64,000 nucleotides of DNA from Pseudooceanicola spongiae (lineage in GTDB: Bacteria > Pseudomonadota > Alphaproteobacteria > Rhodobacterales > Rhodobacteraceae). This document shows, piece after piece, positions 1 to 64,000 of the stretch. The stretch covers positions 2,891,501-2,955,500 of the forward strand of contig NZ_CP045201.1 in assembly GCF_014899185.1 (NCBI RefSeq). Reading direction: 5' to 3'. The notes under the pieces are model-generated. The model was not told the DNA's origin and searched no databases. It worked only from the letters and a program-made list of their open reading frames with translations. The translations under genes were made by a program, and so were the position numbers. Within the stretch, counting starts at the first letter, position 1; each line of letters starts with the position of its first letter.

Positions 1-840
1 ATAGTTCTGACGGTTCAGGTAGGCCAGAGTGCCTTGGGTCAGCTTGGTCTTGCCGGCATCCGCGCTGACAGCCATCAGCAGACCAGTCCGCTCACGGTAG
101 ATCCCGAAGTTCTTCGAGCAGCTCGCCGCGATCAGCAATTCCGGAACGTTTTCAGCAACGTAGCGGGTGCCTGCCGCGTCTTCGTCCAGCCCGTCGCCAA
201 AGCCCTGATAGGCGATGTCGATCATCGGCAGCGCGCCCTTGTCGTTGAGGATCGAGACAACCTCTTTCCACTGCGTCATGTTCAGGTTGGCGCCGGTCGG
301 GTTGTGGCAGCAGCCGTGCAGCAGCACGACGTCGCCCGCTTTCAGGCCCTTCAGATCCTCGAGCATGCCATCAAAAGCGACGCCGCCGGTCTCGCTGTCG
401 AAATAGCGATAGGGCACGACGTCCATGCCGAGGTATTTCAGGATCGACAGGTGGTTCGGCCATGTCGGATCAGAGACGAAGACCCGCGCTTCCGGGTTAC
501 CCATCTTAATCATTTCAAAGGCTTGACGCACGGCGCCGGTGCCGCCGGGGGTGGCAACAGCGGCCACCTGTTCGCGTGCGACAGCGTCGCCCAGCACAAG
601 GTTGATCAGCGCATCAGCATAGTCAGGATCACCCGCGAGGCCAGTGTAGGCCTTGGTGACCTGCTCTTCCCAGATCTTCTGCTCGGCGGCTTTGACCGCG
701 CGCATGACCGGGGTTACGCCTTCGGCGTTCTTGTAGACGCCGACGCCAAGATCGATCTTGTCGTCCCGCGGATCGGCTTTGAACATGCCCATCAGCGCCA
801 GAATTTTGTCGGCCGGTTGCTCTTTCAGGTTCTCGAACAT
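1..840 (-). CDS. aromatic/aspartate aminotransferase, C-terminus beyond window edge
   Basis: Class I PLP-dependent aminotransferase of the AspC/TyrB family, which moves amino groups between aspartate or aromatic amino acids and 2-oxoglutarate in the cytoplasm. Read on the minus strand from ATG at 840; about 280 of the usual ~395 codons are present and the 3' end runs off the left edge. Visible family features are an N-terminal stretch with LGVGVYKN, a CCHNPTGAN segment and the PLP-lysine loop SKNFGIYRERTG. It begins 7 nt after the sseA stop and is probably co-transcribed with smpB and sseA. Substrate preference cannot be decided from this part. Confidence 0.9.
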   Translation of the reverse strand, partial: MFENLKEQPADKILALMGMFKADPRDDKIDLGVGVYKNAEGVTPVMRAVKAAEQKIWEEQVTKAYTGLAGDPDYADALINLVLGDAVAREQVAAVATPGGTGAVRQAFEMIKMGNPEARVFVSDPTWPNHLSILKYLGMDVVPYRYFDSETGGVAFDGMLEDLKGLKAGDVVLLHGCCHNPTGANLNMTQWKEVVSILNDKGALPMIDIAYQGFGDGLDEDAAGTRYVAENVPELLIAASCSKNFGIYRERTGLLMAVSADAGKTKLTQGTLAYLNRQNY

Positions 841-847
841 TTTTCTC

Positions 848-1699
848 TTATTCTCCCACGGCGACGGGCAGGGTGGGGAACGCGCCCCATTCCGCCCAGG
901 AGCCGTCATACAAGGCATGGTCGGTCTTGCCGATCCGCTCTAGGGCGAGGCAGACAACAGCGGCGGTCACACCCGACCCGCAGCTGGTAATGGCAGGTTT
1001 GTCCAGATCGACTCCGGCGGCCTTGAAGGTGGCGCGGAGGTCGTCGGGGGTCTTGAGGGTTCCCTTGGCGCTCAGCAGATCCGTGAAGGGTACGTTCTTC
1101 GAGCCGGGGATATGGCCTTTGCGCAGACCCGCGCGAGGTTCATCCACCTCGCCGCGAAAGCGTGGGCCGCCACGGGCGTCGATGATCTCGTAATCGCCGA
1201 GCTTGCTGGCAGCGCTGACCTGCGTGACGTCCTTCACCATCTGGTTCTGGCGGCGCACGGTCATGTGGCGGTCGCGGATCACCGGCTCCAGATCCTCGAT
1301 CTCGCGGCCCTCGACTTGCCACTTCGGCAAACCACCGTCGAGCACGGCGATATCGAACTGCCCCATCAGGCGGAACAGCCACCAGACGCGAGCAGCAGAA
1401 AAGATGCCGGTGGAGTCGTAGACCACGACCTGATGCCCGTCACCGACCCCCATGGCGCGCAAGCGCGACATGAATTTCTCGATCGGCGGTGCCATATGCG
1501 GCAGTTCGGAGCGGTGGTCGCTGATCTCGTCGATGTCAAAGAATCGGGCGCCGGGGATATGGGCCTGCGCGTATTCGACCTTCGCGTCACGCCCGGAACC
1601 GGGCATGAACCAGCTTGCATCAAGCAAGCGCAGGTCGGGGTCTTTCAGATGTTGGGCCAACCAGTCAGTTGACACGAGAACCTTGGGATCATCCTGCAC
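848..1699 (-). CDS. sseA: 3-mercaptopyruvate/thiosulfate sulfurtransferase
   Basis: Two-domain rhodanese, 283 residues, the usual length for SseA. It transfers sulfur from 3-mercaptopyruvate or thiosulfate to thiol acceptors or cyanide. The C-terminal rhodanese domain carries the active loop CGSGVTA, whose cysteine receives the sulfur; the CGSGVT form is typical of mercaptopyruvate sulfurtransferases. The N-terminal inactive rhodanese domain has DASWFMPG and GARFFDID. I chose a GTG start at 1699 because the frame further upstream runs into smpB, and because AAAGG lies 9 nt before this GTG. Neighbours are smpB upstream and an aminotransferase downstream on the same strand. Confidence 0.9.
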   Translation of the reverse strand: MQDDPKVLVSTDWLAQHLKDPDLRLLDASWFMPGSGRDAKVEYAQAHIPGARFFDIDEISDHRSELPHMAPPIEKFMSRLRAMGVGDGHQVVVYDSTGIFSAARVWWLFRLMGQFDIAVLDGGLPKWQVEGREIEDLEPVIRDRHMTVRRQNQMVKDVTQVSAASKLGDYEIIDARGGPRFRGEVDEPRAGLRKGHIPGSKNVPFTDLLSAKGTLKTPDDLRATFKAAGVDLDKPAITSCGSGVTAAVVCLALERIGKTDHALYDGSWAEWGAFPTLPVAVGE

Positions 1700-1770
1700 G
1701 GGATTGCGCCTTTCGCATGGAAACCGCTGATTCCCTAGCCTTCCCCACCCGTTTTCGCAAGGGTCAGGGG

Positions 1771-2244
1771 CTAGTGATGCTCTTTCAGCAGCCGCTGTTT
1801 CTGACGACCCCAGTCCCGTTTGGCCTCGGTCGCGCGTTTGTCGTGGTTCTTCTTGCCCTTGGCGATGCCGATCTTGATCTTGGCCATGCCGCGGTGGTTG
1901 AAGTACATCACCAGCGGCACAAGTGTCATGCCCTCGCGCTGCGTCGACTTCCACAGGTTTGCCATTTCCTTCTTGGAAACCAGCAGCTTACGTCGCGCAC
2001 GCGGCTCGTGGCCGAACATCGCGCGGTCATAGGGCGCGATGTAGGAGTTCACCAGCCACAGCTCACCTTCCTCGACCGCGGCATAGCTTTCCGCGATATT
2101 GGACTGGCCGATCCGCATGGATTTCACCTCGGACCCGGTCAGCATGATGCCGCACTCGAGGTCATCCTCGATTGCATAGTCGAAACGCGCGCGGCGGTTT
2201 TCGGCGATAACCTTGTAGTTCGGATCTGATTTTTTCTGTGCCAT
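1771..2244 (-). CDS. smpB: SsrA-binding protein SmpB
   Basis: SmpB, 157 residues, the partner of tmRNA in rescuing ribosomes stalled on broken mRNAs. Recognisable segments are the N-terminal [15 protein letters not shown], the oligonucleotide-binding core with GSEVKSMR and YIAPYDRA, and a basic C-terminal tail ([20 protein letters not shown]) that enters the decoding centre. ATG at 2244 is preceded by AGAGG at a 7-nt spacing. The gene is divergent from the oxidoreductase at 2374 and the 129 bp between them should hold both promoters. The tmRNA gene itself was not seen in the window. Confidence 0.95.
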
Positions 2245-2373
2245 GGTCGCGCCTCTTTACGTCACCCGGGGCAGGTCTGTCCATTGCAGACAACCTGCGG
2301 AATTTATTTCCACAATTCAGCTTGGAAAATACCCCGGAAGGCGTAACTTGTGGGCAAAGGAAAGGATTTCAAG

Positions 2374-3399
2374 ATGACCGACACGATGCAACGGATCGTT
2401 CTGGCGCGGCGGCCGCAGGGGTTCCCTGTGGATGCCGATTTCCGACTTGAAGATATCGACATGCCGACCCCGGCCGAGGGCGAGGTTCTGGTGCGCCTGT
2501 CGCATATGTCGCTGGACCCCTACATGCGCGGCCGGATGGACTATGTCAAAAGCTACACCGCCCCGCAGGAGCTGGATCAGACCATGGGCGCCGGTGGCGT
2601 GGGTGAGGTGATTGCCTCCAAGGACGCGGGCTTTGCCGTCGGCGACAAGGTCTTCGGCATGTTCGGCTGGGCCAGCCACGGCTGCGTGCCCGCCAGCCAG
2701 CTGCGCAAGCTCGACCCTGACCTGCCGCCTTCGACCGCGCTTGGCGTGTTGGGGATGCCGGGCTTCACCGCCTGGTCCGGGCTGGACGCCTACGGCAAGA
2801 TGAAGGCAGGCGAGACTCTGGTGGTCGCCGCCGCCACAGGCCCAGTGGGGTCGATGGTCGGTCAGCTGGCGAAAAAGGCCGGTCTGCGCGTTGTCGGCGT
2901 CGCCGGTGGCGCTGAAAAATGCAAGATGGCGGTCGAGACCTTCGGCTTTGATGCCTGCGTCGATCACCGCGCCTACAAGAACTCGATCGAGATGATGGAG
3001 GCGCTGCATGCCGAGTGCCCCGATGGCATCGACGTCTATTTCGAGAACGTCGGCGGTCAGGTGCTGGGCGGCGTGCTGCCGATCATGAATACCTACGGGC
3101 GGATCATCGTCTGCGGCATGATCGCGTGGTATTCCGGCGAAAGCGATGACACCGGCAAGATGCCTCTGCAAAAGCTCTGGCGCATGGCGCTGGTCAAACG
3201 TCTGACCATTCAGGGCCTGTTGCAGACCGACCATGTCGACCGCTTTGGCGAGTTCCTGAAGGACGTCGCTCCCGGTGTGAAATCCGGTGAGATTGCCTAT
3301 GTCGAGGATGTCGCCGAAGGGCTGGAGAACGCCCCCAAAGCCTTCTTCTCGATGCTTAAGGGCGGCAATACCGGCAAGCAGGTCGTCAAGATTTCCTGA
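2374..3399 (+). CDS. NADP-dependent MDR-family oxidoreductase (CurA / prostaglandin reductase-like)
   Basis: Zinc-independent medium-chain dehydrogenase/reductase of 341 residues, related to CurA/YncB and prostaglandin reductases, which reduce activated C=C bonds with NADPH. Seen: an N-terminal GroES-like half with SLDPYMRGRM, the nucleotide-binding glycine motif AATGPVGSMVGQLA, and FENVGG, characteristic of this subfamily. ATG 2374 is favoured over the in-frame GTG at 2350 because AAAGGAAAGGA lies just before it, inside that extension. A bidirectional terminator follows. The physiological substrate is not predictable from sequence. Confidence 0.85.
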   Translation: MTDTMQRIVLARRPQGFPVDADFRLEDIDMPTPAEGEVLVRLSHMSLDPYMRGRMDYVKSYTAPQELDQTMGAGGVGEVIASKDAGFAVGDKVFGMFGWASHGCVPASQLRKLDPDLPPSTALGVLGMPGFTAWSGLDAYGKMKAGETLVVAAATGPVGSMVGQLAKKAGLRVVGVAGGAEKCKMAVETFGFDACVDHRAYKNSIEMMEALHAECPDGIDVYFENVGGQVLGGVLPIMNTYGRIIVCGMIAWYSGESDDTGKMPLQKLWRMALVKRLTIQGLLQTDHVDRFGEFLKDVAPGVKSGEIAYVEDVAEGLENAPKAFFSMLKGGNTGKQVVKIS

Positions 3400-3407
3400 C
3401 CTCTCAT

Positions 3408-3446
3408 AAAAAAATGGGGCGGTCGGATCTCTCCGCCGCCCCTTTT
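3408..3446. terminator. bidirectional intrinsic terminator
   Basis: A stem GGGGCGG..CCGCCCC, with an inner CGGA/TCCG pairing and a TCTC loop, is preceded by seven A and followed by four T. It can therefore stop transcription of the oxidoreductase (plus strand) and of the convergent dsbA-like gene (minus strand), which ends at 3463. Confidence 0.85.
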
Positions 3447-3462
3447 CGATCTCGGTCAGACC

Positions 3463-4140
3463 TTACGCGAGCTCTTTGTCGAGGATCTTCTTCAGCTCGG
3501 CATAGCTCATGTTGGAGTATTTCTCGCCATTGATGATCAGCGTCGGCGTGCCGCTCACATCATCAGCCGTGGCGTTCTTCTGATACCAGGCCGCCAGCGT
3601 GCGCGCCTTGTCCTCATCCGCCAGGCAGGCTTCGATGGTGTCACTGCTCAGGCCCGCGACCTTGCCCAGCTTGCGCAGGTTGTCGGCGATATCGGCCTCG
3701 GACTTGGCGTTGCGCAGCCACTGGTCCTGCTGTTCGTACAGCATGTCGGCAATGCCGAAGAAACGCATCCCGCCATCGCAACGGGCGATCAGCGAGGCCC
3801 AGAGGCCGTAGCGGTCGAAATACACATCGCGGTAGATGAACTTCACCTTGCCGGTGTCGATGTAGTCGGTCTTCAGCTGGTTGAAGACATTGTTGTGAAA
3901 ATCACGGCAATGCGGGCAGGTGAAGGAGGCATATTCCATCATCGTCACCGGCGCATCGGCCGAGCCCAGCACCATTTCCGTGATCGACGAGGTGTCGACA
4001 TCCGCCACAGCCGACGCATCGCCGGCATTGATGGCGGTTTGCGCCTCGGCGGCGTTCCGGGTGTTGTACATATAGCCACCGGCAGCCACGATGACAGCCG
4101 CGCCTGCGATACCGCCTCCGATGAGGGTCCTGCGATCCAT
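3463..4140 (-). CDS. DsbA-family thiol-disulfide oxidoreductase
   Basis: DsbA/DsbG-type thioredoxin-fold protein, 225 residues, expected to act on periplasmic disulfides. Residues 3-24 form a hydrophobic signal or anchor after MDRR (RRTLIGGGIAGAAVIVAAGG), which could be Tat-like or a membrane anchor. The redox motif CPHC is at residues 75-78 (ASFTCPHCRDFH), followed by a helical insertion and the conserved cis-proline region GTPTLIINGE. Start 4140 has AAGAAAGGA 9 nt upstream; a longer reading from 4161 would contain that ribosome-binding site. It lies 17 nt downstream of the DciA-like gene on the same strand. Confidence 0.88.
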   Translation of the reverse strand: MDRRTLIGGGIAGAAVIVAAGGYMYNTRNAAEAQTAINAGDASAVADVDTSSITEMVLGSADAPVTMMEYASFTCPHCRDFHNNVFNQLKTDYIDTGKVKFIYRDVYFDRYGLWASLIARCDGGMRFFGIADMLYEQQDQWLRNAKSEADIADNLRKLGKVAGLSSDTIEACLADEDKARTLAAWYQKNATADDVSGTPTLIINGEKYSNMSYAELKKILDKELA

Positions 4141-4157
4141 CCGTTGTGATCCTTTCT

Positions 4158-4676
4158 TCAAAGCTTTGATTTTCCTAGTACATTGCGGGCCAGCATCTCA
4201 AGCGCAGCTTTCAGCCCGTCGTCTTGCACCCCGTCCGCCACAGCCGATGCCCGCGCCACGACCTGCGGGTCGGGGGCCACCGGGGCGGCAGGGGGTTTGC
4301 GCATCTCGAAGGCCACCTGCCCCTCGGCAAAGCCGGTGCTGGCGGTCTGGGTGATGCGGACCCGCGCAATGGCGTTGTAGCCATAGACGCCATTGACCCG
4401 TTCGCGCAGGATTTCCTTCTGCATCTCCAGCACGGGCGCATGGGCCCCGGTGGTCAGCAGAACCAGCGTCCCGCCCAGATTGCCGCGTGGGTATTTCACC
4501 TCGACCGGCCGGGCAATGGCGGCGATATCGGCCCCCGCGATCTCCTCCCAATGGGTCAGAAGCCGCGAAATGGCGAAGCCGCGCGTTTCACCAGCCTTGC
4601 GGATCCTGCTTTCCAGCAGGCCGTAAGTCCGGGCAAAACCGTAGGTTGAGGTCTGTCGACGCGGCACGGGTTGCAT
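4158..4676 (-). CDS. DUF721 / DciA-like protein
   Basis: Small protein of about 172 residues with the DUF721 fold found in DciA, the ancestral bacterial loader or regulator of the DnaB replicative helicase. Supporting features are an N-terminal helical segment TRGFAISRLLTHWEEIAG and the following strand-rich region (LVLLTTGAHAPVLEMQKEIL, RVNGVYGYNAIARVRI). The start is uncertain: ATG 4676 has AGG immediately before it, and an in-frame GTG at 4709 is an alternative. It is divergent from mutY and followed by the DsbA-like gene. A helicase-loading role is inferred from family membership only. Confidence 0.75.
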   Translation of the reverse strand: MQPVPRRQTSTYGFARTYGLLESRIRKAGETRGFAISRLLTHWEEIAGADIAAIARPVEVKYPRGNLGGTLVLLTTGAHAPVLEMQKEILRERVNGVYGYNAIARVRITQTASTGFAEGQVAFEMRKPPAAPVAPDPQVVARASAVADGVQDDGLKAALEMLARNVLGKSKL

Positions 4677-4758
4677 CCTTTCGATTGGCGCTATTCTAGT
4701 GGGTGTCACCGGCCACACCAGAGGAAAGCCGGTGCAAAGACAGGCGGAGGCATAAAGA

Positions 4759-5853
4759 TTGCGTGAGACGGCAGTAGCAAAAGCAGCGGAGGACGCCCTG
4801 GCACGGTCACAGGATCTGCTGGACTGGTACGACGTACATGCGCGCGCCATGCCCTGGCGGACCAGCCCCGCGGATCGCGCCCGTGGCATCCTGCCGGACC
4901 CATACCACATCTGGATGTCCGAGGTCATGCTGCAACAGACCACCGTTGCAGCGGTGCGCGATTATTTCCTGCGCTTTACCGCCCGCTGGCCGACGGTCGC
5001 CGACCTTGCTGCTGCCGAGGATGGCGACGTCATGGGCGAATGGGCTGGCCTTGGGTATTACGCCCGCGCCCGCAACCTGCTGAAATGCGCCCGCGCTGTC
5101 GTCAGTGATCACGGTGGCCAGTTTCCCGACACCCTCGCCGGCCTGCTGAGCCTGCCCGGTGTCGGCCCTTATACCGCGGCTGCAATCTCCTCCATCGCCT
5201 TTGATCGCGCCGAAACCGTGGTGGATGGCAATGTCGAACGGGTCATGGCGCGCCTTTTCGACGTGCACACCCCGCTGCCCGCCGCCAAGCCCGAACTGAC
5301 CGCGCTCGCCGCCGAACTGACACCTGCCAAGCGCCCTGGGGATTACGCTCAGGCGGTGATGGACCTCGGCGCCACCATCTGCACACCCCGCAATCCCGCC
5401 TGCGGCATCTGCCCCTGGCGCACGCCCTGCGCCGCACGCCGCCTCGGCACCGCGACCGAGCTGCCGAAGAAGACACCGAAGAAACCCAAACCGACCCGCA
5501 CCGGCATCGCCTATATCGCGCGGCGTTCCGACGGCGCCTGGCTGCTGGAACGCCGCCCGGATCGCGGCCTTCTCGGCGGCATGCTTGGCTGGCCCGGCTC
5601 TGACTGGGCCGAGGAGGTGCCGCCTCACGATGCCCCCCTCGGCGCCAACTGGCAGCCGCTGCCCGACCTGGCCCTGCACACCTTCACCCATTTCCACCTG
5701 CGCCTGACGGTGATGGTCGCGCAGGCCCCGGAGGGCAGCAATCCGCAGATCGGCATGTTCCTCCCCCCCGAGACCTTTCGCGCCTCGGATCTGCCAACCG
5801 TGATGCGAAAGGCATTTGACCTGGCACATGCGCACTTCATAGAGTTGGGCTGA
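4759..5853 (+). CDS. mutY: A/G-specific adenine glycosylase MutY
   Basis: MutY, 364 residues, removes adenine mispaired with 8-oxoguanine or guanine. Seen in order: the catalytic glutamate in SEVMLQQT (E55), a helix-hairpin-helix LPGVGPYTA (~132-140), the catalytic aspartate in VDGNVERV (D156), the 4Fe-4S ligands C208, C215, C218 and C224 with C-X6-C-X2-C-X5-C spacing, and a C-terminal NUDIX-like 8-oxoG recognition domain. The start is TTG: GGAGG stands 8 nt before it and no better ATG exists nearby. alkB follows after 17 nt, so the two may share a transcript. Confidence 0.94.
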   Translation: MRETAVAKAAEDALARSQDLLDWYDVHARAMPWRTSPADRARGILPDPYHIWMSEVMLQQTTVAAVRDYFLRFTARWPTVADLAAAEDGDVMGEWAGLGYYARARNLLKCARAVVSDHGGQFPDTLAGLLSLPGVGPYTAAAISSIAFDRAETVVDGNVERVMARLFDVHTPLPAAKPELTALAAELTPAKRPGDYAQAVMDLGATICTPRNPACGICPWRTPCAARRLGTATELPKKTPKKPKPTRTGIAYIARRSDGAWLLERRPDRGLLGGMLGWPGSDWAEEVPPHDAPLGANWQPLPDLALHTFTHFHLRLTVMVAQAPEGSNPQIGMFLPPETFRASDLPTVMRKAFDLAHAHFIELG

Positions 5854-5870
5854 ACCGGCAGGAGACAGCC

Positions 5871-6992
5871 ATGCCCAGACCAGACTTCGCCGATGCGCTC
5901 CCCTTCTGGCTCTCTCTCGTGATGGTCCCTCTTGTGGTCATCGGCGCGCTGCATGGCGGGTGGAGCGTGCTCCTCGTGCCGCTTTATGGCTATGGGGTTT
6001 TCTCGGTGCTCGACCATCTGCTGGGCCCGAGCACCAAAGACCGCGACATCCAGACCGAAGACAGCGCCCTGTTCTGGCATCGCGCAATCACACTGATCTG
6101 GCCAGCAGTCCAATTCCTGACGTTGTTCTGGGCGATCTGGTACGTCAGCCATGCGCCGCATCTGGGCTTTTGGGAGGCGCTGATCCTGTTCTACGGCGTC
6201 GGCACGATGACCGGAGCGATCGGAATCGTTTACAGCCATGAGCTCATGCACCAACGCAACGACACCGAGCGTTGGCTGGGCGACATCCTGCTCTCGATGG
6301 TCCTCTACAGCCATTTCCGCACCGAGCATCTGCTGGTGCACCACACGCATGTCGCCACCCCACGGGACGCGGTCACGGCGCGCTACAACGAAAGCTTTCC
6401 GCGTTATTTCCTGCGTGTCCTGCGCGAATGCCCCCGATCTGCCTGGACGGCCGAGGCCGCGCGACTGAAAAAACGGGGCCGTTCGGTCTTTGATCGCAGC
6501 AACCCGTTCTGGCGCTACGCGGCTCTCCAAGGGGCGATGCTGCTTCTCGCACTGCTCCTCGGCGGCGCGACAGGCCTGATCCTGTTCCTGCTCCAGGCCT
6601 TCATCGCCATCTGGCTGCTGGAGCTGACAGACTACATCGAACACTACGGTCTGACGCGCAAATACCTCGGGAACGGCAAGTTCGAACACGTCAAACCGCA
6701 TCACAGCTGGAACGCGACCCATACCGCGACCAATTGGCTCCTGATCAATCTGCAGAGACATGCAGATCATCATACCCGCCCGGATCGGCGGTTCCCGTTG
6801 CTGCAGGCCGGCAACAAGGAGCACGCCCCGCAACTTCCCTACGGCTATCCGCTAATGGCGATGATGGCGATGGTACCGCCGCTATGGCGGCGCAAGATGA
6901 ACCCGCGCGTGCGAACATGGCGCGCCATGTTCTATCCGGAAATTTCGAACTGGAATGCTTATAAAATCGGACGGCACCAAACTCCGACCTGA
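5871..6992 (+). CDS. alkB: alkane 1-monooxygenase (AlkB-type, integral-membrane di-iron)
   Basis: Integral-membrane non-haem di-iron hydroxylase, 373 residues, that oxidises medium-chain n-alkanes to 1-alkanols using rubredoxin-delivered electrons. All family histidine boxes are visible: HELMHQ (123-128), EHLLVHH (152-158), the AlkB signature DYIEHYG (~254-260) and LQRHADHH (294-301). Hydrophobic segments near the N-terminus, around 70-120 and at 218-250 fit the six-helix topology. No rubredoxin or rubredoxin reductase gene is adjacent. A beta-oxidation operon lies convergently just downstream, a plausible metabolic link. AlkB relatives also include xylene monooxygenases, but the signature boxes favour alkanes. 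Confidence 0.9.
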   Translation: MPRPDFADALPFWLSLVMVPLVVIGALHGGWSVLLVPLYGYGVFSVLDHLLGPSTKDRDIQTEDSALFWHRAITLIWPAVQFLTLFWAIWYVSHAPHLGFWEALILFYGVGTMTGAIGIVYSHELMHQRNDTERWLGDILLSMVLYSHFRTEHLLVHHTHVATPRDAVTARYNESFPRYFLRVLRECPRSAWTAEAARLKKRGRSVFDRSNPFWRYAALQGAMLLLALLLGGATGLILFLLQAFIAIWLLELTDYIEHYGLTRKYLGNGKFEHVKPHHSWNATHTATNWLLINLQRHADHHTRPDRRFPLLQAGNKEHAPQLPYGYPLMAMMAMVPPLWRRKMNPRVRTWRAMFYPEISNWNAYKIGRHQTPT

Positions 6993-6995
6993 AAA

Positions 6996-7055
6996 GCGGG
7001 GCTTTGCCCCCGCCGCTCTGCGAGCGTCTCCCCCAAAGTATTTAGAGCAAGATGA
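6996..7055 (-). repeat. dispersed hairpin repeat, copy 1 (3' of alkB)
   Basis: Four bases after the alkB stop a hairpin GCGGGG..CCCCCGC is followed by CCCCCAAAGTATTT and GCAAGATGA. The same modular order recurs at 7102, 20905, 28221, 36749 and 59917. It probably also acts as a transcription end or mRNA-protecting structure for alkB. Confidence 0.75.
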
Positions 7056-7101
7056 CTGGGAGCAGAGGCATTTACCAATCGAGTGTGGTTTTTATCTTCT
7101 T
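7056..7101. other. spacer between two inverted repeat copies
   Basis: 46 bp separating the two facing repeat copies in the convergent alkB/acyl-CoA dehydrogenase gap. No open frame or recognised site was seen in it. Confidence 0.5.
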
Positions 7102-7166
7102 CATCTTGCCAAAAATACTTTGGGGGTGAAGGGAGCCGCAGGCTCACGAGGGGGCAAAGCCCCCTC
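7102..7166 (+). repeat. dispersed hairpin repeat, copy 2 (inverted relative to copy 1)
   Basis: Reads CATCTTGCC then AAATACTTTGGGGG, a short spacer with a GAGCC/GGCTC arm, and a GGGGGC AAA GCCCCC hairpin. It is inverted relative to copy 1. Its hairpin end faces the stop codon of the minus-strand acyl-CoA dehydrogenase at 7222, so each convergent gene has its own copy. Confidence 0.75.
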
Positions 7167-7221
7167 AAGGCGCACGCAGTGCAAGAGAGAGTGCGGCCCC
7201 CTCCGGGGCCGCTCCCTTCGA

Positions 7222-8283
7222 CTAGGCAGCAATCACGCGTGAGAGATGGAAATCCGTGTCGCCCAACTGGTGATCGATCATGATCAGACGCTTGGCGTAG
7301 TGGCTGCCGGGATATTCCCAGGTCATCGCGATGCCGCCGTGCATCTGGATCGATTCTTCGGCAATCAGGCGCCCTGCGCGGCCGATGAGGTTCTTGGCCA
7401 TAGAGGCGAAGCGGGTGGCGTCGGGGCCGCCCAGCTCTGATGCGGCCTTGATGGTGATCGAACGCGCCTGCTCGATCTCCGTCAGCATGTCAACGGCGCG
7501 GTGTTGCAGGGCCTGAAAGCTGCCGATGGGGCGTCCGAACTGCTTGCGCGTGCCCAAGTATTCGACCGTCATGGTCTGCAGCACGTCCATCGCTCCGACG
7601 GCTTCGGAGCAAAGGGCAACGATACCTGCATTCACGGCATCCTGCAGGGCAGACGCGGCATCCCCGATCAGCAGCTTAGCCGGTACGTCCTCCAGCACCA
7701 CCTCGGCCGCACCGCCGCCGTCCATCATCGCGTAGCCGGTGACAGAGGCCTTGTCTGCAGACACTTCGAATACCGCCAGCTTGTCCTCCAGCTTCGCCGC
7801 GATCAGAAAGATGTCGGCGACCTGGCCGCCGTAGACCGCGGACTTGCGTCCGTTCAGGACGTAGGCATCACCCGACGGCCTGGCTTGGGTTTCGATCAGG
7901 TCCAGCGCATAGGGGGCTTCCAGCTCGCCCAGCCCGACGGCGTATTTCGTGGTTCCGGCCAGCAAGGCTTCCTGGTCGGCGCCTGCGGCACTCAGCAGAC
8001 GGCTGGCCAGCAGCGCGCCCAGAACAGGCTCGGGGCAGAGCGCGCGGCCCATGGCTTCGAACACGACGGAGATGTCGAAGCCACTGCCGCCAAAACCGCC
8101 CGCCTCCTCGGGCGCCAGAGCGAACATGGCGCCAAGCTCCGACAGTTCGGCCCAGCGGTCGGGCGCGTGATAGGGCGCGGCATAGGCCACCTTGTTGCGC
8201 GCCTCAAAGGGGTATTTGTCCTTCAGATAGCGTGTCAGGGAATCCGACAGCATCTGGCGGTCTTCGGTCAGATCGAAATCCAT
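7222..8283 (-). CDS. acyl-CoA dehydrogenase, short subunit type
   Basis: Acyl-CoA dehydrogenase fold of 353 residues, shorter than the usual ~380-400. An N-terminal helical domain (MDFDLTEDRQMLSDSL) is followed by the FAD-binding segment RKQFGRPIGSFQALQH and a C-terminal part with IQMHGGIAMTWEYPG. The usual C-terminal catalytic-glutamate stretch (YEGTNEIQR type) is absent. It is the last gene of a three-gene operon, 3 nt after the partner dehydrogenase. Paired dehydrogenases like this often form an alpha2-beta2 enzyme with a shared active site, which is my inference here. Confidence 0.85.
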   Translation of the reverse strand: MDFDLTEDRQMLSDSLTRYLKDKYPFEARNKVAYAAPYHAPDRWAELSELGAMFALAPEEAGGFGGSGFDISVVFEAMGRALCPEPVLGALLASRLLSAAGADQEALLAGTTKYAVGLGELEAPYALDLIETQARPSGDAYVLNGRKSAVYGGQVADIFLIAAKLEDKLAVFEVSADKASVTGYAMMDGGGAAEVVLEDVPAKLLIGDAASALQDAVNAGIVALCSEAVGAMDVLQTMTVEYLGTRKQFGRPIGSFQALQHRAVDMLTEIEQARSITIKAASELGGPDATRFASMAKNLIGRAGRLIAEESIQMHGGIAMTWEYPGSHYAKRLIMIDHQLGDTDFHLSRVIAA

Positions 8284-8286
8284 GCC

Positions 8287-9471
8287 TTACAGCTCCAGCA
8301 TTGTCTTGGTCAGAATATTGCGCTGGATCTCGTTGGATCCACCGAAGATCGAGGTCTTGCGATTGTTGAAATACCGCGCCGCGTCATTGGCGTGATCGGC
8401 CGGTGCCAGCGACAGGTTGCCTTCCAGACTGCCCGGAAAGGGTGCAGCCGATGGCCCGAGCGCGCGGCGCGCGAGGTCCTTCAGTTCCTGCCCGATGACC
8501 GTTCCCTTGATCTTGAGGATCGAGGTTTCCGGCCCCGGAGCGCCCTGTTTCTGCGCCTTGTAGAGCATCCGCAGGTTGGTGATCTTCATCGCCTCCAGAT
8601 CGATCTCGACCTGAGCAATCCGGGCGGCAAACAGCGGGTCCTCGCTCAAAGGCTTGCCGTTGCGTTTGACCACGCGGGCCAGTGCCTTGACCTCCTCCAG
8701 CGATTGCATCGAGAAGCCGACACCGGCGATATTGGTGCGCTCATGCGTCAGCAGGAACTTGGCAATGGTCCAGCCCATGTTCTCTTCGCCGACCAGATTG
8801 GCGGCGGGCACGCGGACGTCGGTGAAAAACACCTCGTTCACCTCATGGCCGCCCTCGATCAGGCGGATCGGGCGCATCTCGATCCCCGGCGTATCGAGGT
8901 CGACGAGGATGAAGGAAATCCCCTGCTGCTGCTTCACGTCCGGGTCGGTGCGCACGAGGCAGAAGATCATGTTGGCGTGCTGGCCCAGCGTCGTCCAGGT
9001 CTTCTGACCGTTGATCACATAGTCATCGCCGTCCCGCACCGCGCGGGTTTTCAGGCTGGCAAGGTCCGACCCGGCACCGGGTTCGGAATAGCCCTGACAC
9101 CACCAATCCTCGCCCGACAGGATGCGCGGCAGATAGTGATCCTGCTGCTCCTTGCTGCCGAACTGTTGCAGCACCGGCCCCAGCATGGCGAGGCCGAAGG
9201 GCACGATGCGCGGCGCATAGGCGCGGCAGGCCTCTTCCTCGAAAATATGACGCTGCACCGGGCTCCAACCCGGGCCGCCGAACTCTGGCGCCCAGGTCGT
9301 CGCCAACCAGCCCTTGGCGTTCAGGATCGCATGGTAGCGGTCCATCATCTCCTTGGTCATTTCGCTGCCCGAACGGACAACATCGCTCATTTCACTCGGC
9401 AGGTTTTCGGCGAAGAAATCGCGCACCTCCTGGCGAAAGGCCTGCTCTTCGGCACTGAAAGACAGATCCAT
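8287..9471 (-). CDS. acyl-CoA dehydrogenase, long subunit
   Basis: FAD-dependent acyl-CoA dehydrogenase, 394 residues, for the first step of fatty-acid or side-chain beta-oxidation. Seen: an N-terminal helical domain (MDLSFSAEEQAFRQEVRDFF), the flavin-contacting WCQGYSEPGAGSDLASL and INGQKTWTT, and the C-terminal IFGGSNEIQRNI. The position that is catalytic glutamate in medium-chain enzymes is glycine here (IFGGS), so the base must lie elsewhere, as in long-chain, isovaleryl or heteromeric types. Start 9471 was chosen because the longer frame overlaps the upstream fadB-like gene. It sits 4 nt after that gene and 3 nt before the second dehydrogenase. Confidence 0.9.
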   Translation of the reverse strand: MDLSFSAEEQAFRQEVRDFFAENLPSEMSDVVRSGSEMTKEMMDRYHAILNAKGWLATTWAPEFGGPGWSPVQRHIFEEEACRAYAPRIVPFGLAMLGPVLQQFGSKEQQDHYLPRILSGEDWWCQGYSEPGAGSDLASLKTRAVRDGDDYVINGQKTWTTLGQHANMIFCLVRTDPDVKQQQGISFILVDLDTPGIEMRPIRLIEGGHEVNEVFFTDVRVPAANLVGEENMGWTIAKFLLTHERTNIAGVGFSMQSLEEVKALARVVKRNGKPLSEDPLFAARIAQVEIDLEAMKITNLRMLYKAQKQGAPGPETSILKIKGTVIGQELKDLARRALGPSAAPFPGSLEGNLSLAPADHANDAARYFNNRKTSIFGGSNEIQRNILTKTMLEL

Positions 9472-9475
9472 GCGC

Positions 9476-11587
9476 TTATCCTTCCTTGTTGAGATCGGCG
9501 AAAGTGCTGCCATCAGCGGCCATCTTTCGCAAAATATCCGGCACCTGCCAGTAATGGGCATCCTCGGCGGCATAGGCTTCGATCCGGGCCACCAGAGCAG
9601 CCGCGCCAATGGTGTCCGCGTAGTGCAGCGGGCCACCACGGAAGCGCGGAAAGCCGTAGCCGAACAGAAACACCATATCGACGTCGACGGGCCGCTTGGC
9701 GGTGCCATCCTCGACCACGCGCGCCGCCTCGACGATCATCGCGGTCATGTAACGATCCACGATGTCGTCGTCGGTGAAGTCCTGCGGAGTGATCCCCTTG
9801 TCGGCGCGCACCGCGTCAATGATCTCGGCCACCTCGGGGTTGGGCACCGGCGCGCCGCTGTCATAGCCGCTGTCATAGAGGTAATAGCCCTGCCCGGTCT
9901 TGCGCCCGAACCAGCCGTTTTCGCAGATCCGGTCGGCGATATCGCCCGCATAGCGCTGTGCAGGGTCGCGCGTCTCGGCCTTGCGCTTGCGCGTCATCCA
10001 CCCGATGTCGAGGCCCGCCAGATCGCCGACCTTGTGCGGCCCCATGGCAAAGCCAAAATCCTCCAGCGCGCGATCCACCTGCTGGGGCGAGGCGCCGTCC
10101 AGCACCAGATACGCCGCGCAGAGACCATAATGCGCCAGGATGCGGTTGCCGATGAAGCCGTCGCAAACCTGCGCCAGCACGCCGACCTTCTTCAGCCGCT
10201 TGGCCAGCGCAAAGCCGGTCGCCAGAACATCCGCCGCCGTCTGTTTACCCTGCACGATCTCAAGCAGGCGCATCACATGGGCGGGGCTGAAAAAGTGCAG
10301 ACCCAGCACATCGCCGGGGCGGCTGGTGCTGGCCGCGATCTCGTCCACATCGAGGTAGGAGGTATTGGAGGCAAGGATCGCACCGGGTTTGCAAATCGTA
10401 TCCAGCTTGCCGAAGATCTCTTTCTTCACGTCCATCTGTTCGAACACCGCCTCGATCACCAGATCGACGTCCGACAGGCTCTCCATCTGCAGCGACGGCT
10501 CCAGCATGGCCATGGCCGCATCGCGCTTGTCGCTGCTCAGCTTGCCACGGCTGACCGCGCCGTCGAGGTTCTTGGTGATCGTAGCAATACCACGCTGCAA
10601 GCCCTCAGATGCGACTTCGATCAGCCGCACAGGAATCCCTGCGATCAGGCAGGAGGTCGCGATGCCCGATCCCATGGTACCGCCGCCGATAACGCCGATC
10701 TTGGCGATGTCGCGGGTCGGCCCCTTGGCCTCGGCAATATTCGACACGGCGCGCTCACCGAAAAAGGCATGGATCAGGCCGGCGCGCTGCGGCGTCTCCA
10801 TGCAGTCGAGGAAGGCCTGCCGTTCGACCTTCAGCCCCTCGGTGATCGGCAGGTTGCAGGCGGCGACGGCCTCGACACATTTGATGGGGCTGAACAGATG
10901 TGGCGTCTTTTGGCGCACGCCAGCAAGCGTGGCGTCCAGCACGGCGCGGTCATACTCGGCCTCGATCAGATCGGTGCGCCGCGTCGCCAGCGTGCCGTCG
11001 ATCACCTGTTGTGCAGCCGCCAGCGCCACGTCCCGCGGCGCGCCCTCAACCAAGCGATCGACAGCGCCTTTGTCCAGCGCCTCAGCCACCGGCACCTGAC
11101 GGCCCGAGAGGATCACGTCCAGCGCGAAGGACAGACCGGTCAGGCGCGGCAGGCGTTGTGTGCCGCCAGCACCGGGCAGCAGGCCCAGCAGAACTTCCGG
11201 AAGGCCGACTTTGGCCCCCTTGATCGCGACGCGCGCATGGGTCGCCAGCGCGATCTCGAACCCGCCACCGAGGGCCGTGCCGTGGATCACCGAGACCACG
11301 GGAATGGCGCTCTGCTCGATCTGGTTCAGCACATCCGGCAGGGAGGGCTGGCGCGGCGGCTTGCCAAACTCGCGGATGTCCGCCCCGGCCGTGAACGTGC
11401 GACCGGCGCAATACAGCGCGATCACCTTGACCTCGGCGGTCGCGTTCAGATCGGCAAAGGCCTGCGACAGCCCTTCGCGCACCGCAAGGCCGGTCGCGTT
11501 TACCGGCGGGTTATCAATACAAATCAGTGCAATCTCGCCCAACACCTCGGTCGAGATCACATCATTCACCTGCGCTCCGTCAGCCAT
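9476..11587 (-). CDS. bifunctional enoyl-CoA hydratase / 3-hydroxyacyl-CoA dehydrogenase (FadB/FadJ type)
   Basis: Multifunctional beta-oxidation alpha subunit of about 703 residues. Residues ~10-190 are a crotonase domain with an oxyanion-hole region ([11 protein letters not shown]) and [14 protein letters not shown]. Residues ~290-470 are an NAD-binding 3-hydroxyacyl-CoA dehydrogenase domain starting [15 protein letters not shown], with [12 protein letters not shown] and [17 protein letters not shown]; a duplicated C-terminal dehydrogenase domain follows. ATG 11587 has GGGGGA 7 nt upstream; ATG 11602 is an alternative with a weaker site. It heads the operon with two acyl-CoA dehydrogenases. 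No thiolase gene is in the window. Confidence 0.9.
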
Positions 11588-11660
11588 GTCGCTGTCCCCC
11601 ATCGCAATAGTCCAAGGGCCGGATGCGCCGACAGACAGAGCATCCAGCCCGTTGGACAGC

Positions 11661-11690
11661 AGACTAGGCCGTGCGGGGGGCGCGGGTCAA
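11661..11690 (-). promoter_or_regulatory. predicted sigma-70 promoter of the beta-oxidation operon
   Basis: On the minus strand TTGACC (11685-11690) and TAGTCT (11661-11666) are 18 bp apart, pointing into the fadB-like gene 75-100 bp downstream. Based on consensus match only. Confidence 0.55.
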
Positions 11691-11705
11691 GTGTGTGGAA
11701 TTAGA

Positions 11706-11720
11706 TTTTGCATTGCGAAA
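11706..11720. promoter_or_regulatory. candidate operator palindrome upstream of the beta-oxidation promoter
   Basis: TTTTGCATTGCGAAA is a 15-bp imperfect palindrome about a central base (two symmetry-breaking positions). It sits about 16 bp upstream of the predicted -35 box. A fatty-acid-responsive regulator is conceivable, but no regulator identity can be read from it. Confidence 0.4.
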
Positions 11721-11724
11721 TAGG

Positions 11725-13425
11725 TCAGGAGATGATCTCGAATTTGACCACATCCACCATGCCACGATCGGTGATCTTCAGCGCAGGGATCACCGGCAGC
11801 GCCAGAAAGGCCAGTTGCAGGAAAGGCTCCTCCAGCGTGACATCCAGCGATTTCGCCGCCGCACGCAGCACGATCAGGGCGTCATGCACCACCTCGAAGG
11901 GCTCCGTGCTCATCAACCCTGCGACGGGCAGCGCCAGCTCAGCCAGGACCTTGCCATTCTCGACAACGACAAAGCCGCCCTCAATCTGCCCCAGCCGGTT
12001 CGCCGCCAGCGCCATGTCGTCGTAATCCACCCCGACGCAGGCGATATTGTGGTGATCATGGCAGACGGTGGAGGCGATGGCCCCCCGTTTCAGCCCGAAC
12101 CCCTTGACGAAACCGCTGGCGATATTGCCGTTGATGCCGTGACGCTCGATCACCGCGATCTTGACCAGATCGCGCGCGGGGTCCGGCTTCTTGTCGCCAT
12201 CCTCGATCGCAATCACCTCTTTCAGGTGCTCGGTGATGATCTTGCCTTCCATGATACCGATGACGTCGGTCTCCTCACGGTTGGCCGAGGTGCGGAAGCT
12301 TTCAGCCGTCACGACCGGCGCCTTCACCGAATTGCGCCCCACCGGCGGAGTGATGGTCCGCGCCGCAAAGGCCGCTTCCGTGAACTGCACACCGCCGGAA
12401 AAGACCCTCTCCGCCCGGCAAGTCGCAAGGTCGTCGATCACCACGATGTCGGCACGCTTGCCCGGCGTGATCGAGCCGCGATCCTTCAGGCCGAACGCCT
12501 CTGCCGCCGACAGGCTGGCGGCGCGGTAGACGGCCAGCGGCGGGCAGCCCATGCGGATCAGCTCCCGGATCATGAAATCGAGGTGGCCATGCTCGCCAAT
12601 ATCCAGCGGGTTCCGGTCGTCGGTGCACAGGCACATGTAGGCGCTGGTGATGTCGCTCAGCAGCGGCTGCAAGGCGACCATATCCTTGGAGACGGAGCCT
12701 TCGCGGATCAGCACCCGCATGCCCTTTTGCAGCTTTTCGCGAGCCTCCTCAGCGGTCGTCGCCTCATGCTCCGTCCGGATCCCGGCGCTAACATAGGCGT
12801 TCAGATCCTTGCCCAGCAGCTGCGGGCAATGGCCGTCGATGTGCTGACCGCGAAACAGCTCCAACTTGGCCATGCAGCCGGGGTCCTGAAAGATCACGCC
12901 GGGATAGTTCATGAACTCGGCCAGCCCGATGACCTGCGGATGATCCATCAGGGGCGCCAGATCGTCGGCCTCGATCCGCGCGCCGGCGGTCTCCATATGG
13001 CTGGAGGGCACGCAGGAGGACAGGTTGACGCGGATGTCCATCACCGTCTCGGTGGCGCAGGACAGGAAATACTCGATCCCCGGCACGCCGATCACATTGG
13101 CGATCTCATGCGGGTCGCAGATCGCCGTGGTCACGCCACGCGGGCCGACACAGCGGTCAAACTCATGCGGCGTGACCATGCTGCTCTCGATATGCAAGTG
13201 GGTGTCGATGAAGCCGGGCACCAAAATCTTGCCGGAAACGTCGATCTCCTCAACGCCGTCGTACTGCGCCATGATGCCGACGATCCGCTCGCCGCAGATC
13301 GCCACGTCGCCCTCCAGCAGCGCGCCGGTGACCACGTCGAGCACCTTGCCGCCCTTCAGCACCAGATCAGCCGGGACATCGCCCTTTCCCTGAGCAATCA
13401 TGTCGGACAAAGGTTTCAAAGTCAT
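11725..13425 (-). CDS. ade: adenine deaminase
   Basis: Amidohydrolase-superfamily adenine deaminase, 566 residues, converting adenine to hypoxanthine and ammonia in purine salvage. Typical segments are [16 protein letters not shown] (metal-binding His pair), the [15 protein letters not shown] block, [16 protein letters not shown], and a C-terminal domain with [12 protein letters not shown]. The start at 13425 has AGGAGG 5 nt upstream. A much longer upstream reading on this strand is excluded because it runs antisense through the FAH-family and TetR genes. It is divergent from the FAH-family gene with 105 bp between them. Confidence 0.94.
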
Positions 13426-13530
13426 CGCGGCCTCCTGAAAATGCTGATGTCCAAAAGCCCCATAGCAGCTGCCTTGTCCAGCGCCGGGCCGCAGCGTAAG
13501 CAGGAAACGACCCGCAAAAGGACCCCGCGC

Positions 13531-14220
13531 ATGAGCCTGTTCGACCTTCCCCTTATCCCCGATGTCCCCGTCCATGGCGAGGCTGAGGGCTATCCCGTTC
13601 GCCGTATCTTCTGTGTCGGGCGCAATTATGCCGCCCATGCGGCAGAGTTCGGCAATGAGGTGCCCGATTCCCCTTTCTATTTCACTAAATCCCCCGCCTC
13701 GATGATCCTGTCCGGCGGCACGGCCCCCTATCCGCCCGGCACCAGCAACTATCACTTCGAGATGGAGCTGGCCGTCGCTATCGGCGCACCGGTCTTCAAC
13801 TGCAAAGCCGAGGATGCGATGGCTGCCGTCTATGGCTATGCCTGTGCGCTCGACATGACCCGCCGCGACCTGCAGATCGCCGAGCGCAACAAACAGCGCC
13901 CCTGGGATCTGGGCAAGGACGTGGAAAACTCTGCTGTCATCGGGCCGATCACCAAAGCGGCTGACTTTGGCGCAGTGGCAAAACAGACCATCGCCCTGAC
14001 GCTGGATGGCGCCACCAAGCAAAGCTCGACGCTGGACCTGATGATCCACAACGTCGCCGCGATCATCAGCCACCTGTCGAGCTTCTATCACCTGCAACCG
14101 GGCGATCTGATCCTGACCGGCACGCCCGAAGGCGTCGGCCCCGTTGCGCCCGGCAATGCGATCGAGGGCACGATCGAGGGGCTGTCCCCGGTGACCCTGA
14201 CGATCGGCGCGCCCGCCTGA
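13531..14220 (+). CDS. fumarylacetoacetate hydrolase family protein
   Basis: FAH-family protein of 229 residues, the short single-domain type that includes acylpyruvases, oxaloacetate tautomerases and related enzymes. Seen: [17 protein letters not shown], the acidic metal-binding [31 protein letters not shown], and the terminal [21 protein letters not shown] lies 10 nt before the ATG. Family members hydrolyse or isomerise 2,4-dioxo acids, and the exact substrate cannot be fixed. A GC-rich hairpin follows the gene. Confidence 0.88.
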
Positions 14221-14232
14221 CCGCCGCCAAAT

Positions 14233-14263
14233 CCCCCGCGCGCAGGCACCTTGCGCACGGGGG
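14233..14263 (+). terminator. GC-rich hairpin after the FAH-family gene
   Basis: CCCCC..GGGGG outer arms enclose GCGCA..TGCGC inner arms 12 nt after the stop codon. There is no T tract, so it may be a weak or Rho-assisted terminator. Confidence 0.4.
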
Positions 14264-14361
14264 CCATTGGTGCTGCTGTGAAAACACGCGTCGCTCCGCC
14301 GATGTGATGCCGACACGCGTCTGTCATTGCTGCGACGCAGCGATTCGGATACTCTGCAACC

Positions 14362-14895
14362 ATGAGTCGTAAGAACCGCCTTTCCCCGGATGATTGGCTG
14401 CGTGCCGGTCTGAATGCTCTCTCGGCCTCTGGTCCCGAGGCGCTGAAGGCCGAGCCGTTGGCCCGTGCGCTGGACACCACGAAGGGCTCTTTCTACTGGC
14501 ATTTCCCCGATGTCCCCGCCTTCCGGCAGGCGCTGCTGGACTTCTGGGGGCAGGATTCCCTCGCCTCGCCCGAAACGCCCGGTGACAAACGCGAAGCCGT
14601 TGCCCAGCTGCATGCCCTTGTCCGCGATGGCTTTTCCGCCGATCCGCTGGCCGAGGCCGCGATGCGCGCCTGGGCCCGCACCGACGCCACCGCGAAAGCC
14701 ACGCTGGAAGACATCGACGCCCGCCGTCTGGCCCATCTGGAAGGGGTGCTGAAACAGATCGGCGTCACCAATCCAGACATCGCCCGGATGCTCTACGCTG
14801 CGCGCATCGGGATGGGCCAGCTGGGCGACTCCAATGAGAAACGCAACAACGAGGCGCTTGATACCCTCGTAGATCTGGTCCTCGCCCTGAGATGA
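14362..14895 (+). CDS. TetR-family transcriptional regulator
   Basis: 177-residue regulator. An N-terminal helix-turn-helix ([31 protein letters not shown]) with the characteristic KGSFYWHF recognition-helix end is followed by a variable ligand-binding helical domain. The downstream lipoprotein gene overlaps it by 4 nt (ATGA), so the two are translationally coupled. No strong Shine-Dalgarno sequence precedes the ATG. The regulated genes are unknown. Confidence 0.85.
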
Positions 14896-15314
14896 GTCAC
14901 ATTTTCCAAACCCGCCACATCGCCCGCCTCGCCATTCTTGTCGCCCTCACTGCTCTGGCCGGTTGCCGCGACGAGGCGAGCCTTGTCGCCGAGCAGACCA
15001 CCTGGCAGCTCAGCGCATTCAACGACCGGCCTGTCGCCGAGGCAGATCGCGCCACGCTGCGCATTCCCGCGCGCGGTCAGCTTGATGGTCAGGCCGCCTG
15101 CAATCGCTATTCCGGCAGCTGGGTCGGGGTTGAGGATGACTTTCGCACCGAAAGCATCACCAGCACGCGCATGGCCTGCCCCGCGCTGGCCGCCGAGCAG
15201 AGCTATCTGGCGGCGCTGCAGCGCGTGACCTCGGCAGAGGTCACGGACGACAGTCTGACCCTGACCGGCCCCGGCCTGACGCTCAGCTTCACCCCGCTGC
15301 TACGCGCCGGGTGA
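14892..15314 (+). CDS. META-domain lipoprotein (HslJ-like)
   Basis: 140-residue predicted lipoprotein. Residues 1-24 form a signal peptide ending in the lipobox LAGC, so the mature protein should be lipid-anchored. The rest resembles the META/HslJ domain: [24 protein letters not shown] and [18 protein letters not shown], with paired cysteines. META-domain proteins are linked to heat or antibiotic tolerance in other bacteria, without a known biochemical activity. It overlaps the TetR gene by 4 nt and the convergent recO 3' end by 26 nt. Confidence 0.8.
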
Positions 15315-16023
15315 TCGCGTCGATCAGGCGCTGACGCGCGTCGGGCAAGGGCTTGCTGCCCAGCTCCGGCGCCAGCCGGTTGTGCAGGAAATGCCCTGTC
15401 AGCTTCAGCGCCTCGGCCACCTCGGCGTCCGGCGCATCGCCCTGCCCCGTCAGGCAGGGCACCAGCGGCAGCAAGCGGTCCGCATACTCCCCCGCGCCGA
15501 CCCGCGTCACCGCCCGGCCCGTGCGCGGCGAGACATAGGCCAGCCCCTCGGTCGCCCCCGTCACCGCGCATACACTCAGGTCGAGGCCATACCCCATGTC
15601 CTCCAGCAGCGACAATTCCCACTGCAGATAGGCCAGCGGCCAGACCTCGGGCGCGTCGAGCAGATCCAGCAGCTGTTCGGTCTGGCGGTACAGGCGCGGA
15701 TGCGCCTCGCGCTCGGGCAGGCAGAACACCAGCAGCCCCGTCACCGCGTTCAGCCCCGCCAACGCCAAGCGCTCGCCCAGGCTCACCGCCGCACGCGAGC
15801 GTATGGGTTCGACCGCGAAATACCCCAGATGTTCCTCGAGTCGGGCGCGCCAGGCGATGTCCAATTGAGCACCCGGCTGCAGCATCGGCGCAATCTTGCG
15901 CGAGGCTCCGCCACGCACGATTCCGGCGTGGCGACCATGTGAAGGCGTAAACACCTCAATGATCGCTGCACTCTCGCCATGGCGCCTGACCGCCAGCAGA
16001 ATTCCGTCTTCGCGCCATTCCAT
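15289..16023 (-). CDS. recO: DNA repair protein RecO
   Basis: RecO, 244 residues, helps load RecA on gapped DNA with RecF/RecR. The N-terminal OB-fold region [36 protein letters not shown], and a helical C-terminal domain containing a cysteine-poor [19 protein letters not shown] segment are recognisable. Start 16023 follows the conserved MEWR beginning; an in-frame ATG at 16038 is possible. It is the distal gene of the pdxJ-acpS-lepB-rnc-era-recO block. Confidence 0.92.
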
Positions 16024-16059
16024 GTGATCATCATCCATCGACTTGCAGACGGCGGCAAG

Positions 16060-16695
16060 ATGGCTCAGCTTACCGCCATGGATTTTCGCTCTGACGCCCT
16101 TTCCCCGACCGCCCGTGCTCTGGCGCTGCTCATCGTGATCAGCGCCGCCGTGTCTCTTTCGTTCGAGTACATGAGCAGCCAGCTCGACCACCCGGACGAA
16201 CAGGCCCTGCAGGTGCTATGGCGTCTGGCGCGCTATTTTACCATCCTGACCAATACTCTGGTGCTGATCAGCTTTTTCGCCGTCGTCACCCTGCGGCGCA
16301 AGCTGGGGGCCTTGTGGATGGGCGGACTTGCCGTCTGGATCACCGTGACCGGAGCGGTCTATCACCTGCTGCTCGCCAGCCTTCATCAGGGGATCTCGTT
16401 TTACGCCGACTTCGGCCTGCATACGCTGACGCCGGTTCTGGCCATGCTCTGGTGGCTGGTCTTTGCCCAGAAGTCCGGCCTTGGCCTTGGTGCGGCGATC
16501 CTGTGGCTGTTCTGGCCCGGCCTCTACATCCTCTATGCCCTCTGGCGGGGATCGCTGGACGGCACCTACCCGTATTTCTTCCTCGACCCGGCACAGGTCG
16601 GCTGGGACGGCGTCGCGATCTGGTCGGCGATGCTAGGCCTCGGGTTTCTCGTGCTCGGGCTGATCTATGGCTGGATCGGGCGCGTCCTGCGCTGA
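16060..16695 (+). CDS. Pr6Pr-family integral membrane protein
   Basis: About 211 residues with six predicted transmembrane segments and the Pr6Pr-like layout: [43 protein letters not shown] and [19 protein letters not shown]. The family is widespread and uncharacterised. ATG 16060 is assumed; ATG 16078 (starting MDFRSD) is an alternative and neither has a clear ribosome-binding site. The gene is divergent from recO with 36 bp between starts and ends 5 bp before the convergent DUF1491 gene. Confidence 0.75.
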
Positions 16696-16700
16696 GGGTG

Positions 16701-17030
16701 TCAGTCCGACAGCCCCTCCTCGTCCAGCAGATGCCGCCCGTTGCGGTCCTCGACCTCGATCACCCAGAGGTCGGGGTCAAAGCTGCGCTGGCGAGCAACG
16801 GCCTCGTCCACCTCACGCTCCGCGCCCTCGGACAGGGTGACCCAGGTGCGCGCGCCGCTCATGATGTCGAAACTGCGCTGGAACAACCGCGCCTGACCGT
16901 TGAGCGTGTTCAGTTTGACCAGAACCGCGCCGCCGGTGTCATCGCCATGGGCCACGACGAAGACCGGGATATTCGCCAGCCGCAGCCGGGTCAGATAGGC
17001 CGAGACCCAGATTTCCGCTTTCAGACGCAT
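16701..17030 (-). CDS. DUF1491 family protein
   Basis: Small soluble protein of 109 residues matching the alphaproteobacterial DUF1491 family: MRLKAEIWVSAYLTRLRL at the start, GGAVLVKLNTL, and DPDLWVIEVEDRNGRHLL near the end. GGAG lies 6 nt before ATG 17030; the longer reading from 17060 lacks support. It sits between era and recO on the same strand. The family has no established function. Confidence 0.8.
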   Translation of the reverse strand: MRLKAEIWVSAYLTRLRLANIPVFVVAHGDDTGGAVLVKLNTLNGQARLFQRSFDIMSGARTWVTLSEGAEREVDEAVARQRSFDPDLWVIEVEDRNGRHLLDEEGLSD

Positions 17031-17106
17031 CGCAGTCTCCTCGGCGCTATGCGCCAGCACCCATTGCCGCTAGGCTGGCCTGACCAATGAACAGGATCCG
17101 AGTCCG

Positions 17107-17277
17107 ATGCCCCTGACCGCCGCCATCCTTCTGATCGCCGGGATTGTCCTGAACGTGATCTACATCCTGTTCAGCCTGCCCGCCGCCTATGGTGTCGCGC
17201 TGAACGTCGCGGGCATCGTCAGCATTCTGGTCGGGCTGATCTTGTGGCAGATCGCCCGCAAAAGCGGGCGAAGCTGA
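17107..17277 (+). CDS. 56-residue small membrane protein
   Basis: Short gene encoding 56 residues beginning MPLTAAILLIAG and ending ARKSGRS. It holds two hydrophobic segments (~4-24 and ~30-48) joined by a short turn with SLPAAYG, then a basic tail, as expected for a two-pass inner-membrane peptide with a cytoplasmic C-terminus. AGGAT precedes the ATG. Its 3' end carries a CGCCCGC/GCGGGCG hairpin (17253-17270), and the stop codon lies in the 14-bp palindrome CTGAGGGCCCTCAG shared with the era stop. Function unknown. Confidence 0.6.
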   Translation: MPLTAAILLIAGIVLNVIYILFSLPAAYGVALNVAGIVSILVGLILWQIARKSGRS

Positions 17278-17283
17278 GGGCCC

Positions 17284-18189
17284 TCAGTTGCCGTCTTTGA
17301 AATCCAGACCCATTTCCGAGTAACGCTCGGATTCCTCAAGCCAGTTCTCACGCACCTTGACCTGCAGGAACAGGTGCACACGACGGCCCAGGAATTCCTC
17401 CATCTCGGTGCGCGCGGCGGTCGAGACGCCCTTGATCGTCTCGCCCTTCTTGCCCAGCAGGATGCCCTTGTGGCCATCGCGCACGACATAGACGATCTGG
17501 TCGATCCGGGCGCTGCCATCGGGGCGCTCTTCCCAGTTTTCGGTCTCGACCGTCAGCTGGTAGGGCAGTTCCTGATGCAGACGCAGGGTCAGCTTTTCTC
17601 GGGTCATCTCGGCCGCAATCATGCGCATCGGCAGATCGGCGATCTGATCCTCGGGGTAGAGCCAGGGCTCCTCCGGCATCTGACCCGCCAGCCAGGTCCG
17701 CAGAGCTTGCACGCCATGGCCCTTTTCAGCCGAGATCATGAAGGTCTCGACGAAGGGGAAGGCATCGTTCATCTTCTTGGTCAGGGCCAGCAGCACCGGC
17801 GCCTCGACCCGGTCGATCTTGTTGATCGCCAGCGCAATCCTGCGGCCCTCGGACATGTCCTTCAGCGTGGTCAGGATCGCCTCGACGCCCTCGGTGACGC
17901 CGCGATGCGCCTCGATCAGCAGCACGACGACATCGGCATCCGCAGCACCGCCCCAGGCGGCTGCGACCATGGCACGGTCGAGACGGCGGCGCGGCTTGAA
18001 CAGGCCGGGCGTGTCGACAAAGACGATCTGGCTCTCCCCCTCGATCGCGACACCGCGAATCCGGGCGCGGGTCGTCTGCACCTTGTGGGTGACAATACTG
18101 ACCTTGGCGCCAACCATCCGGTTCAGCAGCGTTGACTTGCCCGCATTGGGTTCGCCGATCAGGGCCGTAAAGCCGGCGCGTGTGCTCAT
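17284..18189 (-). CDS. era: GTPase Era
   Basis: Era, 301 residues, binds 16S rRNA and supports 30S subunit assembly. The GTPase motifs are visible: G1 GEPNAGKST near residue 10, G3 DTPGLF, G4 NKID. The C-terminal KH domain contains GKKGETIKGV. An EamA transporter gene separates it from rnc on the same strand, an insertion into the usual rnc-era order. Confidence 0.96.
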   Translation of the reverse strand: MSTRAGFTALIGEPNAGKSTLLNRMVGAKVSIVTHKVQTTRARIRGVAIEGESQIVFVDTPGLFKPRRRLDRAMVAAAWGGAADADVVVLLIEAHRGVTEGVEAILTTLKDMSEGRRIALAINKIDRVEAPVLLALTKKMNDAFPFVETFMISAEKGHGVQALRTWLAGQMPEEPWLYPEDQIADLPMRMIAAEMTREKLTLRLHQELPYQLTVETENWEERPDGSARIDQIVYVVRDGHKGILLGKKGETIKGVSTAARTEMEEFLGRRVHLFLQVKVRENWLEESERYSEMGLDFKDGN

Positions 18190-18264
18190 GAGATCATCCG
18201 TTGATGTGAAGAGGGCCTTCTAAGCCAGTTTAACCCACCACGCCAGCCCTGTCTGCAGGCGCGT

Positions 18265-19143
18265 TCAAACACTGGGCACAGCCGCTTTGCGCCCCGAGCG
18301 CAGCAGCGTGTAGATCCCGCTGCCGACAATCAGCACGCCCCCTGCCAGCGTCCACAGATCCGGGCGCTCGCCAAAGACGAAAAACGCGATGACCAGCGCC
18401 ACCAGCAAGCGGCTATAGCGGAAGGGGGCAACCACACTGATTTCGCCGGTGCGCATCGCCAGCGTCAGCGCGGTATAGGCGCTGACCCCGAAGACCGCCG
18501 TGATGCCCAGCATCACCATATCACGCAGCGGCGGCAGCTGCGGCGCGTCGCCCGCGACGACCATCAGGATCACCCCGGCACTCAGCACCACGAAAAACCC
18601 CAGCGTGCCCAGCTGATAGCGCGACACACTCGGCGGCGCGGCGCGCGTCGCCAGATCCCGCCCGGCAAAGCCGATCATCCCCGCGACCGCCAGCAGCGCA
18701 TCAACGCGAAAGGCCTCGGGTGTCGGACGCAGGATCAGCAGCACACCGCAAAAGCCGACCGCCATCGCGCTCCAGCGCCGCGCCCCGACCTTTTCACCCA
18801 GCACCAGCGCCGCACCAAGCGTCACCACCAGCGGCGTCGCCTGCAAGATGGCCGAGGTCGTCGACAGCGGCGTGAACGCCAGCGCCAGCGCAAAGAACAC
18901 CCGCCCCGTCAGCTCAAACCCCGAGCGGATCAGAAGCCGGGGCCGCACCATCTCGGGGTTCAGCACCGCCTCGCCCGCGTTCAGCGACAGCGCCACAAAG
19001 GCCACCATGCCAAGCGCGCCAAATATCGCCAGCGCAAAGCCCGGCGCGATATCGGCCGTGACCGTCTTGAAAAACGCATCCTCCCCGGCAAAGCACATCA
19101 TGGCCAGAACCATGAACATGCTGCCGCGCAGGTTGTCGCTCAC
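18265..19143 (-). CDS. DMT/EamA-family transporter
   Basis: 292-residue inner-membrane protein with about ten transmembrane segments arranged as two EamA repeats, typical of drug/metabolite transporters and exporters of amino acids or other small metabolites. Typical segments include [20 protein letters not shown] and [23 protein letters not shown]. It starts with GTG 19143, overlapping the rnc stop by 4 nt (GTGA), so it is translationally coupled to rnc. Substrate unknown. Confidence 0.85.
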
Positions 19144-19832
19144 GCTTCGTCGACTTTCATCACCCGATCGAGCAGTGCCTTGGCCGCCGCCTGTTCGGCC
19201 ATCCGCTTGGACGCCGCCTTGGCCGTGGCTTCCTCGCCCGTCTCAAGCCGTGCGCAAATAGTGAAAATCGGCGCATGATCCGGCCCCGAACGCGCCGTCT
19301 CGATATAGGCGGGCGGCGGCAAACGCCGCGCCTGCGCCCATTCCTGAAGCGAGGTCTTGGCGTCGCGGGCGTCTTCCTCGACCGTGGCGATCCGCGGCCC
19401 CCAGAGACGCAGGATCATCGCCTTCGCGGCCTCGAACCCACCGTCGAGGTAAACGGCGGCAATCACCGCCTCCATCGCATCGCCCAGCAGCGCCAGCTTG
19501 CGCCGCCCGCCACTGATCTGCTCAGACCGGCCCAGCTTCAGCACCGCGCCCACGTCAATCTGACGCGCAACATCGGCGCAGGTTTCCTTGCGCACCAGCG
19601 CATTGAAGCGGGGCGCCAGCATGCCCTCACTCGCCCCACGATCGCCGGACAGCAGCGCCTCGGCCATCACCAGCCCCAGCACCCGGTCGCCCAGAAACTC
19701 CAGCCGCTGGTTGTCGTCGCGGGTCGGTGTGGCGACCGAGGAATGGGTGACAGCGCGCAACAACAGCTCAGGCCGGGCAAATTCATGGCCCAGCCTGTCC
19801 TGAAACAGCTTCATATCTTGCGATAACTTCAT
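19140..19832 (-). CDS. rnc: ribonuclease III
   Basis: RNase III, 230 residues, cleaves double-stranded RNA in rRNA processing and mRNA turnover. The signature [14 protein letters not shown] carries catalytic acidic residues; [18 protein letters not shown] holds the second acidic cluster. A C-terminal double-stranded RNA-binding domain ([11 protein letters not shown] .. [18 protein letters not shown]) follows. ATG 19832 is used; ATG 19814 is possible. It overlaps the EamA gene by 4 nt. Confidence 0.95.
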
Positions 19833-19923
19833 GCGTGGATCCGGTTGCCTGATGGTTTCGCCGTAAAAACACCCATCCGGCGCCCGGCGCAAGGCCGGGT
19901 CGACCGCACATGTTGCCGCAGGA

Positions 19924-20772
19924 TCAGTCTACCTTGCGGAAGAACCGGTCCTTGCGCCAATCCCAGAAGAACAACAGCGACCGTCCGGCGGAGGAAAAGA
20001 TGATCCGATCCGCACGCCCGATCAGGTTTGCAGCGGGCACGAAGCCGACGCCCCGCGCCGATTGCGCAAAGCGCGAGTCGGTCGAGTTGTCGCGGTTGTC
20101 ACCCATGAAGAAGTAATGCCCGGCGGGCACCCGGTAGACGCCCGTGTCATCCGCCTGGCTCTGATAGCGGATGTCCAGAATGTCGTGGGTCACGCCATTG
20201 GGCAGCGTCTCGATGATGCGGGTCTTCTTGCATTCCCCGCCCATGCCGACCGGCGCATTGGAACACAGCGGCGCACGCCCCTGCGGGCCCTGAGGCTCAT
20301 ACGTCTCAGTAAAGATGCCACCATCCTGCTGCTTCACCGGCTCGCCGTTGATGTAGAGCAGCGAATCACGCACCTGGATCTCGTCGCCCGGCATGCCGAT
20401 CAGACGTTTGATGTAATCCTCGCCGGTGACCGGATGGCGGAACACCACGACATCGCCACGCTCGGGCCCATGCCCCAGAATGCGGCCACCGCCCTCGCCA
20501 TCGTCACTGCCCAGAAAGCCACAGATGTCCTTGGCGTCCAGATCGAGGCCTGCCACCTTGATCGACGGGCAGGAGGCATAGGAATAGCCATAGGCCATCT
20601 TGTTGACGAACAGGAAATCCCCGATCAGCAGCGTATCCTTCATCGACCCGGAAGGGATCCAGAACGGCTGAAAGAAGAGGGTCCGGAAAAGCCCTGCAAT
20701 CAGCAGCGCCCAAAAGATCGTCTTCACGGTTTCCCAGATGAAATTGCCGCTTTCCTTGGGCTTGTCGGCCAT
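19924..20772 (-). CDS. lepB: signal peptidase I
   Basis: LepB, 282 residues, an inner-membrane serine protease that cleaves signal peptides from exported proteins. An N-terminal membrane helix ([17 protein letters not shown]) is followed by the catalytic serine box [23 protein letters not shown], the catalytic lysine region [13 protein letters not shown], and the late box [16 protein letters not shown] lies 10 nt before the ATG. It stands between acpS and rnc. Confidence 0.95.
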
Positions 20773-20904
20773 GCTCTGCCGGTCCTTCCGATAGATGTTT
20801 CGCGCATCGGGCCCAGCGGCCCCTCAAGCCCGCGTTACATGCGGGGCAGCCGGGGTCAAGTCAAGCCGCACCCGGATCAAACCAGCGCGACCCGGCCTCG
20901 CGCC

Positions 20905-20972
20905 TTCTTCTTGCCTCATATTCCGGGGGAGTCGCCTCTGGCGACGGGGGCAGCGCCCCCCTGCCCGGGCGC
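20905..20972 (+). repeat. dispersed hairpin repeat, copy 3 (overlaps the acpS 3' end)
   Basis: A divergent copy of the intergenic repeat: CTTCTTGCCTCATATTCCGGGGG, a GTCGCC/GGCGAC arm, then GGGGGC AG CGCCCCC. On the minus strand the hairpin comes first, as in most copies. Here it lies inside the final codons of acpS, whose stop is at 20916. Confidence 0.65.
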
Positions 20973-21368
20973 AATCGGGCGCGCCTCTATCACCACGAAG
21001 GCCTGCGCCCAGGGGTGATCATCGGTCAGCGTCACATGAATGATCGCCTCGTGCCCGGCAGGTGTCATCTCCGCCAGCCGCTCCGCCGCCCAGCCCTGCA
21101 CCTGCATCACCGGCTGACCGGTGGCGAGGTTGCTCACCGCCATGTCGCGCCACGAAATCCCCATGCGCAGCCCGGTGCCAAGCGCCTTGGAGCAGGCCTC
21201 CTTCGCCGCCCAGCGTTTGGCATAGGTGCCCGCAACATCCTTGCGCCGCTCGGCCTTGGCCTGTTCGGTTTCGGTGAAAACGCGATTGCGGAACCGGTCG
21301 CCAAAACGCTCCAGCGTCGCGGCAATCCGTTCGATATTCGCAAGATCGGTGCCGATACCCAGAATCAT
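20916..21368 (-). CDS. acpS: holo-[acyl-carrier-protein] synthase
   Basis: AcpS, 150 residues, attaches 4'-phosphopantetheine from CoA to acyl carrier protein. The metal-binding [14 protein letters not shown] at the N-terminus and [16 protein letters not shown] are diagnostic. The final ~18 residues (after VVIEARPI) are low-complexity Gly/Ala/Pro and are encoded by the intergenic repeat, so this copy runs about 20 residues past the usual ~130. Start 21368 begins the conserved MILGIGTD. Confidence 0.93.
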
Positions 21369-21416
21369 CAGATGCCCTCTTCCTGTCCCGGACGCCGCAG
21401 CCCGGGACATCTGTGC

Positions 21417-22169
21417 CTATGAGACGCGCGCGGCGTCCATCAGACGGCGCATCTCGGCAATCGCGGGACCAAGGCCCAGAAAAATCGCCTCGCCGATCAG
21501 GAAATGGCCGATATTCAGCTCCCGCACCTCGGGAAAGGCGGCAACCGGCTGCACTGTGTCATAGGTCAGCCCGTGGCCCGCGTGCACCTCCAGCCCCAAC
21601 GAGGCGGCAAAGGCCGACATCTCGCGCAGGCGCTCAAGTTCCGCGTCGCGCGCGTCAAAGTGCGCCTCGGCATGGGCATCGCAATAGGCGCCGGTGTGCA
21701 GCTCGATCACCTCGGCACCAATACGATGTGCTGCCTCGATCTGGCGGCGATCCGCGGCGATGAAGATCGACACCCGGCAGCCCGCCTCGCGCAGCGGCGC
21801 GATGAAATGCGCCAGCCGGTTTTCCTCACGCGCCACTTCCAGCCCGCCCTCGGTGGTGCGTTCCTCGCGCTTTTCGGGCACCAGACAGACCGCATGCGGC
21901 TTGTGGCGCAGCGCAATCGCCTGCATTTCATCCGTCGCGGCCATCTCGAAGTTCAGCGGCACGCTCAGGGTTGCGACCAGCCCTTCGATATCGGCATCCG
22001 AGATATGGCGGCGGTCTTCGCGCAGATGCGCGGTAATGCCATCGGCGCCGGCCTCTTCGGCCAGTTTCGCCGCGCGCAGCGGATCGGGATAGATCCCGCC
22101 ACGGGCATTGCGCACGGTGGCAACGTGATCGATGTTCACGCCAAGGCGCAGTCTTGCAAGCTCGCTCAT
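21417..22169 (-). CDS. pdxJ: pyridoxine 5'-phosphate synthase
   Basis: PdxJ, 250 residues, condenses 1-deoxyxylulose 5-phosphate with 3-amino-2-oxopropyl phosphate in vitamin B6 synthesis. Family blocks seen: [60 protein letters not shown], and [15 protein letters not shown] is 7 nt before ATG 22169. First gene of the pdxJ-acpS-lepB group, 48 nt before acpS. Confidence 0.95.
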
Positions 22170-22313
22170 ACAGGCACTCCTGTCAGGGGCCGCGCAGGGC
22201 GGCAATCCCGTTCCCATCGGGGCATAGCACCCCGAGACGCCCAATGAATGCCGGATCACCGCGCCGAGGGCCAGAGCCAATCCCGCGCAAACGCCGCAAA
22301 GCCGCCTGTCGCG

Positions 22314-23009
22314 TCAGAGGCCTTTGCCCTTCTCGCCGCTCGATTTCGACTTGCCCTTGCCGACCGTGGCCTTCGCCGCCGCTGATTTGGACCGGATCGC
22401 GGCCAGTTTGGCCTTCAGCACACCGCGCCGACGCGCCTGATACGCCCGGATCAGGGGCACCGAGATATAATAGCTGACCAGCCCCGCGACGATGCCGGGA
22501 ATGATGCAACCGATCATGTAGGGGAAAAAGATCTCGTGATAAAACACGCTCAGCCCATGCCAATTGGCATCGGTATCGGTGAACAGCGCCAGCAGGTTGT
22601 TCTTCAGATCATCCGCTGCATCGACGAACTTGCCCCCGAACGAGCGATGCTCTTCGCCACCGCCGCGCATGTGCATCCCCAAAATCCAGTAGCCGGTCTG
22701 GATCGAGATCGCGCCAATCGGCACATAGGTCAGAGGATTGCCGAGGAAGGTGCCCAGCAGGGCCGCGATGATATTGCCACGCACCAGCAGGGCGATCAGC
22801 GCCGAGACGACGAAATGCATCCCGAAGAAGGGTGTAAAAACCGTAAAGACCCCGGCAAAAATGCCCCGGGCGATCTTTTCAGGGGTATCAGGCAGGCGGC
22901 GCAACCGATGCTTGGTGTAGTGGAATGCCCGCGCCCAGCCCCCCTTGGGCCAGAAGAAGTCAGCAATGATCTTCCAGTATGGCCGTCTGTCTCTTCGTTT
23001 AAAGACCAA
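22314..23009 (-). CDS. DUF2062 membrane protein
   Basis: 231-residue membrane protein of the DUF2062 family. Seen: an N-terminal cytoplasmic basic part, GIFAGVFTVFTPFFGMHFVV, a LGNPLTYVPIG motif typical of the family, a second membrane region FFPYMIGCIIPGIVAGLVSY, and a lysine-rich C-terminus. The start is TTG 23009 with GGGAGA 5 nt upstream, overlapping the rsh stop by 11 nt, so it is coupled to rsh. DUF2062 proteins have no settled function. Confidence 0.82.
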   Translation of the reverse strand: MVFKRRDRRPYWKIIADFFWPKGGWARAFHYTKHRLRRLPDTPEKIARGIFAGVFTVFTPFFGMHFVVSALIALLVRGNIIAALLGTFLGNPLTYVPIGAISIQTGYWILGMHMRGGGEEHRSFGGKFVDAADDLKNNLLALFTDTDANWHGLSVFYHEIFFPYMIGCIIPGIVAGLVSYYISVPLIRAYQARRRGVLKAKLAAIRSKSAAAKATVGKGKSKSSGEKGKGL

Positions 23010-25209
23010 CGGGCTCTCCCTGCGGGGTCAGAGGCGGCGCCACCGGCGGCTCCTCGGGGTTGCGGTGGCGCGAAACCGAAGCCACATCCCCCTCGGCCTC
23101 GATGGCCGAAATAACCGTGTGCAAATGCTCGGCGTCGCGCAATTCGATATCTACCAGCAACCGGAAAAAATCTGGTTTACGGTCCTTGAACTCAAGGTTG
23201 GAGATATTGACCTTCTGCTCACCAATCAATGTGCAAATCCGACCAAGGACGCCCGGATCGTTCGCAAGCGTCAATTCCAGCGTCACCGCGTAAATTGCGG
23301 CGTGACGCCCGGCCTGCCAGTGAAGATCGACCCAACGGTCCAGCTGATCCTCATAGGCCGACAGCGATTCGCAGTCGATCGCATGCACGGCCAGAGGCCG
23401 CCCGCGCCAGGTGATGCCGACGATCCGCTCGCCCGGCAGCGGCTGACAGCAGCGCGCCCGCTTGAAGCTCTGACCCTCTTCCAGACCCACAAGCGCACGG
23501 TCGCGCTTGACCGCATCGACGTCATCTTTCGGAGACAGCTCAGGGTACAGCACCGCCACAACCCGCGCCACGCGCAGCTCCGCCCGGCCCAGTTGCGCCA
23601 GCAGCTCGTCCCGGCCATCCAGCCGCAGCTTGCTGGCGGCGGTTTCCAGCACCTTGTCGGTCGCCTTCTTGCCGATATGCTCGAACCCCGAGCGCGCCAG
23701 CTCACGGCCCAGCTTGATATACCGCTCGCGGTCGACCTCACGCAGCGCGCGCCGGATCGCAGCCTTGGCGCGGCCCGTCGTCGCAATCTCTAGCCAGGTC
23801 GCCTGCGGCTCCTGCCCCTCGGCGGTGATGATCTCGACCGACTGGCCGTTCTTGATCCGGGTCCACAGCGGCACCCGCATCCCGTCGATCTTGGCCCCGA
23901 CGCAGGCCGAGCCGATGCGCGTGTGGATCGCATAGGCAAAGTCGATCGGGGTCGCCCCGCGCGGCAGCTTGACCACCTCGCCCTTGGGCGTGAAGCAGAA
24001 CACCTTGTCGGAATACATCTCAAGCTTGACGGCCTCGAGAAAATCTTCGTGGTCTTCCTCGGCCCCCATCTGCTCGGTCAGGGCGCTGATCCACTTGGTC
24101 GGATCGACCGCAAAGGGGTTTTCGGCCTTCACACCGTCCTTGTAGGACCAGTGCGCAGCAACCCCGGCCTCGGCGACTTCATGCATCTGACGGGTGCGGA
24201 TCTGCACCTCCACCCGCTTGCCATCGCGCCCTGACACCGTGGTGTGGATCGAGCGATAGCCGTTCGATTTCGGCTGGCTGACGTAATCCTTGAAGCGCCC
24301 CGGAATCGATTTCCAGCGCCGGTGAATCACCCCCAGCGTACGGTAACAGTCGTCCTCGGTCTCGGTGATGATACGAAAGCCGTAGATGTCGGAGAGCCGT
24401 GAGAAGCTCTGATTCTTCTCCTGCATCTTGCGCCAGATCGAATAGGGCTTTTTCGCGCGACCCATGACCTCGGCTGGCACCTTGTGGCCCGCCAGTTCAC
24501 GCCGCATGTCGCCGGTGATGCGTTCGATCACGTCGCCTGTTTCGTTCTGCAGGCTGACGAAGCGGCGGATGATGCTGTTGCGCCCCTCGGGGTTGAGCAC
24601 GCGAAACGCCAGATCCTCCAGCTCTTCGCGCATCCACTGCATCCCCATGCGCCCGGCCAGCGGGGCGAAGATGTCCATGGTCTCGCGGGCCTTCTGGACC
24701 TGCTTTTCCGGCTTCATCGCCTTGATGGTGCGCATATTGTGCAGACGGTCGGCCAGCTTGACCAGAATCACCCGCATGTCCTTGGACATCGCCATGAACA
24801 GCTTGCGAAAGTTCTCGGCCTGCTTGGTCTCAGTGCTGGACAGCTGCAGATTGGTCAGCTTGGTGACGCCATCGACCAGATCCGCGACCTCTTCGCTGAA
24901 CCGCTCGGCGATCTGCATATAGCTCGCCTTGGTGTCTTCGATGGTGTCGTGCAGCAGAGCGGTGATGATCGTCGCATCGTCCAGCTTCTGCTCGGCCAGG
25001 ATGCTGGCAACAGCGATGGGGTGGCAGAAGTACGGCTCACCCGAGCGGCGCATCTGGCCCTCATGCATCTCGCGGCCAAACTCGTAGGCGGCGCGGATAC
25101 GTTTTTCGTTTGTCTTGGGGTTATAGGCACGGACGAGCGCAATCAGATCGTCCGCAGGGATCAGATCCCCGGCAGCACTTCTTTCCCCATCGGACTTGCT
25201 GTCCCGCAC
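22999..25209 (-). CDS. bifunctional (p)ppGpp synthetase/hydrolase (Rsh)
   Basis: RelA/SpoT homologue, 736 residues, controlling the stringent response. Order seen: HD hydrolase domain with LLHDTIEDT, synthetase domain with PGRFKDYVSQPKSNGYRSIH (the RxKD loop of bifunctional enzymes) and VEVQIRT, a TGS domain (FCFTPKGEVVKLPRGATP), and a C-terminal ACT domain (VTLELTLANDPGVLGRIC). The only Rsh gene in the window; GTG start at 25209 with AAGGG upstream. It lies downstream of rpoZ, the common alphaproteobacterial arrangement. Confidence 0.93.
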   Translation of the reverse strand: MRDSKSDGERSAAGDLIPADDLIALVRAYNPKTNEKRIRAAYEFGREMHEGQMRRSGEPYFCHPIAVASILAEQKLDDATIITALLHDTIEDTKASYMQIAERFSEEVADLVDGVTKLTNLQLSSTETKQAENFRKLFMAMSKDMRVILVKLADRLHNMRTIKAMKPEKQVQKARETMDIFAPLAGRMGMQWMREELEDLAFRVLNPEGRNSIIRRFVSLQNETGDVIERITGDMRRELAGHKVPAEVMGRAKKPYSIWRKMQEKNQSFSRLSDIYGFRIITETEDDCYRTLGVIHRRWKSIPGRFKDYVSQPKSNGYRSIHTTVSGRDGKRVEVQIRTRQMHEVAEAGVAAHWSYKDGVKAENPFAVDPTKWISALTEQMGAEEDHEDFLEAVKLEMYSDKVFCFTPKGEVVKLPRGATPIDFAYAIHTRIGSACVGAKIDGMRVPLWTRIKNGQSVEIITAEGQEPQATWLEIATTGRAKAAIRRALREVDRERYIKLGRELARSGFEHIGKKATDKVLETAASKLRLDGRDELLAQLGRAELRVARVVAVLYPELSPKDDVDAVKRDRALVGLEEGQSFKRARCCQPLPGERIVGITWRGRPLAVHAIDCESLSAYEDQLDRWVDLHWQAGRHAAIYAVTLELTLANDPGVLGRICTLIGEQKVNISNLEFKDRKPDFFRLLVDIELRDAEHLHTVISAIEAEGDVASVSRHRNPEEPPVAPPLTPQGEPVGL

Positions 25210-25316
25210 AGTTCGGCCCTTGCTATGTTGGCCTGCAGCGACCTGGCCGATGATCTGCGTTTAGATCAGGGCCGCGCGAATACCCCTAGGGGCAGCCCGC
25301 GCAGGCCCGGTCAGGA

Positions 25317-25673
25317 TCAGCCCTGACGTTGCGCTTCGACCAGCGCGCGCAGCAGTTTTTCTTCGCTCATGTCGTCTTCGACAGGCTTGTCGGCAGGCTC
25401 GGAGCCCATCAACAGCGCCATGCTGTCTTCTTCGGGTTCGTCGACTTCGATCTGCGATTGGTTCGACGAGATCAGACGCTCGCGCAGATCATCTGCCGAT
25501 TGCGTTTCTTCGGCGATCTCACGCAGGCTGACAACGGGGTTCTTGTCGTTGTCACGATCCACGGTAATCGCGCCGCCGGCACTGATCTCACGGGCCCGGT
25601 GGGCCGCCAGCATGACCAGTTCGAAGCGGTTCGGAACCTTGTCGACGCAATCTTCTACGGTAACGCGGGCCAT
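25317..25673 (-). CDS. rpoZ: RNA polymerase omega subunit
   Basis: RpoZ, 118 residues, assists folding and assembly of RNA polymerase beta' and mediates ppGpp binding. The N-terminus [20 protein letters not shown] and [11 protein letters not shown] are diagnostic; the C-terminal half is acidic and variable. GAGGAG stands 7 nt before the ATG. It precedes rsh, pairing the ppGpp-responsive subunit with the ppGpp enzyme. Confidence 0.95.
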
Positions 25674-25738
25674 CGGGGCACTCCTCAAAACTTGGATGCG
25701 GATTGATGTAGAGAGAGTGGTTTTATGCCTGCCGCCCC

Positions 25739-26317
25739 TTATTGACAAGCGGATTCTGGAAGTGCGACCACGCAATCCCGGTCAGACTGTGGTAAATTTT
25801 CGCACATTTGCGCGACTGTCAGCCCTAAAAGCGGATGCATCCACTGCGGCGCAACGTCGCAAAGCGGGACCAGAACAAAGGCCCTGTCCTGCACACGCGG
25901 GTGCGGCAGGATCAACCTATCCGGGATATCGATACTCTGCCGCTCTGTTGGCAAAGCCCGCCATTGCGCCTGTGTTGCAACGTCGGGCAGTACCAGATCA
26001 TCGCCCGCCACAAGATCCAGATCCAGTGACCGGGGCCCCCAGCGCGTCGCTCGGACACGGCCAAACGATTGTTCTATATCATGCAGCCGCGCCATCAGCT
26101 GCTCCGGTGCCTCGTCACTGCTCAGCTCCAGCGCTGCGTTGACGAAATCCGGTCCGGCTCCGGCGGGAAAGGCCGGCGTCCTGAAAAACCGGCTGACCCG
26201 CCCCAGCGCCCCCGGCCCCTGTCGCAGCTTTTCCACCGCAGATTGCACCATTTCGGCAGGTGACATTGCGTCAGAATTCAAATTTCCGCCTATTGCTATC
26301 AAATATGATCTTGTCAC
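25739..26317 (-). CDS. folK: 6-hydroxymethyl-7,8-dihydropterin pyrophosphokinase
   Basis: FolK (HPPK), 192 residues, transfers pyrophosphate from ATP to 6-hydroxymethyl-dihydropterin in folate synthesis. Motifs: [45 protein letters not shown] (Mg-binding aspartates) and [19 protein letters not shown] prefer GTG 26317 because GGAG lies 6 nt upstream; GTG 26347 would add ten residues. It is divergent from the NYN gene across an AT-rich gap. Confidence 0.9.
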
Positions 26318-26350
26318 AAACGTCTCCAACCTATCATTTAGACTCACGCG

Positions 26351-26381
26351 TTCACTTGATGCATTGTTATTTTGCTATATT
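26351..26381 (+). promoter_or_regulatory. predicted extended -10 promoter for the NYN-domain gene
   Basis: TGCTATATT (extended -10, box 26376-26381) lies in an unusually AT-rich stretch about 75 bp before the NYN ATG. A loose -35 TTCACT (26351) is 19 bp upstream. Sequence match only. Confidence 0.5.
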
Positions 26382-26447
26382 TTGAAGAGTTAGTTCCACC
26401 CTCGCACACCACTCACACACACAGGCCGGGGCGGATAACCAGAAGGG

Positions 26448-26456
26448 TTTTTTTTT
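26448..26456 (+). repeat. T9 homopolymer between ribosome-binding site and start codon
   Basis: Nine consecutive T separate AAGGG (26443-26447) from the ATG at 26457. Length change by replication slippage would alter the spacing of the ribosome-binding site. Confidence 0.8.
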
Positions 26457-27029
26457 ATGTTCTATAAAGACGAACGGCTCGCGCTGTTCATCGACGGATC
26501 GAATTTGTATGCTGCAGCAAAATCTCTTGGGTTTGACATAGATTACAAGCTTCTGCGGCAGGAATTCATGCGCCGTGGAAAGTTGTTGCGTGCCTTTTAC
26601 TATACAGCCCTGCTGGAAAACGATGAATATTCGCCAATCCGCCCGCTGGTGGACTGGCTGCACTATAACGGCTTCACCATGGTGACGAAACCCGCCAAGG
26701 AGTTCACCGACAGCCAGGGCCGACGCAAGGTCAAGGGCAACATGGATATCGAGCTGGCCGTCGACGCGATGGAGCTTGCACCGCGCGTCGATCACATCGT
26801 CCTGTTCAGCGGCGACGGCGACTTCCGCCCGCTGGTCGAAAGCCTGCAGCGTCAGGGTGTGCGCGTCTCCGTGGTGTCGACCATCCGCAGTCAGCCGCCG
26901 ATGATCGCGGACGAGCTGCGGCGTCAGGCCGACAACTTCATTGAGCTGGACGAGCTCAAGGATGTCATCGGCCGCCCTCCGCGCGACAACACCGACGACC
27001 CGCGCCCCCGCGCGACCGTCACCAGCTGA
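26457..27029 (+). CDS. NYN-domain (LabA/DUF88-like) protein
   Basis: 190-residue protein of the NYN family, PIN-like nuclease folds that usually act on RNA. Acidic candidates for a metal site are in ALFIDGSNLY (D14), GNMDIELAVDAMEL and VLFSGDGDFRPLVESL. The C-terminal ~20 residues are polar and probably disordered. It is preceded by an AT-rich promoter region and a T9 tract. LabA-like proteins have been linked to circadian output in cyanobacteria and RNA metabolism elsewhere; the substrate here is unknown. Confidence 0.85.
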   Translation: MFYKDERLALFIDGSNLYAAAKSLGFDIDYKLLRQEFMRRGKLLRAFYYTALLENDEYSPIRPLVDWLHYNGFTMVTKPAKEFTDSQGRRKVKGNMDIELAVDAMELAPRVDHIVLFSGDGDFRPLVESLQRQGVRVSVVSTIRSQPPMIADELRRQADNFIELDELKDVIGRPPRDNTDDPRPRATVTS

Positions 27030-27162
27030 TCAGCACCCGACTCCGGCAGCCCCCGCCCTGCACCCTTGACGCGGGCGGTGCTGCCGGTGACGGACAGCGC
27101 CCCTTTGAAGGTTCCGTTGCGACCCGCTACACTGGCGGCGCCTCCAGTCAAAGAGACCTGCC

Positions 27163-28113
27163 ATGACCAAGCCGCCCCTGACCCTCTACCTCGCCGCCCC
27201 GCGCGGCTTCTGCGCGGGCGTCGACCGCGCCATCAAGATCGTCGAGATGGCGCTGCAGAAATGGGGCGCGCCGGTCTACGTGCGCCATGAAATCGTGCAC
27301 AACAAGTTCGTCGTCGACAGCCTGCGCGACCTCGGTGCGGTCTTCGTCGAGGAACTCGACGAATGCCCGCCTGACCGCCCGGTGATCTTCTCCGCCCATG
27401 GCGTGCCCAAGGCTGTCCCGGCCGAGGCCGCGCGCCGCGAGATGATCTATGTCGATGCCACCTGCCCGCTGGTCTCCAAGGTGCATATCGAAGCCGAGCG
27501 GCACGCCGAGGCTGGCCTGCAGATCATCATGATCGGCCATACCGGCCACCCCGAAACCATCGGCACCATGGGGCAACTGCCGGAAGGCGAAGTCCTGCTG
27601 GTCGAAACCGAGGCCGATGTCGCCACCCTCGCAGTGCGCGACCCGGCCCGCCTCGCCTTCGTCACCCAGACCACGCTCTCGGTCGATGACACCGCCGGCA
27701 TCGTCGCCGCCCTGCAGGCCCGCTTCCCCACCATCACCGGCCCACACAAAGAAGACATCTGCTACGCCACGACCAATCGCCAGGAGGCCGTCAAGGCCAT
27801 GGCAGGCCGCATCGACGCCATGCTGGTCGTCGGCGCGCCGAACAGCTCGAACTCCCGCCGTCTGGTCGAGGTTGCCGCGCGTCAGGGCTGCCCCTACGCC
27901 CAGCTCGTGCAGCGCGCGACGGATATCGACTGGCGCGCCCTCACCGGCATCCGCTCCATCGGCATCACCGCCGGCGCCTCCGCCCCCGAAGTGCTGGTGG
28001 ACGAGGTCATCGCGGCCCTGCATGCCCGCTTCGAGGTGACCGAGGAACTGGTCGAAACCGCCAAGGAAAACGTCGAGTTCAAGGTCCCCCGCGTCCTGCG
28101 CCAACCCGCCTGA
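27163..28113 (+). CDS. ispH: 4-hydroxy-3-methylbut-2-enyl diphosphate reductase
   Basis: IspH, 316 residues, last step of the MEP isoprenoid pathway, an iron-sulfur enzyme making IPP and DMAPP. The three cluster cysteines are in [24 protein letters not shown] and [22 protein letters not shown] and the [11 protein letters not shown] block are also present. AAAGAGA precedes the ATG. It stands alone, followed by a repeat copy before the next gene. Confidence 0.96.
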
Positions 28114-28220
28114 GCCTCGCCGCATTCCGGCCCAGCCACGACGTCCTCCAACACCCCCTGCGCCCGGCCAGCCGCCCCACCAGGCGGAACCCCTGCCCAG
28201 CCCGAACCACGCCCCCCTGT
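28114..28220. other. intergenic stretch after ispH
   Basis: C-rich plus strand with no recognised gene or terminator. Together with the repeat copy that follows it makes up most of the 249-bp gap between ispH and the aminopeptidase gene. Confidence 0.4.
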
Positions 28221-28271
28221 CATCTTGCCCGAAATACTTCGGGGGGCCGCAGTCGGGGGCAGAGCCCCCTC
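28221..28271 (+). repeat. dispersed hairpin repeat, copy 4
   Basis: CATCTTGCCCGAAATACTTC, then GGGGGG and a GGGGGC AGA GCCCCC hairpin. It lies between two plus-strand genes with the hairpin distal to the upstream stop codon, opposite to the other five copies. Confidence 0.75.
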
Positions 28272-28362
28272 TATCCTCTCCCCCCCGTGGACCCACCCCG
28301 CGAATATGCTAAGTCTGCCTGCAAGGGGCCCAAACGGCCCACCCCATTCGCAGGAGACCCGC

Positions 28363-29604
28363 ATGAGCAAAGATCCCATCGATCCCGCCGCCCTCGACCG
28401 CCTGGCCGAGGTGGCCGTCAAGGTCGGCCTCAACCTTCAACCGGGTCAGGACCTCATCCTGACCGCTCCCACCACCGCCCTGCCGCTGGTGCGTCGCATC
28501 GCCGCCGCCGCCTACCGCGCCGGGGCCGGCGTCGTCACGCCGATCCTGTCGGACGCCGAAGTCACCCTCGCCCGCTACCAGCACGGCCATGAAGAGACCT
28601 TCGACACCGCCCCGAACTGGCTCTACAACGGCATGGCCGAGGCCTATGGCAACAACGCCGCCCGCATGGCCATCGTCGGCGACGACCCGATGCTGCTGGC
28701 CGAGGTCGACGCCGCCAAGGTCGCTCGCGCAGGCAAGGCCAACTCCATCGCCTACAAACCCGCGCTGTCGAAGATCTCCAACTTCGACATCAACTGGACC
28801 ATCGTCAGCTACCCCGGCACCGAGTGGGCGCAGCGCATGTTCCCCGACCTCTCGGCCGAGGACGCCACTGCCAAGCTTGCCGACGCGATCTTCGCCGCCT
28901 CGCGCGTCACCGGCACCGATGCCGTGGCCGAATGGACCACTCACAATGCCGCCCTGCGCACCCGCACCCAATGGCTGAACGCACAGCGCTTCGACGCCCT
29001 GCACTACACCGGCCCCGGCACCGACCTGACCATCGGCCTTGCCGACGACCACGAATGGCACGGCGGCGCGTCCGAGGCGAAGAACGGCGTCATGTGCAAT
29101 CCCAACATGCCGACCGAAGAGGTCTTCACCACCCCCCACGCCCACCGCGTCAACGGCACCGTGCGCGCCACAAAACCGCTCGCCCACCAAGGCAACCTGA
29201 TCGAGCATATCGAGATGACCTTCAAGGATGGCCGCGCCGTCTCGGCCACGGCGTCCAGCGGCGAGGCCAACCTGATCAAGCTGATCGACACCGACGAGGG
29301 CGCGCGCCGTCTGGGCGAAGTCGCCCTCGTGCCCCACTCCTCGCCGATCTCCGCGTCAGGCCTGCTGTTCTACAACACCCTGTTTGACGAAAATGCCTCC
29401 TGCCACATCGCGCTTGGCCAGTGCTACTCCAAGTGCTTCCTCGACGGCGCGACCCTGACCGAGGCCGAGATTTCGGAAAAGGGCGGCAATTCCAGCATGA
29501 TCCACGTCGACTGGATGATCGGCAGCGACGAGATCGACATCGACGGCATCAAGCCAGATGGCACCCGCGTCCCCGTTTTCCGCAAGGGCGAATGGGCGCA
29601 ATAA
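28363..29604 (+). CDS. M29-family aminopeptidase
   Basis: Metal-dependent aminopeptidase of the M29 (thermophilic aminopeptidase T/S) family, 413 residues, cytoplasmic, releasing N-terminal residues from peptides. Features: LNLQPGQDLILTAPTTALPLV at the start, TIGLADDHEWHGG, a GVMCNPNMPTEEVFTTPH block carrying metal ligands, FDENASCHIALGQCY, and the terminal NSSMIHVDWMIGSDEIDID. AGGAG lies 6 nt before the ATG. A perfect hairpin follows the stop. Confidence 0.9.
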   Translation: MSKDPIDPAALDRLAEVAVKVGLNLQPGQDLILTAPTTALPLVRRIAAAAYRAGAGVVTPILSDAEVTLARYQHGHEETFDTAPNWLYNGMAEAYGNNAARMAIVGDDPMLLAEVDAAKVARAGKANSIAYKPALSKISNFDINWTIVSYPGTEWAQRMFPDLSAEDATAKLADAIFAASRVTGTDAVAEWTTHNAALRTRTQWLNAQRFDALHYTGPGTDLTIGLADDHEWHGGASEAKNGVMCNPNMPTEEVFTTPHAHRVNGTVRATKPLAHQGNLIEHIEMTFKDGRAVSATASSGEANLIKLIDTDEGARRLGEVALVPHSSPISASGLLFYNTLFDENASCHIALGQCYSKCFLDGATLTEAEISEKGGNSSMIHVDWMIGSDEIDIDGIKPDGTRVPVFRKGEWAQ

Positions 29605-29613
29605 AACCCCTCC

Positions 29614-29637
29614 GGCGGGGGCACATCAGCCCCCGCC
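29614..29637 (+). terminator. hairpin after the aminopeptidase gene
   Basis: Perfect 9-bp stem GGCGGGGGC / GCCCCCGCC with a 6-nt ACATCA loop starting 10 nt after the stop. There is no T run, so intrinsic termination is likely but not certain. Confidence 0.5.
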
Positions 29638-29694
29638 CACTTGACCTTGGCCGCCGCCCATGGTGTCACCGCCTCCAGCCATAGGACGAAGACC

Positions 29695-30144
29695 ATGCCA
29701 GATCTCTACGCCTTCACCGACGGAGCCTGCTCCGGCAATCCCGGCCCCGGCGGCTGGGGCACCCTGCTGCAAGCCCGCGAAGGCACCACGGTCGTCAAAG
29801 AGCGTGAGCTGAAGGGTGGCGAGGCCAATACCACCAACAACCGCATGGAACTGCTGGCCGCGATCAACGCGCTTGAGGCGCTGGAGCGCCCGACCAAGCT
29901 GACCATCTTCACCGACAGCCAGTACGTCAAGAACGGCGTCACCAGCTGGATTCACGGCTGGAAGCGCAACGGCTGGAAGACTGCCGCCAAGCAGCCCGTC
30001 AAGAACGCCGACCTCTGGCAACAGCTCGACGCGGCGCAAAAGCGCCACACCGTGACCTGGGAATGGGTCAAGGGCCACGCCGGCCACCCCGAGAACGAGC
30101 GCGCCGACGAACTCGCCCGCGCTGGAATGGCGCCCTTCAAGTAA
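29695..30144 (+). CDS. rnhA: ribonuclease HI
   Basis: RNase HI, 149 residues, degrades the RNA strand of RNA-DNA hybrids. The catalytic DEDD residues are seen in [38 protein letters not shown] and NERADELAR; the basic handle region ([18 protein letters not shown]) is present. Start 29695 with AGGA 8 nt upstream is preferred over the longer in-frame reading from 29641. Confidence 0.95.
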
Positions 30145-30176
30145 GCCCGGCCGCCCCGCACAAGGCATTCTCTCCC

Positions 30177-30194
30177 CCCCTGCACGCGCAGGGG
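30177..30194 (+). terminator. hairpin after rnhA
   Basis: CCCCTGC ACGC GCAGGGG, a perfect 7-bp stem with a tetraloop, 33 nt after the rnhA stop. No T run follows. Confidence 0.45.
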
Positions 30195-30359
30195 CTAAAA
30201 CGTTGTCGCGCTGTGATCTTTTTCTGCTAAGCTGAACACGAAACCGCGGGCGCAACCCCTGCGGGAGATCCGGCCATAACGTCGCGCGGCACAAACGCCG
30301 CATGGGCCTCCCGGTCCGGTAACGTCATAAACGACAGCGACAAATCCAGTGAGGCGCAC
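30195..30359 (+). promoter_or_regulatory. leader/promoter region of the cytochrome bd operon
   Basis: A possible sigma-70 promoter TTGTCG .. 18 bp .. CTAAGC lies near 30203-30232. Downstream is a GC-rich leader of more than 100 nt with potential pairing such as GCGGC ACAAAC GCCGC. GAGG precedes cydA by 5 nt. No FNR-type box was recognised. Confidence 0.4.
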
Positions 30360-31796
30360 ATGCAAGACTTCCTCGGTCTGGACGCCGTGACACTCGCCCG
30401 CATTCAGTTCGGGTTCACCGTGTCCTTCCACTTCATCTTCCCGTCCTTCACCATCGGGCTGGCCAGCTACCTTGCCGTGCTCAACGCGCTGTGGCTGAAG
30501 ACCCGCGACGAAACCTACCTCAGGCTGTTCCGCTACTGGGTCAAGATCTTCGCGATCGTCTTTGCCATGGGCGTCGTGTCGGGCATCGTCATGTCCTACC
30601 AGTTCGGCACCAACTGGTCGGTCTTTTCCGACAAGGCCGGCCCGGTGATCGGCCCGCTCATGGCCTACGAAGTGCTTACGGCGTTCTTTCTTGAGGCAGG
30701 CTTCCTCGGGATCATGCTGTTCGGTCGCTCGAAGGTCGGTGAGGGGCTGCATATGTTCGCCACCGCCATGGTCGCGGTCGGCACGGCCATCTCGGCCACC
30801 TGGATCCTGTCGGTGAATTCCTGGATGCAGACGCCGCAGGGCTTTATCATGGGCGAAAACGGCCAGTACCTGCCCGCTGACTGGCTGGAAATCATCTTCA
30901 ACCCGTCCTTCCCCTACCGGCTGGCCCATGCGCTGACGGCCTCCTACCTGACCACGGCGCTGGTCGTGGGCGGGGTCGGTGCCTGGCACCTGCTGCGCGG
31001 GCGCAGCCGCAACACCGGCGTGCGGATCATGTTCTCCATGGCGATGTGGATGGCGGCTGTTGTCGCGCCGCTGCAGATCGTCCTCGGTGATGCCCATGGG
31101 CTGAACACGCTGGAGCATCAGCCGATGAAGGTCGCCGCAATGGAGGGCCACTTCCAGAGCCACCCCGACGGCGCGCCGCTGATCCTGTTCGGCCTGCCCG
31201 ATCAGGACACGCAGACGGTGAAGTACAAGATCGAGATCCCCAAGCTGTCGTCGCTGATCCTCACCCATTCGTGGAACGGTGCACTCAGCGGGCTCGACAC
31301 GATACCGCGCGATCAGCAGCCCCCGGTTGCCATCGTCTTCTGGTCCTTCCGCGTCATGGTGGGCCTTGGCTTCCTGATGATGGGCGTCGGGCTCTGGTCG
31401 CTCTGGGCGCGCTGGCGCGGGCAGCTCTATGACGCCCGCTGGCTGCACCGCCTCGCTGTCGTCATGGGGCCCTCGGGTTTCGTCGCCGTCATCGCCGGCT
31501 GGATCACGACCGAAGTCGGCCGCCAGCCATGGGTGATCTACGGCCACCTCGCCACCGCCGATTCGCACTCGCCCCTCGATGCGGCGGCTGTCGGCACCTC
31601 GCTGATCGCCTTCGTCGTCGTCTACTTCCTGCTGTTCGGCTCGGGCGTGGCCTATATCCTGCGCCTGATGTCCAAACCACCCGAGCCACGCGAGGCGAGG
31701 ATCAAGGATGGCGCCGGACCGATGCACGCCGCGGGCCTTGGCGCGGTCCATGGTGAGACTTACGACAGCGCGTCCGACAGGGGGACAGCACAATGA
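30360..31796 (+). CDS. cydA: cytochrome bd-type (cyanide-insensitive) ubiquinol oxidase subunit I
   Basis: CydA/CioA, 478 residues, the haem-bearing subunit of a bd-type quinol oxidase reducing O2 to water in the inner membrane. The N-terminal RIQFGFTVSFHFIFPSF carries a haem histidine (H24), and GRQPW near ITTEVGRQPWVIYG is conserved. The periplasmic Q-loop is short, fitting the cyanide-insensitive CIO group. cydB overlaps it by 4 nt and a 31-codon gene follows cydB. Confidence 0.93.
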   Translation: MQDFLGLDAVTLARIQFGFTVSFHFIFPSFTIGLASYLAVLNALWLKTRDETYLRLFRYWVKIFAIVFAMGVVSGIVMSYQFGTNWSVFSDKAGPVIGPLMAYEVLTAFFLEAGFLGIMLFGRSKVGEGLHMFATAMVAVGTAISATWILSVNSWMQTPQGFIMGENGQYLPADWLEIIFNPSFPYRLAHALTASYLTTALVVGGVGAWHLLRGRSRNTGVRIMFSMAMWMAAVVAPLQIVLGDAHGLNTLEHQPMKVAAMEGHFQSHPDGAPLILFGLPDQDTQTVKYKIEIPKLSSLILTHSWNGALSGLDTIPRDQQPPVAIVFWSFRVMVGLGFLMMGVGLWSLWARWRGQLYDARWLHRLAVVMGPSGFVAVIAGWITTEVGRQPWVIYGHLATADSHSPLDAAAVGTSLIAFVVVYFLLFGSGVAYILRLMSKPPEPREARIKDGAGPMHAAGLGAVHGETYDSASDRGTAQ

Positions 31797-32815
31797 TCGA
31801 CATGCTCACAGACCTGACCGTCATCTGGGCGCTGCTGCTGGCGCTGTCCGTGTTCATCTACGTGGCGCTGGACGGCTTTGACCTTGGCATCGGCATCCTC
31901 TACCCGCTGTTTCCACAGAAAAAGGACCGCGATCTGCTGATGAACGCTGTCGCCCCGGTCTGGGACGGCAACGAGACCTGGCTGGTCCTTGGCGGGGGCG
32001 GCCTGATGGCGGCCTTTCCGCTGGCCTACGCGGTGCTGCTGCCCGCGCTCTACCCGCCGATCATCATCATGTTGCTGGCGCTGGTGTTTCGCGGCGTCGC
32101 GTTTGAGTTCCGCTGGCGCTCAGGCTCCCGCTTCACCCGCCGTGCCTGGGACGCCTCCTTCTTCTGGGGCTCGCTGCTCGCCTCCTTCATGCAGGGCATC
32201 ACCCTTGGCGCTCTGCTGCAGGGCATCAAGGTCGAGGGCCGCGCCTATGCTGGCGGCTGGTGGGACTGGCTGACCCCCTTCACCCTGCTGACCGGCGTCG
32301 CCGTGGTCTGCGGCTATACGCTGCTCGGTACCTGCTATCTGAACTGGAAGCTGGAGGGCGCGATTCAGACCCGCGTGCGCCACATGGCCCGCCGCCTCGG
32401 ACTGGCCACGCTGATCTTCATCGTCGCGGTCAGCCTCGCCACACCCTTCCTGACGGGCGAGTATTACCTGCGCTGGTTCACATGGCCCTCGATGCTGGTG
32501 GCGGCGCCTGTGCCGATTCTGCTGGCGCTCATCGCGCTCAGCTTTGCCCGCTCGCTGTTTGCCAAGCGGCGCGACTGGGCCCCCTTTGCGCTGGCGCTGG
32601 CGATGTTCGCGCTCTGCTTCATGGGGTTGGGCCTGTCGATGTGGCCGAACGTGATCCCGCCGTCGATCACCATCTGGGACGCCGCCTCGCCGCGCTCCAG
32701 CCAGGTGTTCATGCTCTGGGGGGCGGCAATCATGCTGCCGATCATCCTCAGCTACACGGGCTATGCCTACTACGTCTTCCGCGGCAAGCTTGACCCGGAC
32801 GAGGGGTATCACTGA
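31793..32815 (+). CDS. cydB: cytochrome bd-type ubiquinol oxidase subunit II
   Basis: CydB/CioB, 340 residues, eight to nine membrane helices pairing with CydA. Conserved segments: ALDGFDLGIGILYPLF, APVWDGNETWLVLGGGGLMAAFP and FRGVAFEFRWR. ATG overlaps the cydA stop (ATGA). No cydDC transport genes are nearby, as is usual for CIO operons. Its stop overlaps the next small gene by one base. Confidence 0.94.
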   Translation: MIDMLTDLTVIWALLLALSVFIYVALDGFDLGIGILYPLFPQKKDRDLLMNAVAPVWDGNETWLVLGGGGLMAAFPLAYAVLLPALYPPIIIMLLALVFRGVAFEFRWRSGSRFTRRAWDASFFWGSLLASFMQGITLGALLQGIKVEGRAYAGGWWDWLTPFTLLTGVAVVCGYTLLGTCYLNWKLEGAIQTRVRHMARRLGLATLIFIVAVSLATPFLTGEYYLRWFTWPSMLVAAPVPILLALIALSFARSLFAKRRDWAPFALALAMFALCFMGLGLSMWPNVIPPSITIWDAASPRSSQVFMLWGAAIMLPIILSYTGYAYYVFRGKLDPDEGYH

Positions 32816-32910
32816 TGCGCCGTGTCCTGTGGTTTGCGGGCCTCTACATCATCGGCCTCGGCGGGATCACCGCCGTCGCCCTGCTGATCCGCGCCGCCCT
32901 GCCTTACTGA
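32815..32910 (+). CDS. DUF2474 / CydX-like small subunit of bd oxidase
   Basis: 31 residues starting MRRVLWFAGLYIIG and ending IRAALPY: a single transmembrane helix with an N-terminal basic flank and tryptophan at the membrane entry. It begins in the cydB stop (TGATG overlap), so it is surely co-translated. CIO-type operons commonly end with a DUF2474 peptide, analogous to CydX, which stabilises the haem region. The assignment rests on position, size and pattern. Confidence 0.75.
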   Translation: MRRVLWFAGLYIIGLGGITAVALLIRAALPY

Positions 32911-32916
32911 CGCCAA

Positions 32917-32942
32917 AGCCCTGCCCCCAAGGGGGCGGGGCT
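32917..32942. terminator. hairpin between the cyd operon and fmt
   Basis: AGCCCTGCCCCC AA GGGGGCGGGGCT, 12 pairs including one G-T, directly between the convergent genes and touching the fmt stop codon. It could serve both; there are no T runs. Confidence 0.55.
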
Positions 32943-33850
32943 CACCCCAGCCGCGCGCCCTTGCCAATCGGCACGCCGCGCAAAAAGACATCCGCCGTCT
33001 GCGGCCCCTTGCCCGCCCGCTGCAGTTTCAGCAGCTGCACAGCGCCCGCGCCACAGGCCACGCTCAGCGCATCATCCAGCACCTCACCCGGAGCACCCTC
33101 GCCACGGACCACCCGCGAGCCGAGCAGCTTCACCCGCTGCCCGTCATGTTCGACCCAAGCCCCGGGAAACGGCGACAGCCCCCGGATCAGCCGGTCGACC
33201 TCCTCCGCAGGCAGCGCGAAATCCACCCGAGCCTCGGCCTTGTCGATCTTTTTCGCATAGGTCACGCCGTCTTCGGGCTGCGCCTCAGGCATCAGATCAT
33301 CGACCTGCGCCAAAGCCTCAACGATCAGCGCCGCGCCCATCTGCGACAGCCGGTCATGCAGCTCCGCCGTGGTTTCCTCAGCCCCAATCGCCGTTGCGCG
33401 GCGTAGCAACACCGGCCCGGTGTCCAGCCCCGCCTCCATCTGCATAATGCAGATGCCGGTCTCGGCGTCCCCGGCCATGATCGCGCGGTGGATCGGCGCG
33501 GCCCCACGCCAGCGCGGCAACAGGCTCGCATGGATGTTCAGACAGCCCTTCGCGGGCGCGTCCAGCACCGCCTGCGGCAGGATCAGCCCATAGGCGACCA
33601 CCACGGCGATGTCAGCGTTCAGCGCGGCAAACTCGGCCTGCGCCGCCTCGCCCTTCAGCGACACCGGATGGCGGACCTCCAGCCCCAGCTCCTCAGCCCG
33701 CGCATGCACCGGAGTCGGTCGGTCCTTCTTGCCCCGGCCCGCAGGCCGTGGCGGCTGGCAATAGACGCAGGCAATCTCATGCCCCGCCGCGACCAGCGCC
33801 TCAAGCACCGGCACCGAAAACTCCGGCGTTCCCATGAAGATCACACGCAT
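32942..33850 (-). CDS. fmt: methionyl-tRNA formyltransferase
   Basis: Fmt, 302 residues, formylates the initiator Met-tRNA. Formyl-binding and catalytic segments are seen: [37 protein letters not shown] and [20 protein letters not shown]. The C-terminal tRNA-binding OB domain follows from ~205. ATG 33850 has GGGAGA upstream. It is the last gene of a minus-strand operon with three deformylase genes, the enzymes that remove the formyl group Fmt adds. Confidence 0.95.
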
Positions 33851-33909
33851 ATCATCTCTCCCTGCCACAGCCACAGCACGTAGGGCGGGGGGCACCCCGC
33901 CACCCGGCC

Positions 33910-34404
33910 TCAGCCCGCCTTCTTGGCCCGACGCAACAGCATGTCGCGCTTCACCTTGCTCAGGTGGTCGAAATACATCTTTCCCGCCAGATGGTCGATC
34001 TGATGCTGCACGGAGGTTGCCCAGAGACCAACAAAGTCCTTGTCCTCGACCTCACCCGCCTCGTTGAGAAACCGCACCGTCACGGCACGGGGCCGCTCAA
34101 TTTTGGCCGAAACACCGGGCAGGTTCGGGCTGGCTTCCTCATGTGGGCGCAGCTGGATGCTGGCGTGCAGCACCTCGGGGTTGGCCATGCGCACGACCTT
34201 GCCGCGCTCCTCGCTGGCATCAACAACGGCGAGGCGCAGCATCACACCGATCTGCGGCGCGGCGAGGCCGACTCCCGGCATTTCCTCCATCGTGTCGATC
34301 ATGTCCCGCCAGATCGCGCGGATCTCGTCGGTGATCTCCTCGACATCGATGGCAGGGGTGCGCAGGCGCTTGTCGGGCCAGGGGATGCAACGGCGGGATG
34401 TCAT
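33910..34404 (-). CDS. peptide deformylase-like protein, degenerate active site
   Basis: 164 residues, clearly deformylase-related: motif 1 [10 protein letters not shown] is intact. In motif 2 the metal cysteine is lost (SPNLPG instead of EGCLS), and in motif 3 HExxH has become HQIDH, so both the cysteine ligand and the catalytic glutamate are missing. Classical deformylase activity is unlikely; it may be regulatory, structural, or act on another substrate. It overlaps the preceding deformylase gene by 4 nt and precedes fmt. The frame is open and conserved in shape, so not an obvious pseudogene. Confidence 0.85.
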
Positions 34405-34898
34405 TTCAGAACCTCGTAAGCTGTCATCAGGTCGCGCAAGGCGCCGGGAGCGAGGTAATTGAGATAGACCCGCCCCTCGAGATGATCGAATTCATGTTGG
34501 GCACAGACCGCCTCGAACCCGCTCAGCCGCTCTTCATGCACCGCCCAGTCGAGGTCGTGCCAGCGCAGGATCACCTCGGCCGGGCGCGGCACGTCGGCAC
34601 TCACTCCGGGGATCGAAAGACAGCCCTCGGTGTGCACCGCCATCGCGTCAGAACGCCAGAGGATCTCGGGGTTGAGACAGGCGCGCGGGCTCGGCGTGCC
34701 CTCTTTCCAGGTGCAGTCCATCACAAACACGCGGGCCAGCACACCGACCTGACTGGCGGCCAGCCCCCGGCCCGGCGCGGCATACATCGTGTCGAACATA
34801 TCGGCGACGAAGCCGCGGACATCTTCGCCCGGCGTGATCGGATCACAGACCGCCTTCAGGCTGGGGTCGGGCCAGCGCAGGATGTCCAGCACCGCCAT
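34401..34898 (-). CDS. peptide deformylase (second copy)
   Basis: 165 residues with an intact-looking active site: motif 2 EGCLSIP (metal cysteine) and motif 3 QHEFDHLEG (HExxH). Motif 1 is slightly unusual, GRGLAASQVG instead of GxGLAAxQ with proline. It would remove the N-formyl group from nascent proteins. It overlaps the degenerate paralogue by 4 nt and lies 22 nt after the first deformylase gene. Confidence 0.88.
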   Translation of the reverse strand: MAVLDILRWPDPSLKAVCDPITPGEDVRGFVADMFDTMYAAPGRGLAASQVGVLARVFVMDCTWKEGTPSPRACLNPEILWRSDAMAVHTEGCLSIPGVSADVPRPAEVILRWHDLDWAVHEERLSGFEAVCAQHEFDHLEGRVYLNYLAPGALRDLMTAYEVLK

Positions 34899-34920
34899 GG
34901 CTCAGCAGACCCCCAAAGGT

Positions 34921-35439
34921 TCAGTCACGGGCCATTTCGCGCTTCAGCTTCTGCATCTTGCGGGTGATCATCTGGCGCTTGATCGGCGTCAGGTAGTCGA
35001 TGAACAGCTTGCCATCGAGGTGGTCGATCTCGTGCTGCACGCAGACCGCCCAAAGGCCCTCGAAGGTCTCTTCCTGCTCGGCACCGTTGCGATCCATCCA
35101 GCGGGCCGTGACCTCGGCGGGGCGGGTCACAGCGGCATATTGATCCGGGATCGACAGACAGCCTTCTTCATAGGACTGCATGTCATCACTGGCGGCGATG
35201 ATCTCGGGGTTGAACATGACCAGCGGGCGCGGCGCCTCGCCTTCTTCCTTGACACAGTCGAGCACGACGAGGCGCTGCAGAACACCGATCTGCGGCGCGG
35301 CCAGACCGATGCCCGGCGCGTCATACATGGTTTCCAGCATGTCATCGGACAGCTTGCGCAGCGCATCCGAGATATCGGACAGCGGCTCGGCCAGCTTCTT
35401 CAGGCGCGGGTCGGGGTGGATCAGGATCTGGCGTTTCAT
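34921..35439 (-). CDS. def: peptide deformylase (principal copy)
   Basis: 172 residues with all three canonical motifs: [17 protein letters not shown] and QHEIDHLDG. It acts at the ribosome exit on N-formylmethionine. Start 35439 (MKRQILIHPDPRLKK) matches the family's usual beginning; ATG 35448 is possible. First gene of the def-def-def-fmt operon, divergent from the MalY-type gene. Confidence 0.94.
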   Translation of the reverse strand: MKRQILIHPDPRLKKLAEPLSDISDALRKLSDDMLETMYDAPGIGLAAPQIGVLQRLVVLDCVKEEGEAPRPLVMFNPEIIAASDDMQSYEEGCLSIPDQYAAVTRPAEVTARWMDRNGAEQEETFEGLWAVCVQHEIDHLDGKLFIDYLTPIKRQMITRKMQKLKREMARD

Positions 35440-35561
35440 CTGCCCCATGTAGGACAAGCTTTGCCCTTGCGCAATATTGCCCGCACCAGCGCGCCAGAGG
35501 CCACGCACCCTTGCGCCGGGCGTGCAAATCAATAGCCTCATCCCCAACCACAGGAGAGACC

Positions 35562-36734
35562 ATGAATTTCGACGAGATCATCGAACGGCGCGGCACCCAT
35601 TCCTCGAAATGGGACGGTATGGAGAGCTATTGTGGCGTGTCCCCCGAGGACGGTCTGCCGATGTGGGTCGCGGATATGGATTTCCGCCCGCCTGCCTGTG
35701 TGCAAACGGCGCTGCAGGCGTACCTCGACACCGGGATCTATGGCTATTTCGGCGACGACAGTGCCTATCTGGCTGCGATCTGCTGGTGGATGGACAATCG
35801 CCACGGCTGGACGCTGGACCCCAAGGCGATCTTCTCGACCCATGGTCTGGTCAATGGCACCGGCCTCTGCATTCAGGCCTATACCCAGCCCGGCGACGGC
35901 GTGGTGCTGTTCACCCCGGTCTATCACGCCTTCGCCCGCGTCATCAAAGCTGCAGGGCGCGCGGTCGTCGAGTGTGAACTGGCCCTGAACGATGGCCGCT
36001 ACGAGATGGACTTCGAGGCCTACGATGCCCAGATGACGGGCAAGGAATCGATGGTCATCCTGTGTTCCCCGCACAACCCAGGTGGCCGCGTCTGGACCCG
36101 GGAGGAGCTGCAGGGAGTCGCCGACTTTGCCAAGCGTCATGATCTGGTGCTGGTGTCCGATGAGATCCACCATGATCTGGTGATGCCCGGCCAGACGCAT
36201 CTGCCCATGGCGCTGGTCGACGAGAGCATCGAGGACCGTCTGGTGATGATGACCTCCAGCACCAAGACGTTCAATCTGGCGGGTGGCCATGTCGGCAATG
36301 TGATCATCCACAACAAGGCGCTGCGCGCCCGGTTTGCGGCGGTGATGGGCGCGCTCGGCATCTCGCCGAACTCTTTCGCGATGCACATGGCGACGGCGGC
36401 CTATTCGCCGGAAGGCGCGGCCTGGGTCGATGCGCTCTGTGACTATCTCGACGGCAACTGCCGCCTGTTCGATGCCGGGATCGACGCCATCCCCGGACTG
36501 AAGGCAATGCGGCTGGAGGGGACCTACCTCGCCTGGGTCGATTTTTCCGGCACCGGGATGGCGCCTGCCGAAGTGCAGCGGCGCATTCTGGAGGATGCGA
36601 AGATCGCGGTGAACTTCGGCGAGGTCTTCGGGGCGGGCGGCGAAGGCTTCCAGCGGTTCAACCTCGGCACCCAGAGGGTGCGGGTGGAAGAGGCGATCAA
36701 GCGGATGGAGGCGGCGTTTTCCGATCTGCAATAG
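35562..36734 (+). CDS. MalY/PatB-family PLP-dependent lyase (cystathionine beta-lyase-like)
   Basis: 390-residue class I/II aminotransferase-fold enzyme of the MalY/PatB group, usually C-S lyases cleaving cystathionine or cysteine. Seen: LPMWVADMDFRPPACV, CSPHNPGGRVWTREEL, VSDEIHHDLVMPG and the PLP-lysine segment SSTKTFNLAGGH. AGGAGA lies before ATG 35562. A hairpin repeat copy follows the stop. The substrate could be cystathionine or another thioether. Confidence 0.88.
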   Translation: MNFDEIIERRGTHSSKWDGMESYCGVSPEDGLPMWVADMDFRPPACVQTALQAYLDTGIYGYFGDDSAYLAAICWWMDNRHGWTLDPKAIFSTHGLVNGTGLCIQAYTQPGDGVVLFTPVYHAFARVIKAAGRAVVECELALNDGRYEMDFEAYDAQMTGKESMVILCSPHNPGGRVWTREELQGVADFAKRHDLVLVSDEIHHDLVMPGQTHLPMALVDESIEDRLVMMTSSTKTFNLAGGHVGNVIIHNKALRARFAAVMGALGISPNSFAMHMATAAYSPEGAAWVDALCDYLDGNCRLFDAGIDAIPGLKAMRLEGTYLAWVDFSGTGMAPAEVQRRILEDAKIAVNFGEVFGAGGEGFQRFNLGTQRVRVEEAIKRMEAAFSDLQ

Positions 36735-36748
36735 GGCGGGAGGTCTGG

Positions 36749-36799
36749 CCGGGGCGGGGGGCCAGCCCCCCGTGCCCCCCGGGATATTTCCGACAGGGA
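36749..36799 (-). repeat. dispersed hairpin repeat, copy 5 (3' of the MalY-type gene)
   Basis: GGCCGGGGCGGGGGGCC opposite AGCCCCCC forms the hairpin, then CCCCCCGGGATATTT and CGACAGGGA replace the conserved box: a diverged copy. The hairpin is nearest the stop codon at 36734. Confidence 0.55.
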
Positions 36800-36827
36800 A
36801 ACCGTGTCAGAGGCGCCAGATTGCACC

Positions 36828-36863
36828 GTTCAGATACCGCCCGGATACCGACGGGATGCCGAC
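36828..36863 (+). repeat. 11-bp tandem repeat, array A
   Basis: Three units: GTTCAGATACC, GCCCGGATACC, GACGGGATGCC, then GAC. It is intergenic, ahead of the glyoxalase-like gene. The same unit family is found in the opposite orientation at 53320. Confidence 0.8.
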
Positions 36864-36897
36864 ATGAAGATTTCTGATTTCAGAGGGGTTATGGGAT

Positions 36898-37527
36898 ATG
36901 TCCGTGCGCGCAGAACTGGACCACATCGTCATTGGAGCCGAGACGCTGGCCGAAGGGCTTGGCTATGCAGAAGCGGTGTTGGGCGTGGTGATCCCGAAGG
37001 GCGGTGCGCATCCTCTGATGGGCACCCATAACCATCTGCTGCGACTGGGAGAAACATCGTTTCTCGAGGTCATTGCGCCTGATCCCGAGGCTGTCGCACC
37101 GGGGCGCCCTCGCTGGTTCGGGCTGGATCAGCCACCACAGTCGCCGCGGCTGATGCACTGGGTGTTGCGGATGCCGGGCCTGGCGGGGTCCCTTGATATC
37201 CTGCCTGCAGAGGTCGGCGAGCTGATCGAGCAGCGGCGGGGTGATCTGACATGGCAGATTACAGTGCCGAAGGATGGGACGCTGCATTTTGGTGGCGCTT
37301 TTCCCAGTCTGATTGATTGGGGAATGCGCGAGGTCTTGCCGCCGAGCGCCATGAAAGGTGCGGGATTTTCGCTGTCGAAACTGGAGGTTGCCCATCCTGA
37401 CGCGGAGCGGATTGCGGAACTTATGGCACCGATCCTGAAGGATGAGCGGGTCAGTTTCGTTCCCCGTCCCGAAATCGCCCTCACCGCCTGGCTCATAGGG
37501 CCAAAGGGGGAAGTGATCCTGCGCTGA
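36898..37527 (+). CDS. glyoxalase-like (VOC fold) domain protein
   Basis: 209 residues resembling the glyoxalase-like family PF13468. It opens with AELDHIVIGAETLAEG, has a histidine in GTHNHLLRLG followed by the acidic FLEVIAPDPEA typical of VOC metal sites, and a second half from ~100. The catalytic role is unknown. It follows an intergenic region with a hairpin repeat and an 11-bp tandem array, and ends at a strong hairpin shared with hsp20. Confidence 0.75.
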   Translation: MSVRAELDHIVIGAETLAEGLGYAEAVLGVVIPKGGAHPLMGTHNHLLRLGETSFLEVIAPDPEAVAPGRPRWFGLDQPPQSPRLMHWVLRMPGLAGSLDILPAEVGELIEQRRGDLTWQITVPKDGTLHFGGAFPSLIDWGMREVLPPSAMKGAGFSLSKLEVAHPDAERIAELMAPILKDERVSFVPRPEIALTAWLIGPKGEVILR

Positions 37528-37530
37528 CAT

Positions 37531-37567
37531 GTGAAAGCGCGGCCCCGGGGGGACCGCGCCATTTCAC
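37531..37567. terminator. bidirectional hairpin between the glyoxalase-like gene and hsp20
   Basis: GTGAAAGCGCGG pairs with CCGCGC(CA)TTTCAC around a CCCC/GGGG-rich loop. The symmetric long stem between convergent genes suggests use in both directions. Confidence 0.6.
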
Positions 37568-37584
37568 CGCTCAACCGAGGTAAG

Positions 37585-38061
37585 TCAGGCTTCTGCGGTA
37601 TCTTGTGTGGTCTCGATCGCCTTGGCGTTCACAGTGTTGCCACGTGCGATGTCGATCCGGCGGGGCTTGAGCGCCTCGGGGATCTCGCGGACCAGATCGA
37701 TGTGCAGCATACCATCGGCATGGGTCGCACCGGAGACGCGAACATGATCCGCCAGCGCGAAGCGACGCTCAAACGCGCGGGTCGCAATACCACGGTGCAG
37801 GTAGGTGCGCGGGCTGTCATCAGCCGGTTTGCTGGCCGAGACGACGAGCGACCGGTCCTTCACCTCGACACCGAGATCGGTGTCGGAGAAACCGGCAACC
37901 GCAATCGAGATGCGATAGGCGTCTTCGGCCGTTTTCTCAATGTTATAGGGAGGATAGGTCGAGGTTCCGACGTCGGTCGTCAGGGCGCGATCCATCATTT
38001 CGGCCAATTGGTCAAAGCCGACAGTGGCGCGGTACAGGGGGGCGAGGTCAAAATTACGCAT
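37585..38061 (-). CDS. small heat-shock protein Hsp20 (IbpA-like)
   Basis: 158-residue alpha-crystallin-domain chaperone holding denatured proteins. The N-terminus MRNFDLAPLYRATVGFDQL resembles class A IbpA-type proteins; the alpha-crystallin core (~40-140) includes YRISIAVAGFSDTDL, and an IEP-like tail motif is not clear. Start 38061 is fixed by the AAGGA site 10 nt upstream, which lies in the thermometer hairpin. Expression is probably controlled at two levels: sigma-32 and RNA temperature sensing. Confidence 0.92.
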   Translation of the reverse strand: MRNFDLAPLYRATVGFDQLAEMMDRALTTDVGTSTYPPYNIEKTAEDAYRISIAVAGFSDTDLGVEVKDRSLVVSASKPADDSPRTYLHRGIATRAFERRFALADHVRVSGATHADGMLHIDLVREIPEALKPRRIDIARGNTVNAKAIETTQDTAEA

Positions 38062-38067
38062 GAGTTT

Positions 38068-38159
38068 GTCATCCTTCATCAAGCGATAACGTGTTGAGTC
38101 TTGGCCCTCCTCTCAGGGGACGGGCCGGTCTGCGCAGGACCCGTCGTCTGGCGTCCTGC
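38068..38159 (-). promoter_or_regulatory. ROSE-type RNA thermometer in the hsp20 leader
   Basis: The leader folds into three consecutive hairpins on the minus strand. I: GCAGGAC/GTCCTGC (38134-38159). II: GGCCCGTCC/GGAGGGCC with one bulge (38103-38126). III: GTTATC-G-CTT paired with AAG-GATGAC (38068-38090). Hairpin III hides the Shine-Dalgarno AAGGA, and its left arm contains UCGCU with an unpaired G, the ROSE hallmark U(U/C)GCU. Melting on heating would free the ribosome-binding site. Confidence 0.82.
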
Positions 38160-38167
38160 AAGAGAAT

Positions 38168-38196
38168 ATCTGGGAAGGGATCGTTGCGCTTTCAAG
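38168..38196 (-). promoter_or_regulatory. sigma-32 (RpoH) promoter of hsp20
   Basis: CTTGAA (38191-38196) and CCCAGAT (38168-38174) with 16 bp between match the heat-shock consensus CTTGAA-N13-17-CCCATNT closely. The predicted transcript starts near 38160, just where the first leader hairpin begins. Confidence 0.75.
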
Positions 38197-38199
38197 AGA

Positions 38200-38997
38200 T
38201 CATTTCGCAGGCGGGCTGAAAAACGCTGCGCCTGTCTGCGACCGGGTCTGGCGGTCCAGCGTCAGCTGATCCGCTTCGGGCAGGGTCGCCGTGCCAAAGC
38301 CCTTGCCCGCCGCGAGCGCCGCCTTGAGCTGAATGAGGGGCTGGCCAAGCTGCGTACCCAAGGCGACATGCTGGCCCGCCATATCCGCCTTGGCCGCAAC
38401 GATCGAAACAATCCTGGGCTGACCGCCGACCATACTGAAGATCGGCGCCCCGGAGGACCCGAAGTCAACGGTGCAGGAGGTGACGAGAACGCCTTCCTGC
38501 TGCGTAATCACCGCGCAGCTCTGTTGCAGAGGCGGGGCTTCGGCGCGATCAAAGGCATAGGCAACGATGTTGAGCATCGCCCCCCGTGGCGGACGCAGAT
38601 CGGTGGAAAAGGGGGTCGCGGCCTGAGCCTCAATGGGGTGCGACAGCTCAAGAAGAGCGACATCGTTGCGCAGGCGGCTGGCGGAAGGGCTTGCGCTGTA
38701 GACATAATCCGGATCGACCACGGCGCGCCTGACCTGACGTGTGGCGCGCGCCTGGCCGTTGATCAACCCGGCGCGGAAGGCAATTGTGGTGGGTTCGATC
38801 TGCTGGCCCGTGGTTGCGTCAAACATGCAATGCGCTGCCGTCAGCACCAGATTGTCCGCAACCAGCGCCCCCGTGCAGAACCCTTTGCCCGCGATATCTA
38901 GCCGCCCGACAGCCTGCCATGGCGCCGGTTCGCTGTCATGCGCCAGAACGGGCGGGGCAAGGACGAGCAGCAGGAAAAGGACAAGGCGTGGCAGCAT
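38200..38997 (-). CDS. secreted trypsin-like serine protease (S1 family)
   Basis: 265 residues. Residues ~1-20 form a signal peptide (LVLFLLLVLAPPVLAHD), so the protein is periplasmic or secreted. The catalytic triad is visible: His in VLTAAHC, Asp in RNDVALLEL, Ser in GSSGAPIF. There is no PDZ domain, so it is not DegP-like. It lies directly upstream of the hsp20 promoter on the same strand. Targets unknown; a role in envelope protein quality control is only suggested by position. Confidence 0.85.
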   Translation of the reverse strand: MLPRLVLFLLLVLAPPVLAHDSEPAPWQAVGRLDIAGKGFCTGALVADNLVLTAAHCMFDATTGQQIEPTTIAFRAGLINGQARATRQVRRAVVDPDYVYSASPSASRLRNDVALLELSHPIEAQAATPFSTDLRPPRGAMLNIVAYAFDRAEAPPLQQSCAVITQQEGVLVTSCTVDFGSSGAPIFSMVGGQPRIVSIVAAKADMAGQHVALGTQLGQPLIQLKAALAAGKGFGTATLPEADQLTLDRQTRSQTGAAFFSPPAK

Positions 38998-39060
38998 CGG
39001 CGCTCCGACTAAAACCGGTTTCAGCGTGGATGCTCTGCGCGACCTGGCCACCCCGACAGA

Positions 39061-40389
39061 TCAACGCAGGATTGGCACCCTCTGGTGTGCCGGGTCCCGC
39101 GTCATCGCCGGTGGCTTTGGGCCACCCGTCACCCAATCCAGCAGCTCGACCGTGTGCACCACAGGCACCCCAGTGGCCGAGCCGATCTGCATCATGCAGC
39201 CAATATTCCCCGCCGCGATCACTTGCGGCTTCAGCGCCTCCAGCGTGTCGACCTTGCGGGTCTTCAGCTTGGCGGAAATCTCGGGCTGCATCAGATTGTA
39301 GGTGCCGGCCGAACCGCAACACAGATGTGCATCCGCCGGCAACATCACCTGAAAACCCGCCGCCGCCAATAGCTTCTTGGGGGGATCGGTAATCTTCTGG
39401 CCGTGCTGTAGCGAACAGGCCGCGTGGTAGGCGACCCTGAGGCCCTGCGCCTCCGGACGTATCGGGTCCGGAAGCGTCAGAGAGGCAAGGACTTCTGTAA
39501 TATCCTTAGCGATTCCAGAGACTTTTGCAGCCTCCTGCGCCAGAGCATCATCGCGGAACATATGGCCGTAGTCCTTGATCGTCGTGCCACAGCCAGAGGT
39601 GTTTATGACGATGGCATCCAGACCTTCGCCGTTCATTTCAGCGCTCCATGCACGGATATTGGCCGCCGCCGCGCGGTGGCTGTCCGCCTCGCGCCCCATG
39701 TGGTGGGTCAGTGCGCCACAGCACCCCGCGCCCTTGGCCACGACGACTTCGACCCCCAGCCGGGTCAGCAGGCGAATCGTCGCGTCGTTGATATCGGTGT
39801 TCAGCGCCTTCTGCGCGCAGCCCGTCATCAGCGCCACCCGCATCCGGCGCGGCCCCGTTGCCGCAAAGCTTTGCGGGTCATCGTTGCGCGACACCGGAGG
39901 GATGTGCCTGGGCGCCATATCGAGCATGGCGCGCAACCGCGGATCGGGCAAGAACCGGCGCAGAGGCCGTGCCATCTTTGCCCCCAGAAGCGCGACACGA
40001 AACCGTTTCGGATAGGGCAGGATCGTCGCCAACAGGGACCTGAGCGCGCGGTCGTGCCAGGGCCGACGATAGGTCTTTTCGATATAGGCGCGGGCATGAT
40101 CCACCAGATGCATGTAATGCACGCCCGAGGGGCAGGTCGTCATGCAGGCCAGACAGGACAGGCATCGGTCGATATGCTTAACCGTCTTTTCGTCCGGAAC
40201 CCGTTCGTTTTCCAGCATGTCCTTGATCAGGTAGATGCGCCCGCGCGGACTGTCGAGTTCATCGCCAAGCACTTGATAGGTCGGGCAAGTGGCGGTGCAA
40301 AAGCCGCAATGCACGCAGGAACGCAGGATCTGGTTCGCCCGCTTGGTCCCCGGATCGACCAATTGCGCTTCGGTGAAAGTCGTCTGCAT
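39061..40389 (-). CDS. glcF: glycolate oxidase iron-sulfur subunit
   Basis: GlcF, 442 residues. Two ferredoxin-type clusters near the N-terminus (CVHCGFCTATCP and CLSCLACMTTCP) and two C-terminal CCG-type domains (GAGCCGALTHH, CCGSAG) carry electrons from glycolate oxidation to the membrane chain. Last gene of glcDEF, 36 nt after glcE. Confidence 0.93.
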   Translation of the reverse strand: MQTTFTEAQLVDPGTKRANQILRSCVHCGFCTATCPTYQVLGDELDSPRGRIYLIKDMLENERVPDEKTVKHIDRCLSCLACMTTCPSGVHYMHLVDHARAYIEKTYRRPWHDRALRSLLATILPYPKRFRVALLGAKMARPLRRFLPDPRLRAMLDMAPRHIPPVSRNDDPQSFAATGPRRMRVALMTGCAQKALNTDINDATIRLLTRLGVEVVVAKGAGCCGALTHHMGREADSHRAAAANIRAWSAEMNGEGLDAIVINTSGCGTTIKDYGHMFRDDALAQEAAKVSGIAKDITEVLASLTLPDPIRPEAQGLRVAYHAACSLQHGQKITDPPKKLLAAAGFQVMLPADAHLCCGSAGTYNLMQPEISAKLKTRKVDTLEALKPQVIAAGNIGCMMQIGSATGVPVVHTVELLDWVTGGPKPPAMTRDPAHQRVPILR

Positions 40390-40425
40390 GTCAGTGCGCA
40401 GCTCCTGCTGAAATTCGGGGGGCGA

Positions 40426-41598
40426 TCATGCGGCAGGCTCCGCAATCGCCGCGACGCCCATCAGGCCGGGGTTGAGGATACCCCTTGGATCGAAACGCGC
40501 CCGCAGACCGGCTGCAATACGCTCCAACGGGGCAGCCTGGGGGTGGAACATCACCACGGCCTCGCGCTGCGCGATAGGCGCGCGCACCAGTGTCGCATGA
40601 CCACCAAGCGCCGAGACCTCGGCCCGCACCACACCAGCGCGCGCGCTGGCGCCCTCGACCATCAGCCAGACCAGCCCACCACCCCAGTCGCAAATCGTCT
40701 TGTGCGCCACCCCTGCCCGCCCAAGTGCCGCGAGCAACAGCGGCGCATCCGTCGGCTTGACCGAGATCCGCCAGAGCGGAGCCTCCTGCCCGGCGAACGG
40801 CGTAACATCCCGAACTTGCTGCCAAAGCGCAGCGCTCTCGGCCCCTTCTACGATGCTGTGATCGCCGGGCAGGGTCTCGGCAAGACGCTGGATGCGATAG
40901 GCGACACTGCCGCGCAGCCCTTCGACACGGATACGCCTTTCGGGGGCATCCCCCGCGACTCCCGGGCCGATCCAGACCGCGCCACTCACGTCATAGGGCG
41001 TGCCCAGAGCACTGCACATATCCGCGACACAGGCATCGGCACCCTGCCCCCGCAGCACCAAAGTAGCCTCGGCCTGAGGGATCGCGAGGACCTTGAGGCT
41101 GACTTCGCTCAGCACCCCCAGCGTGCCCCAGCTGCCCGCCATCAGCTTCACCAGATCATAGCCGGTGACGTTCTTCATCACCCGTCCACCGTTGCGTATG
41201 ATATGCCCCTCGCCGTCGACAAAGCGCACACCCAGAAGGAAATCCCGTGCCGCACCGACCTGGACGCGACGCGGCCCCGACACGTTCGCTGCCACAACGC
41301 CGCCGATCGTCGGCGTGCCGGTGGTGCCCAGCAGAGTGCGATGGTCCATCGGCTCAAACGCAAGACGCTGGTTTTTCTCTGACAGCAGCGCCTCGATCTC
41401 GGCAACCGGAGTTCCGGCCCGGGCCACCAGCGTCAGCGCCGCCGGTTCGTACAGGGTGACACCGCTGAGCCCGCCGGTCTCCAGCACGGCGCCCCCCGCT
41501 GGAAAGAACGCGCCGCGCGTCCCCCCGCCACGGATCTGCAGGGCCGTCTCGGTGTGTCTGATCAGCTCGGAAAGCTCGGCTTCGCTTTCAGGTCTCAT
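40426..41598 (-). CDS. glcE: glycolate oxidase FAD-binding subunit
   Basis: GlcE, 390 residues, an FAD-binding type 4 protein lacking much of the GlcD catalytic domain. Seen: LQIRGGGTRGAFFPAG (FAD pyrophosphate region), TIGGVVAANVSGPRRVQVG and VKNVTGYDLVKLMAGSWGTLG. It overlaps glcD by 4 nt and is required with GlcD and GlcF for glycolate-to-glyoxylate oxidation. Confidence 0.92.
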   Translation of the reverse strand: MRPESEAELSELIRHTETALQIRGGGTRGAFFPAGGAVLETGGLSGVTLYEPAALTLVARAGTPVAEIEALLSEKNQRLAFEPMDHRTLLGTTGTPTIGGVVAANVSGPRRVQVGAARDFLLGVRFVDGEGHIIRNGGRVMKNVTGYDLVKLMAGSWGTLGVLSEVSLKVLAIPQAEATLVLRGQGADACVADMCSALGTPYDVSGAVWIGPGVAGDAPERRIRVEGLRGSVAYRIQRLAETLPGDHSIVEGAESAALWQQVRDVTPFAGQEAPLWRISVKPTDAPLLLAALGRAGVAHKTICDWGGGLVWLMVEGASARAGVVRAEVSALGGHATLVRAPIAQREAVVMFHPQAAPLERIAAGLRARFDPRGILNPGLMGVAAIAEPAA

Positions 41599-43025
41599 CC
41601 GCGTCGCCCCGCGCTAACCGCCAGAGGAAAGACCTTGGCCGGGTTCAGCAGCCATCTGGGATCGAATACGTCCTTCACCCGCATCTGCGCCTCCAGATCG
41701 CCCACGTCGTATTGCACCAGCATCAGATCCCGCTTTTCGATGCCCACGCCGTGCTCTCCGGTCAGGCAGCCTCCGACCTCAACGCAGAGCTTCAGGATTT
41801 CGGCCCCCAGAGCCTCGCACAGCTCAAGCTGGCCGGACTGATTGGCGTTGAACAGGATCAGCGGATGCATGTTGCCGTCGCCCGCATGAAACACATTCGC
41901 CACGTCGAGGCCGAATTCGCGGCTGAGATCGGCAATACGCCCCAGTACGAAAGGCAGCGTGTTCACCGGGATCGTGCCATCCAGACACATGTAGTCGTTG
42001 ATCTGACCCATTGCCCCGAAGGCACTTTTGCGGCCCAGCCAGATCTTGGCGCTTTCCTCGGCCGAGCGGCTTTCGCGCAGCTCTACCGGGTTGTGACGTC
42101 GTGCAATGGCGGTGATGATCGCCAGTTGCTCCTGAATTTCGGCTTCGCTGCCCTCGACCTCTATGATCAGCAGCGCCTCGCAATCGGGATAGCCCGCGCC
42201 GGAAAAGGCATCTGTGGCACGGATGCAGGGCAGGTCCATGAACTCGATCGCGACGGGCAGGATCCCGGATTCGATGATGTCACTGACACAGCGTCCGGCC
42301 ACCTCGTTGCTGTCGTAGCCGACAAGCACAGGGCGCGCCCCCTCGGGCTTGGGCAGGATGCGCAGGGTCGCCTCTGTGACCACGCCGAGCTGGCCTTCGC
42401 TGCCGCAGATCACGCCCAGCAGATCCAGCCCGCCTGCATCCAGATGCGCACCGCCGATCTCGACGACTTCGCCATCCATCATGACCAGCGTCACGCCCAG
42501 CAGGTTGTTGGTCGTGACGCCGTACTTGAGGCAATGCGCCCCACCTGAGTTCATCGCGATATTGCCGGCAATGGCACATGCCAGCTGACTGGACGGATCG
42601 GGCGCGTAAAAAAAGCCATCCGCCTCGACCGCTCCCGAAACGGAGAGGTTGGTGCGCCCGGTCTGCACGCGGATAAACCGATTGGCATAGTCCGTCTCGA
42701 TCACCGCGTTCATACGTGCCACGCCCAGGATCACGCTGTCCGCCGTCGGCAGCGCCCCGCCCGCCAAGGACGTCCCCGAGCCGCGCGGGACCACCGGCAC
42801 GCCCAGCTCATGACAAATAGCCAGCACCTGCGAAACCTCGTGCGTCGAGCTAGGCAAGACCGCGCAGAGCGGAGCGCATCGGTAGGCCGTGAGAGCGTCG
42901 CATTCATAGGCGCGCGTCTCTGCCGGATCATCGATCACCGCCTCAGCGGGCAACACCCGACGCAAGCGCGCCACAAGTTCCGGCTTTCGCGAGATGACCT
43001 GCGCATCAGGGACGGGCATTTCCAT
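41595..43025 (-). CDS. glcD: glycolate oxidase catalytic subunit
   Basis: GlcD, 476 residues, FAD-linked oxidase turning glycolate into glyoxylate. FAD motif VPRGSGTSLAGGALP, the GAHCLKYGVTTNNLLGV block, VFHAGDGNMHPLI and the C-terminal GEHGVGIEKRDLM are diagnostic of the GlcD/lactate dehydrogenase group. ATG 43025 has AAGGGA 8 nt upstream. First gene of the operon; a candidate operator lies just upstream. Confidence 0.94.
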   Translation of the reverse strand: MEMPVPDAQVISRKPELVARLRRVLPAEAVIDDPAETRAYECDALTAYRCAPLCAVLPSSTHEVSQVLAICHELGVPVVPRGSGTSLAGGALPTADSVILGVARMNAVIETDYANRFIRVQTGRTNLSVSGAVEADGFFYAPDPSSQLACAIAGNIAMNSGGAHCLKYGVTTNNLLGVTLVMMDGEVVEIGGAHLDAGGLDLLGVICGSEGQLGVVTEATLRILPKPEGARPVLVGYDSNEVAGRCVSDIIESGILPVAIEFMDLPCIRATDAFSGAGYPDCEALLIIEVEGSEAEIQEQLAIITAIARRHNPVELRESRSAEESAKIWLGRKSAFGAMGQINDYMCLDGTIPVNTLPFVLGRIADLSREFGLDVANVFHAGDGNMHPLILFNANQSGQLELCEALGAEILKLCVEVGGCLTGEHGVGIEKRDLMLVQYDVGDLEAQMRVKDVFDPRWLLNPAKVFPLAVSAGRRG

Positions 43026-43068
43026 TTGGCTGATCCCTTGTTTGTCTGGCGATCGACGCTGATGTCAG

Positions 43069-43096
43069 AATTGGTAATTTTTTATAACCAATAATT
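43069..43096. promoter_or_regulatory. candidate operator between glcD and the DUF599 gene
   Basis: ATTGGT (43070-43075) and ACCAAT (43087-43092) form an inverted repeat 11 bp apart within a markedly AT-rich stretch. TGGT/ACCA half-sites are typical of FadR/GntR-type regulators, which include GlcC and LldR, although those sites normally have a 3-bp spacer. Identity uncertain. Confidence 0.4.
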
Positions 43097-43137
43097 CCGA
43101 TAGGCAAGATACTTGCAGTCAGAGTAACACGGAGGCC

Positions 43138-43851
43138 ATGACATCGCTGGATTTTTTCACTCTCTTCTCCGCCTATGACATGCTCGCCGTGGTCTTCATC
43201 CTGGCGGCATGGGTCAGTATCGACTGGCGAATCGAACACCCTTCAAAGCGGCGCCCCTCCGTTTCGACCTTGATGGCGGGCTACCGGCGAGAATGGATGC
43301 GCCAGATGGTGACCCGCCAGCCGAGGATATTTGACAGCCACATTCTGTCGACTCTGCGGCAGGGTCCGTCATTTTTCGGATCTGCAACGCTGATTGCCAT
43401 CGGCGGTGTTCTGGCGCTGATCGGCAACTCCGAGCCTCTTGACGGGCTGGCCGAGCAGTTGGGGGCCGATGATACTCCGCTGGTCTTCTGGGAAATGAAG
43501 CTGATTCTGGTGCTTTTTTTCCTGACGAACGCATTCCTCAAATTCGTCTGGTCGCACCGCCTCTTCGGTTATTGCGCGGTGATGATGGGATCCGTTCCGA
43601 ACGAGATCGAAGACCACCGAGCTCTGACCCGCGCCCTCAAGGCCGCCGAGGTGAATATCAGCGCTGCACGTGGCTTCAACCGGGGTCTTCGCTCTGTCTA
43701 TTTCGCGATGGCCGCGACCGCCTGGGCCTTGGGACCAGCCGGTCTGCTGATCGCCACCTGCGTCACCTGCCTGATCCTCTGGCGGCGCGAGTTTGCCTCG
43801 CTTTCTCGCGCGGTGCTGCTGTCCGGCAATGACCGCGAAAAAGGCATGTGA
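43138..43851 (+). CDS. DUF599 membrane protein
   Basis: 237 residues of the DUF599 family with about four membrane helices. The opening DMLAVVFILAAWVSIDW, LSTLRQGPSFFGSATLIAIGG, FLKFVWSHRLFGYCAVMMG, and a terminal pair of helices are visible. Function unknown across the family. GGAGG lies unusually close (2 nt) to ATG 43138, but an in-frame stop excludes a longer start nearby. Divergent from glcD. Confidence 0.8.
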   Translation: MTSLDFFTLFSAYDMLAVVFILAAWVSIDWRIEHPSKRRPSVSTLMAGYRREWMRQMVTRQPRIFDSHILSTLRQGPSFFGSATLIAIGGVLALIGNSEPLDGLAEQLGADDTPLVFWEMKLILVLFFLTNAFLKFVWSHRLFGYCAVMMGSVPNEIEDHRALTRALKAAEVNISAARGFNRGLRSVYFAMAATAWALGPAGLLIATCVTCLILWRREFASLSRAVLLSGNDREKGM

Positions 43852-43911
43852 GGACGTTCCTGTAGCCGTCGCGCGGGCAGGATGCTGGCGGGCAGAGAAC
43901 GCCCGCCGGTT

Positions 43912-45966
43912 TTAGCGCCGTCCTTCGCGCAGCCAGCCCGCCAGGATCAGGAACGCGCTCAGCAGCAGGACCAGCCAAGGCGGCAGAAGCGGAGTCTGCG
44001 TGACATTGCGTGTCTCATAGGCATCGCGTGGCGTCAGACCGATCCAGCCACGCCCGGCCGCGGGCCGCCCGGCGCGCACATCACGCAGCGTCGGCAGCCC
44101 GTCGGACAGACGACGCACGCCGCCGCGCGTTTCCTCCACCAACGGTTCCAAAGCTTGGCCATCGGCAATCGTCTGCTCGAACTCACGTGGGGCTGCCGGC
44201 CCAAGGCCAATGACATTGGTCAAATCGCCAGAGGTCAGACGGTAAAGCCCAATATCGGCGCCCGTGAACTCCGCCTCGAAATGCCCCGGAGAGGTCTCGC
44301 TCAGCGTGACGTCCGTTTCGGACCCATCCGGAGATGTTACAGTGACCGGCCCAGTCGTTTCCGACAGCGTCCGCCGCACGATCGTCATGGTCTGACCCAC
44401 CGCTTCGGCAGTCAGCGCCTCTTCCTCCAGATCCGGCTCTTTCATCATCCAATGCGCCAGGCGCCGCAGCAGCTCAAGCTGGGGACCGCCGCCCTCGAAA
44501 CCACGATTCCACAGCCAGGCATGATCGGAGGCCAGAAGGGCAACGCGCCCTTCGCCAACCCGGTCCAGAATCAGCAGCGGGCGATCTTCCACTCCCGACA
44601 TGACAACCTGACCACGCTCTGGTGTGACATCTATCTGTCGCATCCAGCGGCCCCAATCGCCCTCCCACATCTGCTCAAGCCCTGCCGTCACCGGATGGCG
44701 CTTGCCCAGATCGGTGACTTTCGGACGATACCCCTCGTCGAAAACGCGCGCTGTGGGGCGGGCGGGCAGAACCTCGGCCAGGGGGGACCGATAGAGCGAA
44801 TCTGCCGAGGCGAAATCAGGCCCGGCTGCGATCAGGACAGCGCCACCTTTGGTCACATAGTCGCGCACATTGTCGATATAGAGGGTCGGCAGGATACCCC
44901 GGCGCTTGTAGCGGTCGAAGATGATGAGGTCGAAATCCTCGATCTTTTCCAGAAACAGCTCACGCGTGGGAAAGGCGATCAGGGACAGCTCGGACACCGG
45001 AACACCGTCCTGCTTGGAGGGCGGACGCAGGATCGTGAAATGCACCAGATCGACAGAGCTGTCCGATTTCAGAAGGTTACGCCAGGTCCGCCCGCCGGGG
45101 TGCGGCTCTCCCGAGACCAGCAGAACACGCAGCCGGTCGCGCACGCCGTTCATCTGGACTATCGCAGAATTATTGCGCTCGGTAAGCTCCCCGGCCTGCG
45201 CGGGCGTCGAAAACTGGATGACGTTGCGCCCACCGTGCGCCAGCATTACCGGCAGTTCGAAATCGCGACCGGTCTCGGCGGTGACCTGAATTGGCTCGCC
45301 TCCGTCGAGCGATATGGCCACTTCGGCTTGACCTTGCAGACCCTCCGGAACAGCGCCGTTATCCTCAATCCGCAAGGTCAGAGTGACCTCTTCCCCCAAA
45401 ATCCCGAAGGCGGGCGCGTTCTTGACGATCAGACGACGATCCCAATCCTGCGGCGTGCCGCTGAGCAGAAGATGCAGCGGCGCAGGCAGGCCCGGCGCCT
45501 GATCGAGGTCATGCAGGCGGCCGTCAGAGAGCAGGATCACCCCAGCGATGCGCGCGCGCGGTTCCTCGGCCAGCGCCTCGGAGACAGCGGTCATGAGCAG
45601 AGTACCGGAATCGCCGGCGCCATCGCCCACGGTGATCCGGCGCAACTCGGTATTGGGGCGTGCAGCGATACGATCTGCCAGCGTGTTCGCGGCCTCCTCG
45701 GTCTGCGCGGCACGATCAGCAAGGCGTTGCGAGGCGGAGCGATCTTCGACCAGCAGAACAATGTCGGTCAGAGGCGTCCGATCTTCCTGCCGCAGTGAGG
45801 GACCGCTGAGTGCAGCAAGAATCACGATACCAGCCATGCCGCGCCAGGCCCAGCCCGCGAGGCCGCGCCAAACGGCCAGCACGGTGCCGAGCAGGACGAG
45901 CCCCGCGAAAATGGCCAGAACCACCCAAGGCAGCAGCGGATCGAAGATGATATTTCCGGTCATCAT
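43912..45966 (-). CDS. large membrane-anchored protein of MoxR/DUF58/DUF4159 operon
   Basis: 684 residues. Two membrane helices near the N-terminus (LLPWVVLAIFAGLVLLG, AGIVILAALSGPSL) precede a VWA-like region with LLVEDRSAS and ILLSDGRLHD, then a glutamine-amidotransferase-like part (DLIIFDRYKRRGILPTLY) and a final helix (LLLSAFLILAGWL). It is probably exposed in the periplasm with a C-terminal anchor. It overlaps the DUF4159 gene by 4 nt and is the last gene of the operon. No enzymatic role is known. Confidence 0.7.
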   Translation of the reverse strand: MMTGNIIFDPLLPWVVLAIFAGLVLLGTVLAVWRGLAGWAWRGMAGIVILAALSGPSLRQEDRTPLTDIVLLVEDRSASQRLADRAAQTEEAANTLADRIAARPNTELRRITVGDGAGDSGTLLMTAVSEALAEEPRARIAGVILLSDGRLHDLDQAPGLPAPLHLLLSGTPQDWDRRLIVKNAPAFGILGEEVTLTLRIEDNGAVPEGLQGQAEVAISLDGGEPIQVTAETGRDFELPVMLAHGGRNVIQFSTPAQAGELTERNNSAIVQMNGVRDRLRVLLVSGEPHPGGRTWRNLLKSDSSVDLVHFTILRPPSKQDGVPVSELSLIAFPTRELFLEKIEDFDLIIFDRYKRRGILPTLYIDNVRDYVTKGGAVLIAAGPDFASADSLYRSPLAEVLPARPTARVFDEGYRPKVTDLGKRHPVTAGLEQMWEGDWGRWMRQIDVTPERGQVVMSGVEDRPLLILDRVGEGRVALLASDHAWLWNRGFEGGGPQLELLRRLAHWMMKEPDLEEEALTAEAVGQTMTIVRRTLSETTGPVTVTSPDGSETDVTLSETSPGHFEAEFTGADIGLYRLTSGDLTNVIGLGPAAPREFEQTIADGQALEPLVEETRGGVRRLSDGLPTLRDVRAGRPAAGRGWIGLTPRDAYETRNVTQTPLLPPWLVLLLSAFLILAGWLREGRR

Positions 45967-48752
45967 TGGCCCAATCTGTCCAGCAGTGCAGGCACATGCA
46001 CCTGGTCGGATTTATAATTGCCTGTCAGCACATGCATGATCAGGTTCACACCGAAGCGCATCGCAATTTCGCGCTGCCGCTCGCCCGCAAAGCCACTGCC
46101 GACGGGGACCAGAGGGTTACCGTTGCCATCCACAGCCCAGGCCGAGGCCCAGTCATTGCCGCCGATCACCACAGGCGTCACACCATCGTTGAGGTTACGG
46201 AACGGCATCCCCTCAATCAGTTCAGCATCTGCGGGGGCGGCTTCGACCCATATGGTGCCTTGTGCAAACCGGCCAGGAAAGTCCTGCAGCAGGTAGAATG
46301 TGCGCGTCAGCACGTGATCCTTCGGGATCTGCTCCAGCGCCGGGATATCCAGAGGGCGGGCAATTTCCTGCAGGCGGCGCCCTTCGGGACTGGCGGCACC
46401 AAATCCCGCAATATCGGCGTCGCGCGTATCGAACAGGATCATCCCGCCGGTGCGAAGGTAGCGGTTGAGCTTGGTATAGGCCTCATCGGAGGGGATCGGC
46501 TGCGAGGCGCTGATCGGCCAGTAGAGGAAGGGAAACAGCGACAACTCATCCGTTTCGATATTCACCGCCATGGGTGCAGCAGGCTCGACCGAGGTGCGAA
46601 AGAACAGTGTGTCCGACAAACCCTGAAGCCCGGCCTGCGCAAGATCGTCGAGTTGTTTGTTGCCCGTGACGACGTGCGCCAGAACCACCTCGGAAGTGGC
46701 GGCAATCGCGAAATCATCCGCGCTCATTGCGTCTTGTGCACGGGCCTGCGGCGCGGGCATCAGCAGCACGAAAATGGCAAGGGCTGCGGCCGTGGGCCGT
46801 GCACCGCGCAGCCGGCCGGACAGGGAAAGCGAGGCCAGAATATCCGCCAGAAGGGCTAAAAGGGCCAAGGCGAGCAGAAGGCCGCCAAGCGGCGTCTCCT
46901 CAGTCCGGGCGAGGCCTTCGACACTGACATCGGCGGGCCAGCGCGTGGGGGTCAGCGTGCTCTCGGCGCTCAGGACGTTGCGGGCGATGCTGCGATCCTC
47001 GCTCTGATAGAGACCCGGGTGCAAATCGGGGCCAAGTGGCGCGCCGAGCAGCAGGGCCCCATCGACACCGGACAGCGTGCCTGCATTGGAAATTGTCCCG
47101 AAGGCATCCACGATCCGCTGCGGCTGCCAGATCGAACCTTCCAGATCGCCGGGGTCAGGCGTGGCGGTGGCGGAACTCACCGAAAGCCGCTCCATCATCT
47201 GAACGAACAAACCGGAGAGCGGCAGGTTCGACCATTCGGTATTGGCGGTCACGTGGAACAGCACCACCTGCCCCTGCTCGATGCGTTTGCGCGTCACCAG
47301 AGGCGTGCCGTCGGTGAGCCGCGCGATGACGCGCGATGACAGAGTCGGATCGGGCTGCGCCATCACTTGCGAGGACACGGTAACATCGTCGGGAATATCG
47401 AGACCGGAAAAGGGGCTGTCCTCGTCAAAGGCCGCCAAGGTCTTGGGTTCGCCCCAGCTCATCGCGCCGCCGACATTGCGCCCACCTTCGCGCAGACGCA
47501 CGGGCATGAGGGCATCTTCGGTGTCGCGGCTGACCTCACTCGCAGCCAGGCGGGGGCCCGCGAAACGCAACAGCATCCCACCCTGCGCCACCCAGTCCAG
47601 CAGCATCTTTTCTTCGCCATCCGACAGAGTGGCGACATCGGCGAGCACGATCACATCGGGGTTGGCGGGAAGGATGTCGGTCAGTGCGCCGTGCAGCAGA
47701 TCCGCACTCGGCTCCAGCGCCTTTTCGAGGTAGTGCAGCGGTGACAGCAGCTCCAGCCCCTCGCGGTCATCGCGCCCGGCGATCAGCGCAACTTCGCGGC
47801 GGCGCAGCCCGTCATCCGTCAGCGATACCGCCCCGGCAGAGCGTTCGCCCGCAATCGCGAAATGCGTCAGGCGCGCCCGCAACTCCGGCGGCAGGGCAAG
47901 GTCTTTTTCGGCAACGGCACTGCCGGCGGCGAAGGTCATCTCGGTCGTGTCCAGCACCCGCATCGTGCCGGCTGGATCGCGCCCATGTGCCTGAACGGAA
48001 ATCACCTGCGGCGTCTCCAGATCATGCGACGCGCGGATCGCCGTGAGCTTTACTATACCGTCGGCAAAGCCGCTCGGGCGGAGCGCGATAACATCCTGTC
48101 CGGTCTCCAGTACGCGAACCGGGCCTTTGTTACTGACGGCTGCCAGCACCTCGGCACGCCCCGGACGGTCCAGCCCGTCAGAGACCCAGACCGTCTCAAA
48201 ACCACGCTCCAGTCCCTTCAGATCCCCGATCAGCCGGGTCATTTCAGGTGCATCGGAGGCCGCCGGTTCCCAGGCCTGAGGCGCGAGGCCAGGCAGGCGC
48301 GTTAGCCATGTTTCTGCACTCTGGAACATCGGCGCGTCCGGCGTGGTCAGGCGCACGACAGCGGCGGGACGGCCTTCGCGCATGGCCTCGTTGAGCAGCG
48401 TTGCAACCGCGGTTTCCTTGCGCGGCCATTCGCTGGCCGAGGCCCAGCTGCCATCAAGCAGGATCAACAGCGGCCCGGAGGCCTTTTGCGCTTCCTGCTT
48501 GGGGTTCAGCACAGGCCCCGCAAGCCCGATGATCACGGCCGCAACAGCCAACATCCGCAGCAGCAGCAACCACCAGGGCGTGCGGTCACTGACGCTTTCG
48601 TCGTCCTTCAGGCCCAGCAGCAACGCCACCCCGGGAAACCGGCGACGCACCGGCGCTGGCGGCACCGCGCGCAGCAGAACCCACAGAATGGGCAGGCCCG
48701 CGAGGGCGATCAGCAACCAGGGCGCGGCAAAACCAATCGGACCAAGAATCAC
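45963..48752 (-). CDS. BatA-like / DUF4159 domain protein
   Basis: 929 residues starting with GTG. The N-terminal ~80 residues with GFAAPWLLIALAGLPILW and a second helix match the BatA/aerotolerance-type domain. A long middle region holds a VWA-like section (LLILLDGSWASA), a third membrane segment (GGLLLALALLALLADILAS) near 645, and a C-terminal DUF4159 domain (~700-929: DELSLFPFLYWPIS, LNRYLRTGGMILFDTRD). The gene overlaps DUF58 by one base. Function unknown; MoxR-linked operons are thought to assemble or activate membrane or secreted targets. Confidence 0.8.
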   Translation of the reverse strand: MILGPIGFAAPWLLIALAGLPILWVLLRAVPPAPVRRRFPGVALLLGLKDDESVSDRTPWWLLLLRMLAVAAVIIGLAGPVLNPKQEAQKASGPLLILLDGSWASASEWPRKETAVATLLNEAMREGRPAAVVRLTTPDAPMFQSAETWLTRLPGLAPQAWEPAASDAPEMTRLIGDLKGLERGFETVWVSDGLDRPGRAEVLAAVSNKGPVRVLETGQDVIALRPSGFADGIVKLTAIRASHDLETPQVISVQAHGRDPAGTMRVLDTTEMTFAAGSAVAEKDLALPPELRARLTHFAIAGERSAGAVSLTDDGLRRREVALIAGRDDREGLELLSPLHYLEKALEPSADLLHGALTDILPANPDVIVLADVATLSDGEEKMLLDWVAQGGMLLRFAGPRLAASEVSRDTEDALMPVRLREGGRNVGGAMSWGEPKTLAAFDEDSPFSGLDIPDDVTVSSQVMAQPDPTLSSRVIARLTDGTPLVTRKRIEQGQVVLFHVTANTEWSNLPLSGLFVQMMERLSVSSATATPDPGDLEGSIWQPQRIVDAFGTISNAGTLSGVDGALLLGAPLGPDLHPGLYQSEDRSIARNVLSAESTLTPTRWPADVSVEGLARTEETPLGGLLLALALLALLADILASLSLSGRLRGARPTAAALAIFVLLMPAPQARAQDAMSADDFAIAATSEVVLAHVVTGNKQLDDLAQAGLQGLSDTLFFRTSVEPAAPMAVNIETDELSLFPFLYWPISASQPIPSDEAYTKLNRYLRTGGMILFDTRDADIAGFGAASPEGRRLQEIARPLDIPALEQIPKDHVLTRTFYLLQDFPGRFAQGTIWVEAAPADAELIEGMPFRNLNDGVTPVVIGGNDWASAWAVDGNGNPLVPVGSGFAGERQREIAMRFGVNLIMHVLTGNYKSDQVHVPALLDRLGQ

Positions 48753-49627
48753 TACGACGTCCCCCTGTCGAGCGCCTGCCAGATCCAGAGCAGCGCGGAT
48801 TGCGCGGAGCCCTCGGTATGGTGCGTGTTGAATTGCCAGCCCGTCGCACGGCAGAGCGCCGTCAGCTCGTCCTTCCGCTCGGCCAGCCGTGTCAGATAGC
48901 GGTCGCGCAGATCGTTGGCTTTCAGCGTCTCATGGGCAACAGAGCCGCCGACGCTTTCAAATATGGTGCGCCCCTGGAACGGAAAGGCCTCTTCGATCGG
49001 GTCGAGCACCTGCAGCAACACACCACGAATCCCGCGATCCGCAGCCTTGGTCAGTGCCAGCGTCAATTGGTCCATCGGCCCGAGGAAATCGGACACGAAC
49101 AGCGCCCGGGTATTCGGAATCATCGAGCGATGCTCAGGCACGCCGTAGTCCTGCTCAGCGGGCAGCGAAAAGAACTCCGCCAGCCGCAGGATCTGGTCAT
49201 TGCCCCGGCGTGGCGGCAGCGTGGTGCCGGTCAGGCCGACACGCTCACCGCCGCGCACCAGCAAAATAGCAGTCGCCAGCGCCAGATTGCGGGCGCGGTC
49301 ACCCTTTTGCGGCAGGTTCCTGGATGAGGTAAACTGCATCGACGAGGATTGATCGACCCAGAGCATGACGCTCTGCGCGATCTGCCATTCGCGTTCGCGC
49401 ACGAACCGCTCATCCGAGCGTGCCGAGCGCCGCCAGTCGATCATACGGCGCGGATCGCCCGGCTGCACGGGGCGGTACTGCCAGAAATCATCCCCCAGAC
49501 CAGCGCGCCGCCGTCCGTGATCGCCCAGCAGGACGGTCCCGGCCAGCTGTTCAGCGCGGGCCAGCAGAGGTGGAAACTTCGCGGCTTCCTCCTCAGCCCG
49601 GTGACGAAGGGCGGCGGGTGTTCTCAC
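48752..49627 (-). CDS. DUF58 domain protein
   Basis: 291 residues. The DUF58 core GLGDDFWQYRPVQPGDPRRMIDWRRSARSDERFVRE is followed by a VWA-like start, MLWVDQSSSMQF, with metal-ion-site character (DxSxS). Starts with GTG 49627 overlapping the MoxR stop by 4 nt. DUF58 proteins pair with MoxR AAA+ ATPases; the usual interpretation is a chaperone-like complex for a client protein, not proven here. Confidence 0.88.
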   Translation of the reverse strand: MRTPAALRHRAEEEAAKFPPLLARAEQLAGTVLLGDHGRRRAGLGDDFWQYRPVQPGDPRRMIDWRRSARSDERFVREREWQIAQSVMLWVDQSSSMQFTSSRNLPQKGDRARNLALATAILLVRGGERVGLTGTTLPPRRGNDQILRLAEFFSLPAEQDYGVPEHRSMIPNTRALFVSDFLGPMDQLTLALTKAADRGIRGVLLQVLDPIEEAFPFQGRTIFESVGGSVAHETLKANDLRDRYLTRLAERKDELTALCRATGWQFNTHHTEGSAQSALLWIWQALDRGTS

Positions 49628-50631
49628 GCGGCGGCCTCGATCCCCGAAACGCTGGCGGCAACATCAGAAATCAACGTGCGCAGGTCATCCCCGCGCGCCC
49701 GGGCCGCAAAGTTGAGCCCCATGCGATGCGATAGCACCGGTTGCGCCATGGCCAGAACATCTTCGGGCGAGGGCGCGAGGCGCCCCTGCAGCATGGCCCG
49801 CGCACGTACCGTCAGCATCAACGCCTGTGCCGCACGCGGACCCGGGCCCCAGGACACCGTTTCGCGCACCCTTTGCGAGGCCGAAGAATCATCCGGTCGG
49901 CAGGCGCGCACCAGATCGAGGATCATCTCGACGATACTGTCACCAACCGGCATCCGCCGCAGCAGCATCTGGGCGTCCAGCAGCTCAGAATCGGTAAACA
50001 CCGCATGGGCCTGCGTTTCGGTCGCCCCGGTGGTGGAGAGGAGAATCGCCCGTTCCGTATCGCGGTCCGGATAGTCGACGTCGATCTTGACGAGGAACCG
50101 GTCAAGCTGCGCTTCGGGCAGCGGATAGGTGCCTTCCTGCTCGATCGGGTTCTGCGTGGCAAGGACGTGGAACGGCTTGCCGAGGGGGCGATCTTCTCCC
50201 GCGACTGTGACCATTTTCTCCTGCATCGCCTGCAGCAGTGCCGACTGGGTGCGCGGCGAGGCGCGGTTGATTTCATCCGCCATCAACAGCTGACAGAACA
50301 CCGGCCCAGAGAGAAACCGAAAGCTGCGCGACCCGTCTGCGGCCGTCTCAAGTACCTCGGAACCAAGGATATCTGCGGGCATCAGGTCCGGGGTGAACTG
50401 GATGCGACTGCCGTCCAGCCCCATCACCGTCGACAGCGTCTCGACCAGCCGCGTCTTGCCGAGGCCGGGCAGGCCGATCAGCAGGGCGTGCCCACCACAC
50501 AGCAAGGCCGACAGCGTCAGGTCGACAACCGTCTCCTGCCCGACAAATCGCTGGGTGATGGAGGCCTTGGCGCGGGCCAGCTTTTCCTCGACCGCTTCGA
50601 TGGCTGTCACGAGGTCATCTGCATCCGTCAT
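49624..50631 (-). CDS. MoxR-family AAA+ ATPase
   Basis: 335 residues. Walker [12 protein letters not shown], Walker [20 protein letters not shown], sensor 1 [22 protein letters not shown] and a C-terminal AAA lid are all present. First gene of the MoxR-DUF58-DUF4159-membrane protein operon (minus strand, all overlapping). MoxR ATPases act as chaperone-like modulators of partner proteins with VWA domains, which are present downstream. Confidence 0.93.
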
Positions 50632-50701
50632 GGCAAAAACTCCTGTTCGACCTATATCTTGTTTAACGAACTGTACTCACGAGATGGTTAACGGCCAATT
50701 C

Positions 50702-51295
50702 ATGCTCACACAAAATACCGTGAAAGTGACAGCAGAGAGTATCCTTGCCTCTGCAAAAGCAGCCAAAGGCCGCGGACTTCCGCCTGTTCACAAGTGGAAC
50801 CCGGACTTCTGCGGCAATCTGGACATGCGTATCGCACGCGACGGGACGTGGTTCTACCTCGGAACGCCGATCGGGCGGCCCGAACTGGTGCGCCTGTTCT
50901 CCACGATTCTGCGCAAGGATGGGGATGATTACTTTCTGATCACCCCTGTCGAAAAAGTCGGCATCACGGTGGAGGACGCACCCTTCGTCGCCGTTGATTT
51001 CGAGGTTGAGGGCACCGGCCCCGAACAGGTTCTGACCTTCCTGACAAACGTGGCAGATCAAGCAGTTGCGGGTCCCGATCACCCCATTCGCGTCGTGCGC
51101 GACCCCGACACCGGAGAGCCGTCGCCTTATGTCCTGGTGCGAGACCGGCTGGAGGCTCTGATCGACCGCAAGAGCTTTTACCGGCTGGTCGATCTGGGAG
51201 AGACCGCCGAAGTGGATGGCACAGCCTGGTTCGGTGTTCGCTCATCGGGGGCATTTTTCCCGATTATCCCTGCCGACGAGTTGACCGCACCCTAG
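50702..51295 (+). CDS. DUF1285 family protein
   Basis: About 197 residues matching DUF1285: GLPPVHKWNPDFCGNLDMRIARDG, TWFYLGTPIGRPELVRLFSTIL, YFLITPVEKVGITVEDAPFVAVDFE. Function unsettled; a two-lobed fold is known for the family. The start is uncertain: ATG 50702 (MLTQNT) or ATG 50684 (MVNGQF), neither with a clear ribosome-binding site. Divergent from the MoxR gene and 40 nt before the hydroxypyruvate isomerase-type gene. Confidence 0.82.
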   Translation: MLTQNTVKVTAESILASAKAAKGRGLPPVHKWNPDFCGNLDMRIARDGTWFYLGTPIGRPELVRLFSTILRKDGDDYFLITPVEKVGITVEDAPFVAVDFEVEGTGPEQVLTFLTNVADQAVAGPDHPIRVVRDPDTGEPSPYVLVRDRLEALIDRKSFYRLVDLGETAEVDGTAWFGVRSSGAFFPIIPADELTAP

Positions 51296-51335
51296 GCCAG
51301 ACGCATCGTGCTTGCGGAACGAGTGGGGTGCACAG

Positions 51336-52124
51336 ATGCCAAGGTTTGCTGCCAATCTGACGACGTTGTTTACCGAGTTTCCGATGCAGGAACGGGTTCT
51401 GGCCGCCGCCGAGGCTGGCTTCCAAGCCGTTGAAATCCAATACCCTTACGACACGCCGGCGCAGGATATCCGTAATGCGCTCGGCCTGGCGAACATGCCT
51501 CTGGTGCTGATCAATGCGCCGCCGCCAAACTATACCGGCGGCACCCCTGGCTTTGCCGCAACTCCGGGAGGGCAGGAGCGCTTTCGTCATGATTTCCGCC
51601 GGGCCCTGCGCTATGCGCAAGCACTGAAATCGCAGCATATTCACGTCATGTCGGGGGCGGCTTTTGGCGACAGGGCGCTGGAGACTATGGTCGATAATCT
51701 GCAATGGGCCTGCGCCTTCGCACCCGAGCAGAGCCTGACGATCGAACCGATGAATGCCCATGATCTGCCGGGCTATTTCATGTGCGATTTCGAGCTTGCC
51801 GCGCAGGTGATCGGGGCCGTCGACGCGGCCAATCTGGGGCTGCAGTTCGACACCTACCACGCCCATGTGATCACAGGCAATATACTGGAAACGTGGGATA
51901 AATATGGCCACCTGTGCCACCACGTCCAGATTGCCGGTGCCCCGGCACAGGACGAACCTGATCACGACCCCATCGACTTTCACGGCCTCTTCGCGCGTTT
52001 GGATGCGGCGGGCTATGAGGGGTGGGTTGGCGCGGATTATCGCCCGCGCGGCAGAACGCAGGACGGGCTTGGTTGGCTGGAGGAGGGGAAGGCGGGCCAT
52101 GACGCCTTCAAAAAACCCGCATGA
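51336..52124 (+). CDS. hyi: hydroxypyruvate isomerase family protein (TIM-barrel)
   Basis: 262-residue xylose-isomerase-like TIM-barrel. RFAANLTTLFTEFPMQER, AVEIQYPYDTPA, IEPMNAHDLPGYF, LQFDTYHAHVI and HVQIAGAPAQDEPDHDPIDF match Hyi, which interconverts hydroxypyruvate and tartronate semialdehyde in glyoxylate metabolism. GGGG precedes ATG 51336. The glycolate oxidase operon lies only ~9 kb away, so a shared glyoxylate branch is plausible. Other TIM-barrel isomerases (OtnI-like) cannot be excluded. Confidence 0.82.
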   Translation: MPRFAANLTTLFTEFPMQERVLAAAEAGFQAVEIQYPYDTPAQDIRNALGLANMPLVLINAPPPNYTGGTPGFAATPGGQERFRHDFRRALRYAQALKSQHIHVMSGAAFGDRALETMVDNLQWACAFAPEQSLTIEPMNAHDLPGYFMCDFELAAQVIGAVDAANLGLQFDTYHAHVITGNILETWDKYGHLCHHVQIAGAPAQDEPDHDPIDFHGLFARLDAAGYEGWVGADYRPRGRTQDGLGWLEEGKAGHDAFKKPA

Positions 52125-52136
52125 GGGGGCAGACTG

Positions 52137-52154
52137 CTGACAGAATGCTGTCAG
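52137..52154. promoter_or_regulatory. inverted repeat operator upstream of the VOC/WYL pair
   Basis: CTGACAG AATG CTGTCAG is a perfect 7-bp inverted repeat 50 bp before the VOC start. It is well placed for autoregulation by the WYL regulator encoded downstream. Inferred from position and symmetry. Confidence 0.55.
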
Positions 52155-52202
52155 GAGGGCTATGTCATACCATCTGCATCACCAACCCGAAGGAGATGTG
52201 AT

Positions 52203-52574
52203 ATGACACAGCAACCCATTGTTGTCTGGGCAGAAATTCCGGTCTCGGACCTGCCGAAAGCTGTCGATTTCTACAACGCCGTCTTTGACTGGCAGATGAC
52301 AATTTCGAAGATGGGGCCTGAGGAGGTCGCGGTACTTGGCAGCGCGGGGTCCGACATGGGCGTTTCCGGCAATCTGGTGCAGGGCGACTCGGGCAACGGC
52401 AAGGGCTCGGTGATCTACATCGCCGTAGCCAATCTCGCCTCCGCCACCGACCGCGCCAAGGTCGCCGGAGCGCCGATTCAGGCAGGCCCGGTCGAGATCC
52501 CCGCGGGGCGTTATGTGACCATCGAGGACCCGGACGGCAACCGCATCGGCCTGTTTGAACCAAAGGCCGCCTGA
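52203..52574 (+). CDS. VOC-fold (glyoxalase/bleomycin resistance-like) protein
   Basis: 123 residues: WAEIPVSDLPKAVDFYNAVFDW, SVIYIAVANLASATD, GRYVTIEDPDGNRIGLFEP, a canonical single VOC domain with a terminal Glu in the GLFEP motif. AAGGAG stands before the ATG. Coupled by a 1-nt overlap with the WYL regulator, so probably its target. Ligand unknown. Confidence 0.85.
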   Translation: MTQQPIVVWAEIPVSDLPKAVDFYNAVFDWQMTISKMGPEEVAVLGSAGSDMGVSGNLVQGDSGNGKGSVIYIAVANLASATDRAKVAGAPIQAGPVEIPAGRYVTIEDPDGNRIGLFEPKAA

Positions 52575-53377
52575 TGCGCCGCGCTGACCGTCTTTTCCAG
52601 ATTGTTCAATACCTTAGGGGCGGGCGTCTGGTGACGGCAGCGCAGCTGGCGGAGCGGCTGGAAGTGTCGCTCCGCACTATTTATCGCGACGTCGCGGACC
52701 TGATCGGATCGGGCGTTCCGATCGAGGGCGAAGCCGGTGTCGGCTATGTCATGCGGGCCGGATATGAGATGCCGCCGCTGATGTTTACCCAGAGCGAAAT
52801 CGTCGCTCTGGTGGCGGGGGCGCGGATGTTGCGGGCCTGGGGCGGGCTGGCGATGGCCGCCGCCGCCGAAGAGGCCTTGGTGAAGATCGAAACCGTCCTG
52901 CCGCCCGCCGCCCGCGACAGGGCGAATTCGGTGCAGATTCATGCCAGACCGATGCAGTCGATGCCAGTGGAATTGCGCGAGCGGGTCGACCGGATCGAGA
53001 CGGCGGTGCATGACAGAACGCGCCTGCACCTCAGCTATGGCGACGAAAAGGCCGAGAAAACTCAAAGGGTTGTGCGGCCTCTGGGGCTGTTCTTCTGGGG
53101 CAAGGTCTGGACACTGGTCGGCTGGTGCGAGCTGCGCTGCGACTTTCGCATGTTCCGTCTGGACCGCATCACCGAGATGAAGGCTGGCGCCCCCTTCCCC
53201 GTCGAGCGCGACAAATCCCTGACTGTTTTCTACACACAAATGCGGCGCGGCGATGGCTGCGAAATCGGGGGCGACTCCGGCCCCCGTCGCAGCGCCCCGG
53301 AAGCTGAAAACGGAATGTCGGTATCTGGTCGGTATCTGAACGGTATCCGGGCGGTGCGAAAACCGCCCGGAGGTTAA
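52574..53377 (+). CDS. WYL-domain (YafY-type) transcriptional regulator
   Basis: 267 residues. A DeoR-like helix-turn-helix at the start (RLFQIVQYLRGGRLVTAAQLAERL) and a WYL sensor domain (~135-205, including LSYGDEKAEKTQRVVRPLGLFFWG) are clear. The last ~40 residues are encoded by repeat DNA: a GGGGGC-type hairpin, an 11-bp tandem array and a CCGGGCGGT hairpin, so the true C-terminus may have been lengthened. Starts in the VOC stop codon (TGATG). Confidence 0.85.
   Translation: MRRADRLFQIVQYLRGGRLVTAAQLAERLEVSLRTIYRDVADLIGSGVPIEGEAGVGYVMRAGYEMPPLMFTQSEIVALVAGARMLRAWGGLAMAAAAEEALVKIETVLPPAARDRANSVQIHARPMQSMPVELRERVDRIETAVHDRTRLHLSYGDEKAEKTQRVVRPLGLFFWGKVWTLVGWCELRCDFRMFRLDRITEMKAGAPFPVERDKSLTVFYTQMRRGDGCEIGGDSGPRRSAPEAENGMSVSGRYLNGIRAVRKPPGG
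53320..53352 (-). repeat. 11-bp tandem repeat, array B (inside the WYL gene)
   Basis: Plus-strand units GGTATCTGGTC, GGTATCTGAAC, GGTATCCGGGC, reverse complements of the array A unit type (GATACC core). It encodes part of the last 20 residues of the WYL regulator. A GGGGGC GACTCC GGCCCCC-like hairpin sits ~30 bp upstream, at 53266. Confidence 0.8.
53347..53370 (+). terminator. hairpin at the end of the WYL regulator gene
   Basis: CCGGGCGGT GCGAAA ACCGCCCGG, a perfect 9-bp stem with a 6-nt loop, ending 7 nt before the stop codon's last base. No T run, so its role as terminator is uncertain. Confidence 0.45.
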
Positions 53378-53411
53378 CAGAGTGTGACGTTTTCGGCGGC
53401 GGCGCCGCCCC

Positions 53412-54350
53412 TCAGTGGCCGATCAGGGGCGCGCCGTGGCAGGCGTTCTCGGGCTCCTCAAGCTCGATCGTGACGTGGTGCAGACCGAAGGCCTCGTCCA
53501 GACAATCCTTGATCGCGGCGCGGGTGTCGTTGCGGCCCGTCGGCGTCGCGCAGGCCTCGGGCGTCAGGACGACATGGGCCTCAAGCGCGACCTCTTTTTC
53601 CTGCATCTGCCACAGGTGCAGGTGGTGGACCGAGGCGACGCCGCGCACCTGGCGCAGCTGGGCGGTCACCTCGCTGACGGTCGGGCTTTCGGGGCTGCCG
53701 AGCATCAGCAGGCGGATCACTGGCGTGATCTCGCTGCCCGCGTGCCAGAGGATATAGAGCGAGATGCCGATGGTGACGATGGGATCGACCAGCGTCCAGT
53801 CAAACAGCAGGATCACCGTCCCCGCCACGATCACCGCGACCGAGCCGAGGGCGTCGGCCACGTTGTGCAGGAAGGCGGCGCGCATGTTGACGCTGTCTTT
53901 CGACAGCTTCAGCACCAGCAGCGCCGTCACCGTGTCGATCACCAGCGCCACGGCGGCGACGATGACGACGGCCCAGCCCGCAACCTCGCGCGGGTCAAAG
54001 AAGCGCTGCACGCCCTCCGCCATCAGGAACAGGGCGATGACGATCAGCGTGGTGTAGTTGATGAGGGCGGCGACAACCTCGGCCCGGCCATAGCCGAAGG
54101 TCATCTCGGCATCCGCAGGGCGGCGGGCGATGCGGCGGGCGAGGAAGGCGATCACCAGCGACAGCGCGTCGGACAGGTTGTGGATGGCGTCGGCGATCAG
54201 GGCGAGCGAGCCGGAGAAGATGCCGGCGATGATCTGCACCACCGTCAGCAGGATATTGACCCCAACCGCCCAGGCGACGCGGCGGTCCCCGACAAGGTCC
54301 GGATCGGCGTGTGTATGGCCATGATGGCCGTGAGAATGATCATGCGGCAT
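53412..54350 (-). CDS. cation diffusion facilitator (CDF) metal exporter
   Basis: 312 residues with six membrane helices and a His-rich N-terminus (HDHSHGHHGHTHAD). The two metal-site motifs HNLSD and HNVAD fit the HxxxD pairs of CDF exporters of Zn, Cd or Co. A cytoplasmic C-terminal domain follows (QVRGVASVHHLHLWQ). It is divergent from a MerR regulator, and the intergenic region has a 19-bp-spaced promoter over a palindrome pointing here. Confidence 0.92.
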   Translation of the reverse strand: MPHDHSHGHHGHTHADPDLVGDRRVAWAVGVNILLTVVQIIAGIFSGSLALIADAIHNLSDALSLVIAFLARRIARRPADAEMTFGYGRAEVVAALINYTTLIVIALFLMAEGVQRFFDPREVAGWAVVIVAAVALVIDTVTALLVLKLSKDSVNMRAAFLHNVADALGSVAVIVAGTVILLFDWTLVDPIVTIGISLYILWHAGSEITPVIRLLMLGSPESPTVSEVTAQLRQVRGVASVHHLHLWQMQEKEVALEAHVVLTPEACATPTGRNDTRAAIKDCLDEAFGLHHVTIELEEPENACHGAPLIGH

Positions 54351-54398
54351 GGGGCGTCTTTCGTCTGGCTTGGCGGGGCTGGTCCCCGCGTTGCCTTT

Positions 54399-54429
54399 AA
54401 CATAGGATCTCTAGTGACTAGAGCTTCAA
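54399..54429 (-). promoter_or_regulatory. MerR-type promoter/operator for the CDF gene
   Basis: On the minus strand TTGAAG (54424-54429) and TATGTT (54399-54404) are 19 bp apart, and the spacer contains the perfect palindrome CTCTAG TGA CTAGAG (54409-54423). An over-long spacer with a central dyad is the classic arrangement activated by MerR-family metal sensors. Confidence 0.7.
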
Positions 54430-54443
54430 GAGGTTTTTTCACA

Positions 54444-54854
54444 ATGTTTTCCATCGGAGATCTGTCCAGGCGCACGGGCGTCAAGGTGCCCACGATCCGC
54501 TATTACGAACAGGCCGGGCTGCTGCCCGAGGGTGAGCGGACGGCGGGCAATCAGCGCCGCTACGCGCGCGCCGGGCTGGATCGGCTGCATTTCATTCGCC
54601 ACGCCCGCGACCTCGGCCTGCCGCTGGAGGCGATCCGGCATCTGCTGGAGCTGTCGGACAAGGGCCGCGATTGCCACGGCGCCCATGACATCGCGCGCAA
54701 CCATCTGGAGGACGTGCGCTCGCGCATCACCCGGCTGAAACGGCTGGAGGTCGAGCTGGAGCGCCTTTCGGCCGCCTGTGATCACGCGCCGGGCGAACCT
54801 TGCGGGCTGATCGAGGCGCTTGGCGATCACGGCCAGTGCGCCGGGGCGCATTAG
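54444..54854 (+). CDS. MerR-family metal-responsive regulator (ZntR/CadR-like)
   Basis: 136 residues: winged-helix start FSIGDLSRRTGVKVPTIRYYEQAGLLP, a coiled-coil dimer helix, and cysteines placed as in ZntR/CadR: DCHGAHD, AACDHAPGEPC and a terminal C near GQCAGAH. The final His/Cys-rich tail suggests Cd, Zn or Pb sensing. ATG 54444 has AGAGG upstream. Divergent from the CDF gene it most likely activates. Confidence 0.9.
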   Translation: MFSIGDLSRRTGVKVPTIRYYEQAGLLPEGERTAGNQRRYARAGLDRLHFIRHARDLGLPLEAIRHLLELSDKGRDCHGAHDIARNHLEDVRSRITRLKRLEVELERLSAACDHAPGEPCGLIEALGDHGQCAGAH

Positions 54855-54923
54855 CCGCATCGGATTGCCCTTGCGTCAGGGGTCCGCGGGGGCGTCTATG
54901 GGGCGAATGCGAGGGAATTTCCC

Positions 54924-56183
54924 ATGAAACCAAAGATCCTGTCCACATTGCCCGGCTACAGCCTGTCCGCCTTTCGCGCCGATGCGATTGCGGGCGTCAG
55001 CGTCGCCATGGTCGCCCTGCCGCTGAGCCTTGCGATTGCCATTGCCAGCGGCGCGGACCCGGCCAAGGGGCTGGTGACGGCGATTGTCGCGGGCTTCATG
55101 ATTTCGCTGCTGGGCGGCAGTCGGGTGCAGATCGGCGGGCCGACGGGGGCGTTTATCGTTGTGGTCTATGGGGTTATCGCAGCCCACGGCTATGACGGGC
55201 TGGTGCTGGCGACGCTGATGGCGGGGGTCATTCTGGTCATCGCGGGGCTGCTGCGTGCGGGCAACCTTGTGGCCTATGTGCCCGAGCCGGTGATCAACGG
55301 CTTCACCATCGGCATCGGGGTGATCATCGCCACCTCGCAGCTGAAAGACCTGTTCGGGCTGCGGATGGAGAGCGTTCCGGCGGATTTCTTTCCCAAGATC
55401 GCCGCGATGTGGGCGGCGCGGGGCACGGTGAGCCTTGCCGCTGTGGCGATTGGGCTGGCGGCGATGGTGGGGATCGTCCTGCTGCGCCGGATCTGGCCGA
55501 AGTTTCCAGGGCTGATCGTGGCGGTCGGGCTCGCCTCGGCCGTGGTGGCGCTGGTGGGCTTGCCGGTCGAGACGATCTTTTCGCGCTTCGGCAATCTGCC
55601 GGATCATCTGCCGATGCCGGGGCTGCCCGACATCAGCTGGGCGCGGGTGGCAGAGCTGCTGCCCTCGGCCTTCGTCATTGCGTTTCTGGCGGGGGTCGAG
55701 TCGCTGCTGTCGGCGATGGTCGCGGACCGGATGATCGGCGACAAGCACCGCTCCAACGCCGAAGTCATGGCGCAGGGGGCGGCGAATATCGCCTCGGCGC
55801 TGTTCGGCGGGCTGCCAGCCACGGGGGCGATTGCGCGGACGGCGACGAATGTGCGCGCCGGGGGGCGGACTCCGGTGGCGGGGCTGGTGCATGCGGTGGC
55901 GATTCTGGCGGTGATGATGCTGGCGGCGCCGCTGGCGGGCTACCTCGCGATGCCCGCGCTGGCCGGGCTGCTGATCCTGACCGCCTGGAATATGAGCGAG
56001 CCTGCGAAATGGCGCAGTTACCTCTCCGAGCCGCGCGCCGACCAGCTGCTGCTGGTGCTGACGCTGGTGCTGACGGTACTGGCCGATCTGACGGTGGCCA
56101 TTGGGGTTGGCGTCGCGCTCGGGCTGGCGTTGCGGTTGCGCCGCCGGGGTGACCCGGCGGAGTGGAGTGAACCGAAGCGCTAG
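54924..56183 (+). CDS. SulP-family anion transporter without STAS domain
   Basis: 419 residues, about ten to twelve membrane segments. Family blocks AIAGVSVAMVALPLSLAIAIASG, GGSRVQIGGPTGAFIVVVYG, VPEPVINGFTIGIG and IGDKHRSNAEVMAQGAANI are present. The usual C-terminal cytoplasmic STAS domain is missing (stop soon after the last helix), so it is shorter than the ~550-residue SulP type. Substrate could be sulfate, bicarbonate or another anion. It ends 2 bp from the convergent polA stop. Confidence 0.88.
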   Translation: MKPKILSTLPGYSLSAFRADAIAGVSVAMVALPLSLAIAIASGADPAKGLVTAIVAGFMISLLGGSRVQIGGPTGAFIVVVYGVIAAHGYDGLVLATLMAGVILVIAGLLRAGNLVAYVPEPVINGFTIGIGVIIATSQLKDLFGLRMESVPADFFPKIAAMWAARGTVSLAAVAIGLAAMVGIVLLRRIWPKFPGLIVAVGLASAVVALVGLPVETIFSRFGNLPDHLPMPGLPDISWARVAELLPSAFVIAFLAGVESLLSAMVADRMIGDKHRSNAEVMAQGAANIASALFGGLPATGAIARTATNVRAGGRTPVAGLVHAVAILAVMMLAAPLAGYLAMPALAGLLILTAWNMSEPAKWRSYLSEPRADQLLLVLTLVLTVLADLTVAIGVGVALGLALRLRRRGDPAEWSEPKR

Positions 56184-56185
56184 AT

Positions 56186-58990
56186 CTAGTGGGCTTCGGC
56201 CCAGTTCATACCTTTGCCTGCGTCCACGACCAGCGGCACGTCGATGTGCACGGCCGGGTCGGCGGCGTTTTCCATGATGCGGCGGGCGACCTCGGCGACC
56301 TCGTCCGCGGCGCTTTCCTCAACCTCGAAGACCAGTTCATCGTGGACCTGCAGCAGCATCTTGGCGGGCAGGTTGGCGATGGCCTCGGGCATCCGGATCA
56401 TGGCGCGGCGGATGATGTCGGCGGCGGTGCCTTGGATCGGCGCGTTGATCGCGGCGCGCTTGGCGAAACCGGCGCGGGGACCGGAGGCGGCGATTTCCGG
56501 CGTGTGGATGCGGCGGCCGAACAGCGTCTCGACGTAGAGGTTTTCCTTCGCGAAGGCGGTCGTTTCATCCATGTATTCGCGGATGCCGGGGAACCGCTCG
56601 AAGTAGCGGTCGATGAAGCCCTGCGCCTCGGCCCGCGGAATGCGCAGATTGCGGGCGAGGCCGAAGCCCGAGATGCCGTAAATCACACCGAAGTTGATCG
56701 CCTTGGCCTGACGCCGCACGTCTGGGGTCATCTCGTCCAAGGGCACGCCGAACATCTCGGAGGCGGTGGCGGCGTGAATGTCCTGGCCCTCATGAAAGGC
56801 CTGTTTCAGGGCGTCGATGCCCGCGGTATGGGCGAGGATGCGCAGCTCAATCTGGGAATAGTCGAGCGATAGCAGCACCTTGCCCTCGGGGGCGACGAAG
56901 GCTTCGCGGATGCGGCGGCCTTCCTCGCTGCGCACAGGGATGTTCTGCAGGTTCGGATCGGAGGAGGACAGACGCCCGGTGTTGGCGCCGGTCTGCATGT
57001 AGGAGGTGTGGACGCGCCCGGTCTCGGGGTTGATGTGTTCCTGCAGCGCGTCGGTATAGGTCGACTTCAGCTTGGAGAGCTGGCGCCAGTCGAGGATGCG
57101 GCCCGGCAGGTCATGCTCGGTCGCGAGGTCTTCGAGGATGTCGGCACCAGTGGCATAGGCGCCGGTCTTGCCCTTCTTGCCGCCGGGCAGGGACATCTTT
57201 TCAAACAGGATCTCGCCCAGCTGCTTGGGCGAGCCGACGTTGAACGTCTCGCCCGCGAGTTCGTGAATTTCAGCCTCAAGCGCGGCCATTTTCTGGGAAA
57301 AGGCGTTCGACATGCGCGACAGGGTGTTGCGGTCGACCTGAATGCCGTTGACCTCCATCTGCGCCAGAACGGGCGAGAGGGGGCGTTCCAGCGTCTCGTA
57401 AATGGTCGCGAGGCGTTCGCGGTGCAGGCGGGGTTTCAGCAGCTGCCAGAGGCGCAGGGTGACATCGGCGTCCTCGGCTGCGTATTTGGCGGCCTTGTCG
57501 ATGGCGACACGGTCGAAGGTGATCTGGGACTTGCCGGAGCCAATCAGCTCCTTGATCGGGATCGGGGTGTGGCCCAGGTACCGCTCGGACAGGGCGTCCA
57601 TGCCGTGATTGTGCAGACCGGCGTTCAGGGCGTAGCTGATCAGCATCGTGTCGTCATAGGGGGCGACGGTGACGCCGTAGCGGCGCAGGATCTTGGCGTC
57701 GTATTTCATGTTCTGGCCGATCTTGAGGATCGAGTCGTCCTCAAGCAGCGGCTTCAGCATGTCGAGCGCGGTTTGCAGGGGCATCTGCCCCTCGGCCAGC
57801 GTGTCGGAGGCAAAGAGGCCCTCGCCGCCGTCCTCGGCCTTGTGACCAACGGGGACATAGCAGGCGTGACCGGCGTCGATGCACAGGCAAAAGCCCACCA
57901 GATCGGCGGTCATGTCATCAAGGCCAGTGGTTTCGGTGTCGAGCGCGAGGTGGCCCCGCGCATAGGCACGGTCGATCCAGGTTTGCAGAGCGGCGGCGTC
58001 GGTGACGATCTCATAGGCGCTGTCGTCGATGGCGGGCGCTTCGGGGGCGTCGCTGACGGCGGCGGCGGGGCTCGGCTCGGTGATTTCGGGGGCGTCCTTG
58101 CCCATCTGTTCGGCGACACGGCGCGACAGGGTGCGGAACTCCATCTCAGCCAGGAAGGGCAGCAGGACATCGGGATCGGGGTCGCGCACTTCGAGATCGT
58201 CGAGGGTGAATTCCAGCGGCGTGTTGCAATCGAGCTGGACGAGCTTCTTGGACAGCTCGATCTGGGCGCGGTTGTCGATCAGGCTCTGACGGCGCTTGGG
58301 CTGCTTGATTTCCTCGGCGCGGTCGAGAAGTTCTTCGAGCGAGCCGTATTCGTTGATCAGCAGAGCGGCGGTCTTGATGCCGATGCCGGGCGCACCGGGG
58401 ACGTTATCGACAGCGTCGCCCGCCAGCGCCTGCACGTCGACGACACGGTCGGGTTTGACGCCGAACTTGGCCTCGACCCCTTCGACATCGATGCGCAGGT
58501 TCTTCATGGCGTCGAGCATTTCGACCCCGCCGCCGACCAGCTGCATCAGGTCCTTGTCCGAGGAAATGATGGTGACGCGGCCACCGGCCTCACGCGCTTG
58601 GACTGCGAGGGTGGCGATGATGTCATCGGCCTCATAGCCCGCGATTTCCTTGCAGGCGATGTTGAACGCCTCGGTCGCGCGACGGGTCAGGGGCATCTGC
58701 GGGCGCAGATCCTCGGGCATAGCGTCGCGGTTGGCCTTGTAGAGATCGTAGAGGTCATTGCGGAAGGTGTGGCTGCCCTTGTCGAAGATTACGGCGACAT
58801 GGGTGGGCGCGTCGGGGCCGGTGTTGCCCTCAACATAGCGGTGCAGCATGTTGCAAAAGCCGGCGACGGCGCCGATGGGCACGCCATCGGATTTGCGCGT
58901 CAGCGGCGGCAGGGCGTGGTAGGCGCGAAAGATGAAGGCGGAGCCGTCAATCAGGTGAAGATGGCAGCCGGTGCCGAATTGCGTGGTCAT
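56186..58990 (-). CDS. polA: DNA polymerase I
   Basis: PolA, 934 residues, with all three activities recognisable. The 5'-3' exonuclease is at ~1-300 (HLIDGSAFIFRAYHALPPL, GYEADDIIATLA, SSDKDLMQLV). The 3'-5' proofreading exonuclease starts at ~360 with an intact DTETTGL. The polymerase domain at ~520-934 has DYSQIELRILAH, RRQAKAINFGVIYG and the final LQVHDELVFEV. ATG 58990 has GGAGG 7 nt upstream. Convergent with the SulP gene. Confidence 0.96.
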   Translation of the reverse strand: MTTQFGTGCHLHLIDGSAFIFRAYHALPPLTRKSDGVPIGAVAGFCNMLHRYVEGNTGPDAPTHVAVIFDKGSHTFRNDLYDLYKANRDAMPEDLRPQMPLTRRATEAFNIACKEIAGYEADDIIATLAVQAREAGGRVTIISSDKDLMQLVGGGVEMLDAMKNLRIDVEGVEAKFGVKPDRVVDVQALAGDAVDNVPGAPGIGIKTAALLINEYGSLEELLDRAEEIKQPKRRQSLIDNRAQIELSKKLVQLDCNTPLEFTLDDLEVRDPDPDVLLPFLAEMEFRTLSRRVAEQMGKDAPEITEPSPAAAVSDAPEAPAIDDSAYEIVTDAAALQTWIDRAYARGHLALDTETTGLDDMTADLVGFCLCIDAGHACYVPVGHKAEDGGEGLFASDTLAEGQMPLQTALDMLKPLLEDDSILKIGQNMKYDAKILRRYGVTVAPYDDTMLISYALNAGLHNHGMDALSERYLGHTPIPIKELIGSGKSQITFDRVAIDKAAKYAAEDADVTLRLWQLLKPRLHRERLATIYETLERPLSPVLAQMEVNGIQVDRNTLSRMSNAFSQKMAALEAEIHELAGETFNVGSPKQLGEILFEKMSLPGGKKGKTGAYATGADILEDLATEHDLPGRILDWRQLSKLKSTYTDALQEHINPETGRVHTSYMQTGANTGRLSSSDPNLQNIPVRSEEGRRIREAFVAPEGKVLLSLDYSQIELRILAHTAGIDALKQAFHEGQDIHAATASEMFGVPLDEMTPDVRRQAKAINFGVIYGISGFGLARNLRIPRAEAQGFIDRYFERFPGIREYMDETTAFAKENLYVETLFGRRIHTPEIAASGPRAGFAKRAAINAPIQGTAADIIRRAMIRMPEAIANLPAKMLLQVHDELVFEVEESAADEVAEVARRIMENAADPAVHIDVPLVVDAGKGMNWAEAH

Positions 58991-59140
58991 GTTGCGCCTC
59001 CGAAATGTCAGAGCCCCCGTAATGCCATGAACGGTTCCGCGCCGCCAGCGCACATGCGGCACTGGCGGCGGGGCCCCCATGGTAATCGGCGCGATCGTTC
59101 TTAGGTAGTGTCAGGACATAATTGCGAAAGGAGACTTCCG

Positions 59141-59911
59141 ATGACTGGACAATCCTATGCAGGCAAGACCGTCCTGATCACCGGCGCCAATGGCGCGATC
59201 GGCACGGCAACAGCGAAGATGATGGCGGACCGGGGGGCAGAAATCTTTGCCGTCGATATTCCCGGCACCGACTGGAAGGCCTTCCGTCAGGCGGTGGGGC
59301 ACGGCGACCGCGTCGACACCACGGAGGCGGATGTGACCCGTGAGACGGATGTGAAGGACTATGTGATCAAGGCCAAGACGCGCTTTGGCAAGATCGACGT
59401 GTTCTTCAACAACGCCGGGATCGAGGGGAAATACCAAGAGCTCCCCGATCTGGATATCGAGAACCTGGAGAGCGTCTTCAACGTCAACGTGAAGGGCGTG
59501 GTGATGGGGCTGAAGTACGTGCTGCCGCTGATGTATGCCGCCGGCAAAGGCGCGGTGGTGAATGCGTCTTCGGTTGCGGGCTTGGGCGGATCGCCGGGGC
59601 TGACCCCTTATATCATGTCCAAACATGCCATTCTGGGGGTGACCCGGACGGCCGCGCTGGAAGCCGCTGCCAAGGGGGTGCGGGTGAATTGCGTCAATCC
59701 GGGGCCGATTGATGGGCGGATGATGGATTCGATCAACGACGGTCAGGGCGGCCAGCAGAAGATGCATGACGCCACGGCGGCGGCGATCCCGATGCAACGG
59801 TTCGGCACGCCGGAGGAAGTCGCCGGGTTGGTGGCGTTCCTCGGATCGGACGACGCGGGGTATTGCAACGGTGGGTTTTATACCGTGGACGGGGCGATGA
59901 CGGCAGCCTGA
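59141..59911 (+). CDS. short-chain dehydrogenase/reductase
   Basis: 256-residue classical SDR: glycine motif TGANGAIGTA, NNAG, the catalytic serine in NASSVAG, YIMSK (Tyr-x-x-x-Lys) and the C-terminal GGFYTVDGAMTAA. AAAGGAG stands before ATG 59141. It resembles 3-oxoacyl-ACP reductase/glucose-dehydrogenase-like SDRs; the substrate is not determinable. A repeat copy and a strong terminator follow. Confidence 0.88.
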   Translation: MTGQSYAGKTVLITGANGAIGTATAKMMADRGAEIFAVDIPGTDWKAFRQAVGHGDRVDTTEADVTRETDVKDYVIKAKTRFGKIDVFFNNAGIEGKYQELPDLDIENLESVFNVNVKGVVMGLKYVLPLMYAAGKGAVVNASSVAGLGGSPGLTPYIMSKHAILGVTRTAALEAAAKGVRVNCVNPGPIDGRMMDSINDGQGGQQKMHDATAAAIPMQRFGTPEEVAGLVAFLGSDDAGYCNGGFYTVDGAMTAA

Positions 59912-59916
59912 GAAGA

Positions 59917-59967
59917 GGGGGCTCTGCCCCCGCCTTCGGCGCCCCCGAAGTATTTACGGCAAGATGA
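59917..59967 (-). repeat. dispersed hairpin repeat, copy 6 (3' of the SDR gene)
   Basis: GGGGGC TCT GCCCCC hairpin, a GCCTTCGGC inner arm, then CCCCCGAAGTATTT and GCAAGATGA: a full-length copy immediately after the stop, hairpin nearest the gene. Confidence 0.8.
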
Positions 59968-59970
59968 GAG

Positions 59971-60001
59971 AGCGCGCCTGTGCGGAACGGGCGCGCTTTT
60001 T
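59971..60001 (+). terminator. intrinsic terminator after the SDR gene
   Basis: AGCGCGCC / GGCGCGCT stem, 11-nt loop, followed by TTTTT: a canonical intrinsic terminator directly downstream of repeat copy 6. Confidence 0.85.
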
Positions 60002-60006
60002 CGTGT

Positions 60007-60198
60007 TTAGTGGCTTGCGGCGTCGGGGGTCCCGTGGCCCTTGAGCACGTATTTCGCGTCGCAGTAGCCGCATTCGACGAACCCGGTGTCGTCGGGAATG
60101 GTCAGCCAGACGCGCGGGTGGCCGAGCGCCCCTTCGCCGCCATCGCAGGCGATCTTGTGGCTTTCGACGATCCTGGTTTCCGGTGCTTCGATCGGCAT
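60007..60198 (-). CDS. zinc-finger domain protein (zf-CHCC, NDUFS6-like)
   Basis: 63 residues: [21 protein letters not shown] and [13 protein letters not shown] carry the Cys-His-Cys-Cys zinc ligands of the zf-CHCC family, the bacterial relative of the NDUFS6 accessory subunit of complex I. AAAGGGA is 6 nt before ATG 60198. Role in alphaproteobacteria is not established beyond that kinship. Downstream on the same strand as the HIT protein. Confidence 0.82.
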
Positions 60199-60280
60199 GG
60201 GCTGTCCCTTTGCATATGGCTGTGCTGGTTCGGAATTACCGCGAAACCGCCTTGACTGGCAAGCGGTGAGGCGGGGGTGC

Positions 60281-60655
60281 TCAGGCTTCTGGGGCGACCA
60301 TGCGGCCCATGGTGCGTCCGGCGAGGATATGCAGGTGGAAATGCGGCACCTCCTGGACACCATGGGGACCGGCGTTGGAGATATAGCGCGCGCCATTGTC
60401 CTGGGTGATGCCGGCCCCGGCGCAGATTTTCGCCACGGTGCGGGTGAAATCGAGAATCTCGGCGTCCGAGGCCTCAGCCGCGAAATGCTCGTAGGTCACG
60501 TAAGCGCCCTTGGGGATCACCAGCACATGGGTCGGGGCCTGTGGGTGGATATCGGCGAAGGCCAGCGTGTGGTCGGTTTCGATCACGGTGTTGTTGGGGA
60601 TTTCGCCGCGCAGGATTTTGGCGAAGATATTCTGGTCGTCGTAGGAATAGGGCAA
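60281..60655 (-). CDS. HIT-family (HINT-like) nucleotide-binding protein
   Basis: 124-residue histidine-triad protein: [33 protein letters not shown] and the triad HFHLHIL (HxHxH). HINT-type enzymes hydrolyse phosphoramidates of AMP and bind nucleotides. 27 nt after the glycosyltransferase gene on the same strand. Confidence 0.9.
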
Positions 60656-60682
60656 GGTTTACCTCAGCTTGGCAAGAGAGAC

Positions 60683-62260
60683 TCAGTCGGTGAACAGATG
60701 GTCGAGGGCGACGATATCATGGGCGGCGCTGTCTGACACGCCAAGGAAACGGGCAACCGCGGGGGCATTTTCCGCCGGTGTCTGGTGCTGGCGGATGCGA
60801 TAGAGGTTCTCGAAGTCGCTGTCGCGGATCTGGTCGGCCTCAAACGTCATATCGTGGCGGATGGTCGGCAACAGCCGCTCCAGCACCTCGGGCGGGGTGC
60901 GATCCCCGGCGAGGCCGACGCGCCGGGCATGGCCGCTGAGGTAGTCGTCGGTAAAGTCACACTCGATCTCGAGCAGGCGGGTCTGGGCGCGGTCACTGCA
61001 GAAGTCGTGCAGCAGGTCGAGGCCGGAGGGGTCCATGCAGACCACCATGCGGTCGGTCTTGTGGTAGTCGAACAGCATCCGCATCAGGGCGCGGCGGTGG
61101 CGGGTGCGCTTTTCCAGGTTGGTCTGGATGCCGCCGAGGTCAGGCAGCGGTGTGTGGCCTTCGTGAAACAGGTAGTCGACGCAGTGGAGGCCGGTGATCT
61201 GGCGGATCTGTTCGACCAGCCGCTTGGCGACGTGCCACTTCTTGCAGATGACGATCATCAGCTCGCGTTCGCGCCCGAGCGAGCTTTCGGTTTCCCAGAA
61301 GCGGGTGACAAAGCGGCGACCCACCCGGCCGCGCCCGGAGAGGAACTGGAACAGCGAGCGCCCCTCGTTCGAGATCTGGAAGCTGACGCCGCGCGCCGCG
61401 TAGAGCTGGCCCAGACGGCGCTTCATCTCATGCGCCTCAAGGCTGATCTTGCGCGCAAAGAGGTAATCCTGGCTGAGCAGCAGGTCGTAGTGATCGTTGT
61501 AGAAGGTCACCGGCATGCCGTAATCGGTGAACAGCAGGAAGGTCAGAGAGCGGGCGCTGATCTCGGTTTCCGGCACGAGGTGGCGCACGAGGGTCTGGAA
61601 GAAGGTCTCGTCCGGGATCCAGGTGGTGCGGAAAAAGCGCATCACGTCGCGGCGGCTGTCGCAGAAGCCGAGGATCGCCTCGATCGTGCGGCGGCGCAGG
61701 CACCACCACTGAGAGCCGATCTGGATCTGCAGATCCTGCGGAATGGCGCGGGTCAGCCCGAAGCGCCTCTGCAGGTCGATGGATTTGTAGAACAGCCGCT
61801 TGTTCTGGCGTTCGTTGAAGAGGTGGCGATAGATCAGCCGCTCCTCCCGGATGCCGGTCTTGATCCAGCCAGAGCTGTGGAAATCGAAGCTCTCGATATA
61901 ATCCACCTCGTCGCGGTCGAGGAAATCATGGGCGTATTCGGCGGATTTGATCGCCATGCAGTCGCCCGAAAGCATGTAGAAATGCGTCGCGCGCGGAAAG
62001 TCCGCGACAGCCGCCTGCACCGCGTAGAGCGTCGCCTGCACCAGGCTCCATTCCCCCCAGCCGCATTTGGCGCGCTTGTGGGAAAACGTGACGCGGGGGT
62101 TGTCACGCAGGGCTTCACGGATGCGCTGGTAGTCGGCGGGGCGGGCGCGGGCGTCGAAATGGATCGCCATGTAATCGCCGACAGCCGTCAGTCTTTGCGC
62201 CTGCTCGATGATCCCCTCAGGATCCTTGTGGCACAGCAATATGAATGCAATGGTCGCCAT
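60683..62260 (-). CDS. branching glycosyltransferase-like protein (Core-2/I-branching-type with C-terminal DUF)
   Basis: 525 residues. The N-terminal ~260 residues resemble GT14-type beta-1,6-N-acetylglucosaminyltransferases: FILLCHKDPEG, IHFDARARPADY, FYMLSGDCMAIKSA, IQIGSQWWCLRRRTIEAIL and WIPDETFFQTLVRH. The C-terminal half (from ~280) is an uncharacterised domain seen in alphaproteobacterial homologues, with basic and aromatic content but no obvious motif. No signal peptide is visible; cytoplasmic or membrane-associated. Divergent from a sulfotransferase gene, suggesting a sulfated surface glycan. Confidence 0.72.
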   Translation of the reverse strand: MATIAFILLCHKDPEGIIEQAQRLTAVGDYMAIHFDARARPADYQRIREALRDNPRVTFSHKRAKCGWGEWSLVQATLYAVQAAVADFPRATHFYMLSGDCMAIKSAEYAHDFLDRDEVDYIESFDFHSSGWIKTGIREERLIYRHLFNERQNKRLFYKSIDLQRRFGLTRAIPQDLQIQIGSQWWCLRRRTIEAILGFCDSRRDVMRFFRTTWIPDETFFQTLVRHLVPETEISARSLTFLLFTDYGMPVTFYNDHYDLLLSQDYLFARKISLEAHEMKRRLGQLYAARGVSFQISNEGRSLFQFLSGRGRVGRRFVTRFWETESSLGRERELMIVICKKWHVAKRLVEQIRQITGLHCVDYLFHEGHTPLPDLGGIQTNLEKRTRHRRALMRMLFDYHKTDRMVVCMDPSGLDLLHDFCSDRAQTRLLEIECDFTDDYLSGHARRVGLAGDRTPPEVLERLLPTIRHDMTFEADQIRDSDFENLYRIRQHQTPAENAPAVARFLGVSDSAAHDIVALDHLFTD

Positions 62261-62403
62261 TGGCGAAACGTTAAGCCTTTCGGATGCATCAGTGTTGCTT
62301 AGGTTATGCGGCAACATGTCTTGATAAAACAGGCTTTGTTTGGCTTTTGCTGCACTATCGTCAGAGGCGCCAGTTCAGGCAGAGGGATCGGAGACCGGAC
62401 AGG
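62261..62403. other. divergent promoter region of the glycosyltransferase and sulfotransferase genes
   Basis: 143 bp shared between the two divergent starts, moderately AT-rich in its centre near 62320. No clear promoter box or repeat was assigned. Confidence 0.4.
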
Positions 62404-63222
62404 ATGGGATTTCCCGGAACGTGGATGACGGAAAGCGAAAGCGTGGTCTATCGGGTGGTGCCGAAATGCGCCTGCTCGACCATCGGTCAGATTCTGTATT
62501 ACTCGGATCACGGGCAGTTCTTTGACGGAGATATCCACGATGCCAAGGCCGGTCTGCACAAGTGGTCGCTGGAGGCCAGTCAGCCGCTGATCGAGGCCAA
62601 TGCGAAGGCCCACAAGAGCTATGCCTTCACCTGCGTGCGCAATCCCTACACCCGCATCCTGTCGTCATTTTTCGACAAGATCTGCGGCATTCAGCGCAAT
62701 GGCAGCCGCTATCGCGGCAATCTGGTGCCGATGCTGATCCAGAAGTACGGGATCGAGGTTGGCGGCGCCGATGGCACCGAAGAGTTCGACCAGATCGCCA
62801 GTTTCCGCCGCTTTCTGCTATTTGCCCGCGACAGCATCCGCTGGCGTCGCCCAATGGAGCCGGACATCCACTGGTCGGCCATGTCGGGGCATGTCTCGAC
62901 CTATATCGTCAATGGCGGGCGCTATGACGCGATCTTCTGGACCGAGGCGTTCAACGACGGGCTGGGCAAGGTGCTGACGCAGATCGAGACGCCACATCCC
63001 GTCGATCTGGCGACGATCCCGCGGTTCAACGAGAGCGAAGGGCACGGGCCGAAGCGGTTGCATCCCGTTGAGGATTACTTCGACGATCTGTCGATGCACC
63101 TGGTCTACGAGATCTACAAACGCGATTTCGACATGTTCAAATACGATGCCCGCGACCCGTCCAACAAGATGCCGGTGGGCGAGATTGATCTGAACGAAGT
63201 GCACGCGAAACTGGGGGAATAG
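62404..63222 (+). CDS. sulfotransferase family protein
   Basis: 272 residues of the sulfotransferase-2-like type. The PAPS phosphosulfate loop is VPKCACSTIGQIL, the 3'-phosphate-binding part is RNPYTRILSSFF, followed by a helical region and a C-terminal acidic tail. It would transfer sulfate from PAPS to a glycan hydroxyl. ATG 62404 (MGFPGTWMTES) has GGAGA about 15 nt upstream. Paired with the divergent glycosyltransferase. Confidence 0.82.
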   Translation: MGFPGTWMTESESVVYRVVPKCACSTIGQILYYSDHGQFFDGDIHDAKAGLHKWSLEASQPLIEANAKAHKSYAFTCVRNPYTRILSSFFDKICGIQRNGSRYRGNLVPMLIQKYGIEVGGADGTEEFDQIASFRRFLLFARDSIRWRRPMEPDIHWSAMSGHVSTYIVNGGRYDAIFWTEAFNDGLGKVLTQIETPHPVDLATIPRFNESEGHGPKRLHPVEDYFDDLSMHLVYEIYKRDFDMFKYDARDPSNKMPVGEIDLNEVHAKLGE

Positions 63223-63244
63223 TCTCCCTTTGTTGTCGGCGCCT

Positions 63245-63742
63245 CTATAGACGCAAAATGTAGAAGAAATCGTCCGTCGGCTGGCCGTTGATCCGCACGC
63301 TGTCCGGGTGGGTCGCGATGCGCTCGAAGCCCTGTCGTTCATAGAAGGCGATGGCGCGGGCGTTTTCTGTATCGACGTAGAGCTCCAGCCGGACGAGGCC
63401 GTCTGACCTAGCCTGTGCAATCACCCCAGCCATCAGGATCTGTGCGGCGCCAGAGCCTTGGGCGCGGGCGGTGACGAAGAATGGCCCGATCTCGGCCCGG
63501 TGGCGGGTCCGCGCAAACGGGTTCCTGTGATAGCCGCAAAAGCCGATCAACACATCATCGGCGAAAACGCCGCGATAGCTCTGCCCGGCCAGCCTTGCCC
63601 GGAGCCACTCTGGCGTGGCAGCCGCCGCTTCCTCGGGCGTCACCAGAAAGCCCTTCGGGAAATCGCGCGCGCCCTCCATCCGCAGGGCCTGCCACGGTTC
63701 CGCATGGTCAGGCGTCAGCATCTTGTAGATGAAATCAGGCAT
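63245..63742 (-). CDS. GNAT-family N-acetyltransferase
   Basis: 165 residues. The acetyl-CoA-binding motif A is ARAQGSGAAQILM (Q-x-x-G-x-G/A), with VRLELYVDTENARAIAFYERQGF as motif B. The N-terminus is MPDFIYKMLTPDHAEPWQAL. Substrate unknown. Convergent with the sulfotransferase gene, 22 bp apart. Confidence 0.85.
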   Translation of the reverse strand: MPDFIYKMLTPDHAEPWQALRMEGARDFPKGFLVTPEEAAAATPEWLRARLAGQSYRGVFADDVLIGFCGYHRNPFARTRHRAEIGPFFVTARAQGSGAAQILMAGVIAQARSDGLVRLELYVDTENARAIAFYERQGFERIATHPDSVRINGQPTDDFFYILRL

Positions 63743-63828
63743 CGGCGTCCCCTCAGCTGGTCCATGGTGGCAGCCTACATATCCCCGACCCGGACGCCAG
63801 TGGGTCTGATTGCAGACCGCTGGGCCGC

Positions 63829-63858
63829 AAAAAAAGCCCTACCGCAAGCGGCAGGGCT
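63829..63858 (-). terminator. intrinsic terminator for the right-edge minus-strand gene
   Basis: On the minus strand AGCCCTGCCGC loops back to GCGGTAGGGCT (one mismatch), followed by TTTTTTT. It lies about 100 bp after the stop codon at 63959. Confidence 0.85.
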
Positions 63859-63910
63859 CAGGTGCGCACCCTGCGAAACGCAGTGGTACAGGCGGCTCTT
63901 GTTTGGGGGG

Positions 63911-63942
63911 TGCCCTGCGCGGGACGAGTCGGGCGCAGGGCA
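63911..63942 (-). other. 10-bp stem-loop in the 3' untranslated region
   Basis: TGCCCTGCGC and GCGCAGGGCA form a perfect 10-bp stem around a 12-nt loop, between the right-edge gene stop and its terminator. It could be an mRNA-stabilising element or a small RNA 3' part. Confidence 0.5.
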
Positions 63943-63958
63943 AATCTCAGGGGGTGGC

Positions 63959-64000
63959 TCAGATCATCTCGGCGCGGATCTGCTGGCGCAGCAGGTCGAT
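63959..64000 (-). CDS. C-terminal 13 codons of an unidentified gene
   Basis: Reads IDLLRQQIRAEMI then stop on the minus strand, entering from the right edge. Supported by the terminator that follows. Too little is present for identification. Confidence 0.45.
   Translation of the reverse strand: MDLLRQQIRAEMI

Follow-up and report, generated by a model that had tools for sequence, protein, structure and literature searches.

How the synthesis of a small heat-shock protein is adjusted to temperature is the question raised by the hsp20 gene of Pseudooceanicola spongiae. The gene lies on the minus strand at 37585..38061 of the window, by which is meant the whole stretch of 64,000 nucleotides that was analysed, and it encodes an IbpA-type small heat-shock protein of 158 aa with the ATG start codon at 38061-38059. 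The deduced protein matches PF00011 with 62.4 bits, and its top match in NCBIfam is IbpA, with a score of 155.3 bits that is under the cut-off of 212. With high confidence we propose that hsp20 is under dual heat control, exerted by an RpoH-type promoter and by a three-hairpin ROSE-type leader. According to this proposal, an RpoH-type sigma factor would transcribe the gene from CTTGAA-N16-CCCAGAT, and the transcript would open with the leader. At ordinary temperature, hairpin III would pair UCGCU with the Shine-Dalgarno (SD) sequence AAGGA around an unpaired G and thus block ribosome binding; on heating, its imperfect stem would open and permit translation from 38061.

The start codon at 38061, as already assigned in the initial annotation, agrees with the homologues, since their alignments begin at residue 1 with ATG in 79 of the 80 named loci (the best 80 of 574 from GTDB contigs, mostly Rhodobacteraceae). 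The exception among these best 80 of 574 is L067, with a protein match from residue 3. Another in-frame AUG, at 38077-38079 in the loop of hairpin III, is found 18 nt 5' of the real start and may mislead gene callers. Translation start at this AUG (38079) was considered and rejected, as it sits in a hairpin loop and, judged by eye, is out of frame in the AAUG loop common in the relatives. The gap between the SD sequence and the AUG (38062-38071) is 10 nt in the window, compared with the usual 6 nt in relatives. Upstream lies a gene for a trypsin-like protease, whose stop codon precedes the -35 element of hsp20 by three bases. Downstream, in the interval where hsp20 and a glyoxalase-like gene converge, a GC-rich inverted repeat at 37531-37567 resembles a shared terminator. 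The scan in the vicinity of hsp20 revealed neither a sigma-70 promoter nor a T-tailed terminator, the inverted repeat included.

Both elements of the RpoH-like promoter described earlier were confirmed in the window and proved to be conserved before the leaders of relatives. The -35 element CTTGAA (38191..38196, minus strand) is present in 97 of the 109 hsp20 leaders inspected and, 16 nt away, the -10 element CCCAGAT occupies 38168..38174 of the same strand. An RpoH-like promoter was found before 103 of these 109 leaders (a sample with the window and three duplicate leaders in and L067 out), the remaining six giving no match to the pattern, and the spacer measures 16 nt in 92 of the 103. With at most one mismatch allowed, CTTGAA-N16-CCCAGAT has a single match in 64 kb (0.09 expected), and the exact pattern, which was composed after the site had been seen, has two in the 4.37-Mb genome, one of them the hsp20 site. 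The other exact match is located at C1:3944992-3945020 of the same genome. The site agrees with the promoters of alphaproteobacterial RpoH factors, for which a CTTGAA-N15-16-CCTATAT-like consensus is given in excerpts of PMC4843759 and in the logo text of PMC3441632. In R. sphaeroides, promoters of RpoHI have A as base -12 and T as base -9 (PMC3441632, excerpt). With the same numbering in the window, the predicted +1 is 38159, where hairpin I begins, which would give a leader of 98 nt. The sigma factor is probably of the RpoH type, and of the RpoHI/RpoH1 kind, as judged from the promoter.

A leader of about 100 nt with three hairpins, the last of them sequestering the SD sequence by means of a UCGCU motif with an unpaired G, had also been described in the initial annotation, and this architecture was recovered in full. 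The predicted 5' leader of 98 nt covers 38062..38159 of the minus strand, its +1 being derived from promoter geometry. Folding yields hairpin I at 38134..38159 with G38152 unpaired, hairpin II at 38103..38126 with G38121 unpaired, and the SD-sequestering ROSE hairpin III at 38068..38090, all on the minus strand and all conserved in relatives. In hairpin III, UCGCU (38086-38082, minus strand) is followed by the loop 38080-38077; nine of nine positions are paired around the unpaired G38084, and AAGGA (38072..38076, minus strand), recognised from sequence and folding, is buried in the stem. A fold begun 5 nt ahead of the predicted +1 added three pairs to hairpin I. On a single sequence the fold exceeds chance only weakly (z -1.59; 9 of 200 shuffles equally good), and the case rests on the relatives.

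The leader shares the characters of ROSE-like elements. It stands 5' of a small heat-shock gene, on a transcript that is deduced from the promoter; its SD sequence is paired in the 3'-proximal hairpin with U(U/C)GCU, the motif that pairs the SD sequence in ROSE-like elements (PMC3669281, excerpt); and the motif contains an unpaired G, G38084. Its three hairpins fall within the range of two to four reported for such elements (PMC4166951, excerpt). Deletion of the bulged G of the oppF thermometer weakens heat induction, as stated in the accessible part of PMC11342760. The leader is very probably a ROSE-type RNA thermometer, presumably opened by heat.

The initial annotation had counted the lack of a covariance hit against its own reading, and for Rfam that is literally what was obtained, the window giving zero matches at the gathering score. 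The leader alone scores 16.3 bits with RF00435 (gathering score 45) and 15.1 bits with RF02523 (gathering score 43), and it is not listed for RF01832 (ROSE_2) even at E ≤ 10. At the gathering score Rfam was equally without a match in 20 loci of the family, the window's own included, and in 19 loci of the class. The window leader is consequently not filed as a member of the curated RF00435, RF01832 or RF02523, and since the thermometer claim could not rest on Rfam, relatives were examined for the same structure.

A protein search at E ≤ 1e-20 gave a match in 196 of the 198 genomes of the family, in some of them to the paralogue alone. The best 30 family loci, the window's own included, and the best 80 of 574 named above provided 110 leaders, 107 of them distinct. 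The UYGCU motif begins 19-27 nt 5' of the start codon in 30/30 family loci. Taken at its best offset, the stem formed by this motif has at least seven of nine pairs in 80/80 named loci (best 80 of 574) and in 29/30 family loci; shuffling of the stretch after the motif, with offsets searched identically for real and shuffled stretches, gave means of 18.2 (80 loci) and 7.3 (30 loci), and maxima of 28 and 14, respectively, in 500 runs. Swapping the arms between loci reduced the pairing from 8.33 to 7.78 of nine, a comparison that is biased because each right arm had been selected for optimal pairing with the left arm of the same locus.

A covariance model was built from 29 relatives, with the window excluded; its structure was drawn up manually for a single relative (L008) when the window fold was already known. 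It replaced a first model that contained the window and was based on an RNAalifold structure with CGC-GCG pairing; on the plain MAFFT alignment RNAalifold left out hairpin III and joined CGC to the GCG that follows the start codon. In an alignment of 81 rows (the 80 named loci and the window), 16 of 24 pairs show changes on both sides, helices 1 and 2 and hairpin III all being among the covarying stems, and 94.6% of the paired cells are paired, as compared with 83.8% after shuffling and 58-60% when the partner is slid by one column; 16 rows from outside the family give 17 of 24 pairs and 96.6% paired cells against 77.5% shuffled, both alignments having been fitted to the relatives' model, so that these counts lean towards it. 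The counts for the unpaired G lean the same way, this base being kept in 76, 76 and 81 of the 81 rows in hairpins I, II and III, respectively. When 30 leaders were aligned by MAFFT alone, the unpaired Gs of hairpins I and III were invariant and that of hairpin II was conserved to at least 90%. The most conserved part of the whole leader is the SD-burying core of hairpin III. At the top of this hairpin the window itself shows a C-G to U-A change, having CUU/AAG where CUC/GAG is commoner.

The relatives' model recognises the window leader with 49.8 bits (38059-38166), the next match in the window reaching 10.5 bits. Over the whole genome the leader is its sole significant match (E 2.8e-8, against 9.6 for the runner-up). 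All 81 loci were matched (the best 80 of 574 and the window), three of the 80 having leaders identical to those of training loci, and the window leader ranks 72nd of the 81 by score. In the family census at E ≤ 0.001, a match was found in 177 of the 198 genomes, 29 of the 198 having supplied the training leaders. At E ≤ 0.01, 63 of 289 genomes of the class gave a match, four of the 63 belonging to the window's family, the window's own included. Of the 66 class matches, one is the window's own and 39 others were read, namely 19 from the best and the 20 weakest: the matched ATG is the start codon of hsp20 in 19/19 of the former (three of the window's family), and the gene lies directly downstream in 19/20 of the latter, i.e. 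directly 3' of the leader in 38/39. At L187, positions 51-150, a weak match with UAUCGCUC is followed by what appears by eye to be an alcohol-dehydrogenase-like frame, and represents either chance or a ROSE element of a non-heat-shock gene.

In 21 of the 198 family genomes the relatives' model found no match. Among the 20 of these that were listed, two are without a protein match and nine have a weak, paralogue-like one (best E 1e-26 to 1e-34); in the other nine the protein match is good (best E 5e-49 or better), but the model gave none. The motif alone is unspecific, with nine matches in the genome, two of which lie 5' of hsp20 genes. Two other places in the genome, L205 (C1:760462) and L204 (C1:657334), show TCGCT...RAGGA...ATG before frames that by eye are transporter-permease-like, with stems of 7 and 5 of 9 pairs, respectively. 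ROSE-like elements have been described before ABC transporter genes (PMC11342760, excerpt).

With regard to coverage, RF00435 gave 18 matches at E ≤ 0.01 over the same 289 class genomes, one of them above its cut-off, and none in 14 control genomes. As the relatives' model found 63, we read the Rfam miss as poor coverage. Five places are common to both models (G451, G257, G425, G392 and G396), and 13 of the 18 RF00435 places are absent from the matches of the relatives' model, each model thus covering its own part. The leader is an ordinary, well-supported member of the ROSE-like class that is beyond the reach of the curated models.

Among the closest known systems is E. coli ibpA (ROSE_2, RF01832), which belongs to the same gene family as the window hsp20 and in which UCGCU likewise buries the SD sequence. 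The relatives' model matches the ibpA leader of E. coli K-12, ending at the ATG, with 26.1 bits and an E value of 2.4e-5 in a search of 9 kb, and Rfam identifies the same stretch as ROSE_2 with 100.4 bits. Hairpin II of E. coli has a core, CCUGUCC...GGAAGG with its single unpaired G, that is frequent in the relatives of the window, whereas under their model the lower stem of hairpin III contains three non-standard pairs in the E. coli leader. ROSE (RF00435) resembles the window leader in having an unpaired G before CC in hairpin I and UYGCU in the last hairpin, but part of its long last stem is absent from the window. Unpaired Gs in hairpin I of RF00435 and hairpin II of ROSE_2 mean that this feature is shared and not new. 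The short ROSE element of Pseudomonas ibpA combines, as is proposed for the window gene, sigma-32-dependent transcription with translational control by U(U/C)GCU, but has two hairpins instead of three (PMC3669281, excerpt). ROSE-G, according to the available part of PMC12857270, also has an unpaired G in the anti-SD strand; it differs in its CUGCU motif with opposed bulged Gs and in its location before ABC transporter genes, the window having UCGCU with a single bulge. Nautella sp. R11, of the Roseobacter clade, has like the window genome two small heat-shock genes, and ROSE-like motifs were noted upstream of both of them, ibpA and hspD; in the accessible text of PMC3230580 this is a one-sentence statement without structure, covariation or census.

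The leader might, instead of or besides melting, serve mainly as a binding site for Hsp20 itself, so that free Hsp20 would bind and repress translation and aggregates would titrate it away, temperature acting via protein aggregation. The IbpA protein of E. coli represses its own synthesis by binding to the 5' UTR of its mRNA, which requires R93, the aromatic Y34, R97 and K98, and R93 and Y34 have already been pointed out in alpha-proteobacteria (PMC10474464, excerpt). At E. coli places 34, 93, 97 and 98 the window Hsp20 carries Y, R, R and R, its Arg95 corresponding to E. coli R93, and 80/80 relatives likewise possess Y34, R93 and R97, place 98 being R or K; as these residues are kept, protein feedback is a serious addition. 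Hairpins I and II, which lie away from the SD sequence, show covariation and retain the unpaired G in 76/81 rows each, which also speaks for this reading. On the other hand, the most conserved part of the leader is the SD-burying core of hairpin III, as a thermometer needs, and the last hairpin of Pseudomonas alone gives temperature control (PMC3669281, excerpt); in the literature excerpts at hand, moreover, binding of IbpA to its leader was not found reported outside gamma-proteobacteria. That Hsp20 binding is the main role of the leader is therefore conceivable but somewhat doubtful. The thermometer and Hsp20 feedback are compatible mechanisms, and we tentatively suggest, as a possibility of similar weight, a joint sensor in which hairpin III would read temperature and Hsp20 would bind hairpins I/II, so that aggregates, too, could release translation.

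In such a joint sensor the window Hsp20 alone should act, and not its paralogue, because the latter is without a basic residue at place 98. The paralogue proteins of 30 loci, that of the window genome included, keep R93 and Y34, while place 98 is occupied by S, M, T or A. Their leaders contain UYGCU in 30/30 family loci, with at least seven pairs in 23. CTTGCR or CTTGTN with CCCATAT stands before 26 of the 30, GTTGTC before one, and CTTGAA never; the three leaders without a pattern match include that of the window genome. This second hsp20 gene (L001 1336-1383; C1:3903225-3903272 in the genome) also pairs UCGCU with the SD sequence AAGGA, and its promoter, which the search pattern missed, reads by eye CTTGCA-N16-ACCATAT.

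It is far less probable that the leader is simply a stable structure at the 5' end, by which the mRNA is protected or its translation tuned, heat induction being wholly due to RpoH. Such a role would be in line with the slight opening obtained by nearest-neighbour folding, in which the probability of an open SD sequence in the whole leader rises from 0.027 at 20 °C to 0.065 at 42 °C and for hairpin III alone does not exceed 0.0003 at temperatures up to 42 °C; the sharp melting looked for by this method (L067 row left out) was not seen, and the thermal opening of the proposed thermometer is therefore an inference and not a computed result. Against a purely structural role, the conserved helix is precisely the one that buries the SD sequence, with an invariant unpaired G (81/81), and one model recognises both this leader and that of E. 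coli ibpA, a thermoregulator in Rfam. Chance hairpins in a GC-rich intergenic region, to which the single-sequence z of only -1.59 and the nine motif matches in the genome could point, are practically refuted by the comparative data, namely the covariation and the hsp20 gene 3' of 38/39 class matches read.

The type of switch is thus already known, and what the locus adds is a leader that public RNA-family models miss. The three-hairpin ROSE architecture with one unpaired G per hairpin extends over 177/198 family and 63/289 class genomes and is recognisably common to E. coli ibpA, and curated models leave such leaders unmarked in the loci tried. A family model derived from them would let annotation pipelines mark the switches and correct start codons. 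The contrasts between the two Hsp20 proteins and between their promoters provide a straightforward test of temperature versus aggregation sensing.

Elsewhere in the window, 33910-35439 contains three consecutive peptide deformylase genes (PF01327). The one at 33910-34404 has EASPN where the other two have EGCLS, a position that we take to be the catalytic Cys motif of peptide deformylases, and its product may accordingly be without the catalytic Cys.
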